This document shows, piece by piece, positions 1-64,000 of a DNA stretch of 64,000 bases. The stretch spans positions 1 to 64,000 of IMG/VR virus record IMGVR_UViG_3300033233_000001; one strand, 5' to 3'. A program made the translations under genes and the position numbers. Every line of letters begins with the position of its first letter. Positions within the stretch are counted from its first letter, which is position 1. Origin of the DNA: a virus. The notes beneath the pieces were generated by a model that searched no databases, was not told the origin of the DNA, and saw only the letters and a list, made by a program, of their open reading frames with translations.

Positions 1-18
1 CTCTTTCCCTACAGACGG

Positions 19-3000
19 ATGCTGCCGACGGCTATTTCCACTCAGGCGGTATTCGATCTCAGTGCCTCGGACGGCGAAACGGACCCAAAAGGAGTGGGCG
101 TCCGTCGGACCGAATTTGGGGTCGCACTCGAAAATGAGCACGACGGACGCCCACTCATTTCCGTAGAAACCTCACATGTTTCGGACGAGCGGCCGGCGTC
201 TAGTGGCACAACGCAGAGAGAAAGCTCACTGATTTCGGACGACTGGATGATTTCGTCGGCGCTCGGCCCGGCGTCGGTAGCTGTCGGCGATGTCCCGGAC
301 ATGTCTGGGCTACTGGACATGTCTGGGCTACTGGATCGGGTTGACCTTGAGGTCGGTCTTGGGCGAGCGAAACAGATCGCCAGCGACGGATATCGCTCGC
401 TCGCAGGACGATCCGGATGGAAACCGCTCGACGTCGTCGTCGCTGAGGTCGAAGCCGAACTGGCGGCAGCCAAGACCGAGGACGACATCATCGAGGGGAT
501 GAGCGGAGAAGGGGCTCGTCTTGCCGCGCTCCGGCAGCGGGCCGCTCTTCCGATCCCGACCCGAGACCCCCAGGACTGGGCCACGACCGCACGCCTCGTT
601 GCGGAGGAAACACGGCAACTCGTTGAACGCTACCGAAACGAGCGCGGAAAGCTCGCTCTGCTCTGTCCAAGCCCATCGGTCGGAAAAACATTCGCGATGG
701 TTGCAGCCGCCTGCGACGAACAGAGGTCCGGTCGACGCGTGGGCTACGCGGTTTTGTCCAGAGCGATGCTCGCCGAAACCGAGGCGCGTATCCGCGCCGC
801 AAACACCAAAGTCCATCTCTACGTGATCGAGGGTCGACATGAGGGGAATTGCTCAGAATTTGAGTCGGTCCAGATCGCGGAGAAGCTCGGCTATTTTCCC
901 GGGACCAACGTCTGCCCAGAGTGTCCCAAGGTGCCGCCCAGGCCGTTTATCTTGAACGGCCGAAAGAACATGGCTCCCGTCTATGCGAAGCTAGACGCTG
1001 GCGGACTCTGCGAATACTACGCGTCTAGGGTGCGTGCCATTAGAGATGTCGGGAAAGCCGCTGCCACCCCCGCCATCCATCAATACCCGATCATCCTGAG
1101 CACCCATGCCGGGCTCATGATCGGCACCTCGCTCTTCAACCACTTCGGCAAAATGGTTCCGATGTGGGAACGAAATAATCAAGAGTTTTGGGAGTTTGAC
1201 ACGATCTTCGTCGACGAAGATCCGTCGAGCGCGGTCGAGACGGTCTCGACGGTCGACGAGCGGCAACTCACCTATGCGCCCATCGACGACGAGACAGGTC
1301 TGCCGACGTCAGACGCGTACACAGAGGCGACGAAGCTCTTCAAATTGGCCTTTAGGATCGCGGCTTCGGAGCGTGCCGCCGCACGAGCGGACGGCTTTCT
1401 TGACCAGGCAACCGATGCGCCGAGCCAGATCCACAAGCGCAAGCACGGAAGCGACTATGCCGGAGAAGACCTGCTGACCCTGCTAGAGCGCGCAGCGTTG
1501 ACGATGGGTTCGGTGGGGATCGAGACGATACTCGCCGCAGTCGGGTCCTACGTACAGCCAAGCCCAAAGACAACGAAGTCCGGCGAAGACGATGACGTGG
1601 AAGTCGTCGACGTTGCTCCTTGCCCACAGGGAGATCTGTTTTCGTCTGAAACGGCCGAACAGCCTAGGCAGAAGGCCACCAAGAAGAAAAAGACGGCCAA
1701 GAGGTCCAACAGCGGAGGAGAGTTCCTCAAGCGCCGCCTGACGCTAGAAACAGCAGCGAAGCTCTTTCCGCACAGGCACCTCCAGGCGATCTGTGCCCGA
1801 CTCCACGACGAGTATTGGGATCGACGTCAAGCGCACGCGGCCAAGCGGGCCGACATCGACCTGGCCTACCGCGTCTACCTCAGACTGGACACCGAGGAAG
1901 ACCCGAAAACAGGAGCCGAGGTCACCCATGGGTCTATTTCCGTACGGAGTTCCGTTACGTTCGGCGCCAAGAACGCCAACGTCGTCTGTGGCGACGCCTA
2001 CGGCGGCGTTGCGGACTACGAACGAATCTTTCAGAGATTTCTCCGCGACGGCAACGTCGACGTCATCAATCACCGGGCCAAGTGGCCGAAAACCTCGACT
2101 CTCATCCGAATCGCCGCGCGCTCTAGGGCATCCGATCTGTCGGTTCGCGGCGATTTCATCGGGCACTGCAACTGGCACATCCGCAGCATACTGGGACTCG
2201 AACCAGGTCGAAAAGTTCTTTTTTACGTCCACTTGGGGCTCAAGCCGTGGCTCGAAGAGTGGCTGGATCGCGAACCGCTCGCGGCTGCGCTCGACGGCTA
2301 CGCCATCGATCACTGGGGATCAGGGCGCGGCAAGGACATCTACCGCGACTTCGACTCCTTTATCGCGGTCAGCGAGTACATCCCGAACATCGGCGGGATG
2401 ATTCACGAGGCCAACGCACGGGTCGCTCCACTGACAATTTACGCTCCCAATCTGGAGCGCCATGTGACTCTAAGACCAAGAGTCAGAATCGCGCATGAAG
2501 GCTCCGGAAAGTCGTTCACGAACACGATCCAGGAAGGACCGTTGGGCTCGATCTTTCAGCGCACCGCGATTGACGAGCTAGCGCAGGCGGTACACCGCAT
2601 CCGGCCGGCGATGACGGGCACACGACCGAAGCGATGCTGGATCCTAGGCTTCCACGTACCGCTCTCAGACGAGCTTCTAGCCGCGACAAACGCGAGCGTA
2701 GTTCGCGAGCAGAACCGGGAGCACATCGCGACGGAGATGGGCATCGACCGCGACCGCGCTGCACGATTCCAAGCGGATCTTGGAGTCCTGGGGTTCGTGT
2801 CGCGCTACGAAGCGGCAGCGGCGATGGGCGAAGTCTACCGAACGCTCGGGTGTTGGAGCCCGATCTTCGCCCACGCACTTCTTGCTGTGCCAGAGTGCGG
2901 CGGCCTGAGCCGTGTCCTTGTCGAGGCGACCGAGGATCGAATCCTCGATGAGGAGGGCGAACCCCTAGAGAGATACTCTCAGGGGTTCGCCCCGTTCATC

Positions 3001-3267
3001 GACCTGGAACGGCGTCCGTTCGTGGATCGTGTTCTCGCGCCACCATCGGGCTGGTCCGCGATTGCGGACAGAGTCCGTCAGCACTCGCTGTATCGGGATG
3101 CGGTCGAACTCTTCCGGGAGTCGCTGCCGGATCCTGTCGATTCGGGCCGTGTCGTTCGTGACTGGATGCCGCGCGGCAGTCACGGGGTCACGTGCATCGG
3201 GAATCCCCTGCGCATGGAGCGCGTGATCGACTACTACGCGCCCGGCGCTACGCCGCCGCCGTTCTGA
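19..3267 (+). CDS. XPD/DinG-like superfamily 2 helicase or ATPase
   Basis: A 1082-residue protein that looks like an ATP-driven DNA helicase. A P-loop-like segment (PSPSVGKT) lies near residues 217-224 and a Walker-B/DExx-like VDEDP near 398-402. Between them sit four cysteines (about C278, C299, C302, C331), then a hydrophobic strand with STHAGLM. This order (P-loop, four-Cys insertion, DExx box) matches XPD/DinG helicases, whose cysteines bind an iron-sulfur cluster. The frame is open to the left edge, so the true start could lie upstream of the window; the first 130 residues are low complexity. Assignment to this fold is inferred from motif order, not from overall similarity. Confidence 0.6.
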   Translation: MLPTAISTQAVFDLSASDGETDPKGVGVRRTEFGVALENEHDGRPLISVETSHVSDERPASSGTTQRESSLISDDWMISSALGPASVAVGDVPDMSGLLDMSGLLDRVDLEVGLGRAKQIASDGYRSLAGRSGWKPLDVVVAEVEAELAAAKTEDDIIEGMSGEGARLAALRQRAALPIPTRDPQDWATTARLVAEETRQLVERYRNERGKLALLCPSPSVGKTFAMVAAACDEQRSGRRVGYAVLSRAMLAETEARIRAANTKVHLYVIEGRHEGNCSEFESVQIAEKLGYFPGTNVCPECPKVPPRPFILNGRKNMAPVYAKLDAGGLCEYYASRVRAIRDVGKAAATPAIHQYPIILSTHAGLMIGTSLFNHFGKMVPMWERNNQEFWEFDTIFVDEDPSSAVETVSTVDERQLTYAPIDDETGLPTSDAYTEATKLFKLAFRIAASERAAARADGFLDQATDAPSQIHKRKHGSDYAGEDLLTLLERAALTMGSVGIETILAAVGSYVQPSPKTTKSGEDDDVEVVDVAPCPQGDLFSSETAEQPRQKATKKKKTAKRSNSGGEFLKRRLTLETAAKLFPHRHLQAICARLHDEYWDRRQAHAAKRADIDLAYRVYLRLDTEEDPKTGAEVTHGSISVRSSVTFGAKNANVVCGDAYGGVADYERIFQRFLRDGNVDVINHRAKWPKTSTLIRIAARSRASDLSVRGDFIGHCNWHIRSILGLEPGRKVLFYVHLGLKPWLEEWLDREPLAAALDGYAIDHWGSGRGKDIYRDFDSFIAVSEYIPNIGGMIHEANARVAPLTIYAPNLERHVTLRPRVRIAHEGSGKSFTNTIQEGPLGSIFQRTAIDELAQAVHRIRPAMTGTRPKRCWILGFHVPLSDELLAATNASVVREQNREHIATEMGIDRDRAARFQADLGVLGFVSRYEAAAAMGEVYRTLGCWSPIFAHALLAVPECGGLSRVLVEATEDRILDEEGEPLERYSQGFAPFIDLERRPFVDRVLAPPSGWSAIADRVRQHSLYRDAVELFRESLPDPVDSGRVVRDWMPRGSHGVTCIGNPLRMERVIDYYAPGATPPPF
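298..333 (+). repeat. Tandem 18-bp direct repeat inside the helicase gene
   Basis: Two exact copies of an 18-base unit (gacatgtctgggctactg) lie head to tail and encode DMSGLL twice. The copies are in frame and fall in the low-complexity N-terminal region, consistent with recent slippage. Confidence 0.9.
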
Positions 3268-3279
3268 ATCGAGGTCCCG

Positions 3280-4038
3280 ATGCTTCCGAATCGTTCGTCG
3301 AATCGTTCGTCGCGCTTCCAGCGCAAACCAGCCGCCGAGCCGCCGCCTAAGGCCGTCTCGACCCTCGCGGTACCGGATGCCCTCCTCGAATGGGGACGCG
3401 ATCCGTCTCGCGTTGTCGGCTGGTCTCGCGATTGGGCCCAGGAGGTCGCGGAGCTTGCCGCCGCGTCCGCGGTCGCTCCACTGACCGAAAGTGCCACCCA
3501 GCGCTTCCTGGCTCGACTGGAAGCCCTTGTCGCGGAGGCCGTCGCCGCCGGCCGCTCGGACCTGCTCGTCGGGCTCGACATCCAGACCGCTGAATGGCTG
3601 GGACTCAAGTACAGCGCGACTGTAAACGGTCGGTCGGTCGAGTTCGGCAAGGGCGGCGACTTCGAGTGGTCAGAGGTCCGCGTGCTGACGGTCGCGTACC
3701 AGGACGCGGTCGAGGCGAAGCGACTTCAGGTGGAGAGCGACGTCCAGACCGAGGACGCATCGGTCGAGTCCGAGGAGCCGGACCCGGAGAAGCTCGGGCC
3801 GTCCGCGCTCAATGCGATGGACCTCGTGCGTGGCGTGTTCCCGTCGGCGAAGGTCGCGGCTGCGCATCCGACGCAGCCGCTCGCGTGTTGTGCTTGCGGT
3901 GACACGTCGGGGTCGGCTAGAGTCGAGGCGGATCTAGGGTCCCTGTACTGCTGGACGTGCTGGTCGCAGAAGACCGGGGCGTACGTGTTGAGCGCGCCGC
4001 TCAAGGGGCGCGTGCCCTCGAATCGAGGTCGATCGTGA
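3280..4038 (+). CDS. Hypothetical protein with C-terminal zinc-ribbon-like cysteines
   Basis: A 252-residue protein with no recognised family. The N-terminus is basic and begins with a duplicated SSNRSSNR-type segment (12-base tandem repeat at about 3288-3311). The middle is helical and acidic. Near the C-terminus CCACG and CWTCW, about 20 residues apart, form a CxxC pair likely to bind zinc. It follows the helicase after 12 bases and its stop overlaps the next GTG start, so it is probably co-transcribed with both. Confidence 0.7.
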   Translation: MLPNRSSNRSSRFQRKPAAEPPPKAVSTLAVPDALLEWGRDPSRVVGWSRDWAQEVAELAAASAVAPLTESATQRFLARLEALVAEAVAAGRSDLLVGLDIQTAEWLGLKYSATVNGRSVEFGKGGDFEWSEVRVLTVAYQDAVEAKRLQVESDVQTEDASVESEEPDPEKLGPSALNAMDLVRGVFPSAKVAAAHPTQPLACCACGDTSGSARVEADLGSLYCWTCWSQKTGAYVLSAPLKGRVPSNRGRS

Positions 4039-4736
4039 AGCCAGTTGTCGCCGCAGAGATGAGTCGGGTTTACCCGCGTATACGGGACAGTCTGATCCGC
4101 GCGTCGCAGGGGACGGCGGGAAACGCGCCGATCGACTTGGGTTCGACTGCGAACACGCTCGAAAACGGGACAATCGTTCGTGTGTCCGACTACGACGCGT
4201 TTCGGCCTGGTCAGCAGATCTACTTCTACTTGACGGTCTACAACGGCGCGACTCCGGTGAACCCGCAAGATCCGTACATCTCGCGCGTACGCCTGAAGCC
4301 GTGGTGGCTCCGCACCAGCGACGACTTCCGGGCTCCCGGTGGTCCGGTTCCGCCGCTCGGGGCTCCGACGTGGACCAGCAACGACCAGCTTCAGTTCGGC
4401 GGCGGTACGGACGTGAACAACCGCGCGTGCTGGTTCCCGCACCCGAAGATGATCGACGTCAGCGAGTGGCAGTCGGTGAACCCGCCGCCGGCCGCGCCGG
4501 CCCGGCATTCGGACTCGATCATCGTCGACGAGGTCTTCGCGCTCGACCTCCAGCCCCCGACCGACGCGGGGTACCAGGCGACCTTGCTTGCCGGACAGAC
4601 CCTTCTCGGCCGCAGCACGGTCTTCCAGCTGCTTTCGCACGGCTGGGCGCTAGGGTTCACGCACCAATTCGACGTGGTCGGGCAGCCGGGGCCGCATCTA
4701 CTGATCGACCTGACCTGGCAGACCGGGACCCTCTAA
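4035..4736 (+). CDS. Putative virion protein of unknown function
   Basis: A 233-residue protein rich in Pro, Gly and Trp with alternating beta-type segments, no signal peptide and no membrane segment. The GTG start overlaps the previous stop (GTGA), the junction used by most genes here. An ATG at 4060 is an alternative. Its position directly before the tailspike genes suggests a structural or tail role. No family is recognised. Confidence 0.6.
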   Translation: MKPVVAAEMSRVYPRIRDSLIRASQGTAGNAPIDLGSTANTLENGTIVRVSDYDAFRPGQQIYFYLTVYNGATPVNPQDPYISRVRLKPWWLRTSDDFRAPGGPVPPLGAPTWTSNDQLQFGGGTDVNNRACWFPHPKMIDVSEWQSVNPPPAAPARHSDSIIVDEVFALDLQPPTDAGYQATLLAGQTLLGRSTVFQLLSHGWALGFTHQFDVVGQPGPHLLIDLTWQTGTL

Positions 4737-4889
4737 GGTCGGGCTTGCGTCGAGATCCTCTCGCGTGCGAGACTGCGTCCGGGCGTCTCGGGCGCGGTTG
4801 AATATGCCGATGTCCTGCGCCAGCACTAACCGTGAGCCCGCTCTGCTCGGTCGTCGACCGAAGCGGCTGCGTGCGTCGAGGGCTAGGTA

Positions 4890-6371
4890 GTGCCGGCTCG
4901 CCCCGAAGTACACTTTCCTCTGACGAGCGCGACGGGCACGGCGCCGTTGCCTGGTGGCGACCATTTCGCGCCGCGCTACTTGATCGGGAACATTCCTGCG
5001 GGCGATCCGGCTGTCGCTCAGGCGGGCGCATTCCGGTACATTCCAGATCCTGGTGACGGCACTGGTGTCCAGACGGCATTGGCCGAAGCGGCTGTGACCC
5101 TCGGCGATCTCTGGATTCGACCTGGCAGTTGGACATGGACTGTCGGCCCCCTCTCCATTCCGGCTGGTGTTCGTGTCTACTGTGCTGGCAAGGGAGCGAC
5201 GACGTTCAACGCTCCGGCGGCTGGCGACCAGGGGATGTTCATTCTCGGCTCGCAGTCGGAACTGCACGATTGTACCGTGCTCGTCCCCGTCGGCGCCGAT
5301 GCGGGGATCTCGCTTGCGCCGGTGATCGTCCGCGGTCGCGACACTCTGCTTCGGCGCATTGGCGTCCAGATCGCACCGTCCGCGACCAACGTGCTGCGCT
5401 CGTGCGTGAGGTACGAGTCCGCTGGCGATCCGACCGGCACCGAGGCTGGGTATATCGAGGACATCCAGCTTGTGTCGCAGACGCAGCGCAACACGCTTGC
5501 AGACCCGATTACTTTGCTGCACACGGCGACCACGGCCTCACCTGCCAGCGTTGAGGTGTACGGCGGCGGCGTGCGGTGCGAGGGCGGTGACATCTCGATT
5601 CGGGCAGCGGCAGATGTCGGGGTCGTCGATCTGAACCAGTGCGTGCTCAACAGCTGGAAGCTGCGCGGCGCGCTTTGTTCGGGGGCCGCGTCTACGGCTC
5701 CCACTCTGCGTCTCGATGACGTCGACATGCAGTCCGACCCGGCGCCGAACGCGGCTGCGATCGGGATCGACATCGTCAGCGACAGCGACAACACGGACCT
5801 GCGTCGGATTCGCCTGGTCGCACTCGGTACGTGTGCGACGGGCGTGCGGTTCGCTGCGTCGACCGGCGGGCTCGTGGCTCGTCCGGTCCTCGACAACGTT
5901 GCGGTGTCGGGGGTATGGACGACCGCCTATATTTCCTTCGTCGCGTCCCCAACCAGGCGCATCGACGTCGTGAACTGCCGCGTGATGATGTCAGCGACTG
6001 GCGTTGCATCGATTGGAATCGACCTTGGGGTCAACTATCGAGTGGCGCGCGTCCTCAACAACGACGTGTTCATGTCGACAGGCGGCGCCGGCTCAATCGG
6101 CATCCGCACGCAAGCGAACGCGGAACGTACGACCATCGAGGCAAATCATGTGTCGGGTTTGACGGGAACAACGGCGATCCAAGCTGGCGCAGCCACTACG
6201 ATCGTAAGCGGCAACGAGATCGCTACAGCAGGAACCGGCGTAGGCATCGATCTGACGAACTGCAACAACGGCATGGTCATTGGCAACGTCATCGACACCG
6301 GCGGAACGCCACTGAACGGGATCATCAACGCTCCGGTCACGTGCGAAGTCGCGCACAACGTGGTCATCTGA
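4890..6371 (+). CDS. Tailspike-like protein, right-handed parallel beta-helix
   Basis: A 493-residue protein. After an N-terminal segment containing a FRYIPDPGDGTGVQTAL-type stretch, the rest is short repeating strands with turns such as IEANHVSGL, ISGN and VIGNVID. That pattern is typical of pectate-lyase-like parallel beta-helices in phage tailspikes that bind or cut surface polysaccharide. No catalytic residues can be assigned by eye. The start is a GTG about 150 bases after the previous gene. Four more tail-type genes follow on the same strand. Confidence 0.7.
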   Translation: MPARPEVHFPLTSATGTAPLPGGDHFAPRYLIGNIPAGDPAVAQAGAFRYIPDPGDGTGVQTALAEAAVTLGDLWIRPGSWTWTVGPLSIPAGVRVYCAGKGATTFNAPAAGDQGMFILGSQSELHDCTVLVPVGADAGISLAPVIVRGRDTLLRRIGVQIAPSATNVLRSCVRYESAGDPTGTEAGYIEDIQLVSQTQRNTLADPITLLHTATTASPASVEVYGGGVRCEGGDISIRAAADVGVVDLNQCVLNSWKLRGALCSGAASTAPTLRLDDVDMQSDPAPNAAAIGIDIVSDSDNTDLRRIRLVALGTCATGVRFAASTGGLVARPVLDNVAVSGVWTTAYISFVASPTRRIDVVNCRVMMSATGVASIGIDLGVNYRVARVLNNDVFMSTGGAGSIGIRTQANAERTTIEANHVSGLTGTTAIQAGAATTIVSGNEIATAGTGVGIDLTNCNNGMVIGNVIDTGGTPLNGIINAPVTCEVAHNVVI

Positions 6372-6374
6372 ATC

Positions 6375-7697
6375 ATGGCGAATCGAAGCCCAATCTACAC
6401 GGTGGATTTTGCAGTTGCGCCTGACTCGCCGCAGGCGCTTGAGGGTCACCAGTTCTGGGGTCGATTTCCGTACGACGCTGGAGCCGTGAACACGGGCTCG
6501 TCGACCGGCGCGCGTCAGCTACCGAACGAAAAGGGAAATGCGCTGGCGAACCCGACGTTCGCGAGGCTTCAGGTCGGCGACTACGCTTGTACGAGCGACG
6601 CGACGCTGACAAACATCGGCTTCTATCAGTGCCGATCTGTCGGGACGGCTGGTGGTGCCGACGCTGTGTGGTGGCGTCTGGACGGTGTTAGGGAACAGTT
6701 TTTTGCTACGTCTACTTCGACGACCTTCACCGTCCCGGCGAACATCACGCAGGTGGATGTTTACCTTAGGCCAGGATCTGGCGGTGGCTCATCCGGCGCC
6801 GGTGGCGGCGCTGGCTTCGGGGGTGCGCCTGGCGGTGGCGGAGGCGGCGGCAAGGGCGGCGGTGCCGGTGGCGCGTGTTCGTTGCAAGGTCCATTTGGGA
6901 TCTCCACTACACCCGGAGAAGTGCTGACTCTAACGGTGGGAGCGGCTGGTACGGCGGGGGCGGCCGTGGCGGCGGGTGCCAATGGTCTTGCTGGCGGCGC
7001 TGGTGGCAACTCGGAGATCTTGCGCGGCGCAACGCGGTTGGTGCGGGCGGCTGAAGGTTCCAACATCGGTGGTGGTGCAGGTGCAGGCGCGGCGCTCGCC
7101 GGCACTGCGGGCACTGCGGGCGCAGTTGGTGTCGGCGGTACGACTGGCGCGGCCGGCGGCGTGGCCTGGCCTGGTGGTCCACTCAGCGGCGCGTCGTCCG
7201 CCGCGGTTACGGCCGGCGCCAACGGTGGCAACGGTGGCGCGGTCGCGGGCGGCGCGGGAGTGGCTGGCACCTCGATCAGCGCGGGCTCGCCGTTGACCTG
7301 GGGTATCAGCACGACCACGACGAACTCAACCGGCGGCGCTGCCGGTGCGACCGGCGGCACGAACGGCGGCGGCGGTGGCGGGGGCGCCGGTGGCTGCACA
7401 GGCAATGGCGACGAACGCGCGCTCTTTGGCCTCGCAATCCCCGCGCAGTCAGGCGCCGGTTCCGGCAAGGGCGCTGACGGCGGCGCTGGCGGTGCGGGCG
7501 CGGGCGCCGGGACCGGCGTCACGGGCACCGGAGGCGGGACGGGCTCCACTGGTTCGGGCGGTCGTGGCGGCGGCGGCGGCGGTGGCGGCGGCGGCGGCGG
7601 GGCCGGCGCGACGGCTGGCGGCGCTGGCGGCGGCGGCGGCGCTGGCGGCGTAGGCGACACCGGGTTTATTGTCATCGTCTGGGTGGGGACGACATGA
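6375..7697 (+). CDS. Glycine-rich tail adhesin
   Basis: A 440-residue protein. The first 130 residues are ordinary; from about residue 133 to 430 it is dominated by Gly/Ala runs (GGGAG, GAGGA, GGGGGG). Long polyglycine-rich blocks interrupted by short loops are known from phage receptor-binding adhesins, where they form packed polyglycine II helices. The segment TTFTVPANITQVDVYL before the repeats matches the strand that often opens such glycine-rich domains. The stop overlaps the next ATG by 4 bases. The reverse strand shows a long proline-rich open frame that is only the shadow of this bias. Confidence 0.75.
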   Translation: MANRSPIYTVDFAVAPDSPQALEGHQFWGRFPYDAGAVNTGSSTGARQLPNEKGNALANPTFARLQVGDYACTSDATLTNIGFYQCRSVGTAGGADAVWWRLDGVREQFFATSTSTTFTVPANITQVDVYLRPGSGGGSSGAGGGAGFGGAPGGGGGGGKGGGAGGACSLQGPFGISTTPGEVLTLTVGAAGTAGAAVAAGANGLAGGAGGNSEILRGATRLVRAAEGSNIGGGAGAGAALAGTAGTAGAVGVGGTTGAAGGVAWPGGPLSGASSAAVTAGANGGNGGAVAGGAGVAGTSISAGSPLTWGISTTTTNSTGGAAGATGGTNGGGGGGGAGGCTGNGDERALFGLAIPAQSGAGSGKGADGGAGGAGAGAGTGVTGTGGGTGSTGSGGRGGGGGGGGGGGGAGATAGGAGGGGGAGGVGDTGFIVIVWVGTT

Positions 7698-8245
7698 GGT
7701 ACGCGCTGATCAAGGACGGGACCGTGGAGACCGTGGCGGAAGCCGCTTCGTCCGACGTGTTCGTGCCGCTGGCTGACGAGGACGGGCAGGTCCCGGAGCA
7801 CTACTACGACGAAGCCGTGTTGCTTGCCGAAGGGTTTCGGGTCGAGTGCGGGGATCGGTGGGACGGCAAGTCCTTCGGTCCGCCGGTGCTCACGATCTCC
7901 GTCGACGATGCGAAGCAGATGCAGTACGCGCGAATCGATCAGCGGACGCGCGGGCTCATCTCGATCGGCTTCGAGCACCGAGGGATGAGGTTCTCGCTGT
8001 CGACAGAAGCGCAGGCGAATCTTTCACGTCTGCATCAGTTCGCCGACACGCTTGTGAGTGTTCGCTATCCGACGATCGACAACAGCGCTGAGCTTGTGCT
8101 TGCCGATGCCGACGAGATTCGCGCGTTCGTGCTGGATGCGGTGAGCGTTGTCAGCGACGCACTCCGGTCTGGAGTGGAGCAGAAAGCGGCCGTTCGTGCG
8201 TACACGACCGCCGCTGAAGTGCTCGCGTTTGCCGATCTGAGATAG
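7694..8245 (+). CDS. DUF4376-like tail fibre-associated protein
   Basis: A 183-residue protein. The C-terminal half (YARIDQRTRGLISIGFEHRG, then a FSLST segment and a YPTIDNSAE segment) resembles DUF4376, found at the ends of phage tail-fibre operons. Its precise job, assembly factor or minor tail component, is unknown. It overlaps the adhesin gene by an ATGA junction, so the two are translationally coupled. Confidence 0.6.
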   Translation: MRYALIKDGTVETVAEAASSDVFVPLADEDGQVPEHYYDEAVLLAEGFRVECGDRWDGKSFGPPVLTISVDDAKQMQYARIDQRTRGLISIGFEHRGMRFSLSTEAQANLSRLHQFADTLVSVRYPTIDNSAELVLADADEIRAFVLDAVSVVSDALRSGVEQKAAVRAYTTAAEVLAFADLR

Positions 8246-8247
8246 GC

Positions 8248-9384
8248 ATGCCGCGCAGGTTCGGCAACCCGCATCAGCCGGTGACGTTCCCGGCCACGCC
8301 GCTGCTCGGCGGGCCGTTGCGGGCGGGCGCGACTCTCGTCATCGATCCCGCGGTCGACGGAACGCTTACTCGTGTTACGCAGAAGTCGGCGCGCCTTTGG
8401 ACTGACGATCATCTGATCACGCTCGCCGCTCCCGACGTCCGGGTTATCGAGGACTGGGGCGATGGTATCGGCGCGAGGCTGTTCCTGTCGTCGATCTACT
8501 CGGGCATCATGCGCGGGAGCGAGGGCGGCTCTGGCTGGGTAGGCGCGCCGTTGACGGTCGTGCCGGGGCAGGCTCCGAACGCGTCGCGTTCTGGATATAC
8601 GCAGGCAAGCGGTCAGGCGCGACGAGCCCTGGAGATCGCGACCGGGCGAACATGCGCTACCGTCTACTACCGTCAGGACGGTGCAAGTCCGAGTGCGAAC
8701 TGCTCGCTTTTGCTCGTGGACGCGGCTACTCACGCTGAGCTAGCGCGAGTGGACATGGTGGCCGACGCGTACTGGCGACGTGCGTTCGTCCAGGCGCTGG
8801 CGACAGCACAGCCAGCAGTCGCGTTGGAGACAGACCGTTCTGTGCAGTGGGCGCTGCCTTGGGCAACGTATCGGTCGGATCAGCTTGTTGGCTGGCCCGG
8901 GCCCTGGGCGCCGCAGTCGAGTAGCGTTCAGTATCTCACGTGTTATCCGGATATGTGGCTCCATCCTGCAATTCCTGAGGCGATACGGCATGGTCCGTTT
9001 GGCTTCTGGGTCAGCTTTGACTGGACCGGACCGCTTCACGACGACACCGACTTCGTCTCGATGGGGATCTTGAATACGATGGTCAGTCGGTGGTCCAACG
9101 GCGTGAATCCGTCGTTCTTCGGCATCAGAGCTAACTCTGCGTCGGTATACAAGGTGCGGATCGACGGGTGGCAGCCTGTTCGCCACGAGCCGTGTTGGAT
9201 TGAGGCGTATCCGGACGCGGGAACCCTATCTGTCAACAGCCCAAGTCAGGGCGTGTTGTCGGCGACTGGGACGCCATGGCTGTGGCCGACCGGTCAGTGG
9301 CAACTCGGAGCACGACTCAACGACTCCGTGGGGGTCGGAGCCCACGGTGCCGACGCACGCTTTGGGCCGATCTACACGTGGTGA
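8248..9384 (+). CDS. Putative tail or surface-binding protein
   Basis: A 378-residue protein rich in Trp, Gly and Ser, with jelly-roll-like segments such as GPFGFWVSFDWTGP and TGQWQLGARLN, typical of carbohydrate-binding or virion surface proteins. No signal peptide and no family recognised. It is the last gene of the tail cassette: a hairpin with a T-run follows within 25 bases and a new promoter begins after that. Confidence 0.55.
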   Translation: MPRRFGNPHQPVTFPATPLLGGPLRAGATLVIDPAVDGTLTRVTQKSARLWTDDHLITLAAPDVRVIEDWGDGIGARLFLSSIYSGIMRGSEGGSGWVGAPLTVVPGQAPNASRSGYTQASGQARRALEIATGRTCATVYYRQDGASPSANCSLLLVDAATHAELARVDMVADAYWRRAFVQALATAQPAVALETDRSVQWALPWATYRSDQLVGWPGPWAPQSSSVQYLTCYPDMWLHPAIPEAIRHGPFGFWVSFDWTGPLHDDTDFVSMGILNTMVSRWSNGVNPSFFGIRANSASVYKVRIDGWQPVRHEPCWIEAYPDAGTLSVNSPSQGVLSATGTPWLWPTGQWQLGARLNDSVGVGAHGADARFGPIYTW

Positions 9385-9404
9385 ACGGCACGGTCTTCGC
9401 GGTA

Positions 9405-9443
9405 GCAAGCTACGGGCCACGGGGAGCTTGCGACACACTTTTT
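9405..9443 (+). terminator. Candidate rho-independent terminator after the tail cassette
   Basis: A perfect 7-bp stem (GCAAGCT at 9405-9411 with AGCTTGC at 9425-9431) closes a 13-base loop and is followed within 8 bases by a run of five T. It sits 20 bases after the stop of the last tail gene. The stem is short, so strength is uncertain. Confidence 0.5.
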
Positions 9444-9454
9444 GTGGTCGGCAC

Positions 9455-9483
9455 TTGCGCTGAACGCGCGGCTCGTCTAAGAC
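9455..9483 (+). promoter_or_regulatory. Candidate sigma70-type promoter for the secreted hydrolase-like gene
   Basis: TTGCGC (9455-9460), a 17-base spacer, then TAAGAC (9478-9483), ending 8 bases before the ATG at 9492. The same -35 sequence recurs at another candidate promoter near 60.9 kb. Confidence 0.4.
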
Positions 9484-9491
9484 GGGCGGCT

Positions 9492-10256
9492 ATGCGAAAT
9501 GCAACGATGGGTACCGGTCTGCTCCTCTCCATCATGTCGCTCGTGCTCTGCGCGGCCGGCATGCTGGAAGCGCAGGACGGCGAGGCAGGGGCACATCAGG
9601 CGGAGGATTCGGCGGTAGCAGTGGCAGCGGGAACGATCTCGGTCGACATGGGCTCGCAGCACGAGGGCGTGATGGAAGGCACAGGGGCGGAAGCTCCGGT
9701 AGCCGCGGAAGCTCTGGTAGCCAGTGCGCCTCGTCGACTTCCTGGCGTGACTCGTGATGATGCGTTGCTGGAGGCGAGGGCGTGTGCCCACGAAAGCACC
9801 TTCCGCGGCGGACGTGGCGGGACCTTCGATTGCGGAGCGCAAACACAAGTCATCCAGACACGTCGACGCGAGGGCGAGACCTTCTCTCACGCTCTTCTTC
9901 GTACGATGCCGCGGTTCGCGGCGCACACGACGTCGCGGGCTTGGGTGCACGCGTTGCCTGCTGGCCCTCTGCATGACGATCCTCCTGGCTGGCCATACGA
10001 GTATCCGGCGCGACATGACTCGGACGCCTGGCACTCGGTCTATCTGCGCGTGAGCGATTTCATGCTCGGCCGCGAGCCGCTGCCGTGCGCTGCGCCGCCG
10101 GAGCACTGGTTCGGCCGTCGTGCAGATCACGACCAACTCGCGGCGCGCCTCGCCTCTGGCCGTTGGGTCGAGGCCGATTGCAACCCCGGCGGCGCGCCAC
10201 AAACGCAGACGCTGAACGCGTATCTGACGCGCGTGAGCGCCCCGGTCTCGCCGTGA
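9492..10256 (+). CDS. Secreted cell-wall-hydrolase-like protein
   Basis: A 254-residue protein with a clear signal peptide (hydrophobic GLLLSIMSLVLCAAGML). After an Ala/Glu-rich linker, residues from about 95 carry ALLEARACAHES, with a glutamate placed like the catalytic Glu of SleB-type or lysozyme-like peptidoglycan hydrolases, then Trp/His-rich segments and paired cysteines. The same layout recurs in the gene at 24100. I infer a peptidoglycan-degrading role; the fold is not proven. The ATG start is chosen for the signal peptide and the promoter just upstream. Confidence 0.5.
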   Translation: MRNATMGTGLLLSIMSLVLCAAGMLEAQDGEAGAHQAEDSAVAVAAGTISVDMGSQHEGVMEGTGAEAPVAAEALVASAPRRLPGVTRDDALLEARACAHESTFRGGRGGTFDCGAQTQVIQTRRREGETFSHALLRTMPRFAAHTTSRAWVHALPAGPLHDDPPGWPYEYPARHDSDAWHSVYLRVSDFMLGREPLPCAAPPEHWFGRRADHDQLAARLASGRWVEADCNPGGAPQTQTLNAYLTRVSAPVSP

Positions 10257-10357
10257 AGAAGGCCAGAGCACTGTCGAAGCCGCTTCCGAGGCCCTGGCCG
10301 GACGACATCGAGGTCGGCCAGGCAGTCTCGTTCGACTTGAAATCCTCCGCTCCCTAG
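10253..10357 (+). pseudogene. 5' part of a small gene cut by the TnpB element
   Basis: A GTG overlapping the previous stop (GTGA) opens a 34-codon frame beginning VKKARALSKPLPRPWP. Its last codons come from the end of the transposable element, where it hits TAG. The frame on the other side of the element (11682-11822) may be its lost 3' part. Whether the two halves were one gene is inference. Confidence 0.4.
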
Positions 10358-11680
10358 CCCGGAGGCTGAGGAAGCGGATTCCCAGGCTCACGCCCAAGAT
10401 CTTCCTGCTTCAACCCCGACCGCACCGGATTCCGAAGAACACGATGTCTTACACCAGGTCCACAGGCAGTCACCGCGAGACCCGCGGCCAGTTGTCGCAG
10501 TCCAGCTGCGAGAACGTTACGTGCAGCATTCACGTCGCGGTCGTGCTCAGCGCCACACTCTGGGCACTGCCATTCGCGCACGCTCAGCGGCAGGTCATCG
10601 AGAAGATACCCGCAGCAGCTGCATGTCTTGGAACTCGGAAACCAACGGTCGACCTTGATCAGGGTACGACCGTACCACTCGCACTTGTACTCCAACTGCC
10701 TCACCAACTCGCCCCAGCCGACATCGCTGATGGCCCGTGCCAGGCTCCGGTTCTTGATCATCCCACTGACGTTGAGACCTTCAACCGCGATCACTTGGGT
10801 TTCGCGAACGAGGTTGGTCGTCAACTTGTGGAGATTGTCCAGACGCCGGTCTGCTACGCGAGCGTTCAACTTGCCGAGCTTGATGCGAGCCTTGTCCCGA
10901 TTCTTCGAGCCTTTCTTTTTGCGCGCGAGACTGCGCGACAGGAACCTCTTGCGCCCGAGTTCACGGTCGTCGTGACGCGGGTTCGCGACCTTTTCACCCG
11001 TCGAGAACGTAACCAGCGACGTGATGCCCAGGTCAAGGCCGACGGCGCTCTCGATGGGCAGCGGCTTCAAGCGCTCGACTTTGTCCTCGCAGAGCAGCGA
11101 GACGTGCCAGCGGCCGGCAGCGTCGAGACCGACGGTCACGGTCGAGGGGTCGACGTTCTCCGGAAGCGGACGACTCCAACGGATGCCGAGCGGCGTGTCC
11201 ATCTTCGCGAGGGTCAGCTTGCCGTCGCGCCAGGTGAACGCGCTACGCGTGAACTCTGCGGAGCCACCGTCACCCTTCTTCTTGAACCTCGGGAACCTCG
11301 CTTGTTTCTTGAAGAACCTCTGCCGAGCACCGTGCATGTGCCGCAAGGCCTGTTGGAGCGGGACACACGAAACCGTGTTCAGCCAAGCGAATTCCGGCAG
11401 CTTCTTCCACGCCGTCAGGTGGGCACTCTGCTTGTTGTACGTCGGCGACTTCTTGGTCGCCGCGTACGAATTGTTGCATTCGCCCAGGCTATGGTTGTAG
11501 ACCCAGCGTGCACAGCCGATTGTCCGACGCAGCAGGGGCTCCTGCTCGGGCGTCGGGTAGAACCGGTAGCGGAAGCCGCGGAGGACCACGCGCAGAGCGT
11601 AGGGCACTTCGGCGACGAGATCAAGAACCGTTTCCTCCCCTGCCTGCAAAGCCGAGGCAGGGGTTTCCACGGAGGATCCT
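10337..11680 (-). mobile_element. IS200/IS605-family element carrying tnpB only
   Basis: A TnpB gene flanked by GC-rich imperfect palindromes: about 11633-11661 (CCCCTGCCT pairing with AGGCAGGGG) upstream of the gene and about 10341-10376 (CCTCCG pairing with CGGAGG) downstream. No TnpA lies inside, so movement needs a transposase in trans. The 5' end abuts CATC (minus strand, 11684-11681). The exact ends are estimates. Confidence 0.65.
10354..11589 (-). CDS. tnpB: TnpB RNA-guided nuclease
   Basis: A 411-residue TnpB. The N-terminus VVLRGFRYRFYPTPEQ is the typical TnpB opening, so the GTG at 11589 is preferred over the longer frame. All RuvC parts are visible: Asp in AVGLDLGITSL, Glu in VIAVEGLNVSG, a zinc finger with CSCCG and CPECG, and the last Asp in DRDVNAARN. 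TnpB proteins of this family cut DNA using an RNA read from the element's right end and favour element retention. Nothing suggests it is broken. Confidence 0.9.
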   Translation of the reverse strand: MVLRGFRYRFYPTPEQEPLLRRTIGCARWVYNHSLGECNNSYAATKKSPTYNKQSAHLTAWKKLPEFAWLNTVSCVPLQQALRHMHGARQRFFKKQARFPRFKKKGDGGSAEFTRSAFTWRDGKLTLAKMDTPLGIRWSRPLPENVDPSTVTVGLDAAGRWHVSLLCEDKVERLKPLPIESAVGLDLGITSLVTFSTGEKVANPRHDDRELGRKRFLSRSLARKKKGSKNRDKARIKLGKLNARVADRRLDNLHKLTTNLVRETQVIAVEGLNVSGMIKNRSLARAISDVGWGELVRQLEYKCEWYGRTLIKVDRWFPSSKTCSCCGYLLDDLPLSVREWQCPECGAEHDRDVNAARNVLAAGLRQLAAGLAVTACGPGVRHRVLRNPVRSGLKQEDLGREPGNPLPQPPG

Positions 11681-11681
11681 G

Positions 11682-11822
11682 ATGATAGTCGCCGGACTCG
11701 CCCTTGGCGTCTGCCGACTGTTCGGCATGGACATGGGCGATGTTATTGAGCGTGGCCTCCCGCAACACGAGTCGTCGCTGCTTGGCGTGCTGGAGTCTGA
11801 GCGCAAGCGTTCTGGCGATTAG
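11682..11822 (+). CDS. Small hydrophobic protein, possibly the 3' half of an interrupted gene
   Basis: A 46-codon frame beginning MIVAGLALGVCRLFGM with a hydrophobic stretch that could span a membrane. It starts at the edge of the TnpB element, so it is either an independent small membrane peptide or the remainder of the gene that began at 10253. Confidence 0.35.
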   Translation: MIVAGLALGVCRLFGMDMGDVIERGLPQHESSLLGVLESERKRSGD

Positions 11823-12028
11823 CGTTGCTCGTTGCTCCCGCACGAGCACCTCGCTCGGAAGTCCGGGATCGAGTCGCCGCGCGCGGTTCTCGGCGTGGTA
11901 GTAGACCACGACGGGTGGCTTCGGCACGGCGGCCATCGGCATCGAGTGTCGGGCCGTTTCCGGCCTCGGTCAACTCGGATCCGAGTCCCCCTTGTTTCCT
12001 TGCGAGGTCGAGGTTACCGTCGTCGTTC

Positions 12029-12436
12029 ATGAACAACGGGAACCCGCGGAACACCTGGACCGAGGACAAGGGGATCGTCCTCGACGCCACGCAGTCCATC
12101 GAGGGCGGCCAGTACCTTCATCCCGACGACGAGAAGGTTGGCGAACACGTCGTGAAGAACGGCGCGCTGCTCGTGCACAACTGCCCGTACTGCCCGTCGC
12201 AGATCAAGCACATCGTCGTCTGGGGCGAGGTCGCGTGCTTCGTGCTCGGGACGCAGCTGCCGAACACGCAGGCGACGACCAGCGGCGTCTACTACCCGGT
12301 CCGCTGCGGCAGCTGCCAGAAGCAGACCAAGATCTTGGTCACCTGGCCGGAAATCACGCGCTACGTCGAGGACGGCGTGCGTCGGCAGGCACTGAAGCGA
12401 GACATCCTCGACGTGATGTACGGGCGCACGAAGTAA
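12029..12436 (+). CDS. Hypothetical zinc-ribbon protein
   Basis: A 135-residue protein with two CxxC knuckles (CPYCPSQ near residue 52 and CGSCQ near residue 94) that would form one four-Cys zinc site. No family recognised. The ATG at 12029 is chosen because the longer open frame upstream has no good start. The 207 bases before it hold no other convincing gene. Confidence 0.65.
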   Translation: MNNGNPRNTWTEDKGIVLDATQSIEGGQYLHPDDEKVGEHVVKNGALLVHNCPYCPSQIKHIVVWGEVACFVLGTQLPNTQATTSGVYYPVRCGSCQKQTKILVTWPEITRYVEDGVRRQALKRDILDVMYGRTK

Positions 12437-12446
12437 GGAGATCCTC

Positions 12447-13409
12447 ATGGGCGACATGGACGAGCGAGAGCGGATGATCTTGGAGAACGAGCTTCTTCTC
12501 AAGCGCGAGCAAGAAAAGCGCGCCTGGTACGACAGACGAACGCAGCACCGCGAAGTCCTCGAAGCGGCGTACCAGCGGGAAGCCGCTGAAGCCGCTTCGT
12601 GCGGTCGCGCAGAAGCCGCCGCGGAGATGGCGGCGGAGCGAGAGGACGGCGCTCAAGCCTACGCACGCATGCTGCTGCTCGGGCGTCGCCAGGCGGCGGC
12701 GCTCACGACGTGTGTCGAAGCTCTCGAAGCTCTCGGGCGCGAGAGTGACGTCGCGGACGCGGAGAAGGTCGACCAGTCGCGCGACCACGTCCTGCGTGCG
12801 CTACGCGCGAACTTCTTCCAGCCGCCGGAGACGGCGTGGGAGCGCCTGGAACCGCTCTTCAAGGACATGCTGCCGATGATCGCGCCGATCATCGCGAAGG
12901 CGCAGACGCCACCGATCGTCGGGGGCATGGGACCGCTGTACCCGCCGCCAGCGCCATGCGTGCGGCCCGCCGCTCTGGAGGCGCCGTTTCTCTTGCCCGG
13001 TCAGATGGTGCGCACGCCGCTGGGTCTGATGCGCCTCGTGATGACCGGGGACGGACGGCTGATGTGCGAACGGCTTCAGTACGAGCGGACGCCGGGCTGG
13101 GGCGAGGTCAGGCAGACACCCGGCCCGTCGGTCGGCGACAACGAGTTCGACTGCAACGTGCCCGACTACGAGCCGCTCGTGACGCCCGCGCCCGCGCCAG
13201 ACGTGCAGGACGCGCCATGGGGAGAGGCGAGCGTCCCCCTCGTGCGGTACTGGGCCTCGATTCGTGACAGCCTCTCGGACGCTGATCTCGAAGAGGCGAT
13301 CCGCTTGGCGAACATCGAGCGCATGGACCGCATGGCCAAGCGCGTCGGCGCGGCCGCGACGGCCGATCCCCGCGCCGTCGTCGGCGACATCTACAGCGTC
13401 GCGGGCTGA
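12447..13409 (+). CDS. Hypothetical protein with N-terminal coiled coil
   Basis: A 320-residue protein. The first 70 residues are highly charged and helical (coiled-coil-like); the middle has a Pro-rich hydrophobic stretch (LPMIAPIIAKAQTPPIVGG); the C-terminus is helical. No enzymatic motif. It follows the zinc-ribbon gene by 10 bases with a good GGAG ribosome site. Its 3' end overlaps the converging minus-strand gene by 19 bases. Confidence 0.6.
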   Translation: MGDMDERERMILENELLLKREQEKRAWYDRRTQHREVLEAAYQREAAEAASCGRAEAAAEMAAEREDGAQAYARMLLLGRRQAAALTTCVEALEALGRESDVADAEKVDQSRDHVLRALRANFFQPPETAWERLEPLFKDMLPMIAPIIAKAQTPPIVGGMGPLYPPPAPCVRPAALEAPFLLPGQMVRTPLGLMRLVMTGDGRLMCERLQYERTPGWGEVRQTPGPSVGDNEFDCNVPDYEPLVTPAPAPDVQDAPWGEASVPLVRYWASIRDSLSDADLEEAIRLANIERMDRMAKRVGAAATADPRAVVGDIYSVAG

Positions 13410-13909
13410 GTTTTCTTCTTCGTCTTTTCATTCCTCGTCACCGGTGGCCACCGGCCGCCGAGCTTCTTCAGCCGCTTCTCCGCGACCTCGCGGTAGCCGT
13501 CGACGGCTGCGCGAAAGCGGACGAGCGACGCACGGTCGGCGAGCGTGAAGCCGGCGTCGATCATCGCGACGTCCATCGCATCGAGCCGGAAGAGCCAGCC
13601 GATGAAGAACGGCACGTCACCGATTGCCATCGCGCGGAGCGCGGTGCTCTCACTCGTGTCCCAGAGAAGGCGCAGGTACTTCTCGACGTACTTCGGCAGC
13701 TTCCGGTAGGGCACGTGCTGCTGCATGAACAGTAGCTCGCGCATCGCCTTCCAGGCGGCCATGAACGGCGCTGCGAGCGTGCCTTTCCGTGTCGTCCTTG
13801 GTGGCGGCAAGCTCGGGCCGCGCTGCGGCATCGGCGGTTCGTGGTCGACGAACGTCTCCGCCTCGTCGAGCAGGGCCTCGCGCTCAGTCTCGATCGTGGA
13901 CTTGTTCAA
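13391..13909 (-). CDS. Hypothetical helical protein
   Basis: A 172-residue protein, mainly helical with a Lys-rich tail. No family recognised. It follows the phosphatase gene with a 4-base overlap, so the two are likely coupled. Confidence 0.55.
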   Translation of the reverse strand: MNKSTIETEREALLDEAETFVDHEPPMPQRGPSLPPPRTTRKGTLAAPFMAAWKAMRELLFMQQHVPYRKLPKYVEKYLRLLWDTSESTALRAMAIGDVPFFIGWLFRLDAMDVAMIDAGFTLADRASLVRFRAAVDGYREVAEKRLKKLGGRWPPVTRNEKTKKKTQPATL

Positions 13910-14361
13910 GGGCGCAGCACGTACGATCCGCGGAGGAACTGCTCGAACATCGGGTTCGAGAGTGCCTCCTGGTCGCCGCTCCGACGTCGAGCCTTGATGA
14001 GGTCGACGGCATTGTTGCCGCTCATGCCGTTGAGCCGCATGAGGGTGAGCCCCATGAGCAGGCCGCTGCGGTTAGCGCCCATGGCGCACGTGATGAGGCA
14101 GCGATGCCCGCGACGCGCGTGATCGGCGATCTTGCCGGCAAGCCCCCAGAGCAACTTGCCGACCTCGCGCGGGACTGGCCGGTAGATGTCGTCGTCGAGC
14201 GGGCAGTAGTAGACGTACTTGCCATTCGGCATGGTCGAGAACTTCGGCTGCATCTCCTCGGCGCAGTACACGACGACGTCCCAGTGCTGGAACATCGCCG
14301 GGTCCTTGCCGGGGTAGGCGCCTTGAGCGAGACGTTGGGGCACGATATAGTCGAAGTTCAC
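13906..14361 (-). CDS. Tyrosine/dual-specificity protein phosphatase-like protein
   Basis: A 151-residue protein with the Cys-x5-Arg signature (CAMGANRSG, near residues 100-108) of cysteine-based protein phosphatases. An upstream Asp-rich PLDDDIYRP loop sits where the general-acid Asp is expected. GTG 14361 is chosen because AAGGAG lies 8 bases before it. It is encoded with an SGNH hydrolase and a short membrane-segment frame. The substrate could be a host or virion protein or a phosphorylated small molecule. Confidence 0.75.
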   Translation of the reverse strand: MNFDYIVPQRLAQGAYPGKDPAMFQHWDVVVYCAEEMQPKFSTMPNGKYVYYCPLDDDIYRPVPREVGKLLWGLAGKIADHARRGHRCLITCAMGANRSGLLMGLTLMRLNGMSGNNAVDLIKARRRSGDQEALSNPMFEQFLRGSYVLRP

Positions 14362-14468
14362 GACCGTCGTCTCCTTCGTCGTGTTCGATTTCGTTGCGGC
14401 TTCTGCCGCATTACCAGCCACGCCGCGCCGCCAAGAAGCATCAGTCCGGCCGCTCCTGCTACGGCCAC
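14358..14468 (-). CDS. Short transmembrane frame: separate peptide or frameshifted tail of the SGNH hydrolase
   Basis: This frame encodes a strongly hydrophobic segment (VAVAGAAGLMLLGGAAWLV) followed by a polybasic Arg-rich tail, ending in a GTGA overlap with the phosphatase start. It is open upstream to 14516, in the +1 frame relative to the SGNH gene, whose stop is at 14488. The segment resembles the C-terminal anchor of the hydrolase-like protein at 24100-24909. It could be made from the GTG at 14468 or by a +1 frameshift. Expression is unproven. Confidence 0.4.
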   Translation of the reverse strand: MAVAGAAGLMLLGGAAWLVMRQKPQRNRTRRRRRRS

Positions 14469-14487
14469 GCCAACCCAGCCGAATGGG

Positions 14488-15033
14488 TTATGCGTGGCCA
14501 GAACGAAGAGGGTTGGTTAGTCTCCGCTGCACCTCATCGGCCATGGCCGAGCCCCACGGCTCTGCCCCGGCCGGCGTGAAATGCGGGTTCGGGTTGAAGT
14601 TCGCCGTCGGCGCCTGGTGCGGCAGCGACGTGCTCGTAAACGGGTAGGCGTCGATGAAGTCAGAGCCGAAGACGTTCGAGTGGATGGCCTTCACGCGGTC
14701 GCCGATCGCCTGCTGCGTCGGGTCCGCGTACTGCGGTGGCCCGGACAAGATGACCTTCGGACGTACCGCCTGCTTCAGCCTGACGAGCGCGTCGTGCAGG
14801 TTCTGGTTCGGCGCGTCGTTGTGGCCGAAGATCAGGAGAATCATGTCCGGGCGGAACGACGCGACCGTGTTCGTGTACTCGCTCCAGAGGTCGGGCATCC
14901 GCACGTAGTCGTACGGCCCCTTCCCGTCGTGCTCGATCTTCTGGACCGTGTGCCCGAGGGTCAGGAGCTTCCTCTGCGCGGCCGCTCCGGGGGTTCCGCT
15001 CTGGCTGTCGCCGACGATTAGGATCCTAGACAT
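14488..15033 (-). CDS. SGNH/GDSL-family hydrolase
   Basis: A 181-residue protein with the family blocks in order: GDSQS near residues 8-12 (catalytic Ser), an IFGHND block near 68-73 (oxyanion Asn), and HFTPAG near the C-terminus with the catalytic His. The family includes esterases and deacetylases; in phages such enzymes often trim acyl groups from surface glycans. There is no signal peptide. A membrane anchor may be joined by frameshift (see the next frame). Confidence 0.8.
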   Translation of the reverse strand: MSRILIVGDSQSGTPGAAAQRKLLTLGHTVQKIEHDGKGPYDYVRMPDLWSEYTNTVASFRPDMILLIFGHNDAPNQNLHDALVRLKQAVRPKVILSGPPQYADPTQQAIGDRVKAIHSNVFGSDFIDAYPFTSTSLPHQAPTANFNPNPHFTPAGAEPWGSAMADEVQRRLTNPLRSGHA

Positions 15034-15051
15034 GGCGCGAGAATATCAGGC

Positions 15052-15080
15052 TGGACGGCTCGGCGCGAGTCGTGTTAGCT
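15052..15080 (+). promoter_or_regulatory. Candidate promoter for the Cys-rich gene at 15093
   Basis: TGGACG (15052-15057), a 17-base spacer and TTAGCT (15075-15080), only 12 bases before the GTG start, giving a nearly leaderless transcript. It overlaps AGCTTGCGACACACT, a 15-base motif also seen near 9425, 24032 and 29912. Confidence 0.35.
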
Positions 15081-15092
15081 TGCGACACACTC

Positions 15093-15614
15093 GTGAGGAC
15101 CACGCCCAAAGATCGCGCAGAATCCGGCCGTTTCCTTCCGACGCGCCCCGTGCTGGCTGGCGACGTCTTCGCGCGCTGGACGGTCGTCGAGCCCTACGCA
15201 GGCGGTCGCCTGGCGTTCTGCCGCTGCGCTTGCGGGGCCGAGCGTCTGGTCTCGCGGAACAATCTCTTGAGCGGCCGCAGCGGGGGCTGTCGCGCGTGCA
15301 AGGGCGTGCGTCAGCGCGTCAGGCGCGACGTGACCGGCGAGGTCTGCGGTACGTGGCGCATCGTGTGCGATGACGAGCCGAGCATGAAGGCCTGGCGACA
15401 GGTCACCGCCGAGTGCCTGCGGTGCGGCGCGGAGTCATCGAAGAGCCTGCGCTGGCTGCGGTACAAGGGCGGCCTGCGGTGCGCCGCGTGCGACCGGCCT
15501 GCCGTCACGTACCAGGGCGTCCAGAAACGGCTGGCTCGTGGCTGGACGAGCGAGGAAGCGCGGACGCTGCCGGCGCGGACGGTCCCGGCGCGCTTGATTT
15601 CCGCGGGCGTCTAG
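15093..15614 (+). CDS. Cys-rich zinc-binding protein, family A member 1
   Basis: A 173-residue protein with two similar halves. Half one has a FARWTVVEPY strand then CRCACG and CRACK; half two has TWRIV, then CLRCG and CAACD. Each half looks like a zinc module. The C-terminus RLARGWTSEEARTLP matches two minus-strand genes at 21689 and 22305, so these are paralogues. The N-terminal module is widespread in phage proteins, often near HNH domains. Function unknown; nucleic-acid binding is likely. Confidence 0.7.
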   Translation: MRTTPKDRAESGRFLPTRPVLAGDVFARWTVVEPYAGGRLAFCRCACGAERLVSRNNLLSGRSGGCRACKGVRQRVRRDVTGEVCGTWRIVCDDEPSMKAWRQVTAECLRCGAESSKSLRWLRYKGGLRCAACDRPAVTYQGVQKRLARGWTSEEARTLPARTVPARLISAGV

Positions 15615-15628
15615 CCTACGAGGACGGG

Positions 15629-16540
15629 ATGCCGAAGATCCGCTGGTTCGAGTTCAAGGCCTACTCGGGGATTGCCATCACCGGCGACGAGCCGGTGACG
15701 ATCATGGACCGCGGGCTCCACATGGACCGCGCTGTCTGGCTGACCTCGCAGCTGGAGGCGCCGAAGTACGGCAGCGTTCAGGGCTACGACGGGGCAGGCA
15801 TCTCGGGCGGGCTACTCCACAACGTCGCGGTGCTGCCGAAGACGATGGAACAGGGCGACCTCTGGAAGCTCGTCCGTCGTGCTCTCGATGCTGTCGCCCT
15901 GGTGAAGGGTGACCCGCCTGCGATCTCCGCGCTGCTCGCCGCGAACTTCTGGACGATCACGCCCGACGGCATCCTGCGGACGACCGCTGGCGTGAAGGTA
16001 TCGGGTCAGGCAATCCGCGATGTCGTGTCGCCGCCGAACGGTCGGGTCCCGAAGTCTGGCGCACAGTACAGCCAGGCTCTTGCGTGGGCGGGAGCGCTGT
16101 CCGCTCTTTTCTCGTCGAGGCCCGAGGCCAAGCTGGCGCAGAAGGTCTACGCGGCCGAGTGGCTTGCGCAGGGCCGGTCCGTCGTCGAGCTTCCTGTCTA
16201 CTGGGCGTTCACTGGAAACTTGGCAGTCGACTCTCCGATCGGCCTGCCAGCAGCGTCGCTGCCGGCCGAGGTGGACCTCGCGATGTGCGTTTACCACAGC
16301 TTCTCCGTGAACGCGCCGGCCCCGGCTGCGAAGGCGCTCGAAGGCGTGACCGTCAATCCTGCGAACCCGGTGAGCTTCGGTACGACGCTGATTCGCCGCC
16401 TCGGCAAGACCGCTTTCGGGCGCTGGACCGACGAGCCCGGCGACGGCAACAATCGCTATGACCGCACGCGTCGCGCGGTCTGGAAGAGCGATCTCTGGGA
16501 TAGCGCGATGGTGCGGCGACTGATGCCGCGTGACCTGTAA
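15629..16540 (+). CDS. Hypothetical protein, unassigned
   Basis: A 303-residue soluble protein starting at the ATG nearest the previous stop. It contains a YDGAGISGG-type loop and mixed alpha/beta segments, ending in a basic region. Context (tail, cell-wall and surface genes) allows a virion-associated role, but I recognise no family. It is followed 12 bases later by a gene that also begins MPKI. Confidence 0.55.
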   Translation: MPKIRWFEFKAYSGIAITGDEPVTIMDRGLHMDRAVWLTSQLEAPKYGSVQGYDGAGISGGLLHNVAVLPKTMEQGDLWKLVRRALDAVALVKGDPPAISALLAANFWTITPDGILRTTAGVKVSGQAIRDVVSPPNGRVPKSGAQYSQALAWAGALSALFSSRPEAKLAQKVYAAEWLAQGRSVVELPVYWAFTGNLAVDSPIGLPAASLPAEVDLAMCVYHSFSVNAPAPAAKALEGVTVNPANPVSFGTTLIRRLGKTAFGRWTDEPGDGNNRYDRTRRAVWKSDLWDSAMVRRLMPRDL

Positions 16541-16552
16541 CGGAGGAAGAAG

Positions 16553-16924
16553 ATGCCGAAGATCTCTGGGTACAATTCGTTCCACGACCACGTCCACCAT
16601 GCGCTCGTCTTCAGGAAGACCGGCGCGGAGATCCGAGAGAAGGCCCTGTGCCTTCTGGAAGAGGTCGAGAGGTTGATCGCCGAGGGCGAAGCGCGCGTCC
16701 AAGACCTCTCGAAAGAGACGAACGCCGCCGACGCCGTGTCGGCCGTGCAGAGTTATGGTCGTCGGTCCGATCCGGACAGAGAGAATGAGCGTTTCCGTCA
16801 GGCGGTCGCCGACCTCCAGAGCAAGCGCGTCGATGCGGCTCGGCTTCGTACGGTTGCGAAGAACATCGAGTCCGATCGCGAGTTCGATCTCACGTTCGCA
16901 GAACTCGAATACTACGAGTTCTAG
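16553..16924 (+). CDS. Hypothetical helical protein
   Basis: A 123-residue charged protein, mostly helical with coiled-coil character (EVERLIAEGEARVQDL). A GGAGGAAG ribosome site lies just upstream of its ATG. No family recognised. Confidence 0.6.
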   Translation: MPKISGYNSFHDHVHHALVFRKTGAEIREKALCLLEEVERLIAEGEARVQDLSKETNAADAVSAVQSYGRRSDPDRENERFRQAVADLQSKRVDAARLRTVAKNIESDREFDLTFAELEYYEF

Positions 16925-16927
16925 CGC

Positions 16928-17554
16928 GTGGCCGGCGACGTCGACATCTGCGAGTACTGCGGCCGGGAGATCCCCCCGATCGCCGACTGGTGTCTCTGCA
17001 TCTCGCACGAGGACAACGGCATCGCCGATCCGGAACGCCGCGAGTACCAGAAGAGGCTGCACGCGAAGTACGCGGCGCTGCGCGCGGCCCTTGCGGTGCG
17101 CATCGAGTGCTGGCAGTCGCCGGACGGAGGCGAGCTTACGTGTGCGCCAAAGTGGAACTGCGACGAGATGCGCGCGCGCGACATCATCGAGTCGGACGCA
17201 AGGCTGCTGTACGCGTACGACGTTGTGACCTGGCGCGAGGCGATGGACGAGCATCACCGGCGTCAGGGATGGGATCCGTACGTGCCGCCTGCCATGGAGC
17301 CTATTCCGCTGCTTCCGCCGCTACCTGGTCCGCATGCGGTCGACGAGCCACTGGTCTTCCAGCATCGACGACTCGACGAGCCGGAGTTCGACGCGACGGA
17401 CGGCGCGCATCCGGCTTGGTGGCGCGGCGAAGAGTACGGGGTCGCCCGTGTGATCGACATCATTCGCGAGGCCCTCGACGGCGAAAAGCCGGACAAGGGG
17501 GCCGCGTCCGACCTCGATCAACTCGTGCGCGACGTGCGAGCACTGGTGTCGTAG
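16928..17554 (+). CDS. Hypothetical protein with N-terminal zinc knuckle
   Basis: A 208-residue protein from a GTG 3 bases after the previous stop. CEYCGREIPP and CLC near the N-terminus suggest a small zinc site. The middle is Pro-rich and the C-terminus helical (VARVIDIIREALDGE). No family recognised. Confidence 0.6.
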   Translation: MAGDVDICEYCGREIPPIADWCLCISHEDNGIADPERREYQKRLHAKYAALRAALAVRIECWQSPDGGELTCAPKWNCDEMRARDIIESDARLLYAYDVVTWREAMDEHHRRQGWDPYVPPAMEPIPLLPPLPGPHAVDEPLVFQHRRLDEPEFDATDGAHPAWWRGEEYGVARVIDIIREALDGEKPDKGAASDLDQLVRDVRALVS

Positions 17555-17563
17555 GAGGAAAAA

Positions 17564-17809
17564 ATGTCGGAGAAGATCGCCAAGCTTCAGGGACTCGTGC
17601 TCGGGGTTGTCCGCGCGAAGAAGGCGTATGGCGCGACCGACGAAGAGATCGAGAAGGCGTTGTCGCTGCGGCACCAAAGCGCTAGCGCTCGTCGTCGTGA
17701 ACTCGTGCTCAAGAACCTCGTGGTCGACTCTGGTGGCACACGTATCGGTGGCGGTGGCCGTCGCGTCACCGTGTGGGTAGCCCGGCAAGAGCCGAAGAAA
17801 AAGCCGTGA
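17564..17809 (+). CDS. Small winged-helix DNA-binding protein
   Basis: An 81-residue protein with the winged-helix pattern of phage regulators: YGATDEEIEKAL (helix 1-2), HQSASARRREL (recognition helix), LVVDSGGTRIGG and RRVTVWV (wing strands). A strong ribosome site (GGAGG) precedes it. It could regulate nearby operons; the target is unknown. Confidence 0.7.
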   Translation: MSEKIAKLQGLVLGVVRAKKAYGATDEEIEKALSLRHQSASARRRELVLKNLVVDSGGTRIGGGGRRVTVWVARQEPKKKP

Positions 17810-18024
17810 TCGGCACGCTCTACAAGGACGACGGTGCCGCGGTCGGCTGCACCGATACCCACTACGTCCGCTCGTATGACTACGGCGCCGCTGGTTTTTG
17901 GGTCGCCGACAAGGTTGGCTTCAAGACCTGGGCGCTCGACGGCCGGCCTGTCACACGCGCCGAGGCGGCGGCGGCGGTCGGCGTGCCGGAGGAGGCGCTG
18001 GCGCGCTGGGCGGCGACGATCTGA
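17806..18024 (+). CDS. Hypothetical small protein
   Basis: A 72-residue protein starting with a GTGA overlap on the winged-helix gene. The C-terminus VTRAEAAAAVGVPEEALARW looks like a short helical hairpin. Its last 74 bases overlap the converging minus-strand gene that ends at 17951, so at least one 3' end is unusually long. Confidence 0.5.
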   Translation: MIGTLYKDDGAAVGCTDTHYVRSYDYGAAGFWVADKVGFKTWALDGRPVTRAEAAAAVGVPEEALARWAATI

Positions 18025-18292
18025 CCGGCGGCTCTGCCTCGCGGACGAACACGTCTGGCACATCGCCGGTGCGGATGACGATCGCGACGTCGGCGATCGG
18101 ACGGTCGAGTACGTCTGTCGCGGTCTCGATGGCGTCGGCGACTTCGCCGGCCGCGAGCGAGCGCCGGACCTCGGCGACCGTGTGCTCGTGGAGATCAACG
18201 CGCGACCATCCGTCGGTCTCGGCGAGGAGCATCGAGGTCGAGTACGTGCAGGTCGCGAGCACTTCGGGTTGTGCGTAGAGCTTCTTCGTCAT
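17951..18292 (-). CDS. Hypothetical protein with proline-rich tail
   Basis: A 113-residue protein whose ATG overlaps the stop of the zincin gene (ATGA). The first 85 residues look folded; the Pro/Arg-rich tail lies in the region overlapping the plus-strand gene and may be read-through of a lost stop. No family recognised. Confidence 0.45.
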   Translation of the reverse strand: MTKKLYAQPEVLATCTYSTSMLLAETDGWSRVDLHEHTVAEVRRSLAAGEVADAIETATDVLDRPIADVAIVIRTGDVPDVFVREAEPPVRSSPPSAPAPPPARRPPPPPRRV

Positions 18293-18726
18293 CGGGCGAG
18301 CCTCCTCGGTCGCGTCTTCTTCCCCTGGCACTTCACGCACTGGATGTCCAGGTCGCCGTATCGGACGGCGTTGCCGAAGACGTACTCCGCGATCTTGTCC
18401 GCCCGGCGCTCGACGCTCTCCGGCAGGCGCTTGCCCAGCCGCTTCGGTAGCTCGGCACCGTAACGGTGGTCGAGGGCGTGTCCCATCTCGTGGGCCATCA
18501 GCCCTTCGATGTACTCGCTCGGCAGCGCCTCGATCTTCTGGGCGAAGCTGATACGGAACGGCGGCTTCACCGTGCAGAAGCCGAACTGCCGCTCGGCGCC
18601 AGCACCGTTGTCGCTGCCGGCGTTCTCGTCGTGGTGGAGTTCGAGAGTGCCGAAGTCCGGGAACTGCTTTTCGAGGTCGTCGAAGAGACGGTCGAAGCAG
18701 GCCTGAGCGCGCGGCAGGCGAGGCAT
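18289..18726 (-). CDS. Zincin-type metallopeptidase
   Basis: A 145-residue protein with the zinc-peptidase motif MAHEMGHALDH near residues 78-88 (HExxH with catalytic Glu) and a downstream ERRADKIAEYVFG helix that would supply the third zinc ligand. A CVKC pair near the C-terminus may hold a second metal. It lacks a signal peptide, so it probably acts in the cytoplasm or within virions. It shares an operon with a DUF2442-domain gene. Confidence 0.75.
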   Translation of the reverse strand: MPRLPRAQACFDRLFDDLEKQFPDFGTLELHHDENAGSDNGAGAERQFGFCTVKPPFRISFAQKIEALPSEYIEGLMAHEMGHALDHRYGAELPKRLGKRLPESVERRADKIAEYVFGNAVRYGDLDIQCVKCQGKKTRPRRLAR

Positions 18727-18729
18727 GAC

Positions 18730-19251
18730 TTACGGCACCGTCTGTTCGGCGAGTTCGACGAGGGGGCCTACGCGCAGGTCTTCGTCGATTTCGCGCCAGT
18801 GGATTCCGTAGCCGTCGGCGCCGAGCGTCCACTTCGAGCGCTGCTTCGCGGTCGCATCGCGCAGACGTGGGAACTGGTCCCAGCGAACGGAGATCGTACG
18901 GTCATCGGCGAGGAAGACGAGCATCGTTGGACCGCGGAACGCGACGCGAACGGCAAGCGGCTCGGGCTCGAAGTCGAAGAGGAGTCTCCTGCCGCGCGAT
19001 GAGCGCTCGACCGAAAAGACTTGGTCTCCGGCTTTGAGGCCAATGTTTTCGACTTGGTACCGCGGAACGGGGAGGAAGAGTGTATTGCCGATCTGAACGA
19101 TCGTGTGACGGCGCGCGCGACTGATCTTTCGCAGGACGGCTTCAAGAGCGCGCCGGAACTGCCTGTCGCTCATGGTACTCTCGTCCAGATCAATCAGGAC
19201 GCGCTCTCCGGTTGGTGCCCGTCGCTCGATGATCCGACGTGGCTTACTCAC
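18730..19251 (-). CDS. Protein with C-terminal DUF2442 domain
   Basis: A 173-residue protein. The C-terminal part (FLADDRTISVRWDQFPRLRD, then a SKWTLGADGYGIHW segment and IDEDLRVGPL) matches the DUF2442 pattern, found in small proteins encoded beside DUF4160 and in possible toxin-antitoxin pairs. The N-terminal 80 residues are extra. The GTG start overlaps the previous stop. Confidence 0.65.
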   Translation of the reverse strand: MSKPRRIIERRAPTGERVLIDLDESTMSDRQFRRALEAVLRKISRARRHTIVQIGNTLFLPVPRYQVENIGLKAGDQVFSVERSSRGRRLLFDFEPEPLAVRVAFRGPTMLVFLADDRTISVRWDQFPRLRDATAKQRSKWTLGADGYGIHWREIDEDLRVGPLVELAEQTVP

Positions 19252-20174
19252 GTCCGCACCCCCGCGAACTTCCCCTCTGCATCTACGATCACGCCGCCGC
19301 CGGGGAAGATGTTGGGCAGGCCGCACTGATCGAGCACGGCGCGGCCCTGCTCGCCGCCTAGCTGGAGGTCGAGGAAGGAGGCGTCGATCTGCATCGACGT
19401 CATCAGCCGCAGGATCACGTCCGGCCACGTCTTCGGCTCCCAGCCGTTCTTCTGCTCCTGCTGGATCTGCGTCCGGATGCGATCGAGCAGGTCTGGGCTT
19501 TCGACGCTGCCCATGTCGCTGTCCGGCGCAGCCGCTTCATCGACGCGTGCGGCAAGCTCGTCCCGGTCTTCCTCTGCGTGGTCACTGATGTCGATCGTCT
19601 TGCCGATCTGGACGACCATGTCCTCCGGCAGGCCGAAACCGTCCTCCTCGATCCGAGCCGGCGACCATTCCCGCTTGACCGCGTCGACCGCCTCGTTTGA
19701 CGGCGCGTTGTTGTGTTCGAGCGCCTCTACCAGCGCGCGTTTTCGAGCGCTCATCTGTTCTGGCGTCGCTCGGCGCTGCTGCGTCTCTGGCGCCGCCTCC
19801 AGCGTCGGACCGTAGGCGGCGAGGGCCTCGGCGAGCGTCTGCGGCGGGAACTCGACTGGCAGGGCTACGAGCCACGGATGGTCCTCGCGTTTCTTCGGGA
19901 GCATCTTCTCTTCGACGCGTACGAGTGGCGTCTGCGCGTCCCCGTAGAAGTCCGCGTGCGCCACGATCGGCGGCATCACCTCAGCGTCTGCACTCGACGC
20001 AGCGACGACCATCCCCTGCTTGATTCCCTCGCCGTAGGCCATCGCCTCCATCTTGCCGAGGTTCCGCATGACCTCGACGAGCGTCTGCTGCGGCAGGTGC
20101 GGCAGGAGCCGGAGGTAGACCTCTGACCTGAGCGTCAGGTACCGACGCTCGTCTTCGCCGAGACGGAAACGCAT
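19248..20174 (-). CDS. Hypothetical protein, unassigned
   Basis: A 308-residue protein without membrane segments or metal motifs. Acidic, with a Gly-rich C-terminal NIFPGGGVIVDAEGKF strand pair. The gene leads a minus-strand run (20426 to 17951) of overlapping genes. No family recognised. Confidence 0.55.
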   Translation of the reverse strand: MRFRLGEDERRYLTLRSEVYLRLLPHLPQQTLVEVMRNLGKMEAMAYGEGIKQGMVVAASSADAEVMPPIVAHADFYGDAQTPLVRVEEKMLPKKREDHPWLVALPVEFPPQTLAEALAAYGPTLEAAPETQQRRATPEQMSARKRALVEALEHNNAPSNEAVDAVKREWSPARIEEDGFGLPEDMVVQIGKTIDISDHAEEDRDELAARVDEAAAPDSDMGSVESPDLLDRIRTQIQQEQKNGWEPKTWPDVILRLMTSMQIDASFLDLQLGGEQGRAVLDQCGLPNIFPGGGVIVDAEGKFAGVRT

Positions 20175-20177
20175 GAT

Positions 20178-20426
20178 CTAGTCGTCGGCGTCCGAGAAGA
20201 GGTCGGGGATGTCGCCTTCCTCGTTCCCGAAGGCGCCGTCGATCCCCTCGTCGTCTTCGTGACCGTGATCTTCGGCCGTGATCGCCGTCGCCTTCGCGAA
20301 CGCGACGATCCACGCGCCGAGACTGCGCGGTCGCTGGTCGAGGCGATCCATGATCTCCTCGCGATGCGCGTCGAGCCACTCCTCGAACTCGTCGCGGATG
20401 ATCGTACCGGTTTTCGTGTTGGCCAT
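20178..20426 (-). CDS. Small acidic protein
   Basis: An 82-residue protein with a helical N-terminus (IIRDEFEEWLDAHREEIMDR) and an Asp/Glu-rich C-terminus, reminiscent of phage DNA-mimic or inhibitor proteins only in charge. No function can be assigned. The region 20427-20612 upstream has no convincing gene. Confidence 0.5.
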   Translation of the reverse strand: MANTKTGTIIRDEFEEWLDAHREEIMDRLDQRPRSLGAWIVAFAKATAITAEDHGHEDDEGIDGAFGNEEGDIPDLFSDADD

Positions 20427-20612
20427 GCGGCGAGGATGAGCACGAACTGGGCGGTCTTGCAAGGGGGTCCCAGAAGAGGTAGAACACTCTCGGAACGACG
20501 GAGACCTGGGCGTCCTCGGCAGTCGTTTCTGCTGTCCTGATCAGACGGCGACCTCTCCTCCCTAGCCCCGGCTCCGACGCGCTCTCCTCGTCGTCTGCGC
20601 GGCGGGGGGGGA

Positions 20613-20641
20613 TCGACACGCGATCGCTGGACGGATACGAT
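20613..20641 (+). promoter_or_regulatory. Candidate sigma70-type promoter
   Basis: TCGACA (20613-20618), a 17-base spacer and TACGAT (20636-20641), ending 13 bases before the ATG at 20655. Confidence 0.45.
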
Positions 20642-20654
20642 CCGTCGCGTAGCC

Positions 20655-21092
20655 ATGAGCGAGAACGTCACCGGATACGAAGAGGTCGCAGCCGCAATCG
20701 CCGATGCCTGCCGTGGGCCCTCGGGCACGCCCCACGAACGGCAGGCCAGCGCGGCACTGCTGGCGGCAGCGATTCACCGTGAGATGGCCGCGCTGGTCCG
20801 CGCACTCCACCGCGAGGAACTTGTCGACGCCAACCTGTTCGAGAACGGCGCCACCGTCACCCTCCGCCAGAACGGTGTGTCGGTCGAGGTCCAGCGCCTC
20901 TCCGGCCAGCACCGTCTGCGGGTCGAGATGTACGGGTTCGACGCGAGTCTCGTTCCACCTGGTCAGCGGGTTACCCAGGGCGACGTCGCGGCGCGCACCG
21001 TCGAAGAGTGCGGCGTTCTTGCACGAGCGTTCGTGCAAGCGATCGGCAATCTGATCCGCCAGGAGAGCATCCGGCGAGGGCGGTCCCAGTGA
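20655..21092 (+). CDS. Hypothetical single-gene unit
   Basis: A 145-residue protein with an Ala-rich helical N-terminal half and a beta-type centre (ATVTLRQNGVSVEVQRL). It is a lone plus-strand gene with its own promoter between two minus-strand blocks. No family recognised. Confidence 0.55.
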   Translation: MSENVTGYEEVAAAIADACRGPSGTPHERQASAALLAAAIHREMAALVRALHREELVDANLFENGATVTLRQNGVSVEVQRLSGQHRLRVEMYGFDASLVPPGQRVTQGDVAARTVEECGVLARAFVQAIGNLIRQESIRRGRSQ

Positions 21093-21112
21093 ATGTGGGC
21101 AGCGGCTCTACT

Positions 21113-21232
21113 TCATGGGCACGCGGGCGTTGCTAGGCAAAGCCGTGCGTAGTGCGTGGCATCGGGGTACGCCTCGATGATCGTCCACGAGCCAAAGCGC
21201 ATGCCGTCTGCATATGTCCTCGTGCGCGACAC
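21113..21232 (-). pseudogene. Decayed fragment of the Cys-rich family A
   Basis: Minus-strand translation gives YADGMRFGSWTIIEAYPDA, nearly the same as the N-terminus of the intact gene at 22305-23030, then loses the CRCDCG zinc knuckle and stops after 39 codons. It is a remnant of a further copy in the same gene cluster. Confidence 0.7.
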
Positions 21233-21233
21233 G

Positions 21234-21689
21234 CTACGACGGCCTGTCCTTCTTCTTCCGCTTCTCCGCTAGCTCGTCGGGCGGCGGAGGAGCGGCGTCG
21301 CGGTAGCCGGGACCTGGTTCTTCCGGAGGGCGCGTCAGGGCATCGACGGGTATGTGCCAGATTTTGCCGTCATTCGCCTCGCTATCGCCCGGCAACTGCA
21401 AGAACTGCAAGACCGCCTTGTTCTTCTTCTCTTTTGGTTCGTGCGTGAACCCGATGAGCGTTCCGATGGTTTTCGTCGGACCATCGCCCAGTGTCACCAG
21501 TACTCTGTCGCCTGGCTTCCAGATGACGGGCGGCTTCTTCGGAGGCGGTGGTTCCTTTTCCTTCGGAGGCGGCGACTCCTTCGGTTTCTGAGAGTCCTTC
21601 GGACGCTGTCCGATCGTGCGGCCAATCGCGACCCCGCATCCGAGACCGGTCATCACGCCGCTAGCGATCAGTAGGATGGTCGTGAACAT
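21234..21689 (-). CDS. Membrane-anchored protein with Pro/Lys linker and SH3-like domain
   Basis: A 151-residue protein: one N-terminal membrane segment (ILLIASGVMTGLGCGVAIG), a linker of Pro and Lys (KEKEPPPPKKPP), then a beta domain starting WKPGDRVLVTLGDGPT. The linker could span periplasm or cell wall. Its ATG shares a base with the previous stop (TGATG). No family recognised. Confidence 0.6.
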   Translation of the reverse strand: MFTTILLIASGVMTGLGCGVAIGRTIGQRPKDSQKPKESPPPKEKEPPPPKKPPVIWKPGDRVLVTLGDGPTKTIGTLIGFTHEPKEKKNKAVLQFLQLPGDSEANDGKIWHIPVDALTRPPEEPGPGYRDAAPPPPDELAEKRKKKDRPS

Positions 21690-22312
21690 CACGTGACTCT
21701 CCGCGATCCGCCTCGTGGTCGCATTCCGATACCGGTTAGCGATTGTTGATGTGCCTGGCACTCCTCTTTGGTGGCGAACGGCTCGTTGGTCCGGCTTCTC
21801 AGTTCGGGCGAAAGTACGAATCGCGCCGGCTTCTGCCCCTTCGGGATGGTCTGCGCCTCTTCGGTCGTCCAGCCGTGTGCGAGACGGGCGAAGATCGCCT
21901 GGCGAGAGATCCCAGTGCGGATCTGCGCGGCCTGCCCGGCGGTCACGTCGCAGTGCACGCATCGAAGGCTGTAGCGTTTCGCGTTACTACGGATGTAGTG
22001 CAAGCCGCGCACGGTGCGTCGATCGCAACGTGTGCAGGTCAGGATGACCATCTCGTCCTCGATCTCGGTGATGACGAAGTCTTGAAGTCGCTTGCCCAGC
22101 AGCCTCTCTCGCCACCCGGTCCAGCACGCAAGGCAGCTCTTGGTGGCGCCGGAAGCGAGGTGGCCTCGCACGATGTTCTTGATCGTGCCGCAGTCGCAGC
22201 GACAGCGTGCATAGCCGTGCTTACCATCAGCGAGCGCCTTCGACAGATACGCCTCGATGATCGTCCAGCGATTGAAACGCATGCCGTTCTTGTAGTTTTT
22301 CTTGCTAGGCAT
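21689..22312 (-). CDS. Cys-rich zinc-binding protein, family A member 2
   Basis: A 207-residue protein: NGMRFNRWTIIEAY, then CRCDCG and CLAC (module 1), CTRCD and CVHCD (module 2), a SRQAIFARLAHGWTTEEA helix region and a basic C-terminus. The layout matches the genes at 15093 and 22305. The modules look like zinc-binding, perhaps DNA-binding, units. Confidence 0.7.
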   Translation of the reverse strand: MPSKKNYKNGMRFNRWTIIEAYLSKALADGKHGYARCRCDCGTIKNIVRGHLASGATKSCLACWTGWRERLLGKRLQDFVITEIEDEMVILTCTRCDRRTVRGLHYIRSNAKRYSLRCVHCDVTAGQAAQIRTGISRQAIFARLAHGWTTEEAQTIPKGQKPARFVLSPELRSRTNEPFATKEECQAHQQSLTGIGMRPRGGSRRVT

Positions 22313-23030
22313 CGCGCGGCGCCCCTCGTCGCGGTCGTCCGCGCGGACGGACGCCGTCGCCGGTCAGCGCCTGCTCGTGCGTGTATCCGAGCCGGCGCCG
22401 CGAGTGATATGTGCCTGGAGAAACACCGGCTGCGCGCGACTGTGCGGCCGCCAAGCCCCAGTTCTCGGGACGTTTCGCGCTGGTCGCGGCACGCGGCCGT
22501 GGACCGGCACGGAAACGTTCCGGCATCTGTCCTCTAGAGAGCGTCGTTGCCTCTTCCCGCGTCCAGCCGTGTGCGATGCGCGACATGATGGCTTGGCGCG
22601 AGACGCCCGTGGCAGTGATGGCGGCAGCGCTCGCGATGACCGAGCAGTGCGAGCAGGATCCGTGCGTCTTGGTGCGCCGCATCGTCATGACGGTGAGCCG
22701 GTCAAGGATCGACGCGTGAGTACACACGGAGCACCGCAGCACGACCATCGTGCCATCGACCTCGATGACCGTGCGTGGTCCGAAGGAGAGTCCAAGGAGG
22801 GCTATTGGCTGCCTCTTTGCTGACGAGCAGACCTGACAGCGCGGCGTGTGACGCTGTCGTCCGCTGCGGACAATGTATCCGTGCCGGAGGAACGGACGAA
22901 AGATACTTCTGAGCGCGCCGCAATCGCACCGGCAACGCGCGTATTGCGACTTGCCGTCCACCGGGTAGGCGTCGAGGATGGTCCAGGTGCCGAAGCGCAT
23001 GCCATCGGCGTATTGACGCGGACTGCCCAT
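22305..23030 (-). CDS. Cys-rich zinc-binding protein, family A member 3
   Basis: A 241-residue protein with the same order as member 2: ADGMRFGTWTILDAYP, CRCDCG, CQVC, then CSVC and CSHC, SRQAIMSRIAHGWTREEA, and a longer basic C-terminus ending PRGRPRRG. Adjacent copies plus a decayed copy at 21113 show tandem duplication. ATG 23030 is preferred; an in-frame TTG lies 30 bases upstream. Confidence 0.7.
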   Translation of the reverse strand: MGSPRQYADGMRFGTWTILDAYPVDGKSQYARCRCDCGALRSIFRPFLRHGYIVRSGRQRHTPRCQVCSSAKRQPIALLGLSFGPRTVIEVDGTMVVLRCSVCTHASILDRLTVMTMRRTKTHGSCSHCSVIASAAAITATGVSRQAIMSRIAHGWTREEATTLSRGQMPERFRAGPRPRAATSAKRPENWGLAAAQSRAAGVSPGTYHSRRRLGYTHEQALTGDGVRPRGRPRRGAPRDA

Positions 23031-23037
23031 GGCGTGC

Positions 23038-23394
23038 TCAGCGACTCCCAGGCCGGTCAAGGCTCACGCCGAACGAGTAGCCGCTGCCGGGACCGGCGCG
23101 CAGCATCACGGAGCGGCCGTTCGACCAGTGATTGATCTTGTCGGAGGCGAACTCCAGGTTCCACGGGATGCCGCCGCGCAGAACAGTCTGCGAGACGTCG
23201 ATGGTGCGTGCGACCATCGCGTCCATTTCGATGTGTTCGGGGGCATCGTACGGCCGGGACCCGAACCACTTCTTGTAGAAGTCCCAGTCGTACGAGAACG
23301 GCTTGCTCGCTGCGACCCAGCCGCTGAGCAGGTCGATAAGTTCCTCGCGGTTCAGCGGTGCGTGCGAGAAGTCGAGCTTGAGGCGTGCGGTCAC
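23038..23394 (-). CDS. Hypothetical protein
   Basis: A 118-residue protein starting with a GTGA overlap. Mixed helix and strand, Trp/Phe-rich, no metal or membrane motifs. No family recognised. Confidence 0.5.
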   Translation of the reverse strand: MTARLKLDFSHAPLNREELIDLLSGWVAASKPFSYDWDFYKKWFGSRPYDAPEHIEMDAMVARTIDVSQTVLRGGIPWNLEFASDKINHWSNGRSVMLRAGPGSGYSFGVSLDRPGSR

Positions 23395-24029
23395 TGGTCG
23401 TCTTCCGTCAAGGCCGAAAACCCCGCGGCTCGTAGCGCGTCGACTTCGTTGTAGTCCAGGGGGATGGCGAACGCGTGTTTCCAGCGTCCCCGGGCCGCCG
23501 GGTCGTCGAGGTGCATCGCGTGTCGTGCCCAGTGACGAACGACGATCAGTGCTGGGAGTGCGAACGTCAGCCAGAGTGCTTCGTCGCCGCACAGTGCCAT
23601 GGCGGGCACTGTGAGGAGGAGGAAACCGAGTAGGACCGAAAAGAGGGCTTCGGAGGTAAAGACGAGGGCAGGCACGTCCTTGCTCTCCTCCATGCCGAAC
23701 AGCGTTGTTTGCAGCAAGAAGCGAGGCAGCAGGCGTAGGCCGCGCGGTAGCCATCGGACGCCGCCCGGCAAAGCGCGAACGACGGCCAGAAGCGCGCGCG
23801 GTACGGCGCGCGTCGCGCGGAAGGCTCCGGTCGCCACCGTCGCGATCAGCCAGGCGAGTCCGATGGCGACGTTCGCAAACAGCCCGAACACGAAGACAGG
23901 CGCCGCGATCAGCGCGCGCCCTACGAAGCGGGCCGCGATCGAGAGCGGCCTCATCGGCGAAAACGGCAGCGGAATGTGCCGGGGCGCACACGGTACGGCA
24001 GGCGATCGGTACGGGGTTTCTGGCGGCAT
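23391..24029 (-). CDS. Multi-pass membrane protein
   Basis: A 212-residue protein with hydrophobic segments at about residues 35-65 (IAAPVFVFGLFANVAIGLAW) and 125-165 (LLGFLLLTVPAMALC and LTFALPALIVV) separated by an Arg-rich stretch, so about three or four membrane passes. It could be holin-like or an envelope modifier; no family recognised. Confidence 0.6.
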   Translation of the reverse strand: MPPETPYRSPAVPCAPRHIPLPFSPMRPLSIAARFVGRALIAAPVFVFGLFANVAIGLAWLIATVATGAFRATRAVPRALLAVVRALPGGVRWLPRGLRLLPRFLLQTTLFGMEESKDVPALVFTSEALFSVLLGFLLLTVPAMALCGDEALWLTFALPALIVVRHWARHAMHLDDPAARGRWKHAFAIPLDYNEVDALRAAGFSALTEDDQ

Positions 24030-24040
24030 GAGCTTACGAC

Positions 24041-24069
24041 ACACTAACACAAGTGTCGGACAGTGGCAA
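24041..24069 (-). promoter_or_regulatory. Candidate promoter for the minus-strand membrane-protein operon
   Basis: On the minus strand TTGCCA (24069-24064), a 17-base spacer and TAGTGT (24046-24041), ending 11 bases before the ATG at 24029. The spacer contains the palindrome TGTCCGACA, so a repressor bound there would block the promoter. Confidence 0.5.
24054..24062. promoter_or_regulatory. Candidate operator TGTCGGACA (site 1)
   Basis: A 9-base palindrome (TGTC, one base, GACA) in the divergent region between 24029 (minus) and 24100 (plus). Identical sites lie in the divergent regions at 28017 and 29934. Confidence 0.4.
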
Positions 24070-24099
24070 GCCCGCCCGTGGATGCAGTAAGCTCCGGGC

Positions 24100-24909
24100 A
24101 TGACCTACCGAGCGGGCGTGCCGCTGTATGACCTTGACCTGCGTCGGGGCTCGTCGTTTTACACCGTGAACGCCGTGCCGATCCCTTCCTGGCGCTCGGT
24201 GCGAGCGCTGTACGGGCTCGGGGAGTCGCCGGCCCCGGCGCAGTTGGGTCGGATCAAGACGGCGGACGGCTGGTCGTACCAGATCACGCCGGAGGACGCG
24301 CTCTGGATCGCACGCTCGATCCAGTACGAGGGCGGGAACAGGATCGCAACGCTCTGGACCTACGCGCAGAGGCTCGCGCAGCGCCGCGGCACGAATCTCG
24401 CGACGCTCGTGCGCGGGCACAGCCAGCCGGTGAACCCGATGTGGGCGTCGGCGACGGCTTCAGGCTGCGTCGCGCATCCGGACCGGTGCACGCCGGCACA
24501 GCTTGCGCGCCGGCAGGAGGCAGCGACCCGACAGTGGGATGACCTGTCGTCTGCTTCGACAGTGCTGCGCTGGGCGCAGGCATACACGCCGAACGTCGTG
24601 CCGCGCGCGACGGACTTCGCCGACGCGACCGTCTCGCGGCACTTCTTGAGTCAGAACCCGCAGGCACGGGTCGTGATGCGCGACGGCAACTGGTATCTCG
24701 CGGAGGGCGCTGATAGCGCGCCGCGCGGTGGATCGATCGGGTGGCCGGAGAACTACGTCACGATCGAGTATGAGAGCCGGGTCGCTCGCCGAAGCCTCTT
24801 GGCCGGCGTGCCAAGCTGGGTTCCGTTTGCGGTGGCCGGGGGCGGTGGGCTGCTCGTGCTCGGCGGCGTCGCGGTCTGGGCCGCACGACAGCCGAAGGCG
24901 AAGATCTAA
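24100..24909 (+). CDS. Membrane-anchored cell-wall-hydrolase-like protein
   Basis: A 269-residue protein. The segment ALWIARSIQYEGGN with a central Glu (about residue 74) and the Trp/Arg-rich helices after it resemble SleB- or lysozyme-like hydrolases and the gene at 9492. Residues about 240-260 form a membrane span (VPFAVAGGGGLLVLGGVAV) followed by a short basic tail. A C-terminal tail anchor without a signal peptide suggests action at the membrane or in the virion. The catalytic role is inferred. Confidence 0.5.
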   Translation: MTYRAGVPLYDLDLRRGSSFYTVNAVPIPSWRSVRALYGLGESPAPAQLGRIKTADGWSYQITPEDALWIARSIQYEGGNRIATLWTYAQRLAQRRGTNLATLVRGHSQPVNPMWASATASGCVAHPDRCTPAQLARRQEAATRQWDDLSSASTVLRWAQAYTPNVVPRATDFADATVSRHFLSQNPQARVVMRDGNWYLAEGADSAPRGGSIGWPENYVTIEYESRVARRSLLAGVPSWVPFAVAGGGGLLVLGGVAVWAARQPKAKI

Positions 24910-24925
24910 GGCAAGGAGCGCTGTC

Positions 24926-25903
24926 GTGAACTTCAAAAGCTACATCGTGTTGTTGCTGCTCGTCCTGTTTCCGTCGTGCGGGCCTCGTCCGCCTGATTCG
25001 GACGCTGGTCCGCCGGATTCTGGTCCGCCCGAGTTGACGCGCCTGCGCATCATCAACGGTTCGACCGGGACGCTCTGGATCTTCTATCAGATCGGCTCCG
25101 GCGGCGGCTCGATGTCAACGGCGCATCAGGTGCAACTCGCAGCAGGCGGACACATCGACTATCCGATCCCTGACGAAGGCCTCGCGGCCACTCGCTTCTG
25201 GGCAGGGTCTGGATGCGACGACACGGGGAACAACTGTGCGATCGGTCAGAGCGGTGGTCCCACGAGCGAGGGCTTCAACTGCCCGACGTACGGCTGTGCT
25301 CCGCCCGTCGACAGCAAGTTCGAGGGCACCTTCGGCTGTCTGCCGTCGGTGCCGACTGCCGACTGTCAGATCAACCCGTCGAGCCCGACGAGCGCGCCGC
25401 TTCCTACTACCGACTCCTGGGACACCAGCATGGTCGACGGCTTCACGCTGCCGTTCCGCGTCGACGTCATCGGCGACTGTCCGGGCGGCCCGACGAGCAA
25501 CGCGATCGACTGCTCGATGTTGCCGATGAGTATGTGTCCGACGGCCGAAGACCTCTCGACCGGCGGCATGTTCCCGGCGCTGGCCGCTGAGGACATGGAC
25601 GTCACGAACCCGTCGACGATGGCGATTGCCGGCTGCTACGCCGACTGTGCGCGCCTCACGTTCTCTCAGTGGGGCGGCCTCTCGTACGCGCCGGCTTCTC
25701 CCGAGGCGCAGATGTACTGCTGCCCGACGCCGCCGATCTCGCCCGATGCGTGTCGCACCGGGCCTGTCGCGAGCACGGGCTACACGGATCTTGTGCATCG
25801 GACCTGTCCGCAGGTCTATGCCTACTCGTACGACGACGGGACGGGGCTGTTCTCCTGTCCGGCCGGCGTGCGGTACGAGGTCACGTTCTACGCGGCGCAG
25901 TAG
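24926..25903 (+). CDS. Thaumatin-like lipoprotein
   Basis: A 325-residue protein. A lipoprotein signal (YIVLLLLVLFPSC, Cys18 in a lipobox) is followed by a PDSDAGPPDSGPP linker typical of myxobacterial lipoproteins. The rest matches thaumatin-like (PR-5/GH64-related) proteins: LRIINGSTGTLWIFYQ, RFWAGSGC, then DTSMVDGFTLPFRVDV, CYADCARLTF and CPQVYAYSYDDGTGLFSC, with many cysteines for disulfides. Family members bind or hydrolyse beta-glucans. GTG 24926 has a good AAGGAG site. Cargo of this kind on a phage-like element is unusual. Confidence 0.85.
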   Translation: MNFKSYIVLLLLVLFPSCGPRPPDSDAGPPDSGPPELTRLRIINGSTGTLWIFYQIGSGGGSMSTAHQVQLAAGGHIDYPIPDEGLAATRFWAGSGCDDTGNNCAIGQSGGPTSEGFNCPTYGCAPPVDSKFEGTFGCLPSVPTADCQINPSSPTSAPLPTTDSWDTSMVDGFTLPFRVDVIGDCPGGPTSNAIDCSMLPMSMCPTAEDLSTGGMFPALAAEDMDVTNPSTMAIAGCYADCARLTFSQWGGLSYAPASPEAQMYCCPTPPISPDACRTGPVASTGYTDLVHRTCPQVYAYSYDDGTGLFSCPAGVRYEVTFYAAQ

Positions 25904-25911
25904 GCAGCCGC

Positions 25912-26196
25912 TTACGACGCTCGGGCTGCCCGGCTGGTCGCGCGCCGCCGCGCCGGTGGTTTTCGGAAGCGGATGACACGCCCCGGCATTTCCCACAGAG
26001 CCAGTGCGCTGACATCGCGACCGTCTCCGAGTGCGAGGCCCATGCCCTCGTCGACGACGCGCACGTTTTTCGCGCTGCGCACCCATGGGAGTTTCATTTT
26101 GACTACGGTGATCGAACCGTTGACGCCGAAAAAGAGACGCACCTCGTTCTTCGTGAGCCACTCGGCCATGCGCAGCAGCGGGTATGACTTGGACAT
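25912..26196 (-). CDS. DUF2442-like protein, partner of DUF4160
   Basis: A 94-residue protein with the DUF2442 layout: EVRLFFGVNGSITVV, VRVVDEGMGLALGDGRDVS and a basic tail. Such genes commonly sit next to DUF4160 genes, as here, and have been proposed as antitoxin-like partners. Five bases separate it from the DUF4160 gene upstream. Confidence 0.6.
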   Translation of the reverse strand: MSKSYPLLRMAEWLTKNEVRLFFGVNGSITVVKMKLPWVRSAKNVRVVDEGMGLALGDGRDVSALALWEMPGRVIRFRKPPARRRATSRAARAS

Positions 26197-26201
26197 TTCG
26201 G

Positions 26202-26477
26202 TCACCTCACCTTCGGCGGCGGGATCTTGAGCGGCGTTGTGCCAGCCTGCGCAGCGTCCCATGCGGCCTGTAGCTCGTCGCGTCGCAGTTCGATGAACGC
26301 CTTGATGAGCTTCTTCCCGGACGGGTGCATCTTTCCAACGATCATCGAGCCGTCATCGAGCGCGAACGATGCGGCATATTCCGCTGCGAAGGCGTGAATA
26401 TGTGGTCGATGATGCTGTGCGTTCTTCTCAAAGAAGACCGCGATAACGATCCCGTAAAACCTGCACAACTCGGCCAC
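26202..26477 (-). CDS. DUF4160-family protein, possible toxin
   Basis: A 91-residue protein with the DUF4160 signature: FYGIVIAVFFEKNAQHHRPH followed by IHAF, then DDGSMIVGKMHPSGKKLIK and RRDELQAAWD. The family is found beside DUF2442 and is suspected to form toxin-antitoxin-like pairs. The biochemical activity is unknown. Confidence 0.75.
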   Translation of the reverse strand: MAELCRFYGIVIAVFFEKNAQHHRPHIHAFAAEYAASFALDDGSMIVGKMHPSGKKLIKAFIELRRDELQAAWDAAQAGTTPLKIPPPKVR

Positions 26478-26575
26478 AGCGGGAAACTAGCACGCCGCCT
26501 GGTTCAGGTCGACAGCCGCACCATCGGCACGGTTTCACGCTCGCCGCTCGGCTCGTCCTCGGTGCGCTCGAATCC

Positions 26576-26737
26576 TCAAGACGTTCTGGGTCCTGATCCT
26601 GGTCCGGCGCCGATGCCGGTCTCGTCGAGCCCGCCGAGCGCCGCTTCGAGCAGCCGGTCTCCGACGACGCGCCCTCGGGAGACAGCTTCGATCCAGATGA
26701 GGTACGCGATGTTTTCGTCGCCCGTTCGCGTGCGCAT
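26576..26737 (-). CDS. Small hypothetical protein
   Basis: A 53-residue frame beginning MRTRTGDENIAYLIWIEAVS with an amphipathic helix and a Gly/Pro tail. It lies between the HigA-like remnant and the DUF4160 gene; codon use fits the neighbours. It may be real or part of a decayed module. Confidence 0.3.
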   Translation of the reverse strand: MRTRTGDENIAYLIWIEAVSRGRVVGDRLLEAALGGLDETGIGAGPGSGPRTS

Positions 26738-26748
26738 GTCCTCTGCGA

Positions 26749-26947
26749 TCAGTCCGTGGCAACGAGCGACTCGATCGGGATCTCGAACCTCGCGTGCAGC
26801 GCGCGAATCATCGCGAGCGTGAGCGGTCGCTTGCCGTTCATGATCTCTCGAACGCGCCGCCTGTTCCCGAGGAGTCCTTCGAGGTCGCGTTCGGTCAGGC
26901 CACCGGCTTCAAGATGACTTCTTGGTCGTGGTTCGCATCGGCGGCAT
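26749..26947 (-). pseudogene. Frameshifted remnant of a HigA-type antitoxin
   Basis: The minus strand encodes GGLTERDLEGLLGNRRRVRE, then IMNGKRPLTLAMIRALHARF, the helix-turn-helix of HigA-type antitoxins. The only ATG (26947) is in another frame that stops after 12 codons; a +1 shift would join them. Most of the usual N-terminal domain is missing. It lies 1 base from the integrase stop. Confidence 0.6.
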
Positions 26948-26948
26948 T

Positions 26949-27977
26949 CTAGCCGATGATCGGCCCTGCCATCGTCACAGCCGCTTCGCGCACGCGCCGC
27001 AGGCTGTTGACGAGCGACGGCGGCGGAGCGCGTAGCTGGCCGAGGTAAAGGCGCGTCGCGTTAGGCCACGCGAGATCGAGGAGCCGCTGCGCGTCGTGCA
27101 GACGCACATCGTCTCTCTCGTCGCCGTCGCGGTCGGCGAGTCGCCGAAGACCACGCAGTACCTTGACCTTCGCCGGGTCGAGACCCGCGCGCACGGCGGC
27201 ACGTTTGACGATCGTCCAGATGACGTCGTTGTGCAGCGGACGTTCGGGGTCGAGGCCGGGCGCGATCGGACACGCTTTGGCCTCGCCGAAGACGCCGCTG
27301 TCGGGTCCCAGCCGCTTCAGTCGTCCGGCGCTGAGCCAGTGCGCCTGGATCGCGGTGTACGCCTCGTCGGGTAGCTTGAAGTTTTTCGGACCTCTCTTGC
27401 CAGTGACGCGATAGGTACGAGGTGACGTCGAGAGGCTGAGGTCGCGGATTCGCAGGTCGGCGACTTCGGATCGTCGCCGCCCGGTGTAGGCGAGAAAAAT
27501 AAGGACCGCGCGATCACGCATGCCGATCGGATCTGTCGGGAGTGCGTCGACCATCTTCTGGAAGTCGGCCCACTCGACGCCGGTCGCAGTGGTCGTCTCG
27601 TCGTCTGGGAGCACGTCCTTACGCCCGAGGAGATCGAACGGGTTCCGAGAGATGGTCTTCTTGTGTGCGAGGAACGTGAAGAACGCGTCGACGGCCGCGA
27701 GGCGCGTGCAGATCGTACTTTTCGAGTAGCCGTAGTTGACGAGGTAGCGCTTGTACTCCTCGGCGTCTTCGGCCGAGACCGAGCACAGGTCTTTCCACTG
27801 GACCAGGTCGAGGAACTGTCGGACACCATGTCGATACGTGCGCCGCGTGTTCTTCGGCTTGTTGACCAAGAATGCGTACATGGCGGCCACGATCGCACGC
27901 GTACGGTCGGGGTCGTCGCCGCCGATGGGCACGACATCGGATTCCGCTACGGACGAACGAGCTAGATTTTCGGCCAT
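26949..27977 (-). CDS. Tyrosine recombinase / integrase
   Basis: A 342-residue protein with an N-terminal SAM-like core-binding domain (MYAFLVNKPKNTRRTYRHGV) and a catalytic domain. The first Arg is in TGRRRSEVADL (around residue 167). Where HGLRH and GH are expected it has RGLRR and AW, then a candidate Tyr in TRLYL (about residue 310). So the box-II His is absent and Trp replaces the second His, a substitution known in FLP. ATG 27977 is preferred to an upstream TTG because a TTGATT/TAGAAT promoter ends just before it. It would integrate, or resolve, the element. Confidence 0.8.
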   Translation of the reverse strand: MAENLARSSVAESDVVPIGGDDPDRTRAIVAAMYAFLVNKPKNTRRTYRHGVRQFLDLVQWKDLCSVSAEDAEEYKRYLVNYGYSKSTICTRLAAVDAFFTFLAHKKTISRNPFDLLGRKDVLPDDETTTATGVEWADFQKMVDALPTDPIGMRDRAVLIFLAYTGRRRSEVADLRIRDLSLSTSPRTYRVTGKRGPKNFKLPDEAYTAIQAHWLSAGRLKRLGPDSGVFGEAKACPIAPGLDPERPLHNDVIWTIVKRAAVRAGLDPAKVKVLRGLRRLADRDGDERDDVRLHDAQRLLDLAWPNATRLYLGQLRAPPPSLVNSLRRVREAAVTMAGPIIG

Positions 27978-27985
27978 CGCGACGG

Positions 27986-28013
27986 ATTCTAGTCCGGCTG
28001 TTGACAGAATCAA
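27986..28013 (-). promoter_or_regulatory. Candidate integrase promoter
   Basis: On the minus strand TTGATT (28013-28008), a 16-base spacer and TAGAAT (27991-27986), ending 8 bases before the ATG at 27977. It overlaps the divergent plus-strand promoter, so the two units are probably regulated against each other. Confidence 0.5.
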
Positions 28014-28029
28014 AAGTGTCGGACAATCT
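28001..28029 (+). promoter_or_regulatory. Candidate promoter with internal operator (site 2)
   Basis: TTGACA (28001-28006), a 17-base spacer and CAATCT (28024-28029), 10 bases before the ATG at 28040. The palindrome TGTCGGACA (28017-28025) covers the spacer and the start of the -10 element. Confidence 0.5.
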
Positions 28030-28039
28030 GTGCCTCTGC

Positions 28040-28240
28040 ATGCAAATCAAGGACTTCATGGCTGAGGGCGCGCCGCGCGTTGGGCTCCGGGTCAAGGTCA
28101 AGGGCAAGGACGGCGAGGACGACGTCGTCGGCGAGTTCCGCCGTTTCAAGGCCGAGGGCCGGAAGGTCATGCTCGTCCTGAAAGTTGGTCGTCGGCTCGT
28201 GGAAGTCAGGCCGCAGGACGCGATCGCCGCGCTCGTGTAA
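28040..28240 (+). CDS. Small beta-barrel-like basic protein
   Basis: A 66-residue protein rich in Lys/Val strands (GLRVKVKGKDGEDDVVGEF, KVMLVLKVGRRLVEV) like a small SH3-type barrel. Possibly nucleic-acid binding. It is the first gene after the regulated promoter opposite the integrase. Confidence 0.55.
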   Translation: MQIKDFMAEGAPRVGLRVKVKGKDGEDDVVGEFRRFKAEGRKVMLVLKVGRRLVEVRPQDAIAALV

Positions 28241-28250
28241 GGTGTCCGAC

Positions 28251-28598
28251 ATGTCCGACGCCGACTGGAAGTGCATCGACGCCGACTGGAATGCGTGGTG
28301 GTACGGCAACAAGTACCTCGTGCGTGTGGCGCGGCATCGTGGTCCGCCGCACTGGATGCACGGGATGCACTGGATGGTCGAGGTGTGCGTGCTCGTGTAC
28401 TCCGGCGAGGCGCCGATCACCCTCCGGTCGCGGCCGGTCTTCGAGGAGCACGACGAGGCGCTCGCGGTGGGCCGCGCGTGGTGTATGGCTGACGAGGCGC
28501 AGCGCGCGGCGCTGGAGCATTTCGTGGACCGGGGCTACGATGCGCCGGTCGATGTGATCGGCCGGCTGGTCGGGAAGATTCTGGGCGAGACGGTCTGA
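28251..28598 (+). CDS. Hypothetical protein
   Basis: A 115-residue Trp/His/Met-rich protein (WNAWWYGNKY, HWMHGMHWMVEV). No family recognised. A further exact palindrome TGTCCGACA (28243-28251) overlaps its start codon and could affect translation or transcription. Confidence 0.55.
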   Translation: MSDADWKCIDADWNAWWYGNKYLVRVARHRGPPHWMHGMHWMVEVCVLVYSGEAPITLRSRPVFEEHDEALAVGRAWCMADEAQRAALEHFVDRGYDAPVDVIGRLVGKILGETV

Positions 28599-28631
28599 GT
28601 CGGCGCGGGCTGGGCGCTCGCCGGAGGCGAT

Positions 28632-29348
28632 ATGGGACGCGGGAATCACTTCGACGGCATCGGCGGGATCTTCTCGACGAGCATCTTCGGGCACACCGAC
28701 CGACTTCTGCCGGAGTGGGACGGTGACGACGAGCTTGATGCGCTCGTCGATGATGACGACAACGGTCGGCATCGGAGAGAGGAAGCCGTGTGGCCGGAGT
28801 CGATGAAGCTTGTGGAAGCGTCTCCGTCGTCGACGCTTCACGAGGAGAAGCCTTTCGAGTTCAAGTTTCCGCGTGTGGAGTCCGTGCCGCTGCCGCCGGG
28901 CGACTGGTACCTGTGGCTCGACGACGAACGCGACCCGCGCGTCGTGCTCGCGCCTGACAACGGCCCGAACTGCCTCGGCCTACGCTACGCGCAGTACGCG
29001 ACGACCGGGCTCGCCGCCGTCGACTGGAAGTGGGCGAAGTCGGTCACCGAGGCAATCGCTCTCTGCGAAGAGCACGGCGCGCCGAAGGTCATGGCTCTCG
29101 ATCATGACCTCGGCCTCGGTCCCGATCTCTCGACGCCGCAGACGGTCATGCCGTTCCTGCGCTGGCTCAGCGAGCGCGCCGATGTCACGACGTGGTTCGT
29201 GCACTCGGCGAACCCGGTCGGGCGCGACAACATCGCGAGCTACATGCGCTCGTGGGAGAGCGTGGCCGAGATCGTCGCTGCCAGCGAGAAGCGCATCGCC
29301 GTCGACTTCGACGAGGACGCGCCGCTCTCCCGCCCATCGCGCGCCTGA
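28632..29348 (+). CDS. Cyclic-phosphate-processing receiver-domain protein
   Basis: A 238-residue protein. After about 85 residues of linker, the C-terminal half carries WYLWLDDERDPR, VMALDHDLGLG and FVHSANPVGRDNI, the conserved Asp/Asp/Ser-His pattern of the cPP-receiver family, predicted to process RNA 2',3'-cyclic phosphates or related nucleotides. It overlaps a DUF4326 gene (TGATG). An RNA ligase lies 12 kb downstream. Activity is predicted only. Confidence 0.7.
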   Translation: MGRGNHFDGIGGIFSTSIFGHTDRLLPEWDGDDELDALVDDDDNGRHRREEAVWPESMKLVEASPSSTLHEEKPFEFKFPRVESVPLPPGDWYLWLDDERDPRVVLAPDNGPNCLGLRYAQYATTGLAAVDWKWAKSVTEAIALCEEHGAPKVMALDHDLGLGPDLSTPQTVMPFLRWLSERADVTTWFVHSANPVGRDNIASYMRSWESVAEIVAASEKRIAVDFDEDAPLSRPSRA

Positions 29349-29623
29349 TGTCTTTCGTCGTCCACTGCAAGAAGGCGCCGTATGACGTCTACATCGGGCG
29401 CCCGTCGCCCTGGGGCAACCCGTTCAGCCACAAGGCCGGCACGCTCGCCGAACACCGAGCCGCGACGCGCGAAGAGGCGGTCTCGAAGTACGAGGCGTGG
29501 CTGCTCGCGCAGCCAGCGCTGGTAGAGCGCGCAAAGCGCGAGCTACGCGGGAAGGTGCTGGCGTGCTGGTGCAGTCCGCTTGCCTGTCACGGAGACGTTC
29601 TTGCGCGTCTTGCGAACGAGTGA
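29348..29623 (+). CDS. DUF4326 family protein
   Basis: A 91-residue protein matching DUF4326: VYIGRPSPWGNPF, a central helix (TREEAVSKYEAWLLAQ) and LRGKVLACWCSPLACHGDVL with conserved Cys/His. Common in phages and bacteria; function unknown, with nucleotide or nucleic-acid processing suspected. Confidence 0.8.
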   Translation: MSFVVHCKKAPYDVYIGRPSPWGNPFSHKAGTLAEHRAATREEAVSKYEAWLLAQPALVERAKRELRGKVLACWCSPLACHGDVLARLANE

Positions 29624-29625
29624 GC

Positions 29626-29868
29626 TTAGCCGCGCGTGCTCGTCACGAGCTTGCCGTCGTGCCGCTCGCACGGGACGACCACGACTTCGTAGCCGTCGAG
29701 CGGAATGCCGCCGCTCACGTAGTCGTCCAGAAGCTGCTGGCCGTTTTCCGTGTCGAACCAGACCGGACTGTCCGTGAGGTCGGTCGCGACGCGCATCGCG
29801 TCGGCACGGCTGCCTTCGACGATTTCGATGAGGCCACGGCTGCGGTGGACGACGGCGTAGATAGACAT
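29626..29868 (-). CDS. Hypothetical small protein
   Basis: An 80-residue alpha/beta protein (IYAVVHRSRGLIEIVEG, YEVVVVPCERHDGKLV), alone on the minus strand. No family recognised. Confidence 0.5.
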   Translation of the reverse strand: MSIYAVVHRSRGLIEIVEGSRADAMRVATDLTDSPVWFDTENGQQLLDDYVSGGIPLDGYEVVVVPCERHDGKLVTSTRG

Positions 29869-29933
29869 GGGAGCCGAGCCTAGCGCAGACCGGCGCCGGC
29901 CGGAAGTGTAGTGTGTCGGAAGCTCTTGACGGC

Positions 29934-29942
29934 TGTCGGACA
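29934..29942. promoter_or_regulatory. Candidate operator TGTCGGACA (site 3)
   Basis: The same 9-base palindrome as at 24054 and 28017, in the divergent region between 29868 (minus) and 29963 (plus), 4 bases after a TTGACG that may be the plus-strand -35 element. Confidence 0.4.
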
Positions 29943-29962
29943 GTCGTGCGAGCGTCATCATC

Positions 29963-30667
29963 GTGACGACTCGTCGGAGGCCAGGCGACACGGCGGAGCA
30001 GATGCGCGTGCTCAGTCAGTACCGCGTGGTCGAGGGCGGTCCGCTGCCGGCGCTGCCGGCGAAGAGCTTTCTGGAAATCCTGGACGAGACGTTCCGCGAT
30101 GCAGAGACCAACTTCCTGAAGGAGAGCGACATGGTGATTCACATCGGCGACGAGTCCGGCACGCACAAGGTGATCAGCGCCGACGCTTTGGAGCACGAGA
30201 CGCGTGCGGGCTGGCGGCTCGTCCGCGTCATCACGTGCGACGGGCCGATCCGGTACATGGTGAAGCCCGCCGAGCAAGGCACGCAGGCGAACAACTGGCA
30301 GCACTCTTTCGATCAGTACGCCGAGGAGGTCGGAACCGTGACGCGGTTTCTTGTCGCGAAGGGCCGCGCGACTGAGGCGGCGGAGCTTGATGAGCAGATC
30401 GCGGCTCTGCGCGCGGAGAAGAATACGGCCGAGGAGCGGTGCGTCGTGCTCACGAAGGACTCGGAGAAGATGGCCGACACGCTCGGGAAGACCGAGAAGG
30501 CGCTCGACTCCGAGAAGGCGCTGACCACCAGGCTGCGTACAGATCTCGCGGAGCAGGCCACTCGTCTCGCGGAGCAGGCCACTCGGTTCCGAAAGATGGA
30601 AGCGGACGTCGCCAAGCTGCGTACGGCTATCGGAGCACTGGGCATGAAGGAAATCCTCGGCGGTTGA
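29963..30667 (+). CDS. Hypothetical protein with C-terminal coiled coil
   Basis: A 234-residue protein. The N-terminal half is alpha/beta (MVIHIGDESGTHKVISADAL). The C-terminal half from about residue 135 is a long coiled coil with a duplicated AEQATRLAEQATRF segment made by a 21-base direct repeat. ATG 30002 is an alternative start. It may multimerise. Confidence 0.6.
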   Translation: MTTRRRPGDTAEQMRVLSQYRVVEGGPLPALPAKSFLEILDETFRDAETNFLKESDMVIHIGDESGTHKVISADALEHETRAGWRLVRVITCDGPIRYMVKPAEQGTQANNWQHSFDQYAEEVGTVTRFLVAKGRATEAAELDEQIAALRAEKNTAEERCVVLTKDSEKMADTLGKTEKALDSEKALTTRLRTDLAEQATRLAEQATRFRKMEADVAKLRTAIGALGMKEILGG

Positions 30668-30675
30668 GTCGCTGC

Positions 30676-30703
30676 TTGCATATCCCGACAGACGCGTTAC
30701 TGT
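30676..30703 (+). promoter_or_regulatory. Candidate promoter for the H1-like gene
   Basis: TTGCAT (30676-30681), a 16-base spacer and TACTGT (30698-30703). The same TTGCAT and 16-base spacing occur in the promoter before the NAD+ operon at 43.05 kb. Confidence 0.4.
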
Positions 30704-30749
30704 CCGTCGAATCGTGCGAGTCGCGCGATACGAAAGAGAGAAGAGCACC

Positions 30750-31304
30750 ATGAGCGTTTCCGATCAGATCCGATCCGAGATCGAGTCCTTCGCATCCAAG
30801 ATGACCGCCCTCGTTCGACAAGAGGCTCTCAACGCCGCGATGTCGGCGCTGGGTGGTCCGGCCAGCGCGCCGCGTGTGCGAGTCGAGGTCGAGGCTCCCG
30901 GCGAGTATCGGCGTCCGGCCGTGACGCGTCAGCGTGCGGCGACGGTCAACAAGCGTGCGGTGACCGGCAAGAGCGGTCAGAAGCGCGATCCGGAGGCGCT
31001 TGCGGCTCTGGTGAAGGCGGCCGGCGGGTACATCCTGGCGCATCCCGGTCAGGGCGTGGAGCAGATCGGCGCGGCGCTGAAGTACGCGACGGCGGAACTC
31101 GCGCTGCCGATCCGCAAGCTGCTCGCGGCGAAGGTGATCACGCGCAAGGGCCAGAAGCGCGCGACGAAGTACTTCCCGGCAGCCGCGAAGGCCGCGCCAA
31201 AGGCAAAGGCCGCGGCGACCAAGAAGGCGCCGAAGGCCAAGGCCAGCAAGGCGGTTGCGAACGGCAAGGCCGCGACGCCGCCGAGCGAGCCCGCCGCCGA
31301 GTGA
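30750..31304 (+). CDS. DNA-binding protein with histone-H1-like tail
   Basis: A 184-residue protein. The centre (GVEQIGAALKYATAELALPI, then RKLLAAKVITRKGQKRATKYF) is a winged-helix-like DNA-binding domain. The C-terminus is a Lys/Ala/Pro tail (KAAPKAKAAATKKAPKAKA) like histone H1 and myxobacterial nucleoid proteins. It could compact DNA or act as a regulator. AAGAG precedes the ATG. Confidence 0.7.
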   Translation: MSVSDQIRSEIESFASKMTALVRQEALNAAMSALGGPASAPRVRVEVEAPGEYRRPAVTRQRAATVNKRAVTGKSGQKRDPEALAALVKAAGGYILAHPGQGVEQIGAALKYATAELALPIRKLLAAKVITRKGQKRATKYFPAAAKAAPKAKAAATKKAPKAKASKAVANGKAATPPSEPAAE

Positions 31305-31400
31305 GCGCATGACGCTCGCCGAGACGGACGAGCGGGTCTCGTCGCTCCGAGCGAGGCTCGTGAGCGGTGAGGCCCAGATCGTTCCGTAGCCGAGATCCCG

Positions 31401-32228
31401 ATGGCCGATCCCATCCACCTCTTCGACATCGCGGCGTACCTGCACCGGGCCATGTACGTCGTGTACGGGGACAACGCGTCGACCACGCCGTCGACGGACG
31501 AGACGTTCATCGTGCACGCGTGCGGCATGCTCGCGAACACGATGGAGAAGCTCGGTGTGCGTCGCATGGCGGTTGTGCGTGACTCGGTCGTGCCGTCGAA
31601 GCGATGCGAGGAGTACCCGGCGTACAAGGCCGACCGCAAGCCGCACACGCCCGTGTTCGCGGCGCAGTCGCCGCGCTTCTTCAGCGCGCTCCGCGACGTG
31701 AGCGTCGCGGTCGTCGAGGCCGAGGCGTACGAGGCCGACGATCTGATCGCGACGCTCGTCGGCCAGGAGCGCGGCACGCAGTACGTCGTCGTCTCGTCGG
31801 ACAAAGATCTGCTCGCATGCCTCGCGACGGAGCGCACGAGCTTCTACGATCCGATGAAGAACGTCGAGGTGACGCGCGAGATGTTCGTCGCGCGCTTCGG
31901 TATCCAGCCGAGCCAGATGTACGACTACACCGGCCTCGTCGGCGACACCGCCGACGGCATCCCTGGCGTGCCTGGCATCGGTCCGAAGACGGCTGCGAAT
32001 CTGCTGCGGGATTTCGGTACGCTCGACGAGGTGTACGACGAGAGTCGAGCACAGGCGCTCGCCGAGGCTGTGCCAGGCGCGAAGACGCTCGACAAGCTCC
32101 TGGCGCACAAGGAGGACGCGCTGCTCTCGCGGCGGCTCGCTCGTCCGTGGATCTGCAAGGGCCTGACGCTGACGGGTGACGCGTTCGCTGCGCCGCCGTC
32201 GAGCGTCGTGCGGAGGGCATGCGGATGA
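31401..32228 (+). CDS. 5'-3' exonuclease (flap endonuclease family)
   Basis: A 275-residue protein matching the N-terminal nuclease domain of DNA polymerase I and phage 5' nucleases: EAYEADDLIATL, VVSSDKDLLACL and GDTADGIPGVPGIGPKTAAN (the last is the helix-hairpin-helix with metal-binding Asp). It would remove RNA primers or flaps during replication. Start motif LFDIAAYLHRAMY fits the family (ID/FD..L..R). Confidence 0.9.
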   Translation: MADPIHLFDIAAYLHRAMYVVYGDNASTTPSTDETFIVHACGMLANTMEKLGVRRMAVVRDSVVPSKRCEEYPAYKADRKPHTPVFAAQSPRFFSALRDVSVAVVEAEAYEADDLIATLVGQERGTQYVVVSSDKDLLACLATERTSFYDPMKNVEVTREMFVARFGIQPSQMYDYTGLVGDTADGIPGVPGIGPKTAANLLRDFGTLDEVYDESRAQALAEAVPGAKTLDKLLAHKEDALLSRRLARPWICKGLTLTGDAFAAPPSSVVRRACG

Positions 32229-32560
32229 GCACGAAGAAGAAGGTCGCCGACTTCGACTGGCTTGCGTGGATCGAGTACGGTGCAGTCAAGGTCCAGCCCG
32301 TGATCTCGCGTCGGGGCGTCGAGTTCTGGTCCGCCGGCTTCACGACGCTGTCCGCTGGCGGCTGGCAGAACGTCATGGCGACCTACGCTGTCGGCGCGTC
32401 GGCGTTGGAGGCGCTGAGCAATCTCCGCGACGGCATCGTGCTCTACAAGGACGGGTCGCGCGTCGGACCTCACGTGCTCAAGCGCGAAGACCTGCCGGCC
32501 GCGACACGGAAGCTCGTCGCGCTGAGGAAGCGGCGACGCGGGAAGGGCAACCTCTCGTGA
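32219..32560 (+). CDS. Hypothetical small protein
   Basis: A 113-residue protein overlapping the nuclease gene by 10 bases. Mixed alpha/beta (WLAWIEYGAVKVQPVISRRG) with a strongly basic C-terminus (RKRRRGKGN). No family recognised. Confidence 0.55.
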   Translation: MRMSTKKKVADFDWLAWIEYGAVKVQPVISRRGVEFWSAGFTTLSAGGWQNVMATYAVGASALEALSNLRDGIVLYKDGSRVGPHVLKREDLPAATRKLVALRKRRRGKGNLS

Positions 32561-32787
32561 AGATGCGACACGGAAGCGACGCACGCGATCGACTCTTGAT
32601 CCGCCGGACGGCTCTGTCGTGGATCAGTTGGATAAACGGTAGGGCTCCACTGGCTTGTCCACGCGGCTCGATGCTCGATCGCATGTTCCGCGAGACGGAG
32701 GATCTGATCATCGCCGAGGTGAACCGCACGCATCCGCCGGACGACATCGATCTCGTCACCGAGTTCAGTACGGAGAAGCGCCCATGA
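32557..32787 (+). CDS. Hypothetical small protein
   Basis: A 76-residue frame from a GTGA overlap. Basic N-terminal half and acidic C-terminal half (TEDLIIAEVNRTHPPDDID). Chained by 4-base overlaps to both neighbours, which supports it. Confidence 0.5.
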   Translation: MKMRHGSDARDRLLIRRTALSWISWINGRAPLACPRGSMLDRMFRETEDLIIAEVNRTHPPDDIDLVTEFSTEKRP

Positions 32788-33176
32788 AGAAGTTTCTCGT
32801 CGTCGAGCGGCAGGTTGGCGGCTGCGACTACACGATCGGCTGTGGCGTCCGCGTCTACACCGAAGAAGCCGAGTCGATGGCCGCGCTCGTCGCCAAGTTC
32901 AAGCGCGGCTGCGTGCTCACGGAGGACGAGTGCTACGGCACGGACGCGCCGCATCCTGATGAGTCCGACCTGTGGGACCGGTGCAGCGGCTGGCTCGAAG
33001 GGGAACAGGCGCGCGAGTCGGTCGCGGTCTACGAGATCGGCGAGAGCGTCGCGCTGTCGCTGGTTGTGTGGCGGAAGGAAGCTCGCGTGACCGAAGCCGC
33101 TCGGGCAGCGGCGGACGCCGAGAAGAACGAGCGCGACACGCTGAAGAAGCTCCAGCAGAAGTACGGTGCGCCGTAA
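32784..33176 (+). CDS. Hypothetical protein whose stop codon lies in the IS end
   Basis: A 130-residue protein with an alpha/beta core (KKFLVVERQVGGCDYTIG) and a helical charged tail. Its TAA stop is made of the first bases of the TnpB element, so the original C-terminus or stop may have been altered by insertion. Confidence 0.55.
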   Translation: MKKFLVVERQVGGCDYTIGCGVRVYTEEAESMAALVAKFKRGCVLTEDECYGTDAPHPDESDLWDRCSGWLEGEQARESVAVYEIGESVALSLVVWRKEARVTEAARAAADAEKNERDTLKKLQQKYGAP

Positions 33177-34469
33177 ACCTAACCCCGGCCTAAAGGCCGA
33201 GGCTTTGCACCTGAGTGACAACATGGAGATGCCCGTAGGTACCCCCAACACTCGACGCGTCCGGCCGGGTTACAGCGGCCAGGCTCATGGCACTGTACGT
33301 CGCGAGACCGCGACGGCTGATGTTCTGAGCCGCGATGGTATCGGCATGACCAGCGTGGCCACACCATACGCATTCAAAGACTGCCTGGCTCTTCCGGTTC
33401 GCCTTGCTGACGAAGCCGCACGCCGGACACGTCCTCGACGTGTTCCGGGGGTCGACCACCATCAGCGCGACGCCCGCCAAGCACGCCTTGTAGGTCACGA
33501 AGCCACGCAGCTGAGCAAAAGACCACGAGGAGCGCACCCGACGCTGTGCCTTCCGAACCGTTGTCCGCTCGCGGATGCCCGTCAGGTCTTCCAGGGCAAT
33601 CCCACGTCCGGTGTCTTTGGCACGGGTGACGATCTTCTTGCTCACGCGATGGTTCGTGTCTCTAGCGAATCTCATCTCCTTCCTGCGACGCTTCTTCAGA
33701 AGCCGCTTCGCACTCTTGGTACCAACAGACTGGAGCTTCGAGCGGGTGTTAGCGTACCGCTCGCGGACGACATTCAGGTGGTCTCCCGCGAAGACCGTAC
33801 CGTCCGAGTCGGTCGTGATGTTCACGACGCCGAGGTCTACGCCGAGAAAGTCGACGGGCTCTGCGGGCTTCTCGTACGGGATGCTGACGCTGACGAGCAG
33901 GTAGAACTCGTTGTCGCGGAAGACCAAGTCGGCCTCGCCGTACTTCGAGGAGAGCAGGCGTTCTCGGTCAGCGTCGCGGAAGAGGATGGGACAGCGGATG
34001 CGACCGTCGAGTGTCGTGAGCGTGATTTCCGTCGACTCCTTCTTGAACGAGTACAGTCTCGTGTCGTAGGCGACGCTGCCGCGCGGGCGGAAGGTCGGGC
34101 AGATACTGCGGTCGCGGACGTAGGCGTCGCAGACCTTTGCAATCGTCCGAATGGCCATCTGCGACGGGAGGCCGAAATCGGCTCGCATGTCGTAGTAGAA
34201 CAGCCGCTGGAGCCGGCGCTTGTCGGCGAGCTTGTGCTCGAAGGCTCGGGGCGCGAGCCAGTTGGCCGCAGCGTTCATGCGCTCCATGGTCGAGAGCAGC
34301 GAGTCGCGCGGCGCCTCGTCGAGCACGAGCTTGCCCTGGACAACCAGAACGGTCGGCGCGTCGGGCTTCTTCGGCTTGCACTTGCGAACCACGGGCGGAT
34401 GGTACCACAGATCTGGAGCACGGAGCAGCGCTTCCTCCCCGCCCTGAAGGACGGGGCTTCCGCGCTGGA
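33174..34469 (-). mobile_element. Second tnpB-only IS200/IS605-family element
   Basis: The downstream end ends in GGTTTA (minus strand) with a palindrome (CGGCC...GGCCG near 33184-33201), nearly identical to the right end of the element at 48.5 kb. The upstream end has CCCCGCCC pairing with GGACGGGG (about 34436-34457) and abuts CATC (minus, 34473-34470). No TnpA inside. It probably moves with the TnpA encoded at 48.5 kb. The plus strand over it shows a long antisense frame that is not a gene. Confidence 0.7.
33190..34392 (-). CDS. tnpB: TnpB RNA-guided nuclease (divergent)
   Basis: A 400-residue TnpB-like protein. RuvC parts: Asp in FLGVDLGVVNI, Glu in GIALEDLTGIRE, a zinc finger with CPACG and CVWCG, and the last Asp in HADTIAAQNI (the usual DVNAA is changed to DTIAA). 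The N-terminus is atypical (VLVVQGKLVLDEAPRDSLL) and rather like compact Cas12-type openings, but the flanking IS ends place it as a TnpB. Confidence 0.85.
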   Translation of the reverse strand: MVRKCKPKKPDAPTVLVVQGKLVLDEAPRDSLLSTMERMNAAANWLAPRAFEHKLADKRRLQRLFYYDMRADFGLPSQMAIRTIAKVCDAYVRDRSICPTFRPRGSVAYDTRLYSFKKESTEITLTTLDGRIRCPILFRDADRERLLSSKYGEADLVFRDNEFYLLVSVSIPYEKPAEPVDFLGVDLGVVNITTDSDGTVFAGDHLNVVRERYANTRSKLQSVGTKSAKRLLKKRRRKEMRFARDTNHRVSKKIVTRAKDTGRGIALEDLTGIRERTTVRKAQRRVRSSWSFAQLRGFVTYKACLAGVALMVVDPRNTSRTCPACGFVSKANRKSQAVFECVWCGHAGHADTIAAQNISRRGLATYSAMSLAAVTRPDASSVGGTYGHLHVVTQVQSLGL

Positions 34470-34475
34470 GATGTG

Positions 34476-34838
34476 GTGAACCGCATGGCCGCGATCAACG
34501 GCGCGTTCAAGGAGCTACGCGCACTCGGTCTCGCTGCTCACCAGGACTGGCAGTGCTGCCAGACGTGCGGCCTCGACGAGATCATGACTGAAGTGGACTC
34601 GGCGGATAAGCGTCCGCGCGGCTACGTCTTCTATCACGAGCAGGACGCCGACATGCTCATCAAGTACGGCTCGTGCTGCGTGGCCTACGGCTCGACGTCG
34701 GACGACGCGACCGACGCAGACGCCGAATGTATCGGCCGCGAGGTCGCGGAGACCTTGCAACGCCACGGCTGTCGAGTGGAATGGGACGGCACATGTTCGC
34801 AGCGGATTGCGGTCTGGTGCGACGTGGTGCAGGCGTGA
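34476..34838 (+). CDS. DUF6891-like protein
   Basis: A 120-residue protein: ALGLAAHQDWQCCQTCGLDE, GYVFYHEQDADM, YGSCCVAYGS and HGCRVEWDGTCSQRIAV, matching a small conserved bacterial family with CC/C metal-like cysteines. An ATG at 34485 is an alternative start. The gene begins directly at the IS boundary, so its native promoter or leader may be displaced. Confidence 0.65.
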   Translation: MNRMAAINGAFKELRALGLAAHQDWQCCQTCGLDEIMTEVDSADKRPRGYVFYHEQDADMLIKYGSCCVAYGSTSDDATDADAECIGREVAETLQRHGCRVEWDGTCSQRIAVWCDVVQA

Positions 34839-34848
34839 GGAGACGACG

Positions 34849-35253
34849 ATGAAGCGACGACTGCGAAAGAAGAAGAAGCTCGGCGAGTTTCGCGAGTACG
34901 GGTTCCAGCTGGTGGCTCGCTATCCGGCGGAGATCACGGAAGAACAGCTGGACTCGCTGCTGATGGAACTGTTCAACTTCGTCGAACACAGGAACCTCGG
35001 CGTTGGCGGCGGCTGCGGCCGCGATGTCGAGATGTTCGTCTGTCGACTGTGTCGTCGACATCGATGCTGTAGCTGCATCAGAAAGTACGGTCGTGACCGT
35101 AATCTCGGCCCCGTAACCGAGATGGACAGATCGGCTGTCGTCGAGTGGTTCCGCGCGCACGGTGCGCTTGCTGAGGCCGGTCCACTCATCGACGCGAACC
35201 ATCACAGCGAGGCCGAGTTCGAGTCGTCGATCCCGAAGTTGGACGCTGCGTGA
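34849..35253 (+). CDS. yggL: YggL-like 50S ribosome-binding protein
   Basis: A 134-residue protein with the YggL/DUF469 pattern: MKRRLRKKKKLGEFREYGFQ, then FVEHRNLGVGGG, and VVEWFRAHGALAEAGPLIDAN. YggL binds the 50S subunit. A Cys-rich insert (CRLCRRHRCCSC) interrupts the usual core and may bind zinc. A viral copy could tune host ribosomes. GGAG precedes the ATG. Confidence 0.75.
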   Translation: MKRRLRKKKKLGEFREYGFQLVARYPAEITEEQLDSLLMELFNFVEHRNLGVGGGCGRDVEMFVCRLCRRHRCCSCIRKYGRDRNLGPVTEMDRSAVVEWFRAHGALAEAGPLIDANHHSEAEFESSIPKLDAA

Positions 35254-35447
35254 CCCTCGACGACGCGGTCAAACACGCTGCTGGGATGCAGCTGACTGGC
35301 CGCGATGCCATTGCGGTGCACGTGCTCGTCGAGGCCGGTAAGCGCGTCTTGAAGGTGAAGCGACCGATTCGCGAGCTTGCGGAAGCCGTGTCGCCCGAGG
35401 GGCATCTGAATCAGGTTGACCTGCTCGGAGAGGATGGAGAGCCATGA
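35250..35447 (+). CDS. Hypothetical small protein
   Basis: A 65-residue protein from a GTGA overlap, helical N-terminal half with LTGRDAIAVHVLVEAGKRVL. No family recognised. Confidence 0.5.
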   Translation: MTLDDAVKHAAGMQLTGRDAIAVHVLVEAGKRVLKVKRPIRELAEAVSPEGHLNQVDLLGEDGEP

Positions 35448-35605
35448 GCGAGCCGGAGAAGAAGCCGCCCGGCCCGAAGCCGCGCCCCGGTGAACACTGC
35501 TCCTTCTGCGGCGAGAAGGCGAGGGTCGTCTCAGGTCCGTGCGTGTACATCTGCGAGGAGTGCGCGAAGCTGGTCTGCGAGATCTTCGCGGAGAACCCGA
35601 CGTGA
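35444..35605 (+). CDS. Stand-alone ClpX-type C4 zinc-finger protein
   Basis: A 53-residue protein: a Pro-rich lead (KKPPGPKPRPGE) then CSFCGEKARVV and GPCVYICEECAKLVCEIF. This is the N-terminal zinc-binding domain of ClpX without the ATPase part. In ClpX that domain dimerises and binds adaptors and substrates, so a free copy could compete for them. Overlaps both neighbours by 4 bases, supporting expression. Confidence 0.75.
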   Translation: MSEPEKKPPGPKPRPGEHCSFCGEKARVVSGPCVYICEECAKLVCEIFAENPT

Positions 35606-36006
35606 GCGAGTGGCCGAAAGAATTCCGATGCGAGGGACACGCCTGTTGCGGGGCACTTCTGCGCGTCGAGCAGGCGGACGTGTTCACCCACCTTCACCGT
35701 GGCCCCAAGCGTTGGGCCTTCAAGTGCCCATGCGGCGTTCAGACGGACCTGCCGAGTCCGGTGCTGTTCAGCGCGCCGCCGTACGACGAGTGGCTGAAGG
35801 CCCACGGTTTCGCCGTCATGAGCGGCCACGAACACAAGCCGGTGTTCGACACGTACGCGACTCTGGAAGAGGCCGAGCGCGAGGCACTGGCGTACTCTCG
35901 CGCTCGTCGCCGATGGGGCGACCACGTCTACTGCGGGATCGACATCCAGGACGCCAAGGGCGCCGTGGTCAAGCACGTGAACTACTACAAGCGGAAGCGG
36001 TCATGA
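35602..36006 (+). CDS. Hypothetical protein with Cys residues
   Basis: A 134-residue protein: CEGHACCG and CPCG near the N-terminus may bind metal; the C-terminal half is alpha/beta. GTGA start overlap. No family recognised. Confidence 0.55.
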   Translation: MSEWPKEFRCEGHACCGALLRVEQADVFTHLHRGPKRWAFKCPCGVQTDLPSPVLFSAPPYDEWLKAHGFAVMSGHEHKPVFDTYATLEEAEREALAYSRARRRWGDHVYCGIDIQDAKGAVVKHVNYYKRKRS

Positions 36007-36086
36007 GAAAGAAGCGCACCGATGCTACGATGGCCGAGCGCGTCGGCCTGCCGAAGGACGCTGACATCGCAGAGGAAGGCCGCTGA
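36003..36086 (+). CDS. Very small hypothetical peptide
   Basis: A 27-codon frame (MRKKRTDATMAERVGLPKDA start) joined to the previous gene by ATGA and to the next by a one-base TGATG overlap. The tight fit in the chain is the main support. Confidence 0.35.
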   Translation: MRKKRTDATMAERVGLPKDADIAEEGR

Positions 36087-36529
36087 TGCCGCAGATTTAC
36101 GGCGGCTCACCCGAACGAGCGAGCATTCGTGAGGAAGAGATCGCAGAAGCACAGTTCGTGCTTCAGGACTCTTGGGGGTCACACTCGAAGTCCAGTTCGC
36201 TACGCGTTGGAACGCGGCGCGTTGACGTTCGCCGTGAGCCACGGGGCTGGGTCGGAGTCGTCCACGACATGGACACGCACGAAGGGCCAGGCCGTGAGGT
36301 TTGGCGCGACACCGCGGTGTGGGTCGAGAAGTACGATGCAGCCTGGCGAGCAGAGGTGTGGCTGTGGGATCACGGTGGCGTTTGGGCAGCGGGCAAGATC
36401 CGGTACTGGTACGTCGGAGACCTGGACGGTTCGTTCACGAAGTATCGCGATGAAGACAACGGCAGCAGCACGGTCGTCGGCAAATGGGCAAGCTGGGCCG
36501 AGATGGCCGAGATGGAGCATGACGAGTGA
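36086..36529 (+). CDS. Hypothetical protein
   Basis: A 147-residue Trp-rich beta-type protein (WRAEVWLWDHGGVW, IRYWYVGDLDGSF). No family recognised; it overlaps the methyltransferase start. Confidence 0.55.
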   Translation: MPQIYGGSPERASIREEEIAEAQFVLQDSWGSHSKSSSLRVGTRRVDVRREPRGWVGVVHDMDTHEGPGREVWRDTAVWVEKYDAAWRAEVWLWDHGGVWAAGKIRYWYVGDLDGSFTKYRDEDNGSSTVVGKWASWAEMAEMEHDE

Positions 36530-37287
36530 ACCACCACTACTGGCTCCACCAGGGCGACGCGACCGAGTGGCTGAAGTCGCTTCCGGCCGCGAGCGTCGAC
36601 CTCGTCGTCACAGATCCGGCATATTCCTCTCTGGAGAAACACCGCAAGGTTGGAACGACCACGCGTCTCAAGGTCAGCGAGGGGTCGAGTAACGAGTGGT
36701 TTCAGGTCGTCGAGAACAGCTACTTCCCGAGCTTCTTCGCCGAGGCGGCCCGCGTCCTGAAGAAGAATCGCCACCTGTACGTCATGTGCGATGAAGAGAC
36801 AGCGGATATCATCAAGCCGATGGGGCGCGCTGCCGGCTTCACGTTCTGGAAGTCGCTTGTCTGGGTCAAGGTCGGCTCTAAGAACCGATGCAAGATCGAT
36901 GCGGGAATGGGCTACCATTACCGTGCTTCTAAGGAATTCATCCTGTTCTTCGAGGTCGGGAAGCGAAAGCTGAACGATCTGGCCCGTTGCGACGTATTGC
37001 CCGTCCCGAAGGTTCGCCGGGCGTTTCCGACCGAGAAGCCGGTCGAGTTGAACCGCATCCTGATCGAGCAGAGCACGCAGCCCGGCGAGGTCGTGATTGA
37101 CGCGTTCATGGGCTCGGGCAGCGCAGGAGAAGCCGCGTTGCAGTGTGGGCGGTCGTTCTGGGGGAACGACCTGTCCGACGAGGCGATGGTGGTTGCACGC
37201 GCCCGGCTTTCGGGTTACGACGGCGTGAAGTGTCTGACAGGTCTACCGCCGCCGCTTCCGACGTCGCAGACGCTTCTCGCGCTCTGA
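36526..37287 (+). CDS. DNA adenine-N6 or cytosine-N4 methyltransferase
   Basis: A 253-residue protein. Motif IV DPAY (in DLVVTDPAY, residues about 27-35) comes first and the SAM-binding FMGSGSAGEAAL near residue 190 comes later, the order of the beta class. TEKPVEL before motif I fits too. There is no adjacent restriction enzyme, so it probably protects the element's DNA or acts epigenetically. An HNH gene follows, overlapping in another frame. Confidence 0.85.
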   Translation: MNHHYWLHQGDATEWLKSLPAASVDLVVTDPAYSSLEKHRKVGTTTRLKVSEGSSNEWFQVVENSYFPSFFAEAARVLKKNRHLYVMCDEETADIIKPMGRAAGFTFWKSLVWVKVGSKNRCKIDAGMGYHYRASKEFILFFEVGKRKLNDLARCDVLPVPKVRRAFPTEKPVELNRILIEQSTQPGEVVIDAFMGSGSAGEAALQCGRSFWGNDLSDEAMVVARARLSGYDGVKCLTGLPPPLPTSQTLLAL

Positions 37288-37949
37288 GTGGCGCGCCGTC
37301 GGCTGGAAAAACGCACCTCGGCGAGGTCGCGTTCGACGACGTCTTCCCGTTCATCACGTTCGAGAAGAGCCGGCGCGAGTACGTGGTCAACGGCGTGGCG
37401 TATTCGGTCAAGATGGACAGCGAGCGGTACCACTTGTTCAAGGAGAGTCGGGCGTGTTCAGCGTGCGGGCTCGTGGGGACGCGGCTGATGCTCGACATCA
37501 TCCGCGGCGCGAACAGTCCGCACTTCAATCTCTACGCCGAGGAGAACGGCGCACTCGTGTTGATGACGAAGGACCACATCATTCCACGGAGTGCGGGCGG
37601 GACGAACGCTCTCGACAACCTTCGGACGATGTGCGCGCCGTGCAACGAGGTGCGCGGGAGCTACGATAGCTTGACGCTGGAACAGATCTGCGAGCTTCGG
37701 CGATTGCGCACGGAAGTGCTGGCTCGTGAAGCAGAGTGCAAGGTCGCGCACGACGCGGTGATGGCGGCGGCGGCGGTCAGCAACGAGAGCGCAGAGTACG
37801 CCGCGGCGCTGGCGCACCTTCGCGATCTGGAACAGGCGCTGCTTGCGGTGTTGCGCCGAGGGCGCGAGGTGCATCCGCGCGTGGATCTCGCGTCAACACG
37901 GCGCCTTTCCCGCGAGATCGAGAAGCTGCTTCTGGAGAAGACGACGTGA
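37230..37949 (+). CDS. HNH endonuclease
   Basis: A protein of about 239 residues with an HNH core: CSACG, then DHIIPRSAGGTNALDNLRTM and CAPCN (zinc Cys pairs around the His-Asn metal site). The C-terminal half is a long helix. The start is uncertain: GTG 37230 overlaps the methyltransferase, while ATG 37413 would give a shorter nuclease. It may be a homing or defence nuclease; with the methyltransferase it could form a restriction pair. Confidence 0.75.
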   Translation: MSDRSTAAASDVADASRALSGAPSAGKTHLGEVAFDDVFPFITFEKSRREYVVNGVAYSVKMDSERYHLFKESRACSACGLVGTRLMLDIIRGANSPHFNLYAEENGALVLMTKDHIIPRSAGGTNALDNLRTMCAPCNEVRGSYDSLTLEQICELRRLRTEVLAREAECKVAHDAVMAAAAVSNESAEYAAALAHLRDLEQALLAVLRRGREVHPRVDLASTRRLSREIEKLLLEKTT

Positions 37950-38155
37950 CCCCTCGCAGACTCGCCGATGCCACGCGGTTCCTATCCGAGCGCTGCACGA
38001 CCTGCGGCGACCTTCTCTTCGAGGTCGCGCACGTCGTCAAGGATGGCGCGCTTTTCTGCAACGACGACTGCGCACGTCGGCTGCACAAGATGAAGCGGCG
38101 GGTGTTCTGGGAGACGCACGGAGTCTCGTGCGTCTGCGTGGAGTGCTGCGGATAA
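37946..38155 (+). CDS. Small Cys-rich protein
   Basis: A 69-residue protein with CTTCG, CNDDC and CVCVECC: several Cys pairs for zinc. It overlaps the HNH gene by GTGA. Confidence 0.55.
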   Translation: MTPRRLADATRFLSERCTTCGDLLFEVAHVVKDGALFCNDDCARRLHKMKRRVFWETHGVSCVCVECCG

Positions 38156-39066
38156 TGGGCGACACCTGGCAATACCGAGTGCGCGTGAGCGGGCCGGACC
38201 GCGCGAAGTGGCTGAGGAAGGCCACCAAGGACACGCTCGGTACCGGAAAAACCGCGCACTACTCCTGGTCAATGCTCGGTCGCTTCGCTGATGGAAAGAC
38301 GTTTCCTGCCGGCGGTACCTGGTACAACGTCGTCTTGCGAAAAGCCGAGGAGTACGTCGAGCTACTCGGCAACTTCAGCGGCGCGCCAGGCATCTACTTC
38401 GAGAAGAAGAGCAAGTACACGGATCGATTCAGGCATGGGCCTGCGCTCTTCGCCGGCTTGAACATCACCGCCGAGGTCGTCGGTCACACCTGGCATGCCG
38501 ACGGTCCGACCGGCATCCACAGCTACCGCGACGTCTACAAGCGTGGTCGCCGAACGAAGATCGAGAAGAGCGATAGCGTCGAGATCGCCGAACGGTACGC
38601 GCCGGAACTGCTCAAGGAGTTCCCGGACGACTACACGCCGCAAGAGCGATCCGAGATGGCTCGCGAAGCCGCCGAGTGGAGGGCGCGAAAGGCGCGTGAG
38701 GAGGCGGAGAAGGCGGCCGCGAAGCGCGCCACGTGGGATGCCCTGCGACCCGGCGCGTTCGTCGAGATCCGCCACGCGGGCAAGGACTGGATGGACGCAG
38801 GCGTGCATCGCTGTCTCGTCGTCGAGTCGGTGACGGCCGAGAGCGGCATCTTCCGCGAGACGCTCGCTGGTGAGACGTACGGTGGTGATCGCCTCGTCGT
38901 GAAGTTCTCCGAGAAGTTCTCGATTCAGCGTATGCAGGTGTATTGCGGGCATGGGCGCGATCGTCGTACGTCAGCGCCGTGCGCCGACTGCGAGCATGAT
39001 CGCGAGGAATCCGCGCGCATGGTCAAGTACATGTTGCACGGGCTTCGTGCTCGTGTGGTTCTCTGA
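38155..39066 (+). CDS. Hypothetical protein, unassigned
   Basis: A 303-residue protein with an N-terminal beta region, a charged helix (about residues 165-200, REAAEWRARKAREEAEKAAA), a small C-terminal barrel-like region (RPGAFVEIRHAGKDW) and a CGHGRD/CADC pair near the end. No family recognised. Stop-start overlap TAATG with the previous gene. Confidence 0.55.
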   Translation: MGDTWQYRVRVSGPDRAKWLRKATKDTLGTGKTAHYSWSMLGRFADGKTFPAGGTWYNVVLRKAEEYVELLGNFSGAPGIYFEKKSKYTDRFRHGPALFAGLNITAEVVGHTWHADGPTGIHSYRDVYKRGRRTKIEKSDSVEIAERYAPELLKEFPDDYTPQERSEMAREAAEWRARKAREEAEKAAAKRATWDALRPGAFVEIRHAGKDWMDAGVHRCLVVESVTAESGIFRETLAGETYGGDRLVVKFSEKFSIQRMQVYCGHGRDRRTSAPCADCEHDREESARMVKYMLHGLRARVVL

Positions 39067-39085
39067 GGAGGCAACGAGACGCTCC

Positions 39086-39550
39086 ATGGCGAAGGGCAAG
39101 CTCAAGAAGGCATCGCAGTCGCGACCAGCGGCTCGGCTACGGCAGGCGGTCGGCGCGGGCCCAGACGAAGAGGTCGAGGTCTCGACGCCGCGATTCGAGC
39201 GGCCGGCAGGCGAGTCTGGACCGACGGCGGCGCCGCGGACGATCGTCGAGTACAACGCGCTTCGATCGACGTCGGACGCGCAGCGTCAGGTCATGGGCAT
39301 GCGCAGGTGGGGCCGGCCGGAGCCGCATGACCTGACGGCGGGGGCCCGAGAACGCGGTACCAAGCGTGCCGATCTGACCGGGTCGCCGATGCTCTGGCTG
39401 TTCCCCGGCGAGTGGTACAAGCACATCCCCGCTGGCTACGAGGTCGTTTCGATCACCTACTGCGTCGAGAAGTTCAGGCCGGGCAAGACCGACAACGACA
39501 TCCGGTTCGGGTGCTTGGCGTACGGCATTCTCGTGAGGGACGCGTCATGA
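39086..39550 (+). CDS. Hypothetical protein
   Basis: A 154-residue protein with a basic disordered first half and a folded C-terminus (MLWLFPGEWYKHIPAGYEVV). GAGG lies upstream of the ATG. No family recognised. Confidence 0.5.
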   Translation: MAKGKLKKASQSRPAARLRQAVGAGPDEEVEVSTPRFERPAGESGPTAAPRTIVEYNALRSTSDAQRQVMGMRRWGRPEPHDLTAGARERGTKRADLTGSPMLWLFPGEWYKHIPAGYEVVSITYCVEKFRPGKTDNDIRFGCLAYGILVRDAS

Positions 39551-39825
39551 AGGTCTACTACGTCACGAAGTGGGCTCTTACGGCCGGCATTCTTCGGGTG
39601 CGCGCCGACCAGGCTGAGGTCACCGACGACGGCAGGCATCTGCGGACGAGCAACCTGGGCAGCCGCACAACTGTCGGCTCGTTCTTCGTCGACAAGAAGG
39701 ACTGGTTCGAGTCGTTCCCGGAGGCAGAAGCGCGTGTCGAGCATCTGAAGAAGGCGCGGTATACGGCGCTGAACAAGGCACTTGCCAAGCTCTCCCAGGC
39801 GGTTCCGATCAAGGATTTCGAGTAG
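39547..39825 (+). CDS. Hypothetical small protein
   Basis: A 92-residue protein with beta strands then a helical C-terminus (AEARVEHLKKARYTALNKAL). ATGA overlap upstream. Confidence 0.5.
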   Translation: MKVYYVTKWALTAGILRVRADQAEVTDDGRHLRTSNLGSRTTVGSFFVDKKDWFESFPEAEARVEHLKKARYTALNKALAKLSQAVPIKDFE

Positions 39826-39834
39826 GAGGCGAAT

Positions 39835-40131
39835 ATGGCTCTGTTTTTTCCGATGATGATCGCGGGCGTAGCGAGCGAGTCAGGTATCAAGACGCCGAAT
39901 TTCGCGACAAAGCGCTCGGGCTCGGGCGATCCGAACGACTTCGACGCCAACGAGTACCCGCACTTCCACGTCTTTTGCGAGGTCACGCTCGGCAAGCCGA
40001 TCAACGCGAGTTCCTGGGACATGTGGGCCACGCACAACGCGAAGGTCATCGCGGCGCTCAGCGAAGAGCGCGTGAAGGCCGTGACCTACGGCGACCTCGT
40101 GGACATGGGTCTCGAACCGTCCTGCCGCTGA
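39835..40131 (+). CDS. Hypothetical small protein
   Basis: A 98-residue protein (start MALFFPMMIAGVASES, then EYPHFHVFCEVTLGKPI). The first residues are hydrophobic but too short for a membrane span. No family recognised. Confidence 0.5.
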   Translation: MALFFPMMIAGVASESGIKTPNFATKRSGSGDPNDFDANEYPHFHVFCEVTLGKPINASSWDMWATHNAKVIAALSEERVKAVTYGDLVDMGLEPSCR

Positions 40132-40142
40132 GCGTGAGCGTT

Positions 40143-40871
40143 ATGGAACAGATCTACGGCGTCAACGGGCTGTTGTTCTGGTCGGAGCGTGAGATCCGCC
40201 TCCGCCAGATGATGCGCGAGCACTTCGCCGCCGAAATGACGGTGGCGCTACGACAGGTGAACGCGGCGTGGCAGGTGACGGAAATCGAAGCGCCACTTCT
40301 GACCCCGCGCGCAGCGATCAATCCGAACTACACAGACGACGATGTGTGGACGCAGGTGGGGCGTGACCTTGTTCTGCGTCCAGAGACGACGCCGGGCTCA
40401 TACGCGTACGCGTGCCACATGATCCAGCACGAGGTCTTCCGACCGCCGACGTGCGTGTGGCAGGCAGGCAAGAGCTTTCGTCACGAGCAGGACCAGGTGA
40501 CGAAGAACATGCGGCTCAAGGAGTTCCACCAGCAAGAGTTCCAGTGCATCTACGCCGCGGACACGGCGAACGACTACATGGAGGCGTTGGCGCCGCGGGT
40601 GAAGAGCATGATCGCTGAGATCGTCGGTCTGCCGTCGCGGCTCGCGGAGAGCGACCGGCTGCCCAGTTACAGCCGAAGGACGGTGGATGTCGAGGTCGAC
40701 AACGGCGACAAGTGGATGGAAGTCTGCTCGATGAGCACGCGGCTCGACTTCCCGATGAAGGCGCAGATCTTCACCAAGAAGGGCGTGATCAAGAAAGACC
40801 TGCTGGTGTTTGAGGTCGCGATCGGCTTGGACCGGTGCGTCTACAACTTCGAGCAGCGAGCGGCGAGGTAG
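40143..40871 (+). CDS. Glycyl-tRNA-synthetase-like class II catalytic core
   Basis: A 242-residue protein containing only a class II aminoacyl-tRNA-synthetase core. LRPETTPGSYA (about residues 78-88) resembles the RPETAQG motif of GlyRS; motif 2 is QAGKSFRHEQ (about 107-116) followed by RLKEFHQQEFQ; motif 3 is FEVAIGLDRCVYNF near 224-237. No anticodon-binding domain is present. It could charge, modify or mimic, acting on a tRNA or another acceptor. GTG 40134 is an alternative start. An RNA ligase follows 5 bases later. Confidence 0.75.
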   Translation: MEQIYGVNGLLFWSEREIRLRQMMREHFAAEMTVALRQVNAAWQVTEIEAPLLTPRAAINPNYTDDDVWTQVGRDLVLRPETTPGSYAYACHMIQHEVFRPPTCVWQAGKSFRHEQDQVTKNMRLKEFHQQEFQCIYAADTANDYMEALAPRVKSMIAEIVGLPSRLAESDRLPSYSRRTVDVEVDNGDKWMEVCSMSTRLDFPMKAQIFTKKGVIKKDLLVFEVAIGLDRCVYNFEQRAAR

Positions 40872-40876
40872 TAGTC

Positions 40877-41749
40877 ATGTCGTATGCGCATTTGCCCAAC
40901 CTCTACAAGGACCAGACCGTCCTTCTCTTTCGCGAGTGTTACGCGATGGAGAAGCTGGACGGCACGAGCGCTCACGTCTCATGGCGTCACGGCAAGGTCT
41001 GGTTCTCGCCCGGTGGCGAGTCGGCGGTGCGCTTTCAGGCGTGCTTTGACGAGTCGACGCTGACTGCTGCGTTCGAGAAGCTCGGCCACGAGACGGTCAT
41101 CGTGTACGGCGAGGCCTACGGCGGCAGCTGCCAGAAGCAGACATGGCGGTACGGACCGAGCCTGCGGTTCTGCGCGTTCGAGGTGCAGATCGGCGACCTC
41201 TGGCTGTCCGTTCCCGAGGCGCACGAGTTCGTGAAGAAGCTCGGCCTCGACTTCGTGCATTACGTCAAGTGTTCAACCGACCTCGCGGTGCTCGATGCGC
41301 AGCGCGATGCACCGAGCGAGCAGGCGCGCCGTAACGGTGTCGAGGGCGACCAGCCACGGGAGGGCATCGTCATCCGTCCGCTCGTCGAGATGCGCATCGG
41401 CACCGATCGCATCGTCGCCAAGCACAAGCGCGACGACGAGCGTGAGACGGCGACGCCGCGCAAGGTCGTCGACCCCGCGCAGCAGGAGGTGCTGACGAAG
41501 GCCTCGGCGATTGCCGTCGAGTGGGTCACCTCGACTCGTCTTCAGCACGTGCTCGACAAGATGCCGCAGGGCATCGGGATCGAGAAGACCGGCGACGTCA
41601 TCCGCGCGATGACCGAGGACGTCGTGCGCGAAGGCGCTGGCGAGTTCGTCGACAGCAAAGAAGCGCGGCAGGCCATCGGTAAGCGCGCCGGGGAACTCTT
41701 CCGCGCGCACATCAAGAAGGCTGCGTTCGAGCCGAAGGAGACGACATGA
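40877..41749 (+). CDS. RNA ligase (Rnl2-like nucleotidyltransferase)
   Basis: A 290-residue ligase. Motif I EKLDGTSAHV has the nucleophile Lys26; VYGEAYGG, FCAFEVQIG, REGIVIRPL and RIVAKHK follow in the order of motifs III, IIIa, IV and V. Phage RNA ligases of this type seal nicked tRNAs cut by host defence nucleases. No polynucleotide kinase is visible nearby. The C-terminal helical part is of the length seen in Rnl2-like enzymes. Confidence 0.85.
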   Translation: MSYAHLPNLYKDQTVLLFRECYAMEKLDGTSAHVSWRHGKVWFSPGGESAVRFQACFDESTLTAAFEKLGHETVIVYGEAYGGSCQKQTWRYGPSLRFCAFEVQIGDLWLSVPEAHEFVKKLGLDFVHYVKCSTDLAVLDAQRDAPSEQARRNGVEGDQPREGIVIRPLVEMRIGTDRIVAKHKRDDERETATPRKVVDPAQQEVLTKASAIAVEWVTSTRLQHVLDKMPQGIGIEKTGDVIRAMTEDVVREGAGEFVDSKEARQAIGKRAGELFRAHIKKAAFEPKETT

Positions 41750-42057
41750 CCCCGTTGCGAGTACTGGTCGCGTGGGATGCGCACGCGTGGATTGCCGTCT
41801 GTTTGGAGCGGTATGTGATGGCTCAGGGAAGTGACGAGGAAGACGCGCTCGACGGACTGTCTGCGGTTTGGCGAGCGCAGTCGGACCTCAATCAACGTGA
41901 AAGTCGGCTGTGGGAGGACATCATGGCCGCGCCGGCATGGGCTCACGCGCAGTATCTAGCGCTGCCTGCTGGCTACGAGTGGCACTGCGCCGAATACGGT
42001 GCCGATCGTACGATCCAAGATCGCGTGTTCGAGGTCCGAAAAGAGCCCAAGCGATGA
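41746..42057 (+). CDS. Hypothetical small protein
   Basis: A 103-residue protein (VLVAWDAHAWIAVCLERYVM, then DALDGLSAVWRAQ), reminiscent in length and pattern of HicB-like folds but without a DNA-binding part. ATGA overlap with the ligase. Confidence 0.5.
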   Translation: MTPLRVLVAWDAHAWIAVCLERYVMAQGSDEEDALDGLSAVWRAQSDLNQRESRLWEDIMAAPAWAHAQYLALPAGYEWHCAEYGADRTIQDRVFEVRKEPKR

Positions 42058-42296
42058 GCACAGGCGTCCACTGGACCTGTCGCAAGTCCGGGCACTGGCT
42101 CGGGACCACTCCGAGGTGTGCTTTCGAGGCACGGAAGTTCGCAGCTGGATGGCGCTTGCGTGTGGGCTCACTGCCGTGGGAAGAGAGGGCGTACAAGACG
42201 TTTTCTGAACTCGCACATGCCGCCGATCGGCTGTTGCCTGCGAATGAGCAGTTGTGGGGGACCCGATCTGGGACTGGTGCGGAGCGGCCGTCATGA
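42054..42296 (+). CDS. Hypothetical small protein
   Basis: An 80-residue protein (start MSTGVHWTCRKSGHWLG). ATGA overlaps at both ends. The 3' end GCGGCCGTCATGAAGAA recurs at 42431, marking a small duplication. Confidence 0.45.
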   Translation: MSTGVHWTCRKSGHWLGTTPRCAFEARKFAAGWRLRVGSLPWEERAYKTFSELAHAADRLLPANEQLWGTRSGTGAERPS

Positions 42297-42442
42297 AGAA
42301 GAAAAAGAAGCCGAGTGCGACAGAGGAACGTGAGAGCCGCCGCGAAAAAGAAAGACGCTTGCAAAGGAGAGCCCTCTACATCATGCGGGACCTGGGGCTG
42401 GTGCGGGGAGACACGAAGCTGGCGCGAGCGCGGCCGTCATGA
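42293..42442 (+). CDS. Small lysine/arginine-rich protein
   Basis: A 49-residue basic peptide beginning MKKKKKPSATEERESRR. Its C-terminus ends RPS like the gene before, and the next gene also begins MKK. It may be a product of local duplication. Confidence 0.4.
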   Translation: MKKKKKPSATEERESRREKERRLQRRALYIMRDLGLVRGDTKLARARPS

Positions 42443-43023
42443 AGAAACCGAAGAAGAAGCTAGCCAAGCGCTCGCCGAAAAAGAAGAGTCTGCCGGAGCC
42501 CGGCGTGCTGGCGCTGGGCGTGGCCAAGAACGGCGAGATCACGGTCACCGACAGCAAGGGCAAGACAGAGCCGCTCTTCCCTGGCGGCGAGGCCGGACGC
42601 AAGGCGCTCAACGAGCAGCTGGACGAGATGCGCTGGTCGATTCACGAGGGCGGCGTCGAGATCGACGTGGGTGGCGCCTGTCCTGTCCAGGGCGAGGGCA
42701 CGGTCGACGGCTGCGAGGTGTACTTTCGGTCACGAGGCGAGTTCTGGTCGCTGGAGATCACGGCCGACCATGACGATCCGTTCGCCGTCGGTGCCGGGCC
42801 GGGTGGCAAGCCGGGCTGGTTCTTCGAGGTCGGCTACGGCGCCTGGCCGGACGCTGGCTGGATGAGCGGCAAGCACAGCAAGCAGTGCTTCCTCTCGGCC
42901 GTCAATGCGTGGCGTAAGGCGGGCGGACCGAAGGCGACGCAGGGACAGCTGAAGCTGTACCGTCGGTGGCCGGTGCCGGCCGGGCCCGGCGATGAGCCCA
43001 AGGCCTGGCGAGCCCGCCGATAA
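42439..43023 (+). CDS. Hypothetical protein with basic N-terminus
   Basis: A 194-residue protein. A Lys-rich N-terminus (KKPKKKLAKRSPKKK) precedes an alpha/beta domain with Gly/Trp loops (KPGWFFEVGYGAWPDAGW). No family recognised. It ends the upstream operon; a promoter for the NAD+ genes follows. Confidence 0.55.
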   Translation: MKKPKKKLAKRSPKKKSLPEPGVLALGVAKNGEITVTDSKGKTEPLFPGGEAGRKALNEQLDEMRWSIHEGGVEIDVGGACPVQGEGTVDGCEVYFRSRGEFWSLEITADHDDPFAVGAGPGGKPGWFFEVGYGAWPDAGWMSGKHSKQCFLSAVNAWRKAGGPKATQGQLKLYRRWPVPAGPGDEPKAWRARR

Positions 43024-43048
43024 CGTCGGACAACGCTGCGTTTTGTAG

Positions 43049-43076
43049 TTGCATGCCGCGCGACACGCGCTACTAA
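43049..43076 (+). promoter_or_regulatory. Candidate promoter for the NAD+ salvage operon
   Basis: TTGCAT (43049-43054), a 16-base spacer and TACTAA (43071-43076), followed by GAGGG and the ATG at 43093. CGTCGGACA, one base off the TGTCGGACA palindrome, lies just upstream (43024-43032). Confidence 0.45.
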
Positions 43077-43092
43077 GAGGGCGAGGGTACGC

Positions 43093-43389
43093 ATGCCGCT
43101 ACTTCGCACAGATCTGGATCGTCGCTTCTTCCTCGACGTGACCGCCGACGGTGCCGTCTTCATTCGCGAGCGGGGACATCCGAAGATGTCCGGCGCACTG
43201 CCGACGTTCACGACCGACACGCACGACCAGGCGCTGATGCTTCAGCAGCGGCACTGCCGTCGAGCCCGAGACGGCTCGGGCATCTACCGGCTCAACGAGC
43301 CGCCGACCGATCTCGATGCTCTGGGGGGCATCACCGATCTGTTCCGGCTCACCTACGAGGCGATGCTCGCGCGGGAGCAGCGCGCATGA
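43093..43389 (+). CDS. Hypothetical protein, first gene of the NAD+ operon
   Basis: A 98-residue protein with two beta strands near the N-terminus (RRFFLDVTADGAVFIRE) and a helical C-terminus. No family recognised. ATGA overlap with the NMN adenylyltransferase gene. Confidence 0.55.
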   Translation: MPLLRTDLDRRFFLDVTADGAVFIRERGHPKMSGALPTFTTDTHDQALMLQQRHCRRARDGSGIYRLNEPPTDLDALGGITDLFRLTYEAMLAREQRA

Positions 43390-44300
43390 CGCACTCAGGC
43401 ATCGGCGTGGTCATCGCACGCTTCCAGACGACGGAGCTTCACGCGGGGCACCGTGCGCTCCTCGACGAGGTCACGGCGCGGCATCGGCATGTGCTGATCG
43501 TGCTCGGCGTCGCGCGCACGTACGTGCCGACGTTCCAGAACCCGCTGGACGTGGCGCGCCGTGAGCAGATGGTGCTCCACCGGTATCCGAACGCGAAGAT
43601 CGTGAGTCACCGCGACTGCCGCTCGAACGTGCGCTGGTCGGACGGGCTCGACAAGCTCATCGCGAGTGCGATCCCCGGCCAGACAGAAGCCACGCTCTAC
43701 GGGTCGCGCGCGAGCTTCATCGGCAGCTACACGGGCAAGTATCCGTACGTCGAGCTTCCGGAGATCGCGGACATCTCGGGGACCGAGCTTCGACAGGAAG
43801 CAGTCGACCGCCCCGCGCTGTCGCGCGAGTTTCGGGCGGGCGTCGTCTACACGGCGACGACGCGCCCGCCGCTGGTGTTCCAGACCGTCGACATCGCGAT
43901 CGTGAACGGCGATCGGACGCAGGTGCTGCTCGGCAGCAAGCTGGAGGACGACGGCGGCCTGCGCTTCATCGGCGGCTTCGTCGATCCGAAGGACGCGAGC
44001 CTCGAAGCGGCTGCCAAGCGCGAGGCGTTCGAGGAGACCGGAGGCATCGAGCTAGCGGACTTCCGGTACATCGGGTCGTCGAAGATCGACGACTGGCGGT
44101 ACCGGGACACGCGCGACGCGATCATGACGAGCTTCTTCGTCGCGACCCACGTCTTCGGCGCGCCAAAGGCATCGGACGATCTGGACGGGTCGGCGAAGTG
44201 GTATCCGATCTTCGAGATCCGAGACAAGCTCGTCGAGGAGCATCGCGTGCTCGAATCGATGCTGCGGGCGCACGGAGATGGCGCGCGGTGGTGGCGATGA
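43386..44300 (+). CDS. nadM: Bifunctional NMN adenylyltransferase / Nudix hydrolase (NadM-type)
   Basis: A 304-residue two-domain enzyme. Residues 1-165: nucleotidyltransferase with ARFQTTELHAGH (HxGH-type ATP site) and ISGTELRQE (ISxTxxR-type). Residues 175-304: Nudix domain with GGFVDPKDASLEAAAKREAF and EETGG (Nudix box; the first Glu is Asp). It would make NAD+ from NMN and ATP and hydrolyse ADP-ribose or similar. A nicotinamide phosphoribosyltransferase is encoded in the same operon, completing nicotinamide to NAD+. Confidence 0.88.
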   Translation: MTHSGIGVVIARFQTTELHAGHRALLDEVTARHRHVLIVLGVARTYVPTFQNPLDVARREQMVLHRYPNAKIVSHRDCRSNVRWSDGLDKLIASAIPGQTEATLYGSRASFIGSYTGKYPYVELPEIADISGTELRQEAVDRPALSREFRAGVVYTATTRPPLVFQTVDIAIVNGDRTQVLLGSKLEDDGGLRFIGGFVDPKDASLEAAAKREAFEETGGIELADFRYIGSSKIDDWRYRDTRDAIMTSFFVATHVFGAPKASDDLDGSAKWYPIFEIRDKLVEEHRVLESMLRAHGDGARWWR

Positions 44301-44722
44301 GTGACGACGAGCGGCTTCGGCTCAAGAAGTTCCTTCTCCGCCTTCACTGGGTCCTGAACCATCCGAGTGCAGGCGGCATGGCGACCATGGCCTATGTACA
44401 TGGCTACGAGTACAAGGGGCCGGTGCTCGACCAGGGCGAGATCAGGACGATGGCCGGTCTGCCGGTGGAGCTTCCGAAGCCGGAGTATCCGGAAACCGAG
44501 TTCTGCGTCGAGCGCAGCCCGCCGCGGCACAACGAGTACCGTGAGATGGGCAGGCCGGTGGAGGCGAACATCGCGTTTCGCGGGACAGCCGAAGCGTGCC
44601 ACGCGTGGATCAAGAAGGAGCGTGCCGACAAACGCTACGACGTGAACACGACTGGCCGCATGCTCCGTACGGAAGAGGAGTGCGAGCGCGCGTTCTGCGC
44701 GCTGTACTGCGTCGAGATCTAA
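44297..44722 (+). CDS. Hypothetical protein
   Basis: A 141-residue protein, mainly helical with a Tyr/Pro-rich centre. ATGA and TAATG overlaps place it inside the NAD+ operon. No family recognised. Confidence 0.55.
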   Translation: MSDDERLRLKKFLLRLHWVLNHPSAGGMATMAYVHGYEYKGPVLDQGEIRTMAGLPVELPKPEYPETEFCVERSPPRHNEYREMGRPVEANIAFRGTAEACHAWIKKERADKRYDVNTTGRMLRTEEECERAFCALYCVEI

Positions 44723-45546
44723 TGGAGCCCTGGCTAGAAGCTTTCATGATTGGCGACGCGTACGGAAGTGGCTTTGAAATGAAGCCGCCGGAGTACGTCG
44801 CGGAGTTCAACGACGGTCTGACGTACCGGCAGCACGGACTCGATCCGACGCATCGGCCTGGCATGCCGACCGACGACACACAGATGACGATGGCTGTGCA
44901 GGACGTCATGCAGGACGGCTGGGCGAGCGCTCTGCCAATCTCGTACGCCCGTGCCTTCTGCAAAGCATACGCGGCGGCGCCTGCTCCTGGGTACGGCAGG
45001 AGGATGCGCGAGAACCTGGAGGCGGCGATCCGCGCCGAAGCGCCTGGGGCGGCACTGATGCTCGCATGCCAGGGCGGGCTTGCGAGCGGCGTGTTCGATA
45101 CGTGCGGGGCCGCGATGCGTGCGCTTCCGTGCGCTGTCAGCCGGTCGAGCGGCGATAATAGTGATGTCGCCTGTTCGGCGGTCGTGCAGGCGCGATCGAC
45201 GCACCATCATCCGGACTCGATCGACGCGGCTATCGCGGTGGCGCTCGCCGCATGGGTTCCTCTCAGGCTCGACGTCGCGACCGATTTTGTCGAGTGGCCG
45301 TCGCCGTCCAAGTGGACGCCAGGTCAGTGGGAGCGCGGCACCACGCGCGGCAAGGACATCGTGCAGGCGGCGCTCGGGCTGCTCGTACGTCACGACTCGC
45401 TCCATCGGCTGCTGATCGAGTCGGTCGCGCTCGGCGGCGACGTCGACACGCTCGCGGCGCTCTGTCTCGGCATCGGCGCGCTCGCGCCGAAGCGGTGGAA
45501 GAACGATCTGCCGCAGGCGCTGCGGGATGGGCTGGTGCGGCCGTGA
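44722..45546 (+). CDS. ADP-ribosylglycohydrolase
   Basis: A 274-residue protein of the ADP-ribosyl-glycohydrolase (DraG/ARH) family: IGDAYGSGFE near residues 8-17, PTDDTQMTMAV near 47-57 (metal-binding Thr-Asp-Asp) and GGDVDTLAALCLGI near 239-252 (the second metal Asp pair, here DVDT). It removes ADP-ribose from proteins, nucleic acids or small molecules. Lying between the NAD+ synthesis genes, it may reverse host ADP-ribosylation or recycle ADP-ribose. Confidence 0.85.
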   Translation: MEPWLEAFMIGDAYGSGFEMKPPEYVAEFNDGLTYRQHGLDPTHRPGMPTDDTQMTMAVQDVMQDGWASALPISYARAFCKAYAAAPAPGYGRRMRENLEAAIRAEAPGAALMLACQGGLASGVFDTCGAAMRALPCAVSRSSGDNSDVACSAVVQARSTHHHPDSIDAAIAVALAAWVPLRLDVATDFVEWPSPSKWTPGQWERGTTRGKDIVQAALGLLVRHDSLHRLLIESVALGGDVDTLAALCLGIGALAPKRWKNDLPQALRDGLVRP

Positions 45547-46013
45547 TCGGCCAGCCAGGGGACGATGACGCTGCGGAGCGGTTCTATCGCGTCGTGCTCG
45601 CTGACGTGAGCGGGACCGCGACGGACGAAGAGAGCGACATGCTTCGCGCCGATCTCGACTCGGCGCAGGAATGGCGCGCGGTACTCGTGCGCATCTTGCA
45701 AGACACAGAGGCTGCTCTCACGCGGATTCGTGCGGACGTGCAGAGGAAGCACACCGACTGCTTCAAGCGTGGTTCGCGCGGCAAGCAGGAGTACCATGAC
45801 TACGCGGCGGCGAAGGAGCGCGAGCGCGCTGGGCTGGTGAAGCAAAAGGCCGCGGTCGTCGAGGCTCTGAAAGAAGCTAAGTCTGTCTTTGTGTCGCTCC
45901 ACGAGGAGAAGGAAACCCGGGACGGAGGCCAGTGGAATCGCATCGAGAAGAAGGTGGACGCGCTGACCGTGAAGCTCGACGCCCTTCTCGCGAAGATGGA
46001 CATGCGGCCGTGA
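45543..46013 (+). CDS. Hypothetical coiled-coil protein
   Basis: A 156-residue protein, almost wholly helical and charged (KQKAAVVEALKEAKSVFVSL; KKVDALTVKLDALLAKMD). GTGA overlap with the hydrolase. No family recognised. Confidence 0.55.
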   Translation: MIGQPGDDDAAERFYRVVLADVSGTATDEESDMLRADLDSAQEWRAVLVRILQDTEAALTRIRADVQRKHTDCFKRGSRGKQEYHDYAAAKERERAGLVKQKAAVVEALKEAKSVFVSLHEEKETRDGGQWNRIEKKVDALTVKLDALLAKMDMRP

Positions 46014-46070
46014 CGCTCGCTCGCAAGAAGTTGTCCGTGCTGCGCGACCACGTGGGCGACGAGCGCTTCC

Positions 46071-46223
46071 ATGACGGACGACGCGTGGTTGGAGATCGCC
46101 TCGGCGCTCAGCGTCGGCAAGCCGACCGTCAGTCGTTGGAAGAACGGAGTGATCGCGCCTCCGCCGACGGTGCGTCGGTGTCTTCGTCAGTGGTTGCTGA
46201 AGCGCATGGAGGAGAGCACATGA
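46071..46223 (+). CDS. Small helix-turn-helix protein
   Basis: A 50-residue protein: WLEIASALSVGKPTVSRWKN is a clear helix-turn-helix (LSVGKPTVSRW is the recognition part). The stop overlaps the next ATG. Just upstream, in another frame, a GTG overlapping the previous stop (46010) reads VTLARKKLSVLRDHVGDERF, which looks like the missing first helices, so the gene may be frameshifted. It could regulate this operon. Confidence 0.55.
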   Translation: MTDDAWLEIASALSVGKPTVSRWKNGVIAPPPTVRRCLRQWLLKRMEEST

Positions 46224-46585
46224 CGATCATGGACTACGCGACGGAGATCCACGAGGCGTGTACGCGCGCCGCCGCCGACTTCTTCATCGACATCGAGCCT
46301 GGCCGTCGCATCATGCTCTCGCTCGACAACGACATGGCGGATGACGGCAGCTGCTTCGTGCTGCACCGCGAGCGTGTGGAAGAGGGGCCGCCGACGTGGG
46401 GCGTGTACTTCTGGCGGCCCTGGATCGGCGGTGGCGGTCGCGCGATGGTGCCACTCTCCGATGCGCCTCTGACGGCGAGACTCGACTTCATCGAGAGCGC
46501 CGGCCGGCTGCGAGAGGCCTACCTCAAGCAGATCGCGTGGTACGAGATGCGGGCATCGGCAAGATTCGGGAAGGCAAGCCCGTGA
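46220..46585 (+). CDS. Hypothetical protein
   Basis: A 121-residue protein (IEPGRRIMLSLDNDMADDGS, VYFWRPWIGGGGRAMVPL). ATGA overlap upstream. No family recognised. Confidence 0.55.
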   Translation: MTIMDYATEIHEACTRAAADFFIDIEPGRRIMLSLDNDMADDGSCFVLHRERVEEGPPTWGVYFWRPWIGGGGRAMVPLSDAPLTARLDFIESAGRLREAYLKQIAWYEMRASARFGKASP

Positions 46586-46830
46586 GTGAGCACGAGTTCG
46601 ATCCGAAGTGTCCGGACTGTCGACCGGTACTGCTGGACCCGACGACCGGTCGCATGCTGGGGCCGAAAGACCCGGCGATGGTTGCAGCCAGCAAGGCCTG
46701 GGACGAGCAGCTGACGCGCGAACAGCAGGAGGCGTGTCATCGGGTCTGGGTGAAGAACAGCCGAGATCCCGCCGACCTGGAAGCGCTGGAGTGCTTCGCG
46801 GCCATGATGCAGAAGATGGCTGGGAACTGA
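46582..46830 (+). CDS. Small protein with zinc knuckle
   Basis: An 82-residue protein: FDPKCPDCRPVLLDP holds one CxxC; the rest is helical. GTGA overlap upstream; it immediately precedes the phosphoribosyltransferase. Confidence 0.5.
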   Translation: MSEHEFDPKCPDCRPVLLDPTTGRMLGPKDPAMVAASKAWDEQLTREQQEACHRVWVKNSRDPADLEALECFAAMMQKMAGN

Positions 46831-46844
46831 GAGGAGACACCAAG

Positions 46845-48215
46845 ATGGGTAGCGGCGAGAACATTTTGCTAGCCAGCGACAGTTACAAGATTTCTCACTG
46901 GCGGCAATATCCGAAGGGCACGCAGCGCGTGTATTCCTTCATGGAGTCTCGCGGTGGCGTCCACGCCGACGTGACCTTCTTCGGCCTCCAGTACCTGCTG
47001 ACGCGGTACCTCGAAGGGCCGGTGGTTACGGCCGAAGATCTGGCCGAAGCCACTGACTTCTACCGCGCGCACTTCGGCGCAGATCTGCTGAACGTCGACG
47101 GCTGGCAGCACATCATCGACAAGCACGGCGGCCGTCTACCGGTCGAGATCTGCGCCGTTCCGGAGGGCACGGTCGTGCCCGTGCGCAACGTGCTCATGAC
47201 GATCGAGAACACGGACCCGAAGGTCCCGTGGCTGACGAATTTTCTAGAGACGTTGCTGTGCCAGGTGTGGTACCCGGTCACGGTTGCCACGCAATCGCGC
47301 GCGATGCGCAAGCTGATCCTCGACGCGCTGGAGCATACCGGCGACCCGTCTCTCGTGGATTTCAAGCTCCACGACTTCGGCTTCCGCGGCAGCACGTCGG
47401 TCGAGTCCGCTGGCATCGGCGCGGCGGCGCACCTCGTGAACTTCAAGGGCACTGACACCGTCGCTGGCCTCGTGCTCGCGCGCGACTACTACAGCGAGCC
47501 GATGGCCGGTTTTAGCGTGCCTGCCAGCGAACACAGCACCATCACGTCCTGGGGCCGCGAGCACGAGGTCGACGCGTACCGCAACATGCTCGACCAGTTC
47601 CCGACCGGGCTCGTGGCCTGCGTGTCGGACAGCTACGACATCTACGCGGCCTGTCGCGATCTCTGGGGTACCGAGCTTCGAGACCGCGTGCTCTCGCGCG
47701 ACGGCTGTCTCGTCGTGCGGCCGGACAGCGGCGATCCGCCGACCGTCGTCGTCACGGTGCTCGACATCCTCGGCGAGAAGTTCGGGTTCACCATCAACGA
47801 GAAGGGCTACCGCGTGCTCGACCCGCACGTCCGCGTCATCCAGGGAGACGGCATCGACTACGAGATGCTTGGGAAGATCCTCTCTGCGATGGAGCGTGCC
47901 CGCTGGTCGGCCGATAACGTCGCGTTCGGCTCTGGCGGGGGCCTTCTCCAGAAGGTGAACCGCGACACGCAGAAGTTTGCGATCAAGTGCTCGGCCGTGC
48001 AGATCAACGGTGAATGGCGTGACGTGCTCAAGGACCCGGTAACCGACCCTGGGAAGAAGTCGAAAGCCGGGCGCCTGCGTCTCGTCCGCGAGGACGGCGT
48101 GTACAAGACAGTGACCGGCGAGGGCCCGACGCTGCTGGAGCCGGTGTTCCGTGATGGCGTCGTGTTGCGGCGACAGACGTTCGCTGACGTGCGCCGCCGG
48201 GCTGTTGCCACATGA
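46845..48215 (+). CDS. nadV: Nicotinamide phosphoribosyltransferase (NAMPT)
   Basis: A 456-residue enzyme that joins nicotinamide and PRPP to give NMN. Family segments: SDSYKISHWRQYP at the N-terminus, LHDFGFRGSTSVESAG near 173-186, VPASEHSTITSWG near 225-237 (with the His that is phosphorylated in NAMPT), VVRPDSGDPP near 290-299 and a GDGID near 335. Full length for the family. With the NadM-type gene upstream it forms the two-step nicotinamide-to-NAD+ route used by phages to restore NAD+. A GAGGAGA ribosome site lies upstream. Confidence 0.92.
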   Translation: MGSGENILLASDSYKISHWRQYPKGTQRVYSFMESRGGVHADVTFFGLQYLLTRYLEGPVVTAEDLAEATDFYRAHFGADLLNVDGWQHIIDKHGGRLPVEICAVPEGTVVPVRNVLMTIENTDPKVPWLTNFLETLLCQVWYPVTVATQSRAMRKLILDALEHTGDPSLVDFKLHDFGFRGSTSVESAGIGAAAHLVNFKGTDTVAGLVLARDYYSEPMAGFSVPASEHSTITSWGREHEVDAYRNMLDQFPTGLVACVSDSYDIYAACRDLWGTELRDRVLSRDGCLVVRPDSGDPPTVVVTVLDILGEKFGFTINEKGYRVLDPHVRVIQGDGIDYEMLGKILSAMERARWSADNVAFGSGGGLLQKVNRDTQKFAIKCSAVQINGEWRDVLKDPVTDPGKKSKAGRLRLVREDGVYKTVTGEGPTLLEPVFRDGVVLRRQTFADVRRRAVAT

Positions 48216-48478
48216 AGCCGCTAGAGTTCAAGGAGAAGATGTACGCGCTGCTCATGCGAGCGGCACAGAACGAGCTTGAGCCTAGCGTGGTCCTTTCCGA
48301 GCTTGGTGATGCGTACGCGTGTCTGGCTCACTGCGGGGGCGTATCGAAGGAAGACGCGTTGAAAGAGATAGCCGACCTCTACGACGACAACGTTGTCATT
48401 GGACACGAGATGGAACGTGAACGCGGCGTACACGGTAGAAACGGATGCTCCGATCCATCCCTTCGGAGACGGCGCTGA
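48212..48478 (+). CDS. Hypothetical protein whose 3' end runs into the repeat array
   Basis: An 88-residue helical protein (FKEKMYALLMRAAQNELEPS; VSKEDALKEIADLYDDN). ATGA overlap with nadV. Its last 15 codons are read from the first 36-base repeat, so the original stop is probably lost and the array was placed directly behind or within the gene end. Confidence 0.55.
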   Translation: MKPLEFKEKMYALLMRAAQNELEPSVVLSELGDAYACLAHCGGVSKEDALKEIADLYDDNVVIGHEMERERGVHGRNGCSDPSLRRRR

Positions 48479-48532
48479 CGGGGGGAAGACGATGCCGAGC
48501 AAGACGACTGTAGAAACGGATGCTCCGATCCA

Positions 48533-48994
48533 TCACTGTTCCTCGGCGCGGGAACCCCGTCCTTCAGGACGAGGAGGAGCGCCGCTCCGGTTTTGGTTCT
48601 GGACGTAGCGCGCGACGACTTCTAGCGGCGCGCCGCCGCACGACACGGCGCAGTAGCTCGGCGACCAGAAGTGATCTCCCCAGAGCACGTTCGTGACCTC
48701 GCGAAAGTTCTGCGCCCGCAGCCGTCGCGCGGACACACCCTTGAGCGAGTTCACGAGCTTGGCGATCGCGACCTTCGGCGGGTAGTCGATGAGCAGATGC
48801 GCGTGGTCCGGCTCGAAGTTGGCCTCCCGAAGCTCGCTTCCGAAGTCGGCGCAGACCTCAACCCACGACGCTCGCAGAATCTCGAACGCTCGCTCCGAGA
48901 TCGCGCCTCGCCGGTACTTCGGCACGAAGACCAAGTGCACGGACAGCTTGTGCACGACGTGCCGCCCCTTGCGAAAGTTCTCGACCTGTGCCAT
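48533..48994 (-). CDS. tnpA: IS200/IS605 Y1 transposase TnpA
   Basis: A 153-residue single-strand transposase: HLVFVPKYRRGAISER, the metal-binding His pair in FEPDHAHLLIDYPP (HUH-type), KGVSARRLR, and the LWGDHFWSPSYC segment; a catalytic Tyr is available in the C-terminal helix (VVARYVQNQ). Its stop codon (48533-48535) uses two bases of the interrupted CRISPR-like repeat. Divergent from tnpB, 15 bases apart. Confidence 0.88.
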   Translation of the reverse strand: MAQVENFRKGRHVVHKLSVHLVFVPKYRRGAISERAFEILRASWVEVCADFGSELREANFEPDHAHLLIDYPPKVAIAKLVNSLKGVSARRLRAQNFREVTNVLWGDHFWSPSYCAVSCGGAPLEVVARYVQNQNRSGAPPRPEGRGSRAEEQ

Positions 48995-50304
48995 CCTGGC
49001 GTTTCTAGCATGTCGGACACCGACGGCAAGACCAAAAAGCTCAGGACGTCTCGGTACCGGGTCTATCCGACCGACGAGCAGGTCGCCCGCATCGAAGCGT
49101 GGCAGGATCCGCTGCGTCTGCTCTGGAATCTCGGCAACCAGCAGTACTTGTTCTCGCAGGAGCGTTGCCGTTACGGTCGGAAGTGGCCGCACCCGTTCGA
49201 GCAGGCGAACCAGTTGACCGAACTTCGCGCTGAACACGAGCGGCTGCGCGACGTCCCGTACGATCTTGCCGCGCGCGTCTTCGTCGAGTTGAACCTGTCC
49301 TGGCAGCGATGCTGGGCTGGGCTCGCCGAGCAGCCGCGGTTCAAGTCGAAGAATCGCGGCGACTGGACGGTCATGTGCGAGCCGAACCCGAAGGTGTTTC
49401 GGGCCGAGGATGATGCGATCGTCTTCCCGAAGCTCGGGCGGATCGAAGCGGTCGTCCACCGTCCTCTGCTCGGCAAGCCGAAGACCTGCACGATTACCCG
49501 TGACATAGATGAGTGGTACGTCTCGATCGCCTGCGAAGTCGTACGCGATCCTGATGCGTTGCCGCCGCCCGTGCCGGTCGGCGCGCCGGTCGGCATCGAC
49601 CGCGGCGTAGTGAACCTGTTGATGGACAGCAACGCGCGGCCGACGGCGAACGCGCGGTACGACGACCAGACACGTGTGCAGGTCGCTCGTGCGCAGCGCT
49701 CTGCGGCCAAGAAGAAAAAGGGAGGAAAGAACAGGAAGAAAGCAAACAAGGTTGTATCCCGTCTGCGAAGGAAGGCGCGCCGGCAGCGCGACGCCGTTCT
49801 GCATCGCGAGAGTCTTCACTACGCCAAAAATCACAGCGTGGTGGTCATCGAGAAGCTGAACCTCCCGAACATGACGAGGAGTGCGAGTGGCACGGTCGAG
49901 GAGCCCGGTACGAACGTCGCGCAGAAGCGCGGGTTGAACCGGAGCATCCTCGGCGCGGGCCTCGGCAAGTTCGGGACGTACTTGAAGTACAAGGCCAAGG
50001 ACCACGGGTCGACGGTTGTCGAGGTACCGGCGGCCTACACGTCTCAGACGTGCTCGTCGTGCGGACACGTCGCGGCCGAGTCCCGGAAGACACAGAGCGA
50101 GTTCGAGTGCGTCGCGTGCGGTTATTGCCTGCATGCTGACGTGAACGCTGCCAAGGTGATACTCAGCCGTGGAACCCACGGCGGTGCAGTCTGCGGAGGA
50201 TCCGGCGCCCTAGGCCGCCCGAAGAAGCAGAAACTCCGCGTCGTGAGGCGCGGATCTCGATCTGTGTCCGGGAAAGCCCCGGACTTCAGGCCGGGGTAGG
50301 TTTA
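48535..50304 (+). mobile_element. Complete IS200/IS605 element (tnpA and tnpB) inserted in the repeat array
   Basis: The left end after CATC (48531-48534) has the palindrome CCCCGTCC/GGACGAGG (about 48554-48573); the right end has CCCCGGACTTCAGGCCGGGG (50277-50296 by eye) and ends GGTTTA like the element at 33 kb. It splits one repeat after base 25; the remaining 11 repeat bases are missing on the right side, so some array DNA was lost. Right-end RNA guides for TnpB would be read from leftover array sequence. Confidence 0.8.
49010..50299 (+). CDS. tnpB: TnpB RNA-guided nuclease
   Basis: A 429-residue TnpB: RTSRYRVYPTDEQVARIE opening, RuvC Asp in PVGIDRGVVNLL, Glu in SVVVIEKLNLPN, zinc finger CSSCG and CVACG, and the last Asp in HADVNAAKVI. 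All catalytic residues present. The C-terminus carries an extra basic tail that overlaps the right-end RNA region. Though it sits between CRISPR-like repeats, the IS ends and TnpA mark it as the transposon's own nuclease. Confidence 0.92.
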   Translation: MSDTDGKTKKLRTSRYRVYPTDEQVARIEAWQDPLRLLWNLGNQQYLFSQERCRYGRKWPHPFEQANQLTELRAEHERLRDVPYDLAARVFVELNLSWQRCWAGLAEQPRFKSKNRGDWTVMCEPNPKVFRAEDDAIVFPKLGRIEAVVHRPLLGKPKTCTITRDIDEWYVSIACEVVRDPDALPPPVPVGAPVGIDRGVVNLLMDSNARPTANARYDDQTRVQVARAQRSAAKKKKGGKNRKKANKVVSRLRRKARRQRDAVLHRESLHYAKNHSVVVIEKLNLPNMTRSASGTVEEPGTNVAQKRGLNRSILGAGLGKFGTYLKYKAKDHGSTVVEVPAAYTSQTCSSCGHVAAESRKTQSEFECVACGYCLHADVNAAKVILSRGTHGGAVCGGSGALGRPKKQKLRVVRRGSRSVSGKAPDFRPG

Positions 50305-50541
50305 TGAAGGTAACCCTGACCACGGTGGTAGAAACGGATGCTCCGATCCATCCCTTCGGAGACTCGTAGGCCATCTTGCTACGCTCCGTCGGGTCTCGTG
50401 TAGAAACGGATGCTCCGATCCATCCATTCGGAGACGACGCACAAGGCCACCTGCGAGATCTCTGCGGGTTCGCGAGTAGAAACGGATGCTCCGATCCGTC
50501 CCCTCGGAGACCTCACCGGCACGTGCAGCCGGGCGCGATAC

Positions 50542-50570
50542 TCGACGGACGGTAGGGTTCAAGGTATCCT
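50542..50570 (+). promoter_or_regulatory. Candidate promoter after the array
   Basis: TCGACG (50542-50547), a 17-base spacer and TATCCT (50565-50570), ending 6 bases before the ATG at 50577. Confidence 0.45.
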
Positions 50571-50576
50571 CGCGAG

Positions 50577-51095
50577 ATGGACACATCCTCCGAGAAGGAC
50601 ATCTGGTGGTTTTTACTCACTTTTTGGCCGTCGATCGTGGTCGCGCTCGCCGTCTACGGCGGCGGCGTGACGGCGAATCGCATCGCGGGGGTCTTCGTGC
50701 CGGCTGCGAAGGACTACTTGACCGGCAAGACGGCCGACGCCGATCCGAAGTGGCCGCTGACCTTCCGGCTCTGGGCCGCGACACGCACCGCGCACCCGTT
50801 CTTCGTCGGCGGGTCCTTCGCATTCGTGCCTGGCCTGCCGCATCCGGACTTCATCAGTAGCCAAGTTAGCGCGGTTCTCTGGTTCGCATTCGCTGGCATG
50901 ATGAACGGTCAAGTCCACATGCTCGTTGATGCTATGAGCAGTCAGGTCCAGAAGGTCGTTGGCAGTCTCGCGCCTGCGATCCGAACACGTCTCGGCCTGC
51001 GTCCGACGACAGTGCCCCCGGGACCGCCCGAGGCGGCGGCCCCAGCCGCTTCAGACAAGCCGCCGTCCGACCCGCCGCCACCGGAGGCCGCGTGA
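50577..51095 (+). CDS. Membrane protein, possible holin
   Basis: A 172-residue protein with three hydrophobic segments: FLLTFWPSIVVALAVYGGG (residues 12-30), HPFFVGGSFAFVPGLP (about 73-88) and VSAVLWFAFAGMMNGQVHML (about 97-116), then a Pro-rich cytoplasmic tail. Size and layout fit a phage holin; downstream genes also encode small membrane proteins. Inference only. Confidence 0.5.
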   Translation: MDTSSEKDIWWFLLTFWPSIVVALAVYGGGVTANRIAGVFVPAAKDYLTGKTADADPKWPLTFRLWAATRTAHPFFVGGSFAFVPGLPHPDFISSQVSAVLWFAFAGMMNGQVHMLVDAMSSQVQKVVGSLAPAIRTRLGLRPTTVPPGPPEAAAPAASDKPPSDPPPPEAA

Positions 51096-51370
51096 ACCTC
51101 GTCGAGGCCGCGACGCCTGTCCGTTTCGTCCGGGAGGTCGTGGCCGGCGGCGTGCGTTTCGAGCGTGGGCACGAGACGGAAGCGAAGCTGCTGCCGCGCG
51201 GCGTTCTGCCGAAAGACGGCGACGTCACGATCTTCCACGAGTCGAAGTACTGGAATGTCGAGGAATGGAGACCACGCGGGTACTGTCTGGTCCGAACCAT
51301 GGTGCCGTGGATGCACGAAGTCGACGTTCCGCGCTCGGCGCTGAAACTCAACTGGTCCAGGAGGCGATGA
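51092..51370 (+). CDS. Hypothetical protein
   Basis: A 92-residue basic protein from a GTGA overlap, with beta strands and Trp residues (DVTIFHESKYWNVEEW). No family recognised. Confidence 0.5.
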   Translation: MNLVEAATPVRFVREVVAGGVRFERGHETEAKLLPRGVLPKDGDVTIFHESKYWNVEEWRPRGYCLVRTMVPWMHEVDVPRSALKLNWSRRR

Positions 51371-51453
51371 TGATGTTCGTCGAGTTTCTGCACTTCCTGT
51401 TCGTCGCGTTTGCCGTCTGGCTCGTCGACCTGTTCACGTGGCCGGCCACATGA
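51367..51453 (+). CDS. Single-span membrane peptide
   Basis: A 28-residue peptide: MMMFVEFLHFLFVAFAVWLV then DLFTWPAT, one membrane span. ATGA overlaps on both sides show it belongs to the chain. Three consecutive ATG codons could each start it. Possibly an antiholin or lysis peptide. Confidence 0.5.
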   Translation: MMMFVEFLHFLFVAFAVWLVDLFTWPAT

Positions 51454-51824
51454 GCAAGCAGTACACGGCGAAGATGCGTCCAGATGTGGGCATGTCTCGC
51501 GTCAATCTCGCCGGGCTCGTCCCCGACGAGATCATGTATGGCCCTGGTGGCTCATTGATCGTCGAAGTCGAGGTTGTTCGCGCAGTCACGTCGGAGTTCA
51601 TGCACGTGATGTTGCAGTTGCAGGAAGGGAGCCATCCAGAGGGGAACGTCGACATCATCTCAGGCTCGACGACTGTGTTCAGGATGTCGAGGAGAATCGA
51701 GGCCCGTCGTGGATGGGACCTAGTGGCGTGCTTTTACTACGGTGCGTGGTACTCGACGCCGGCCGTGCAGACCGCGGAGTCGGACAATTACGTCATCGTG
51801 CGCGTCTCGTCGAGACCGGCATGA
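51450..51824 (+). CDS. Hypothetical beta-rich protein
   Basis: A 124-residue protein with many strands (GGSLIVEVEVVRAVTSEF; DNYVIVRVSSR). ATGA overlaps on both sides. No family recognised. Confidence 0.5.
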   Translation: MSKQYTAKMRPDVGMSRVNLAGLVPDEIMYGPGGSLIVEVEVVRAVTSEFMHVMLQLQEGSHPEGNVDIISGSTTVFRMSRRIEARRGWDLVACFYYGAWYSTPAVQTAESDNYVIVRVSSRPA

Positions 51825-52174
51825 CGCTCACGCGTGCACAGCTGACGCTCGTGGCGCTTGCGGTCATGCTGCTGCTTGCGGTGACCTTCGCCGTCGGTCG
51901 CGGCTGCGGCTCGACACCGGGCGGCGTCGAGCCCGTCCACATGGGCATTGACGCCGGCCCTGGTGAGGCCGTGATCGCCGCGCGCCTCGACGCGGCGGTC
52001 CAGGCCGGCGAGGCCCACATGCAGCAGATCGAGGACAAGTTCGAGGATGATCTTGCGGCGTTCGACCAGCGGCAACGCGAGGAGTACGAGCGCCTGCGCG
52101 GCGGCGATGACCTAGAGGCCGCTGCCCGCATGCTTTCCGACTGGAATCGGAGTCGACGCGATGCCGGCGCCTAG
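51821..52174 (+). CDS. Single-span membrane protein with coiled coil, spanin-like
   Basis: A 117-residue protein: N-terminal span (LTLVALAVMLLLAVTFAVG), a Cys-Gly segment, then a periplasmic helix (MQQIEDKFEDDLAAFDQRQ). Inner-membrane spanins (Rz) have this layout. Position after a possible holin supports a lysis role. The 3' end overlaps the next gene by 14 bases. Confidence 0.45.
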   Translation: MTLTRAQLTLVALAVMLLLAVTFAVGRGCGSTPGGVEPVHMGIDAGPGEAVIAARLDAAVQAGEAHMQQIEDKFEDDLAAFDQRQREEYERLRGGDDLEAAARMLSDWNRSRRDAGA

Positions 52175-53045
52175 AAAGCAGAAGCTCCTCTACTACCGCG
52201 GCACCCGCAGCGTCGATCCGACGCAGACGCGGCTCAAGACGCTGTCGTTCACGCCGTGCCTCGGCGCCGCGCTGATCTACTCAGCGCAGCCGGGCGACAC
52301 CTGGGGCAAGCGAAAGACCGCGTTCGTTGATAGCTCGTCTGTCCACGCGGCCACGCTGGATGCAGACCCGAAACTCGTGCTCGGCGACGAGATCACCATC
52401 GGACTCGGCGAGGTGCTGCGCGAACTCCGCTATGGCAAAGAGAACGGCATTACGCACGAAGAGGTCTTGAAGGTCTATAACTACTTGCACAAGCGCGCGC
52501 TCGGACAGGTTGCTGCCGGTGAGTTCGTGTACCGATACCACGACGAAGACGGCGAAGAGATTGAGGACGCCGACATCCCGATCTCGTTCTCGAATCCGTA
52601 CACGATCATCAACTATCTCGCGAAGGAGGACTTCGACGGCGCGTCGGATGACGAGGAGGCGCTGGCCGCTGCTGACCGGCTCGTGGCCGACACGTTCGTC
52701 TTCGTGGACGTCCCGACCGTGCAGAAGGTCGCGACGCGTCTCGGCTTCCGGAGCATCTTCTACACGGACGTCTTCGGCGGCGGCGAGTCGGCGGCAGAGG
52801 AGCTTCTCGACGCGGCGATTGACGACATCGACTGCGTGTCGATGTGCACCGACCTCGACGGCCGCGATGTGCCCTGTCATGAGACCGTGCGACCGCTACC
52901 GGGTGCGGTCATCGAGTACGAGTGGACGCGCCCGTCGAAAGAGATCGTGGATATGGCGCTCGGGCGAGAGCAGGCGGCGAGCGCGAACCGTCGGCGAAAA
53001 AGCCGGTCGCCGAGCGCGCGGTCTCGTGCTAAGCGTCGGGCGTGA
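52161..53045 (+). CDS. Possible ADP-ribosyltransferase-fold protein
   Basis: A 294-residue protein. KLLYYRGTRS near residues 8-17 gives an Arg on a first strand, and TLSFTPCLGAALIYSA near 27-42 fits the second conserved Ser-x-Thr strand plus helix of R-S-E-type ADP-ribosyltransferases. A late acidic strand (AVIEYEWTRP) could hold the Glu. The match is by pattern only. The NAD+ salvage genes and ADP-ribosylglycohydrolase lie 4-9 kb upstream. The basic tail is rich in Arg and Ser. Confidence 0.35.
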   Translation: MPAPRKQKLLYYRGTRSVDPTQTRLKTLSFTPCLGAALIYSAQPGDTWGKRKTAFVDSSSVHAATLDADPKLVLGDEITIGLGEVLRELRYGKENGITHEEVLKVYNYLHKRALGQVAAGEFVYRYHDEDGEEIEDADIPISFSNPYTIINYLAKEDFDGASDDEEALAAADRLVADTFVFVDVPTVQKVATRLGFRSIFYTDVFGGGESAAEELLDAAIDDIDCVSMCTDLDGRDVPCHETVRPLPGAVIEYEWTRPSKEIVDMALGREQAASANRRRKSRSPSARSRAKRRA

Positions 53046-53605
53046 GCACGCGTCGCGGCAGCAAACGGACGAGTCGGGGGAAGAAGTTTCTCTCGTACGC
53101 GGTGCTTTCTAAGGCCGCGAAGGCTGTCGCGAAGATCGATCCGACAGCGGCTATTGCCGGAGGCTACGGGCTCACGGCGTTCGGATCGCGCCGTCTCACC
53201 GGCGACCTCGACGTCCTGTCTTCCGAGGTGCCGGACGGCGTGAAGCCGCTTCGGTCTCTTTCGTTCGGCGGCGTTCGGACGAACATCGGCGGTGTGCCGA
53301 CGGACTTCATCGTGCGAAACGACGAGGTTGCAGCACTGTACGAGGCAGCGCGTGCGTCGGCCGTCAAGGTGCCTGGGTATCCACTGCGTGTTGTGCAGCC
53401 CGAGTACATGGTGTCGCTCAAGCTCTACGCGGGGCGCCCGAAAGACCACGGCGACATCGAGACGATCTTCGGCTGGGACATTGATCGCAAGAAGACTCTC
53501 GCTATTGCCGGGAGGTATCTCGGCATCATGGCGATCAAAGATCTGGAACAGATGATGGCCATCAGCGACTGGAAGAGGTCGCGCAACCTCGACGAGGATG
53601 AATGA
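53042..53605 (+). CDS. Nucleotidyltransferase-fold protein (AbiEii/MNT-like)
   Basis: A 187-residue protein with AIAGGYGLTAFGSRRLTGDL followed by DVL (GG/GS plus DxD of minimal nucleotidyltransferases) and VVQPEYMVSLKLYAGRPKDH then GDI near residues 118-140, typical of the AbiEii/DUF6036 type. Such enzymes include toxins that add nucleotides to tRNA. No cognate antitoxin is adjacent; the HTH gene at 54115 is on the other strand. Confidence 0.7.
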   Translation: MSTRRGSKRTSRGKKFLSYAVLSKAAKAVAKIDPTAAIAGGYGLTAFGSRRLTGDLDVLSSEVPDGVKPLRSLSFGGVRTNIGGVPTDFIVRNDEVAALYEAARASAVKVPGYPLRVVQPEYMVSLKLYAGRPKDHGDIETIFGWDIDRKKTLAIAGRYLGIMAIKDLEQMMAISDWKRSRNLDEDE

Positions 53606-54090
53606 AGTACCTCTACGCCGCCGCGCTCGCCGCGCTCGTTCTCTCGCCGGCCGTAGTCTCCGGACAGGAAGCGCCTGGCACGCCCGACCAGTTCCAGCTG
53701 CCGACCCCGGCCTCGGACATCTTGCCGCTGCATCGCGGCACTGCCGCGCCGCGCGACGGGCTCCTGATCGACGCGGCCGACCTTCTTCAGATCCAGCAGT
53801 CCTACGAGCGCATGCGCTACCTGCTAACGCGTACGGCCGAGCGCGACACGGAACTCTGCGACGTGCGCGTACAGATCGAGCACGCTCACACGCTGGCCGC
53901 CGAGGAGCGGCTGACGCTGCGAGATGACCTATGGGGCGCGCGGCAGGTCGAGCTTGTCGCACAGGTCCAGGCGACGCAGGAGCAGGTCAGGCGCGCGGCG
54001 GAACGCGGCTGGTACGAGCAGCCAATCCTGTTCGTGGTCATCGGGGCCGCGATCGTGGGGGCCATCTGGATCGCGACGGCGGTGCGGTGA
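53602..54090 (+). CDS. Secreted/anchored coiled-coil protein
   Basis: A 162-residue protein with an N-terminal signal peptide (YLYAAALAALVLSPAVVSG), a helical middle (QIQQSYERMRYLLTRTAERD) and a C-terminal membrane span (PILFVVIGAAIVGAIWIATA). The helix would lie outside the inner membrane, tethered at its C-terminus. An envelope or superinfection role is possible. Confidence 0.55.
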   Translation: MKYLYAAALAALVLSPAVVSGQEAPGTPDQFQLPTPASDILPLHRGTAAPRDGLLIDAADLLQIQQSYERMRYLLTRTAERDTELCDVRVQIEHAHTLAAEERLTLRDDLWGARQVELVAQVQATQEQVRRAAERGWYEQPILFVVIGAAIVGAIWIATAVR

Positions 54091-54114
54091 CCCGCCCGAG
54101 CGCAGTGGCGCCGG

Positions 54115-54462
54115 TCATGCGGCTCGCTTGCGAGGTTTGCTGACGCGCTTGGCGCTCCGTTCGGCGTGGTTGCCGAGCCCGACGATGTGCCTCCGTCCGT
54201 CGAGAACCACGCAGAGTTCAAGCTCGCCCCCGAGCGCCTTCGCGTACTTCGCGACGGTTGAGACGAGACAGTCTTCTCGCTTCTCCGCTCGCGAGATCTC
54301 GCTCTGCGTGCTGTCGGCCTTCTCGGCGACCTGCTGCTGCGTGAGCCCCTGGCTGCGCCGTAGAACGTCGAGTCCGATTACGCTGCCTCGCCGATGATGA
54401 CCGCGGCCGATGATCTTGCAGCGCGCAAAGTCGATTTCAGGCATGTCATGAACCGTCATCAT
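54115..54462 (-). CDS. XRE-family helix-turn-helix protein
   Basis: A 115-residue protein with a Cro/C1-type HTH: LRRSQGLTQQQVAEKADSTQ then SEISRAEKREDCLVSTVAKY, followed by a short ELELCVVLDGRR strand of the type seen in HigA/HipB-like antitoxins. No toxin is obvious beside it. It could regulate the divergent or converging genes. Starts at 54462 or 54444. Confidence 0.75.
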   Translation of the reverse strand: MMTVHDMPEIDFARCKIIGRGHHRRGSVIGLDVLRRSQGLTQQQVAEKADSTQSEISRAEKREDCLVSTVAKYAKALGGELELCVVLDGRRHIVGLGNHAERSAKRVSKPRKRAA

Positions 54463-54474
54463 GTACCACGAGCA

Positions 54475-54924
54475 CTATTCAGTCAAGGCTCTCCACCGCG
54501 TGCAGCATCCGCCCTCGTCGACCTCCGCCGGTCGCCAGCCGCCCCGCACGACCTCGCCGACCGCGAGGCAGGCTCCGGCCGTGCTGTGTCCTCCGGTCGG
54601 CCTGAAGGCCACGCAGTTCCCGCAGGCCGTCCCCGGCTCGCCGACGGTCACCAAGCCGCTGGTCGCAGGCTCCACCGGCTGGATGCCGGGTAGGTCGATC
54701 CAGTCCGGAAGCGGCTCGCCGTAGACGTGGTAGCCGCAGACCGCGGTCGCGGCCACACGCACGCTCTTGCGGTGGATGACGCAGCGTCGGCCACTCGAAT
54801 CCCAGGCGACGCAGTTTCGACAGAGCCTGCCCTCGCCGGTGCCGGTCGGCGCTACGTAGAGGACTTCGGCCGGCGTCGGAGGTGGCGGAAACTTGGCTAA
54901 AATCGGCAGCTTGAGTCTGGACAT
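54475..54924 (-). CDS. Cys-rich protein with duplicated metal-binding module
   Basis: A 149-residue protein with two similar halves: CRNCVAWDSSGRRCVIH and CGNCVAFRPTGGHSTAGACL, each followed by a later Cys (VCGYH; GGCCTRW). The arrangement suggests two bound metals. No family recognised with certainty. Confidence 0.6.
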   Translation of the reverse strand: MSRLKLPILAKFPPPPTPAEVLYVAPTGTGEGRLCRNCVAWDSSGRRCVIHRKSVRVAATAVCGYHVYGEPLPDWIDLPGIQPVEPATSGLVTVGEPGTACGNCVAFRPTGGHSTAGACLAVGEVVRGGWRPAEVDEGGCCTRWRALTE

Positions 54925-54945
54925 GTTGGCGAGCCTACGCCGATC

Positions 54946-54974
54946 TTGACCTCGCCGCGAGCGGCTTCTAGGAT
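54946..54974 (+). promoter_or_regulatory. Strong candidate sigma70-type promoter
   Basis: TTGACC (54946-54951), a 17-base spacer and TAGGAT (54969-54974), 6 bases before the ATG at 54981, so the message would be almost leaderless. Confidence 0.55.
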
Positions 54975-54980
54975 CGGCCG

Positions 54981-55244
54981 ATGGCGAACGTGCGTCGAAA
55001 GCGAACGACGGAAGAGCAGGCCCTCTACGACCAGATCCAGAACGCGAAGCGGCTTCGCGTGGAGCAGGCGGCTGAGATCGACCGTGCGGTCGACCTGCTC
55101 TTCGAGGTCCCGGCCGAAGAAGCGACCGACGCGGTGCTTGGCGTGCGCGCGCGCTTTGCGCTCTCGGCGCGTCGTCGGTTCGACGAGACGACGCAGCGGC
55201 TGGCACGGCTCGAAGAGCGCTACGAGGCGCTGCGTCCACTGTGA
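54981..55244 (+). CDS. Hypothetical helical protein
   Basis: An 87-residue protein, all helical and basic (RRKRTTEEQALYDQIQNAKR). It overlaps the next gene by 4 bases and has its own promoter. No family recognised. Confidence 0.55.
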   Translation: MANVRRKRTTEEQALYDQIQNAKRLRVEQAAEIDRAVDLLFEVPAEEATDAVLGVRARFALSARRRFDETTQRLARLEERYEALRPL

Positions 55245-55522
55245 CGCGAGCCGAGCGACTCTTCCCGCTTGCCGAGCGGTACATCCAGCTGGTGCTCGAA
55301 CGGCGGCACATGGCGCTGCGGATGAACAAGCGCGATGTCTCGAAGCTCGACATCGACATCGACGAAGCACTGCGCGACTACGAGTCCGCTGAGGCGCGCG
55401 AGACGGTCGCGCAGATGGATTCCGATCTGCCGCCGCGATCTCCGGCACGACCACGACCTGGCGCTCGTCGATACGGACCGAGTCACCCGTGGAACAGTCG
55501 GGCGGTGCCGCCGAAGCGATGA
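55241..55522 (+). CDS. Hypothetical helical protein
   Basis: A 93-residue protein (LFPLAERYIQLVLERRHMAL; DIDEALRDYESAEARET) with a Pro/Arg-rich tail. GTGA overlap upstream. The stop lies 2 bases from the converging gene at 55524. Confidence 0.5.
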   Translation: MTRAERLFPLAERYIQLVLERRHMALRMNKRDVSKLDIDIDEALRDYESAEARETVAQMDSDLPPRSPARPRPGARRYGPSHPWNSRAVPPKR

Positions 55523-55523
55523 G

Positions 55524-55697
55524 CTATCCGGGTTCGCCTTGTGCCAGCCAGTTCAGATACTGGTCGACGAGGTAGTCGGGGTCGGCCGTGTTCGCGTCGA
55601 AGAGTTCTGGTCGCAGAGCCGACTGCCGTGCGTAGCGCATGAACTTCATGAAGCGCCGCAGATGCTCTCGCTGTGATCCGGAAAGCTCAGCCCGCAT
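55524..55697 (-). CDS. Small helical protein
   Basis: A 57-residue protein (SGSQREHLRRFMKFMRYARQ; DYLVDQYLNWLAQGEPG). It overlaps the gene upstream by 11 bases and has sound composition. Confidence 0.5.
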   Translation of the reverse strand: MRAELSGSQREHLRRFMKFMRYARQSALRPELFDANTADPDYLVDQYLNWLAQGEPG

Positions 55698-56052
55698 CGG
55701 GGCCCCGTGCCACTCGAAGCGCGGCCGTCATGAGTGCGAGGTCGTCCTTGCCGGCCGCGTCCGGCCGGATGGCGTCGACCGCGGCCCTGGCCTCGGCCTT
55801 CTTGAACCCGAGGCTCACGAGCGTCTTCTCTGTGCCGGCGAGCTTCTTCTCGCGGTTCTCGATCTCGCCGCGCGCGACGATGTCGGCGGCGATCCGCGCC
55901 TTCGTGTTGCGATCGCTGGCCGGATGCGCGACGGCCACGAGCGCACGCCGGACGATAGCGCGGGCGCCGTCGAAGATCTCGTCGAGCGGCAGGCTCAGGC
56001 TGATCCAGCGGTTGATGTGCACGTGGGCGCGGCTGCGGAGTTTTCCTGCCAT
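55687..56052 (-). CDS. Hypothetical protein with RuvA-C/UBA-like C-terminus
   Basis: A 121-residue protein. The C-terminal TEKTLVSLGFKKAEARAAVD resembles the three-helix domain III of RuvA (aLxxLGfxxxEA). The N-terminal half is helical with a short basic start. It may bind a helicase or nucleic acid. Start ATG 56052, with a promoter just upstream. Confidence 0.5.
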   Translation of the reverse strand: MAGKLRSRAHVHINRWISLSLPLDEIFDGARAIVRRALVAVAHPASDRNTKARIAADIVARGEIENREKKLAGTEKTLVSLGFKKAEARAAVDAIRPDAAGKDDLALMTAALRVARGPDAG

Positions 56053-56071
56053 GACGTCCTGCTTGTGACAC

Positions 56072-56100
56072 ACTCTAGACGATGCGGCGTCGCTTGTCGA
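56072..56100 (-). promoter_or_regulatory. Candidate minus-strand promoter
   Basis: On the minus strand TCGACA (56100-56095), a 17-base spacer and TAGAGT (56077-56072), 19 bases before the ATG at 56052. It overlaps TGACACACT, related to the motif near 9.4, 15.1 and 24.0 kb. Confidence 0.4.
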
Positions 56101-56111
56101 GAGCGCCGCGA

Positions 56112-56599
56112 CTACGTCGTCGGCGGCACGAACGAAGCGCACGGCTTGTCCTCGGCACGCCAGCGCCGCAAGAGGCCCGCGAGCAGCCATCCGCGGTCGG
56201 TGAGCTTGAAGACCGGCATCAGGCCCGTGCCGTTCCACTCCAGCAGCCCCTCGTGCTCCATGTCGGACGCCTGATCCCAGTCGTCGTGTCCGAAGAGATC
56301 GACGTCCTTGAGCCGTGTCGGGTAGCGCTTGACGATCGGATTGTGGCCGAGTGTCTCCTCGCCGTCTGCGCCGCGTCAAAGTGACCACGACGCGGGCGTC
56401 CTGGCTCTGAGCGCATGTTGTCTGCGTTCGGCTTGCCGTCGTAGTCGACGCACCTCGTCTCGATGTATAGCAGTGTCGACCAGTGATCCTTGCTCCAGCG
56501 AGCCATCGCGATGGGCTTGCCATCCCACTCGGCGACGAGGCGTAGGCTGGGCGCTTCCGCCGCGGGTATCGTTTTCGTAGCTGCCGTCTTCGTTGCCAT
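56112..56599 (-). pseudogene. Gene with an apparent -1 frameshift
   Basis: The 5' part (from ATG 56599) reads VAEWDGKPIAMARWSKDHWS then LLYIETRCVDYDGKP. After about residue 75 the sense moves to another frame reading NPIVKRYPTRLKDVDLFGHD then DWDQASDMEHEGLLEWNG and ending at 56112. A -1 shift near 56372 joins them into about 162 residues. The two parts look like one small conserved protein. It may be a pseudogene, a programmed frameshift or a sequencing error. Confidence 0.55.
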
Positions 56600-57309
56600 C
56601 AGTCCTCCTCGCACCGCAGCTTGAAGCGGCGGTCGACCATCTTCCAGTTGTCTATTGGAATCATCGCGCGACACCCGGCCTTGCAGAGCGCCTCGTAGAC
56701 CTCGGCGACGATGAACCAGCCGATGACGGCGGGGTCGGTGGTCGCGAGCCAGTGGGCGTCGACGCGGCTCAGGTAGGGGTCCTCGGCAGAGTAGTTGGTG
56801 AGCCGCCCCATCTTGCAGATCTGTGCGACGTGCGTGTACGACTCTTCGGACGACTCTTCGGAGAGGAGGTCGACGAGCACGGAGTCATGTTCACCGTCGT
56901 CTTCGGGCGGTTCGTGTCCGCGCGTCGCCATGCGGAACTTGTTGCCGCCTTCGTCGTATGTGCCGTCGTTTTTGCCGCGCCAGATGTACGGCTTCTTGGC
57001 CTCGAAGGACCAGCGCGTCGGGTCGACGATCGTCTCGCAGTTGACGCCGTACTTGCCGCGCTCGTTGGGCAGCACGATCCAGCCGTGGTTACAGAACGCC
57101 TGTCCGGCTCGTCCCTCCCAGTAGCCCTTCGGGCTGATCTCGCCGAGCCAGTGGCCGTAGACTGCGACGCCGCCGAAGTACGACGCGAGCTTACTGGCGA
57201 CCGCGAAGCAGTTGCCTTCCCAGTCCGCGACCGGCAGCCCGACGAGCTTCTCGGCGCCGCGCATCGTGAGCTTGGCCTTGACGGGACCGTCGATGACGTG
57301 GACGGTCAC
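56599..57309 (-). CDS. Putative papain-like (Cys-His-Asp) protein
   Basis: A 236-residue protein: GNCFAVASKLASYFGG with Cys at about residue 33, GHWLGEISPKGYW, FCNHGWIVLP with His near 75, and IVDPTRWSFE with Asp near 96. This C...H...D order with conserved DPTRW recalls papain-like folds in phage and bacterial proteins. Enzyme activity is inferred. The GTG start is 1 base after the next gene's stop. Confidence 0.45.
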   Translation of the reverse strand: MTVHVIDGPVKAKLTMRGAEKLVGLPVADWEGNCFAVASKLASYFGGVAVYGHWLGEISPKGYWEGRAGQAFCNHGWIVLPNERGKYGVNCETIVDPTRWSFEAKKPYIWRGKNDGTYDEGGNKFRMATRGHEPPEDDGEHDSVLVDLLSEESSEESYTHVAQICKMGRLTNYSAEDPYLSRVDAHWLATTDPAVIGWFIVAEVYEALCKAGCRAMIPIDNWKMVDRRFKLRCEED

Positions 57310-57310
57310 G

Positions 57311-57820
57311 TCACCACCCGTTGGTGAGGTAAGCCTCGCGCACCGCGTCGTCGTCGCACTCCAGCGCAGCGTCGAAGATCAGCAGAAACTTGTTGTCATC
57401 GGTCTCCGTGTCGTAGCAGACCATGACGTGCGTCTTTGTGCGGTAGACCCACTTCGGCAGGAAGCGCTGTGTGTAGATGGGCCCGCCGAAGAACTCTGGA
57501 TAGTTGGCCTTGGTGTCCTTGCCGGACGCGATGTCGGCTTCCAGGTGGGCGCGGGCGTCCTCGAAGGTGCGCGCTGCGAGCGGCTCGTCCGAGTAGACCA
57601 GCTTGGCGCCGGCCCCTTCTCCGCCCACCAGCATCCAGCGCTGTCCGCGGCAGTCGTCGAGCGGGATCTCAACATAATCTGGCTTGTAGCAGAACGCCTT
57701 GTGGACGGCGGCCTTCGCCGAGAAGTACGCGTCGATCTGCGTGTCCAGTGGTGTGAGCTTCTTCTTCTTCATCGGAGCGAGCTTCTTCTTCTTCATCGGA
57801 GCGAGCTTCTTCTTCTTCAT
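57311..57820 (-). CDS. Hypothetical protein with MKKKKLAP repeats
   Basis: A 169-residue protein. The first 24 residues are three tandem MKKKKLAP-type units, each with an ATG, so three starts are possible (57820, 57796, 57772). ATG 57820 overlaps the previous stop (ATGA) and is preferred. The body is alpha/beta with SAKAAVHKAFCYKPDYVEIP. No family recognised. Confidence 0.55.
   Translation of the reverse strand: MKKKKLAPMKKKKLAPMKKKKLTPLDTQIDAYFSAKAAVHKAFCYKPDYVEIPLDDCRGQRWMLVGGEGAGAKLVYSDEPLAARTFEDARAHLEADIASGKDTKANYPEFFGGPIYTQRFLPKWVYRTKTHVMVCYDTETDDNKFLLIFDAALECDDDAVREAYLTNGW
57749..57820 (-). repeat. Three tandem 24-bp units encoding MKKKKLAP
   Basis: Three nearly identical 24-base units, each beginning with ATG and Lys codons; the last unit ends LTP. 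In-frame expansion changes only the basic N-terminal tail. Confidence 0.9.
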
Positions 57821-58089
57821 CGGAGCGACTTTCGCTTGCGCTTCACGCGCCGGCCGCGAGCGAAGAGGCACTTGATCGCCGCCTGCTTCGCGGCGTACAT
57901 GATGTCCTGCATCTCGTCGTTGGTGAAGTCCGGCGGCCTCTCCAGGCCGAGGTCCGCACTCACGCGGCCGATTGGTCGCATGTGCGGGTGTTGGTCGTCC
58001 TTCGTCCACCGCGAATGTTCGGTGGTGAAGACGTGGAGGTGCAGCAGCACCTCTTCCGCGAATGCCGGGCCCTGGTCCTTTGCGCTCAT
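57817..58089 (-). CDS. Hypothetical small protein
   Basis: A 90-residue protein (EEVLLHLHVFTTEHSRWTKD; EMQDIMYAAKQAAIKCLFAR) with a basic C-terminus. ATGA overlaps at both ends. Confidence 0.5.
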   Translation of the reverse strand: MSAKDQGPAFAEEVLLHLHVFTTEHSRWTKDDQHPHMRPIGRVSADLGLERPPDFTNDEMQDIMYAAKQAAIKCLFARGRRVKRKRKSLR

Positions 58090-58406
58090 TGTTCGTAGCC
58101 CTCGGCAAGTGGCAGCGGACACCAATCTGGCGGCGGCCAGTACTCTGGAAACCCGCCCTTGCCCGGCGGTCCCGGCGGCAGCGGACGGAAGCAACGAAAC
58201 GGCTGGCCTGATCCGTCAGTGAACGGAGGACGCCCGTCTTGGTCCAGCCGACCCTCGGTCTTAGGGTGGTAGCAAGCCGAAGATGCTCGGCTGTGCACGC
58301 AGTCGCAGCACGCGCTGATCACCAGCAGCCGCTGGCCCGGCTGCGGCTTCGCTCGCTCGCTCGCTGTGGCCGCTTCGCGAGCAGCGCGCGCTTTCGTCAT
58401 GGTCAT
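58086..58406 (-). CDS. Cys-rich hypothetical protein
   Basis: A 106-residue protein with ACCDCVHS, ACYHPKT, FRCFRPLPPG and WCPL: several Cys that could bind metal. ATGA overlap upstream. No family recognised. Confidence 0.5.
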   Translation of the reverse strand: MTMTKARAAREAATASERAKPQPGQRLLVISACCDCVHSRASSACYHPKTEGRLDQDGRPPFTDGSGQPFRCFRPLPPGPPGKGGFPEYWPPPDWCPLPLAEGYEQ

Positions 58407-58777
58407 CGTTTGGCCTTTGCCTCTGCGGCGACGTCCATGGCCTCCATGACAAGCCGGATGGCCACGGTGCGTGCGTCGTACGTTAGCGGACATGGCTCCG
58501 TCTCGTAATCGTAGATGGCAACGCCAAGCGTTTCCACCGCCTCCGTGAGCACGGCGAGCGCGGCCTCTGCGACGCCCCTGGCGCGCATCTCCCTGAAGAG
58601 CGCGCGACCGTCCGCGTCGTGCAGATCGACGCGGCGTGTCAGCGCTGCCTTCGTCTCGTAGAGGACGACGGTCAACCGCTCGACCTCGTGGAGAAGTTCC
58701 CACCGCTCGTCCACGGCGGCGGGCCACGGGCGCTCGAAGCCCTTCGAGCGGATCTCCGCGAGGCGCTCCGGCGTCAC
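58403..58777 (-). CDS. Hypothetical helical protein
   Basis: A 124-residue protein. GTG 58777 overlaps the previous stop (GTGA) and is preferred over ATG 58810. Helical with RWELLHEVERLTVVLYETKA. No family recognised. Confidence 0.5.
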   Translation of the reverse strand: MTPERLAEIRSKGFERPWPAAVDERWELLHEVERLTVVLYETKAALTRRVDLHDADGRALFREMRARGVAEAALAVLTEAVETLGVAIYDYETEPCPLTYDARTVAIRLVMEAMDVAAEAKAKR

Positions 58778-59082
58778 GACGACCTCGGAACGCGTTGCGA
58801 GCCGAAGCATGTGTTGCACGTTTGCCACCCGTGCCCCCACCCGACGAACACGCTGCCGGCGACGTGGTTCCTGGCGTCCGGCGGACGCTTGCACTTCTGG
58901 CACTCGTCGTCGTCGGTGCGGAACCACCCGCGCGCGCGCAGCCAGCTTGCAGTCACGTTCGCGTCGGGCTTCATCACGAGGCCGGTCGGGAACGGCCGCC
59001 GGTCGATCACTTCGATCACCTCGAACGCGTCGCCGTGCGGACCCTCCCATACGTCGCCGACCTGATGGCGCTCGTCGCTCAC
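58774..59082 (-). CDS. Zinc-ribbon protein
   Basis: A 102-residue protein with CQKCKRPP and CNTCFG knuckles forming a four-Cys site. The N-terminus is beta-type (VGDVWEGPHGDAFEVIEV). GTGA overlap with the GHKL-ATPase gene. Confidence 0.55.
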   Translation of the reverse strand: MSDERHQVGDVWEGPHGDAFEVIEVIDRRPFPTGLVMKPDANVTASWLRARGWFRTDDDECQKCKRPPDARNHVAGSVFVGWGHGWQTCNTCFGSQRVPRSS

Positions 59083-60542
59083 GGCGTCCTCCAGCGGTCG
59101 AAGAACGAGGGCTCGCGGAGTGCGAGGAGGCCGAGGCGCGCGCCGAGCTTGCAGAGCGCCTCGTGGTAGGCCTCGCTCAGATGATCTGACTCGAAGGAAT
59201 GACCGAACTCGTGAACGAGTAGCTGAAGCACGTCCTCGTCGAGCGGGCTCTTGTCGAACCAAGCCTTGCCGAGGCGCGCGACGTTGAAGTGCAGCACGCC
59301 GTCGCCGAAGCACGCGGCGTAGCGGCCCTGGAAGTCGTTGAGGATCGCGACGTAGACGCGACCGCGCAGTAGCCGCTCGCCGAGCGCCTTGCTGAACTCG
59401 ACGATGCGCTCCATGCCGGGCGTCCACTTGTCGCGCGGGTAGTCGCAGTCGCGGCCGCCCGCGGCGAAGATGACCTTGGGGCTCGGCGTGACCTGCCCCG
59501 CCGGGAGCGCCGCGCCCGAGCGTCGGATCGATTCCCAGGCCGAGCCCGAGAAGCTGCCGGCCTCGATGATGCTGTAGCCCTTGCTCATCGCGAGTTTGGT
59601 GCCCTCGGGGTCGCTCGGGTCGCGCACGACGCGCTTCTCGCCGTAGCGCTCGGTGATGACGGCCGTGACCGCCTCGTCGGTGACGAGCTTGCTCTCGATG
59701 GCGTCATCGACCCATGCCTCTCGCGCGTGTGCGCCGAGCCGGTCGTGCATCTCGTTGACCACGAGCGCGCGGAGCTTGCGCGCGTAGGCCGGCGTGACGT
59801 TGTCGCGGTCGCTGTTCAGCGGAGTCTTCTGCGCGACGTCGCAGTGCCACGCTCCGTCGAGCACGACGACGGGGATGCCCATCTCGTAGAGCGTGGGGCT
59901 CTCGCCTTCGCGCACGTCGTAGAGGCAGACCTTCGTGAAGCGCTCGGTCGGGCGCAGGTAGCCCTCGTCGTCTGCGATCTCCGTCGGCAGCTGGGCCTCG
60001 AACTCGCGGACGATCTCGCGCGACGGCAGGCGCACACCGTTGAGCGTGACGATCACGCTGGGCGGCACGAGCACGCTGTGGACGGCCCGCTCGGTGCGTG
60101 CTGCGTCCTCCTTCGTCATCCGCAGGTGCACGGTGACGACGCTGCCGCCGCCGGTGCGAGCCTTGCTGTGGTGCCGGCCGCGCTCGTCGAAGACGACGGT
60201 GCCGGTCGTCGTCGCGATCGAAGCGTACGTGCTCGCGGCGATCACGAGCTTCTCGCCGAGGTTGAAGCGCCCGCGCTGCTCGGGGTTGGCCTTCTTGGCC
60301 GACTCGGCGAAGAGCGTGTACGCGTGCCGCAGGTCGGTGAAACCCTCGGGGTTGTCGTCGGCCACGACGAGGACCCACGTGCCGCGCTTGTTCTCGTCGG
60401 GCGCGAGCGTGACGCCCACACGCATCGACTTCTCGTCGAGGCTGTTCTGGATCAACTCCAGCGCTGCGAACTCGATGCCGCGCCGGGCGAGGAGCTTGCG
60501 GAGGCCGACGCGGTCGACCTCGAAGTGCTGAGCAGTGGTCAC
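59079..60542 (-). CDS. GHKL-type ATPase fused to a zinc metallopeptidase
   Basis: A 487-residue protein. Residues 25-105 carry the GHKL (Hsp90/MutL/histidine-kinase) ATP site: ALELIQNSLDEKS (N box), VVADDNPEGFTDL (Asp/Gly box) and GRFNLGEKLVIAAS (lid). The rest of the ATPase module runs to about 280. The C-terminus has LLVHEFGHSFESDHLS (HExxH zinc site) near 440 plus a later Glu. Phage rIIA-like proteins share the ATPase part; the peptidase is extra. ATP could gate proteolysis. GTGA overlaps at both ends. Confidence 0.75.
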   Translation of the reverse strand: MTTAQHFEVDRVGLRKLLARRGIEFAALELIQNSLDEKSMRVGVTLAPDENKRGTWVLVVADDNPEGFTDLRHAYTLFAESAKKANPEQRGRFNLGEKLVIAASTYASIATTTGTVVFDERGRHHSKARTGGGSVVTVHLRMTKEDAARTERAVHSVLVPPSVIVTLNGVRLPSREIVREFEAQLPTEIADDEGYLRPTERFTKVCLYDVREGESPTLYEMGIPVVVLDGAWHCDVAQKTPLNSDRDNVTPAYARKLRALVVNEMHDRLGAHAREAWVDDAIESKLVTDEAVTAVITERYGEKRVVRDPSDPEGTKLAMSKGYSIIEAGSFSGSAWESIRRSGAALPAGQVTPSPKVIFAAGGRDCDYPRDKWTPGMERIVEFSKALGERLLRGRVYVAILNDFQGRYAACFGDGVLHFNVARLGKAWFDKSPLDEDVLQLLVHEFGHSFESDHLSEAYHEALCKLGARLGLLALREPSFFDRWRTP

Positions 60543-60829
60543 CAGCCACCGCCTTCCGCGCGGTCTGCGCAGCGGTCGCACTGGTAGCCGCGCGCTACGT
60601 CGGCCGGCGTCAGCACGTTAGGCGCACAGCACGTTGGGCACGAGTGGATGCGTGGGTTCGAGCGCGTCGCGGCGCGCAGCGCCGAGCGGCCGCCCGGATC
60701 GGCGAAGCGCGTGCCGTCTGCCAGTGGCGCGCTCGGATCGTCCGAGTCGTCGTCCCCGCGCTCGACCTCCGAGTCGTCGACCTCCGAGTCGTCGTCCTCG
60801 TACGGATCGATGTAGTTGTCCTCGTCCAT
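60539..60829 (-). CDS. Acidic zinc-ribbon protein
   Basis: A 96-residue protein: a strongly acidic N-terminus (EDDDSEVDDSEVERGDDDSD) and a C-terminal ribbon with CPTCCAPN and CDRCAD. It leads the operon of the ATPase-peptidase and has its own promoter. It may be an adaptor or substrate. Confidence 0.55.
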   Translation of the reverse strand: MDEDNYIDPYEDDDSEVDDSEVERGDDDSDDPSAPLADGTRFADPGGRSALRAATRSNPRIHSCPTCCAPNVLTPADVARGYQCDRCADRAEGGGW

Positions 60830-60874
60830 CTCGGCTCCTCCTGTCCGCCATGTTCGGCGGCTCACCTGGAAATG

Positions 60875-60902
60875 AATCTAGCACGTCGTTCGCGGTGCGC
60901 AA
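60875..60902 (-). promoter_or_regulatory. Candidate minus-strand promoter
   Basis: On the minus strand TTGCGC (60902-60897), a 16-base spacer and TAGATT (60880-60875). The same strand upstream carries GTCCGACAGCGCTGTGTTTT, similar to GTCGGACAACGCTGCGTTTT before the NAD+ operon promoter. Confidence 0.45.
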
Positions 60903-60938
60903 GTGCCTATCGCAACAAAACACAGCGCTGTCGGACCG

Positions 60939-61163
60939 TCACCAAGCGCCCGGCCCGCGCTTGCCGCGTCGCGCGGTGCCCTCTCCCATGTTCGAGCGCC
61001 CGACGTGCGTGGGTGTGCCCTTCTGCTTCTTCGTCTGCTTGTGCGGGACGATCTGGCTGCGGTCCGGTCCGTGTTCTTTCCGGTAGCCAGTCGCGCCGCA
61101 GTTGCAGGTGAAGCGGCCCATCTCCATGGGCATCGGAGTCCACTCGTGCGTGTGGTCGTCCAC
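60939..61163 (-). CDS. Small protein with Cys knuckle
   Basis: A 74-residue basic protein (HTHEWTPMPMEMGRFTCNCG) with one CxC. Starts GTG 61163, 4 bases after the previous stop. Confidence 0.5.
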   Translation of the reverse strand: MDDHTHEWTPMPMEMGRFTCNCGATGYRKEHGPDRSQIVPHKQTKKQKGTPTHVGRSNMGEGTARRGKRGPGAW

Positions 61164-61167
61164 CGCC

Positions 61168-61647
61168 TTACGCTGTCCCGAGCTTCTGCTTGAGCGCTTC
61201 GAGTTGACGCAGGTCGCGGGCCCGCTCTTCCGACGCGTCGGCGGCCTTCTTGCGTTCTTCCTCGGCCGTGTCCTTCGCCTTCTTTTCGGCGAGCCGCTTG
61301 TCGGCCACCTCGTGCGCCTCGGCGGCGATGGACCGGGCTTCGGCGGACAGCGCGCGAAGCTCCGCGTACTCCTCTTGCAGATCGTCCGTACCGGCGTCGG
61401 AGTCGATGCCAGCGCTGTTGACGAAGACGTGGCTCTGTCGATCGCCGTAGGGCGTCCGATACGTGCGTACCTCGGTGCCCCCCAGGAAGTACGCGTGTGC
61501 AAGCGCGGCGACCGCGTGCTCGCGCGTCTCTTCTAGGGAGATCTCGAAGGCGCTGTGCGTGCGATAGTCGAGATGTGACCCGCTGTGGGAAGCCCCGTCT
61601 GCGCGGTAGGTCACCACGGTGTACAGTCTCAGCGCGTTGTTGCTCAC
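61168..61647 (-). CDS. Hypothetical protein with C-terminal coiled coil
   Basis: A 159-residue protein: beta-type N-terminus (RLYTVVTYRADGASHSGSHL) and a long charged helix (ADKRLAEKKAKDTAEEERKK). GTGA overlap upstream. Confidence 0.55.
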   Translation of the reverse strand: MSNNALRLYTVVTYRADGASHSGSHLDYRTHSAFEISLEETREHAVAALAHAYFLGGTEVRTYRTPYGDRQSHVFVNSAGIDSDAGTDDLQEEYAELRALSAEARSIAAEAHEVADKRLAEKKAKDTAEEERKKAADASEERARDLRQLEALKQKLGTA

Positions 61648-61829
61648 GTTTCCTCCTTGCCCGTGTCCACGGGCAGTGTGATCTGCACGTCGGCCTGTAG
61701 GCCCAGGTCGCGCATCGCGCGATAGACTTGGTGCTCCAACTCGTTCAGCGTCGAGTTGATGGGCCCCCAGGCGAGTTCCGCGTCGCGGCCGGCCACCGTC
61801 ACCTCGATCGTGTACTTGTGCTTCTTCAC
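61644..61829 (-). CDS. Small protein
   Basis: A 61-residue protein (YTIEVTVAGRDAELAWGPIN; NELEHQVYRAMRDLGLQADV) with alternating strand and helix. GTGA overlaps at both ends. Confidence 0.5.
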   Translation of the reverse strand: MKKHKYTIEVTVAGRDAELAWGPINSTLNELEHQVYRAMRDLGLQADVQITLPVDTGKEET

Positions 61830-61945
61830 GTCGGTGGGCTCCGGCGCGTGATGGCTACCACGCGCGTGCGCGCCCAGCGCACGGCGAGGCCGATCCACGG
61901 CAGTGCGGCGAGGATCGCAAACAACTCGTCTTGGCAAAAATGCAC
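61826..61945 (-). CDS. Very small hydrophobic peptide
   Basis: A 39-residue peptide: HFCQDELFAILAALPWIGLA then VRWART. Short peptides with a C-DEL...LP.IG pattern are widespread in phages near tail or replication genes; function unknown. GTG start. Confidence 0.5.
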   Translation of the reverse strand: MHFCQDELFAILAALPWIGLAVRWARTRVVAITRRSPPT

Positions 61946-61949
61946 CGGC

Positions 61950-62333
61950 TCAGCCCTTCGCACGCTTCGCGGCGGGCGTGGTCGATGAGGATCGTCGGTC
62001 GCGAAGGCGAAGTTGCCGCCACGTGCGTCTTGAGGTACCGTCTGCGCTGGATGCTCCGATCCATCCACTCGGAGACGCCAGACGCGCGAGCCGCGCCCAC
62101 GCTTGCTGCGCCGCGGCCCCGAAGACGGGGCGCGCCGCGCCGGGGAGCATGACGCCGACGTCCGCCGGCAGCAGGCCAGTGGCGATCCAGTACTCGCCGG
62201 TCGGCGTGCCGTAGACCGGCTCCGCCTCGTCGATCTCGCGCTCCTGGGCTTCGACGAGCACTTCCGAGCGGCCGTCGAAGATCCACAGGCCGCTGTCGCC
62301 GCCCTGGTCCCAGGTGAGGTCGAAGATGCGCAT
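61950..62333 (-). CDS. Hypothetical protein whose C-terminus crosses a lone array-like repeat
   Basis: A 127-residue protein: FDLTWDQGGDSGLWIFDGRS and YGTPTGEYWIATGLLPADVG are well-formed; the last 40 residues are Arg-rich and read through the repeat at 62049-62076. The natural stop may have been lost when the repeat arrived. TGATG junction upstream. Confidence 0.5.
   Translation of the reverse strand: MRIFDLTWDQGGDSGLWIFDGRSEVLVEAQEREIDEAEPVYGTPTGEYWIATGLLPADVGVMLPGAARPVFGAAAQQAWARLARLASPSGWIGASSADGTSRRTWRQLRLRDRRSSSTTPAAKRAKG
62049..62076 (+). repeat. Lone 28-base copy of the array repeat
   Basis: The last 28 bases of the 36-base repeat (GGATGCTCCGATCCATCC... ending GGAGAC) occur here with 2 mismatches, keeping the hairpin arms. 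The first 8 bases differ. No second copy is within 150 bases. Confidence 0.75.
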
Positions 62334-62671
62334 CAGAGGCACCAGAGCCCTTCGCCGCCGAAGTCGCCGTGGGTCTCGCCGTTCGGGAAGCGGACCTTGA
62401 CGGCGCAGCCGCGCGGGTCGCCGTTGAAGTCGATCTGCGTCACGCCGTACTCCTTGAGCGCGGCCGACACGCGCGCTTCGAGACGCGAGTCGCGCTTCTC
62501 TTCGCGCTCGGTGAGGCTGCGGTTGCAACCGGTCTCTGCCAGCGTGTGCAGGCTGTGCGCGTCGCGCAAGATCGCGATCGCTTCGCGCGCGATGATGTGC
62601 GCGGGCTTGGTCTTCGGCGCGTACCGCGCGAGGACCGCAACGAAACAGGCCGTGTCTTCGAGGTTGCTCAT
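62333..62671 (-). CDS. Conserved phage-type hypothetical protein
   Basis: A 112-residue protein with a helical first half and a C-terminal EYGVTQIDFNGDPRGCAVKV then FPNG and GGEGLW. The GDPRG loop with Gly/Trp end is common in phage proteins of unknown role. Confidence 0.65.
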   Translation of the reverse strand: MSNLEDTACFVAVLARYAPKTKPAHIIAREAIAILRDAHSLHTLAETGCNRSLTEREEKRDSRLEARVSAALKEYGVTQIDFNGDPRGCAVKVRFPNGETHGDFGGEGLWCL

Positions 62672-62718
62672 GATCTTCTTCTTCCTCTCGTCCGGCGTGT
62701 CTGCCGGCTCACGTCCAT

Positions 62719-62811
62719 CTATCTAGCAATCGCCCCGTGCGCTGTCAAGCGTCTGTCGCAACGTTTCGCAGCAGGGTCAGACCCGGCGAGTGAGCGCTTC
62801 TTGTCGGTCAT
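62719..62811 (-). CDS. Leader-like small peptide
   Basis: A 30-codon frame (MTDKKRSLAGSDPAAKRCDR start) with a strong GGAGGAG ribosome site. It ends at the -10 element of the promoter for 62671, so it belongs to an upstream transcript and could act as a leader peptide. Confidence 0.35.
   Translation of the reverse strand: MTDKKRSLAGSDPAAKRCDRRLTAHGAIAR
62720..62748 (-). promoter_or_regulatory. Strong candidate minus-strand promoter
   Basis: On the minus strand TTGACA (62748-62743), a 17-base spacer and TAGATA (62725-62720), about 49 bases before the ATG at 62671. It overlaps the end of the small peptide frame. Confidence 0.6.
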
Positions 62812-62978
62812 CGTCTCCTCCTTCTCGTGCGTCGCGCGCTGCTCTCGGTACCGGCTTCTCCCCCGGCCTAGAATGGGGGCGTCTTTGACCGGTCGGTTGG
62901 CTTCTGGCCGTCGCCTCTGCCGCTTGGCCCTTTGCATGACCGAGCCCGCTCCGAGAGCAGCGCGCGACGCGCGCGCGT

Positions 62979-63398
62979 TCAGCCGTAAACGAGTTCTCCC
63001 AGAAGCGAAAGCTGCACCAGCACATCTCCAGTGATCGCGTCGTACTGGTCGGCGACGAAAGCCGCGAAGTGCTTCGGGTGCTTCGCGGCCATCAGGTCGA
63101 GACCGCGCTGGATGACCTTGCCGTTGAGCACGAGCGGCTCGTAGTCCTTGTCGCCCTCGTCCGTGCCCGTGTCGTCGTCGTCGACGCGGCAGACGACCGC
63201 GCCGCCCTGTACCGGGTAGTCGCAGTACTCGTGGATCATGCCGTCGCCGAGCAGCGGCTTCACCGCGCCGCGCGGCTTGCGGTACGTCATGATCCGGCAC
63301 CAGCTGCCGCAGCCGTAGCTGCCGCCCTCGAATGCCGAGCAGAGCAGGCCGGCGACCTTCTCCGCTGTGATCTCCGTCGTGACCGTGAACGCGCGCAT
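62979..63398 (-). CDS. Conserved phage-type hypothetical protein
   Basis: A 139-residue protein with ITAEKVAGLLCSAFEGGSYG (helix plus Cys/Gly loop), CSAFEGG and GSWC, and a C-terminal YDAITGDVLVQLSLLGELVY. This family is frequent in phages with no known function. A 168-base gap downstream holds no convincing gene. Confidence 0.75.
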   Translation of the reverse strand: MRAFTVTTEITAEKVAGLLCSAFEGGSYGCGSWCRIMTYRKPRGAVKPLLGDGMIHEYCDYPVQGGAVVCRVDDDDTGTDEGDKDYEPLVLNGKVIQRGLDLMAAKHPKHFAAFVADQYDAITGDVLVQLSLLGELVYG

Positions 63399-63444
63399 GG
63401 GTCTGTCTCTCTTTCAGGTCGCCGTGTTGGGCGACTCACAAGCG

Positions 63445-63473
63445 TACTCCAGCAATGCTCGCAGCGGTGTCAA
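63445..63473 (-). promoter_or_regulatory. Candidate minus-strand promoter
   Basis: On the minus strand TTGACA (63473-63468), a 17-base spacer ending TGCT and GGAGTA (63450-63445); the -35 region GCGCTTGACA matches the promoter at 62.7 kb. Confidence 0.4.
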
Positions 63474-63477
63474 GCGC

Positions 63478-63735
63478 CTACAAGCCGATTGCCGCGATTG
63501 CGGTCGCGAGGTCCGCCCCGCGCCCGATGTACGTGAGCGGTGTCGGCGTGTAGCCGTGGTCGCAGCGCGATGCGTGTTCTGGCAGGAAGACGCCGGGGTA
63601 CAGCGTCGCGTCGGTGACGGCCACCGTGAAGCGCCCGCCGCGAGCGTAGGCTCGCACCTGACCGCCGCGAGCGCGGACGTCGCGCAGAAGCTCTAGGCCG
63701 TTCTCGACGGCGTGACGGCTCATGGTCAGACGCAT
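63478..63735 (-). CDS. Hypothetical protein
   Basis: An 85-residue protein (VENGLELLRDVRARGGQVRA; FTVAVTDATLYPGVFLPEHA). ATG 63735 overlaps the gene upstream by 10 bases; ATG 63723 is an alternative. Confidence 0.5.
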   Translation of the reverse strand: MRLTMSRHAVENGLELLRDVRARGGQVRAYARGGRFTVAVTDATLYPGVFLPEHASRCDHGYTPTPLTYIGRGADLATAIAAIGL

Positions 63736-64000
63736 CGATCCTCCATCGTGGGCGGCAGCGCGCGGTGGCACGCGCGGTACGTAGCCTCGAACGCCTCAAG
63801 CTCCGACCAGTCCTTGCGCCGGAGGTTGAGCACGGCCTTGACGTGGACGTGTGCCGCGTCGCGCGTTCGGAATGACGCTTCGTTGTAGAGGTACGCGGTC
63901 CCGCCGACGCCGATGAAGAGGTCGCACGGGTTGTACGAAGCTCCGTCCAACGGCAACCACAGCCAGACGGTCGTGCCCTGCGGGTTCGAGATCTTGTAGC
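63726..64000 (-). CDS. Partial gene running off the right edge
   Basis: An open frame with no start inside the window: TTVWLWLPLDGASYNPCDLF, then GVGGTAYLYNEASF and HVHVKAVLNLRRKDWSELEA. Its 5' end lies beyond 64000. No family recognised. Confidence 0.5.
   Translation of the reverse strand, partial: YKISNPQGTTVWLWLPLDGASYNPCDLFIGVGGTAYLYNEASFRTRDAAHVHVKAVLNLRRKDWSELEAFEATYRACHRALPPTMEDRCV

Follow-up and report, generated by a model that had tools for sequence, protein, structure and literature searches.

A thaumatin-like protein gene with a lipoprotein-type signal carried as inserted cargo on a phage-like element

The gene at positions 24926-25903 of the 64,000-nt stretch analyzed here (the window), which belongs to a 297,749-bp linear IMG/VR virus record (G000), encodes a thaumatin-like protein (TLP) and is inserted cargo on the DNA of a phage-like element. 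The best reading of its sequence is that of a predicted surface-anchored protein, glucan-binding and probably glucan-cleaving. TLPs have been studied almost solely in plants, fungi and animals, and in the open-access literature we found no relevant report on thaumatin proteins of phages or myxobacteria. The gene, its parts and its surroundings are as follows.

24100-24909, + strand: upstream flank gene, 269 aa, with an MTYRAG start and a C-terminal hydrophobic segment; 78% to L130 5983-6810
24910-26948: about 2.0 kb extra in G000 relative to the syntenic virus contig L130, which has 48 bp between the flanking homologues
24926-25903, + strand: TLP gene, 325 aa, from the ORF, its start and the PF00314 match
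24926-24979, + strand: signal peptide with lipobox-like LFPSC and predicted lipidated Cys18, from the sequence and the Cys kept across complete phage copies
24980-25033, + strand: Pro/Asp/Gly-rich linker, from the sequence
25037-25888, + strand: thaumatin domain with cleft residues R90, E133, D166, D171 and D303, from Pfam, alignment and Foldseek with a low-confidence model
25912-26262, - strand: DUF2442 protein, likely antitoxin partner; DUF2442 was matched by Pfam within the gene set, and its assignment to this ORF follows from the position by the DhiT-like gene
26202-26477, - strand: DUF4160/DhiT-like toxin (NF048015, E 4.7e-17, below the model's curated cut-off)
26949-27977, - strand: tyrosine recombinase on the other flank, with XerC/XerD-type matches; 61% to the L130 homologue

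The TLP matched a single Pfam family, PF00314 (Thaumatin), with an E value of 1.7e-16 and a score of 60.9 bits (curated cut-off 27.4), bearing out the domain that an earlier note had read from the letters of this DNA. Sixteen cysteines follow Cys18, which is the classical TLP number, and 10 of 12 plant cysteines are matched in the aligned parts. Acidic-cleft residues, which that note had also considered, were in part recovered by alignment with a plant protein: R90, D166, D171 and D303 fall on four of the five cleft positions of cherry TLP (2ahn), while the fifth residue, a glutamate (E133), is invariant among relatives but offset by one residue in this alignment. In place of D166, G003-G007 and many of the bacterial copies have Asn. 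The solved chains closest to the protein are TLPs, plant ones mostly. With an AlphaFold model of poor quality (pLDDT 43), all 27 Foldseek matches at E < 0.001 were TLPs, which, given that pLDDT, we take as supporting evidence only.

The reading frame starts with GTG at 24926, with AAGGAG upstream, and stops at 25903. Its codon usage is typical for the record (58th percentile), and dN/dS among phage TLP copies lies between 0.10 and 0.20 (0.2 for the window gene versus L014), meaning that the gene is under purifying selection in phages. Together with the Pfam score, these values show that the ORF is not a chance match. No sigma-70-type site was found for the gene, and the one terminator-like hairpin, at 25940, is weak and no better than chance.

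The N-terminal signal, ending at Cys18, is of the lipoprotein type, as the same note had proposed. The LFPSC lipobox is atypical, with F at -3 and P at -2; it failed a strict PROSITE-type pattern and passed a loose one. A signal ending in Cys was kept in 10 of 10 complete phage TLP copies examined and is likewise present in relatives from Nannocystis. When a simple and crude lipoprotein rule was applied to 465 genes of the record, only the TLP and one 83-aa ORF passed it.

A search for homologues in Myxococcota and phages, called for at the outset, returned bacterial proteins that bear on function. The nearest to be considered are thaumatin-like lipoproteins of Nannocystis (L023-L025), which show 58-60% identity to the window protein and share the signal ending in Cys followed by a linker; they differ in being chromosomal, in having a Ser/Thr-rich linker and in branching outside the phage pair G000/L014. 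Gammaproteobacterial TLP fusions with CBM6, CBM56 and GH16 (Hahella, Cellvibrio, Microbulbifer; L028-L038) are 46-50% identical over the domain, but they are large secreted multidomain proteins, whereas the phage form is a bare domain with an anchor signal. Specific combinations among the bacterial relatives include CBM56 plus GH16 (L036), GH16 plus CBM6 (L038), CBM6 (L034, L028) and CBM56 (L033). Few Myxococcota genomes (14 of 379) have PF00314; in one of this phylum, a TLP-like lipoprotein gene adjoins a gene for a PF11790 (GH128-like) glycosidase (E 3.4e-54).

The fusion of bacterial relatives to GH16, CBM6 or CBM56, or their position beside a GH128-like gene, makes beta-1,3-glucan the suggested target; the beta-glucan target put forward in the earlier note thus gains support at one remove, from the fusions and neighbors of relatives. 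CBM56 binds beta-1,3-glucan, and TLPs have been grouped with GH64 beta-1,3-glucanases (PMC13251364). Beta-1,3-glucanase activity has been tied to TLP clefts (PMC3048497, PMC11800479), while in many TLPs binding is not accompanied by cleavage, and a fungal thaumatin-fold family related to them showed no activity on laminarin (PMC13251364). Taken together, the fusions, the glycosidase neighbor and these papers make a glucan-directed surface lipoprotein the best reading. With the characterized PF00314/CAZy GH152 proteins (Lentinula edodes TL glucanase, PR-5, osmotin; PDB 2ahn, 7p22, 7p23) the window protein has in common the domain, the 16 cysteines and the acidic-cleft residues; it differs from them in being phage-encoded, in its lipoprotein-type signal, in its longer domain and in the cleft Glu that is one residue off.

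The explanation we favor, to which we give about an even chance, is that of a moron-like cargo of a jumbo phage, whose product would be exported, lipidated at Cys18 and placed on the outer membrane, there to bind and probably cut beta-1,3-glucan to the benefit of the phage. We infer that a jumbo phage of a Gram-negative host, probably a myxobacterium-like one judging from the relatives and the style of the linker, would have acquired the gene. After export by Sec, the protein would stay attached to the outer membrane of a cell that is infected or lysogenic, and its linker would extend the thaumatin domain outward. The acidic cleft would then bind beta-1,3-glucan and probably cut it, as GH152-type thaumatin-like enzymes do. 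What the phage would gain is an altered glucan around the infected cell: exopolysaccharide of the cell itself or of its neighbors might be changed, so that release and spread become easier, or glucan of fungi or algae might serve as food.

The earlier note had expected such cargo to be rare in viruses, and so it proved. No TLP relative was found in 50,697 GenBank phages, and eleven other virus contigs (L014-L022, L136, L140) were found to carry one, counts that are lower bounds because the collections were searched with short peptide patterns, which overlook distant TLPs. The carriers include near-identical pairs (L015/L016 and L018/L019), and a terminase is present in two of them, G001 and G002. 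These two share 44 genes with each other, and 13 and 8, respectively, with G000; the TLP is the only gene common to G000 and G003-G006. In the TLP tree, from which a wrongly framed row (L111) was left out, a single phage clade was rejected (AU p 0.0003), and its well-supported branches require the phage label to have been gained or lost three times or more, indicating that phages acquired TLP genes more than once. How many acquisitions there were is less certain, since L022 is a long branch; the data are compatible with a phage clade of G000, L014 and L016 but do not demand it (AU p 0.43).

Independent acquisition by several unrelated viruses suggests that the TLP helps infection. We tentatively consider, as a possibility that falls short of even odds, that jumbo phages unrelated to one another have convergently taken up a membrane-anchored thaumatin domain that remodels surface glucan, for exopolysaccharide management during infection or for the exclusion of rival phages. 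As separate observations on the carriers, genes for patatin-like phospholipases occur near the TLP gene in two phage groups (L014 4817-5749 and L019 14867-15688), and small proteins with the shared start LRxKLIRLAHxNPELRAxLLPLLK are encoded on both sides of the L014 TLP gene (L014 6990-7872 and 10984-11280).

In G000, the TLP gene sits in an insert whose other content is the DhiT/DUF2442 toxin-antitoxin-like pair, and the corresponding site in L130 is empty. Neither the L130 contig nor any of five contigs from the same family has the TLP; all of them may be incomplete. Repeats at the insert edges are only short and chance-like, and codon use of the DUF2442/DhiT-like pair is unusual (8th-11th percentile). 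The product of 24100-24909, described in the earlier note as cell-wall-hydrolase-like, matched no Pfam, PHROG or NCBIfam family, and that description was dropped. The insert recalls phage morons and lysogenic-conversion lipoproteins, which are similar to the window protein as inserted cargo with predicted export and a lipoprotein-type signal; we are aware of no example that has a thaumatin domain.

This arrangement, with a single lipoprotein of predicted export as cargo and with a toxin-antitoxin-like pair and a tyrosine recombinase beside it, would also suit superinfection exclusion, in which the TLP would mask or occupy a surface glycan or receptor and block adsorption of other phages, with no need for glucan cutting. 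Phage exclusion lipoproteins are known, and the TLP is retained in unrelated phages. However, nothing links it to adsorption and its bacterial relatives point to glucan degradation, and we regard exclusion as an unlikely account of the gene. Quite unlikely, too, is a late role in lysis or egress, in which, as infection comes to its end, the protein would help to break the envelope or the polymer around it. In G002, a GH24 lysozyme gene (PF00959, E 1.4e-36) does lie about 1.2 kb downstream of the TLP gene, and the interval encodes a short protein that may be a membrane protein; yet no recognized lysis gene adjoins the TLP gene in G000 or G001, its G000 neighbor lacks a hydrolase family match, and the TLP is missing from close relatives.

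The content of the record agrees with its being viral. GC is even along G000, the TLP gene matches the record in GC and codon use, and coding density is about 0.9 (genes were called with a simple caller, stretch by stretch, so that small genes may be wrong and border-crossing ones may be cut). About 30 tRNA genes of many isotypes lie within about 15 kb (L007 9060 to L008 3859). The record encodes RNA ligases, helicases, a DNA polymerase and adenylosuccinate-synthetase-like and ParB-like genes, and also NAMPT, ADP-ribosylglycohydrolase and TnpB-type genes; the NAMPT is nearest to those of a 642-kb phage and Myxococcus phage Mx1.

A virion-type gene block (L009 8913-14104) is conserved in eight other virus contigs (L085-L092). 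It contains a capsid candidate (L009 11738-12451) with 70-72% identity to its homologues, no match in PHROGs, PDB or GenBank phages, and no copy in 379 Myxococcota genomes in a search for integrated relatives run without a positive control; its AlphaFold model was unusable (pLDDT 29). Structural proteins of G000 gave no match to GenBank phages. For the large terminase, phrog_2, PF03237 and PF17289 were silent in this linear, perhaps incomplete record, and searches of it for an FtsK-type ATPase or a known capsid family came back empty. An Rfam search of the window and L009 returned nothing.

Some further observations concern the record at large. ORFs at 10617-11633 and 12554-13159, near the capsid candidate in L009, look like homing endonucleases and seemingly interrupt the virion block. 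Proteins starting with MSYRA/MTYRA...GLG are frequent (L009 to L011, record 204-253 kb; L002; L003; window 24100-24909) and have a hydrophobic segment, with a C-terminus that is often rich in Arg/Lys; these proteins and the absence of a terminase match may jointly be a sign of an unusual, perhaps membrane-containing, jumbo virus group. An adenylosuccinate-synthetase-like protein (L004 13581-14942) is probably the phrog_1211 (PurZ-type) match and could point to 2-aminoadenine DNA. TnpB/IS605 OrfB-type genes occur at window 10354-11670, for which the window gene set holds a matching IS200-type transposase family, and at L007 12960-14210.

The IMG/VR class, gene content and synteny with L130 agree with the earlier note in placing the TLP gene on phage-like element DNA, and nothing points to a host chromosome. 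That host DNA was misjoined or miscounted as virus, the TLP being an ordinary bacterial one on a plasmid or chromosome piece, is very improbable: the silent terminase, FtsK and capsid searches and the existence of bacterial relatives would fit it, but both flanks are syntenic with a virus contig, composition matches the record, the tRNAs, RNA ligases and other phage genes are present, the virion-type block recurs in other viruses and two other carriers have a terminase.

If the reading of the TLP as glucan-directed phage cargo holds, an anchored thaumatin-like protein encoded by phages and acquired repeatedly would be a new kind of surface-modifying phage cargo. It would mark beta-glucan as a polymer that is important where phages meet myxobacteria-like hosts, and the phage protein would offer a simple system for probing the function of bacterial thaumatin domains.
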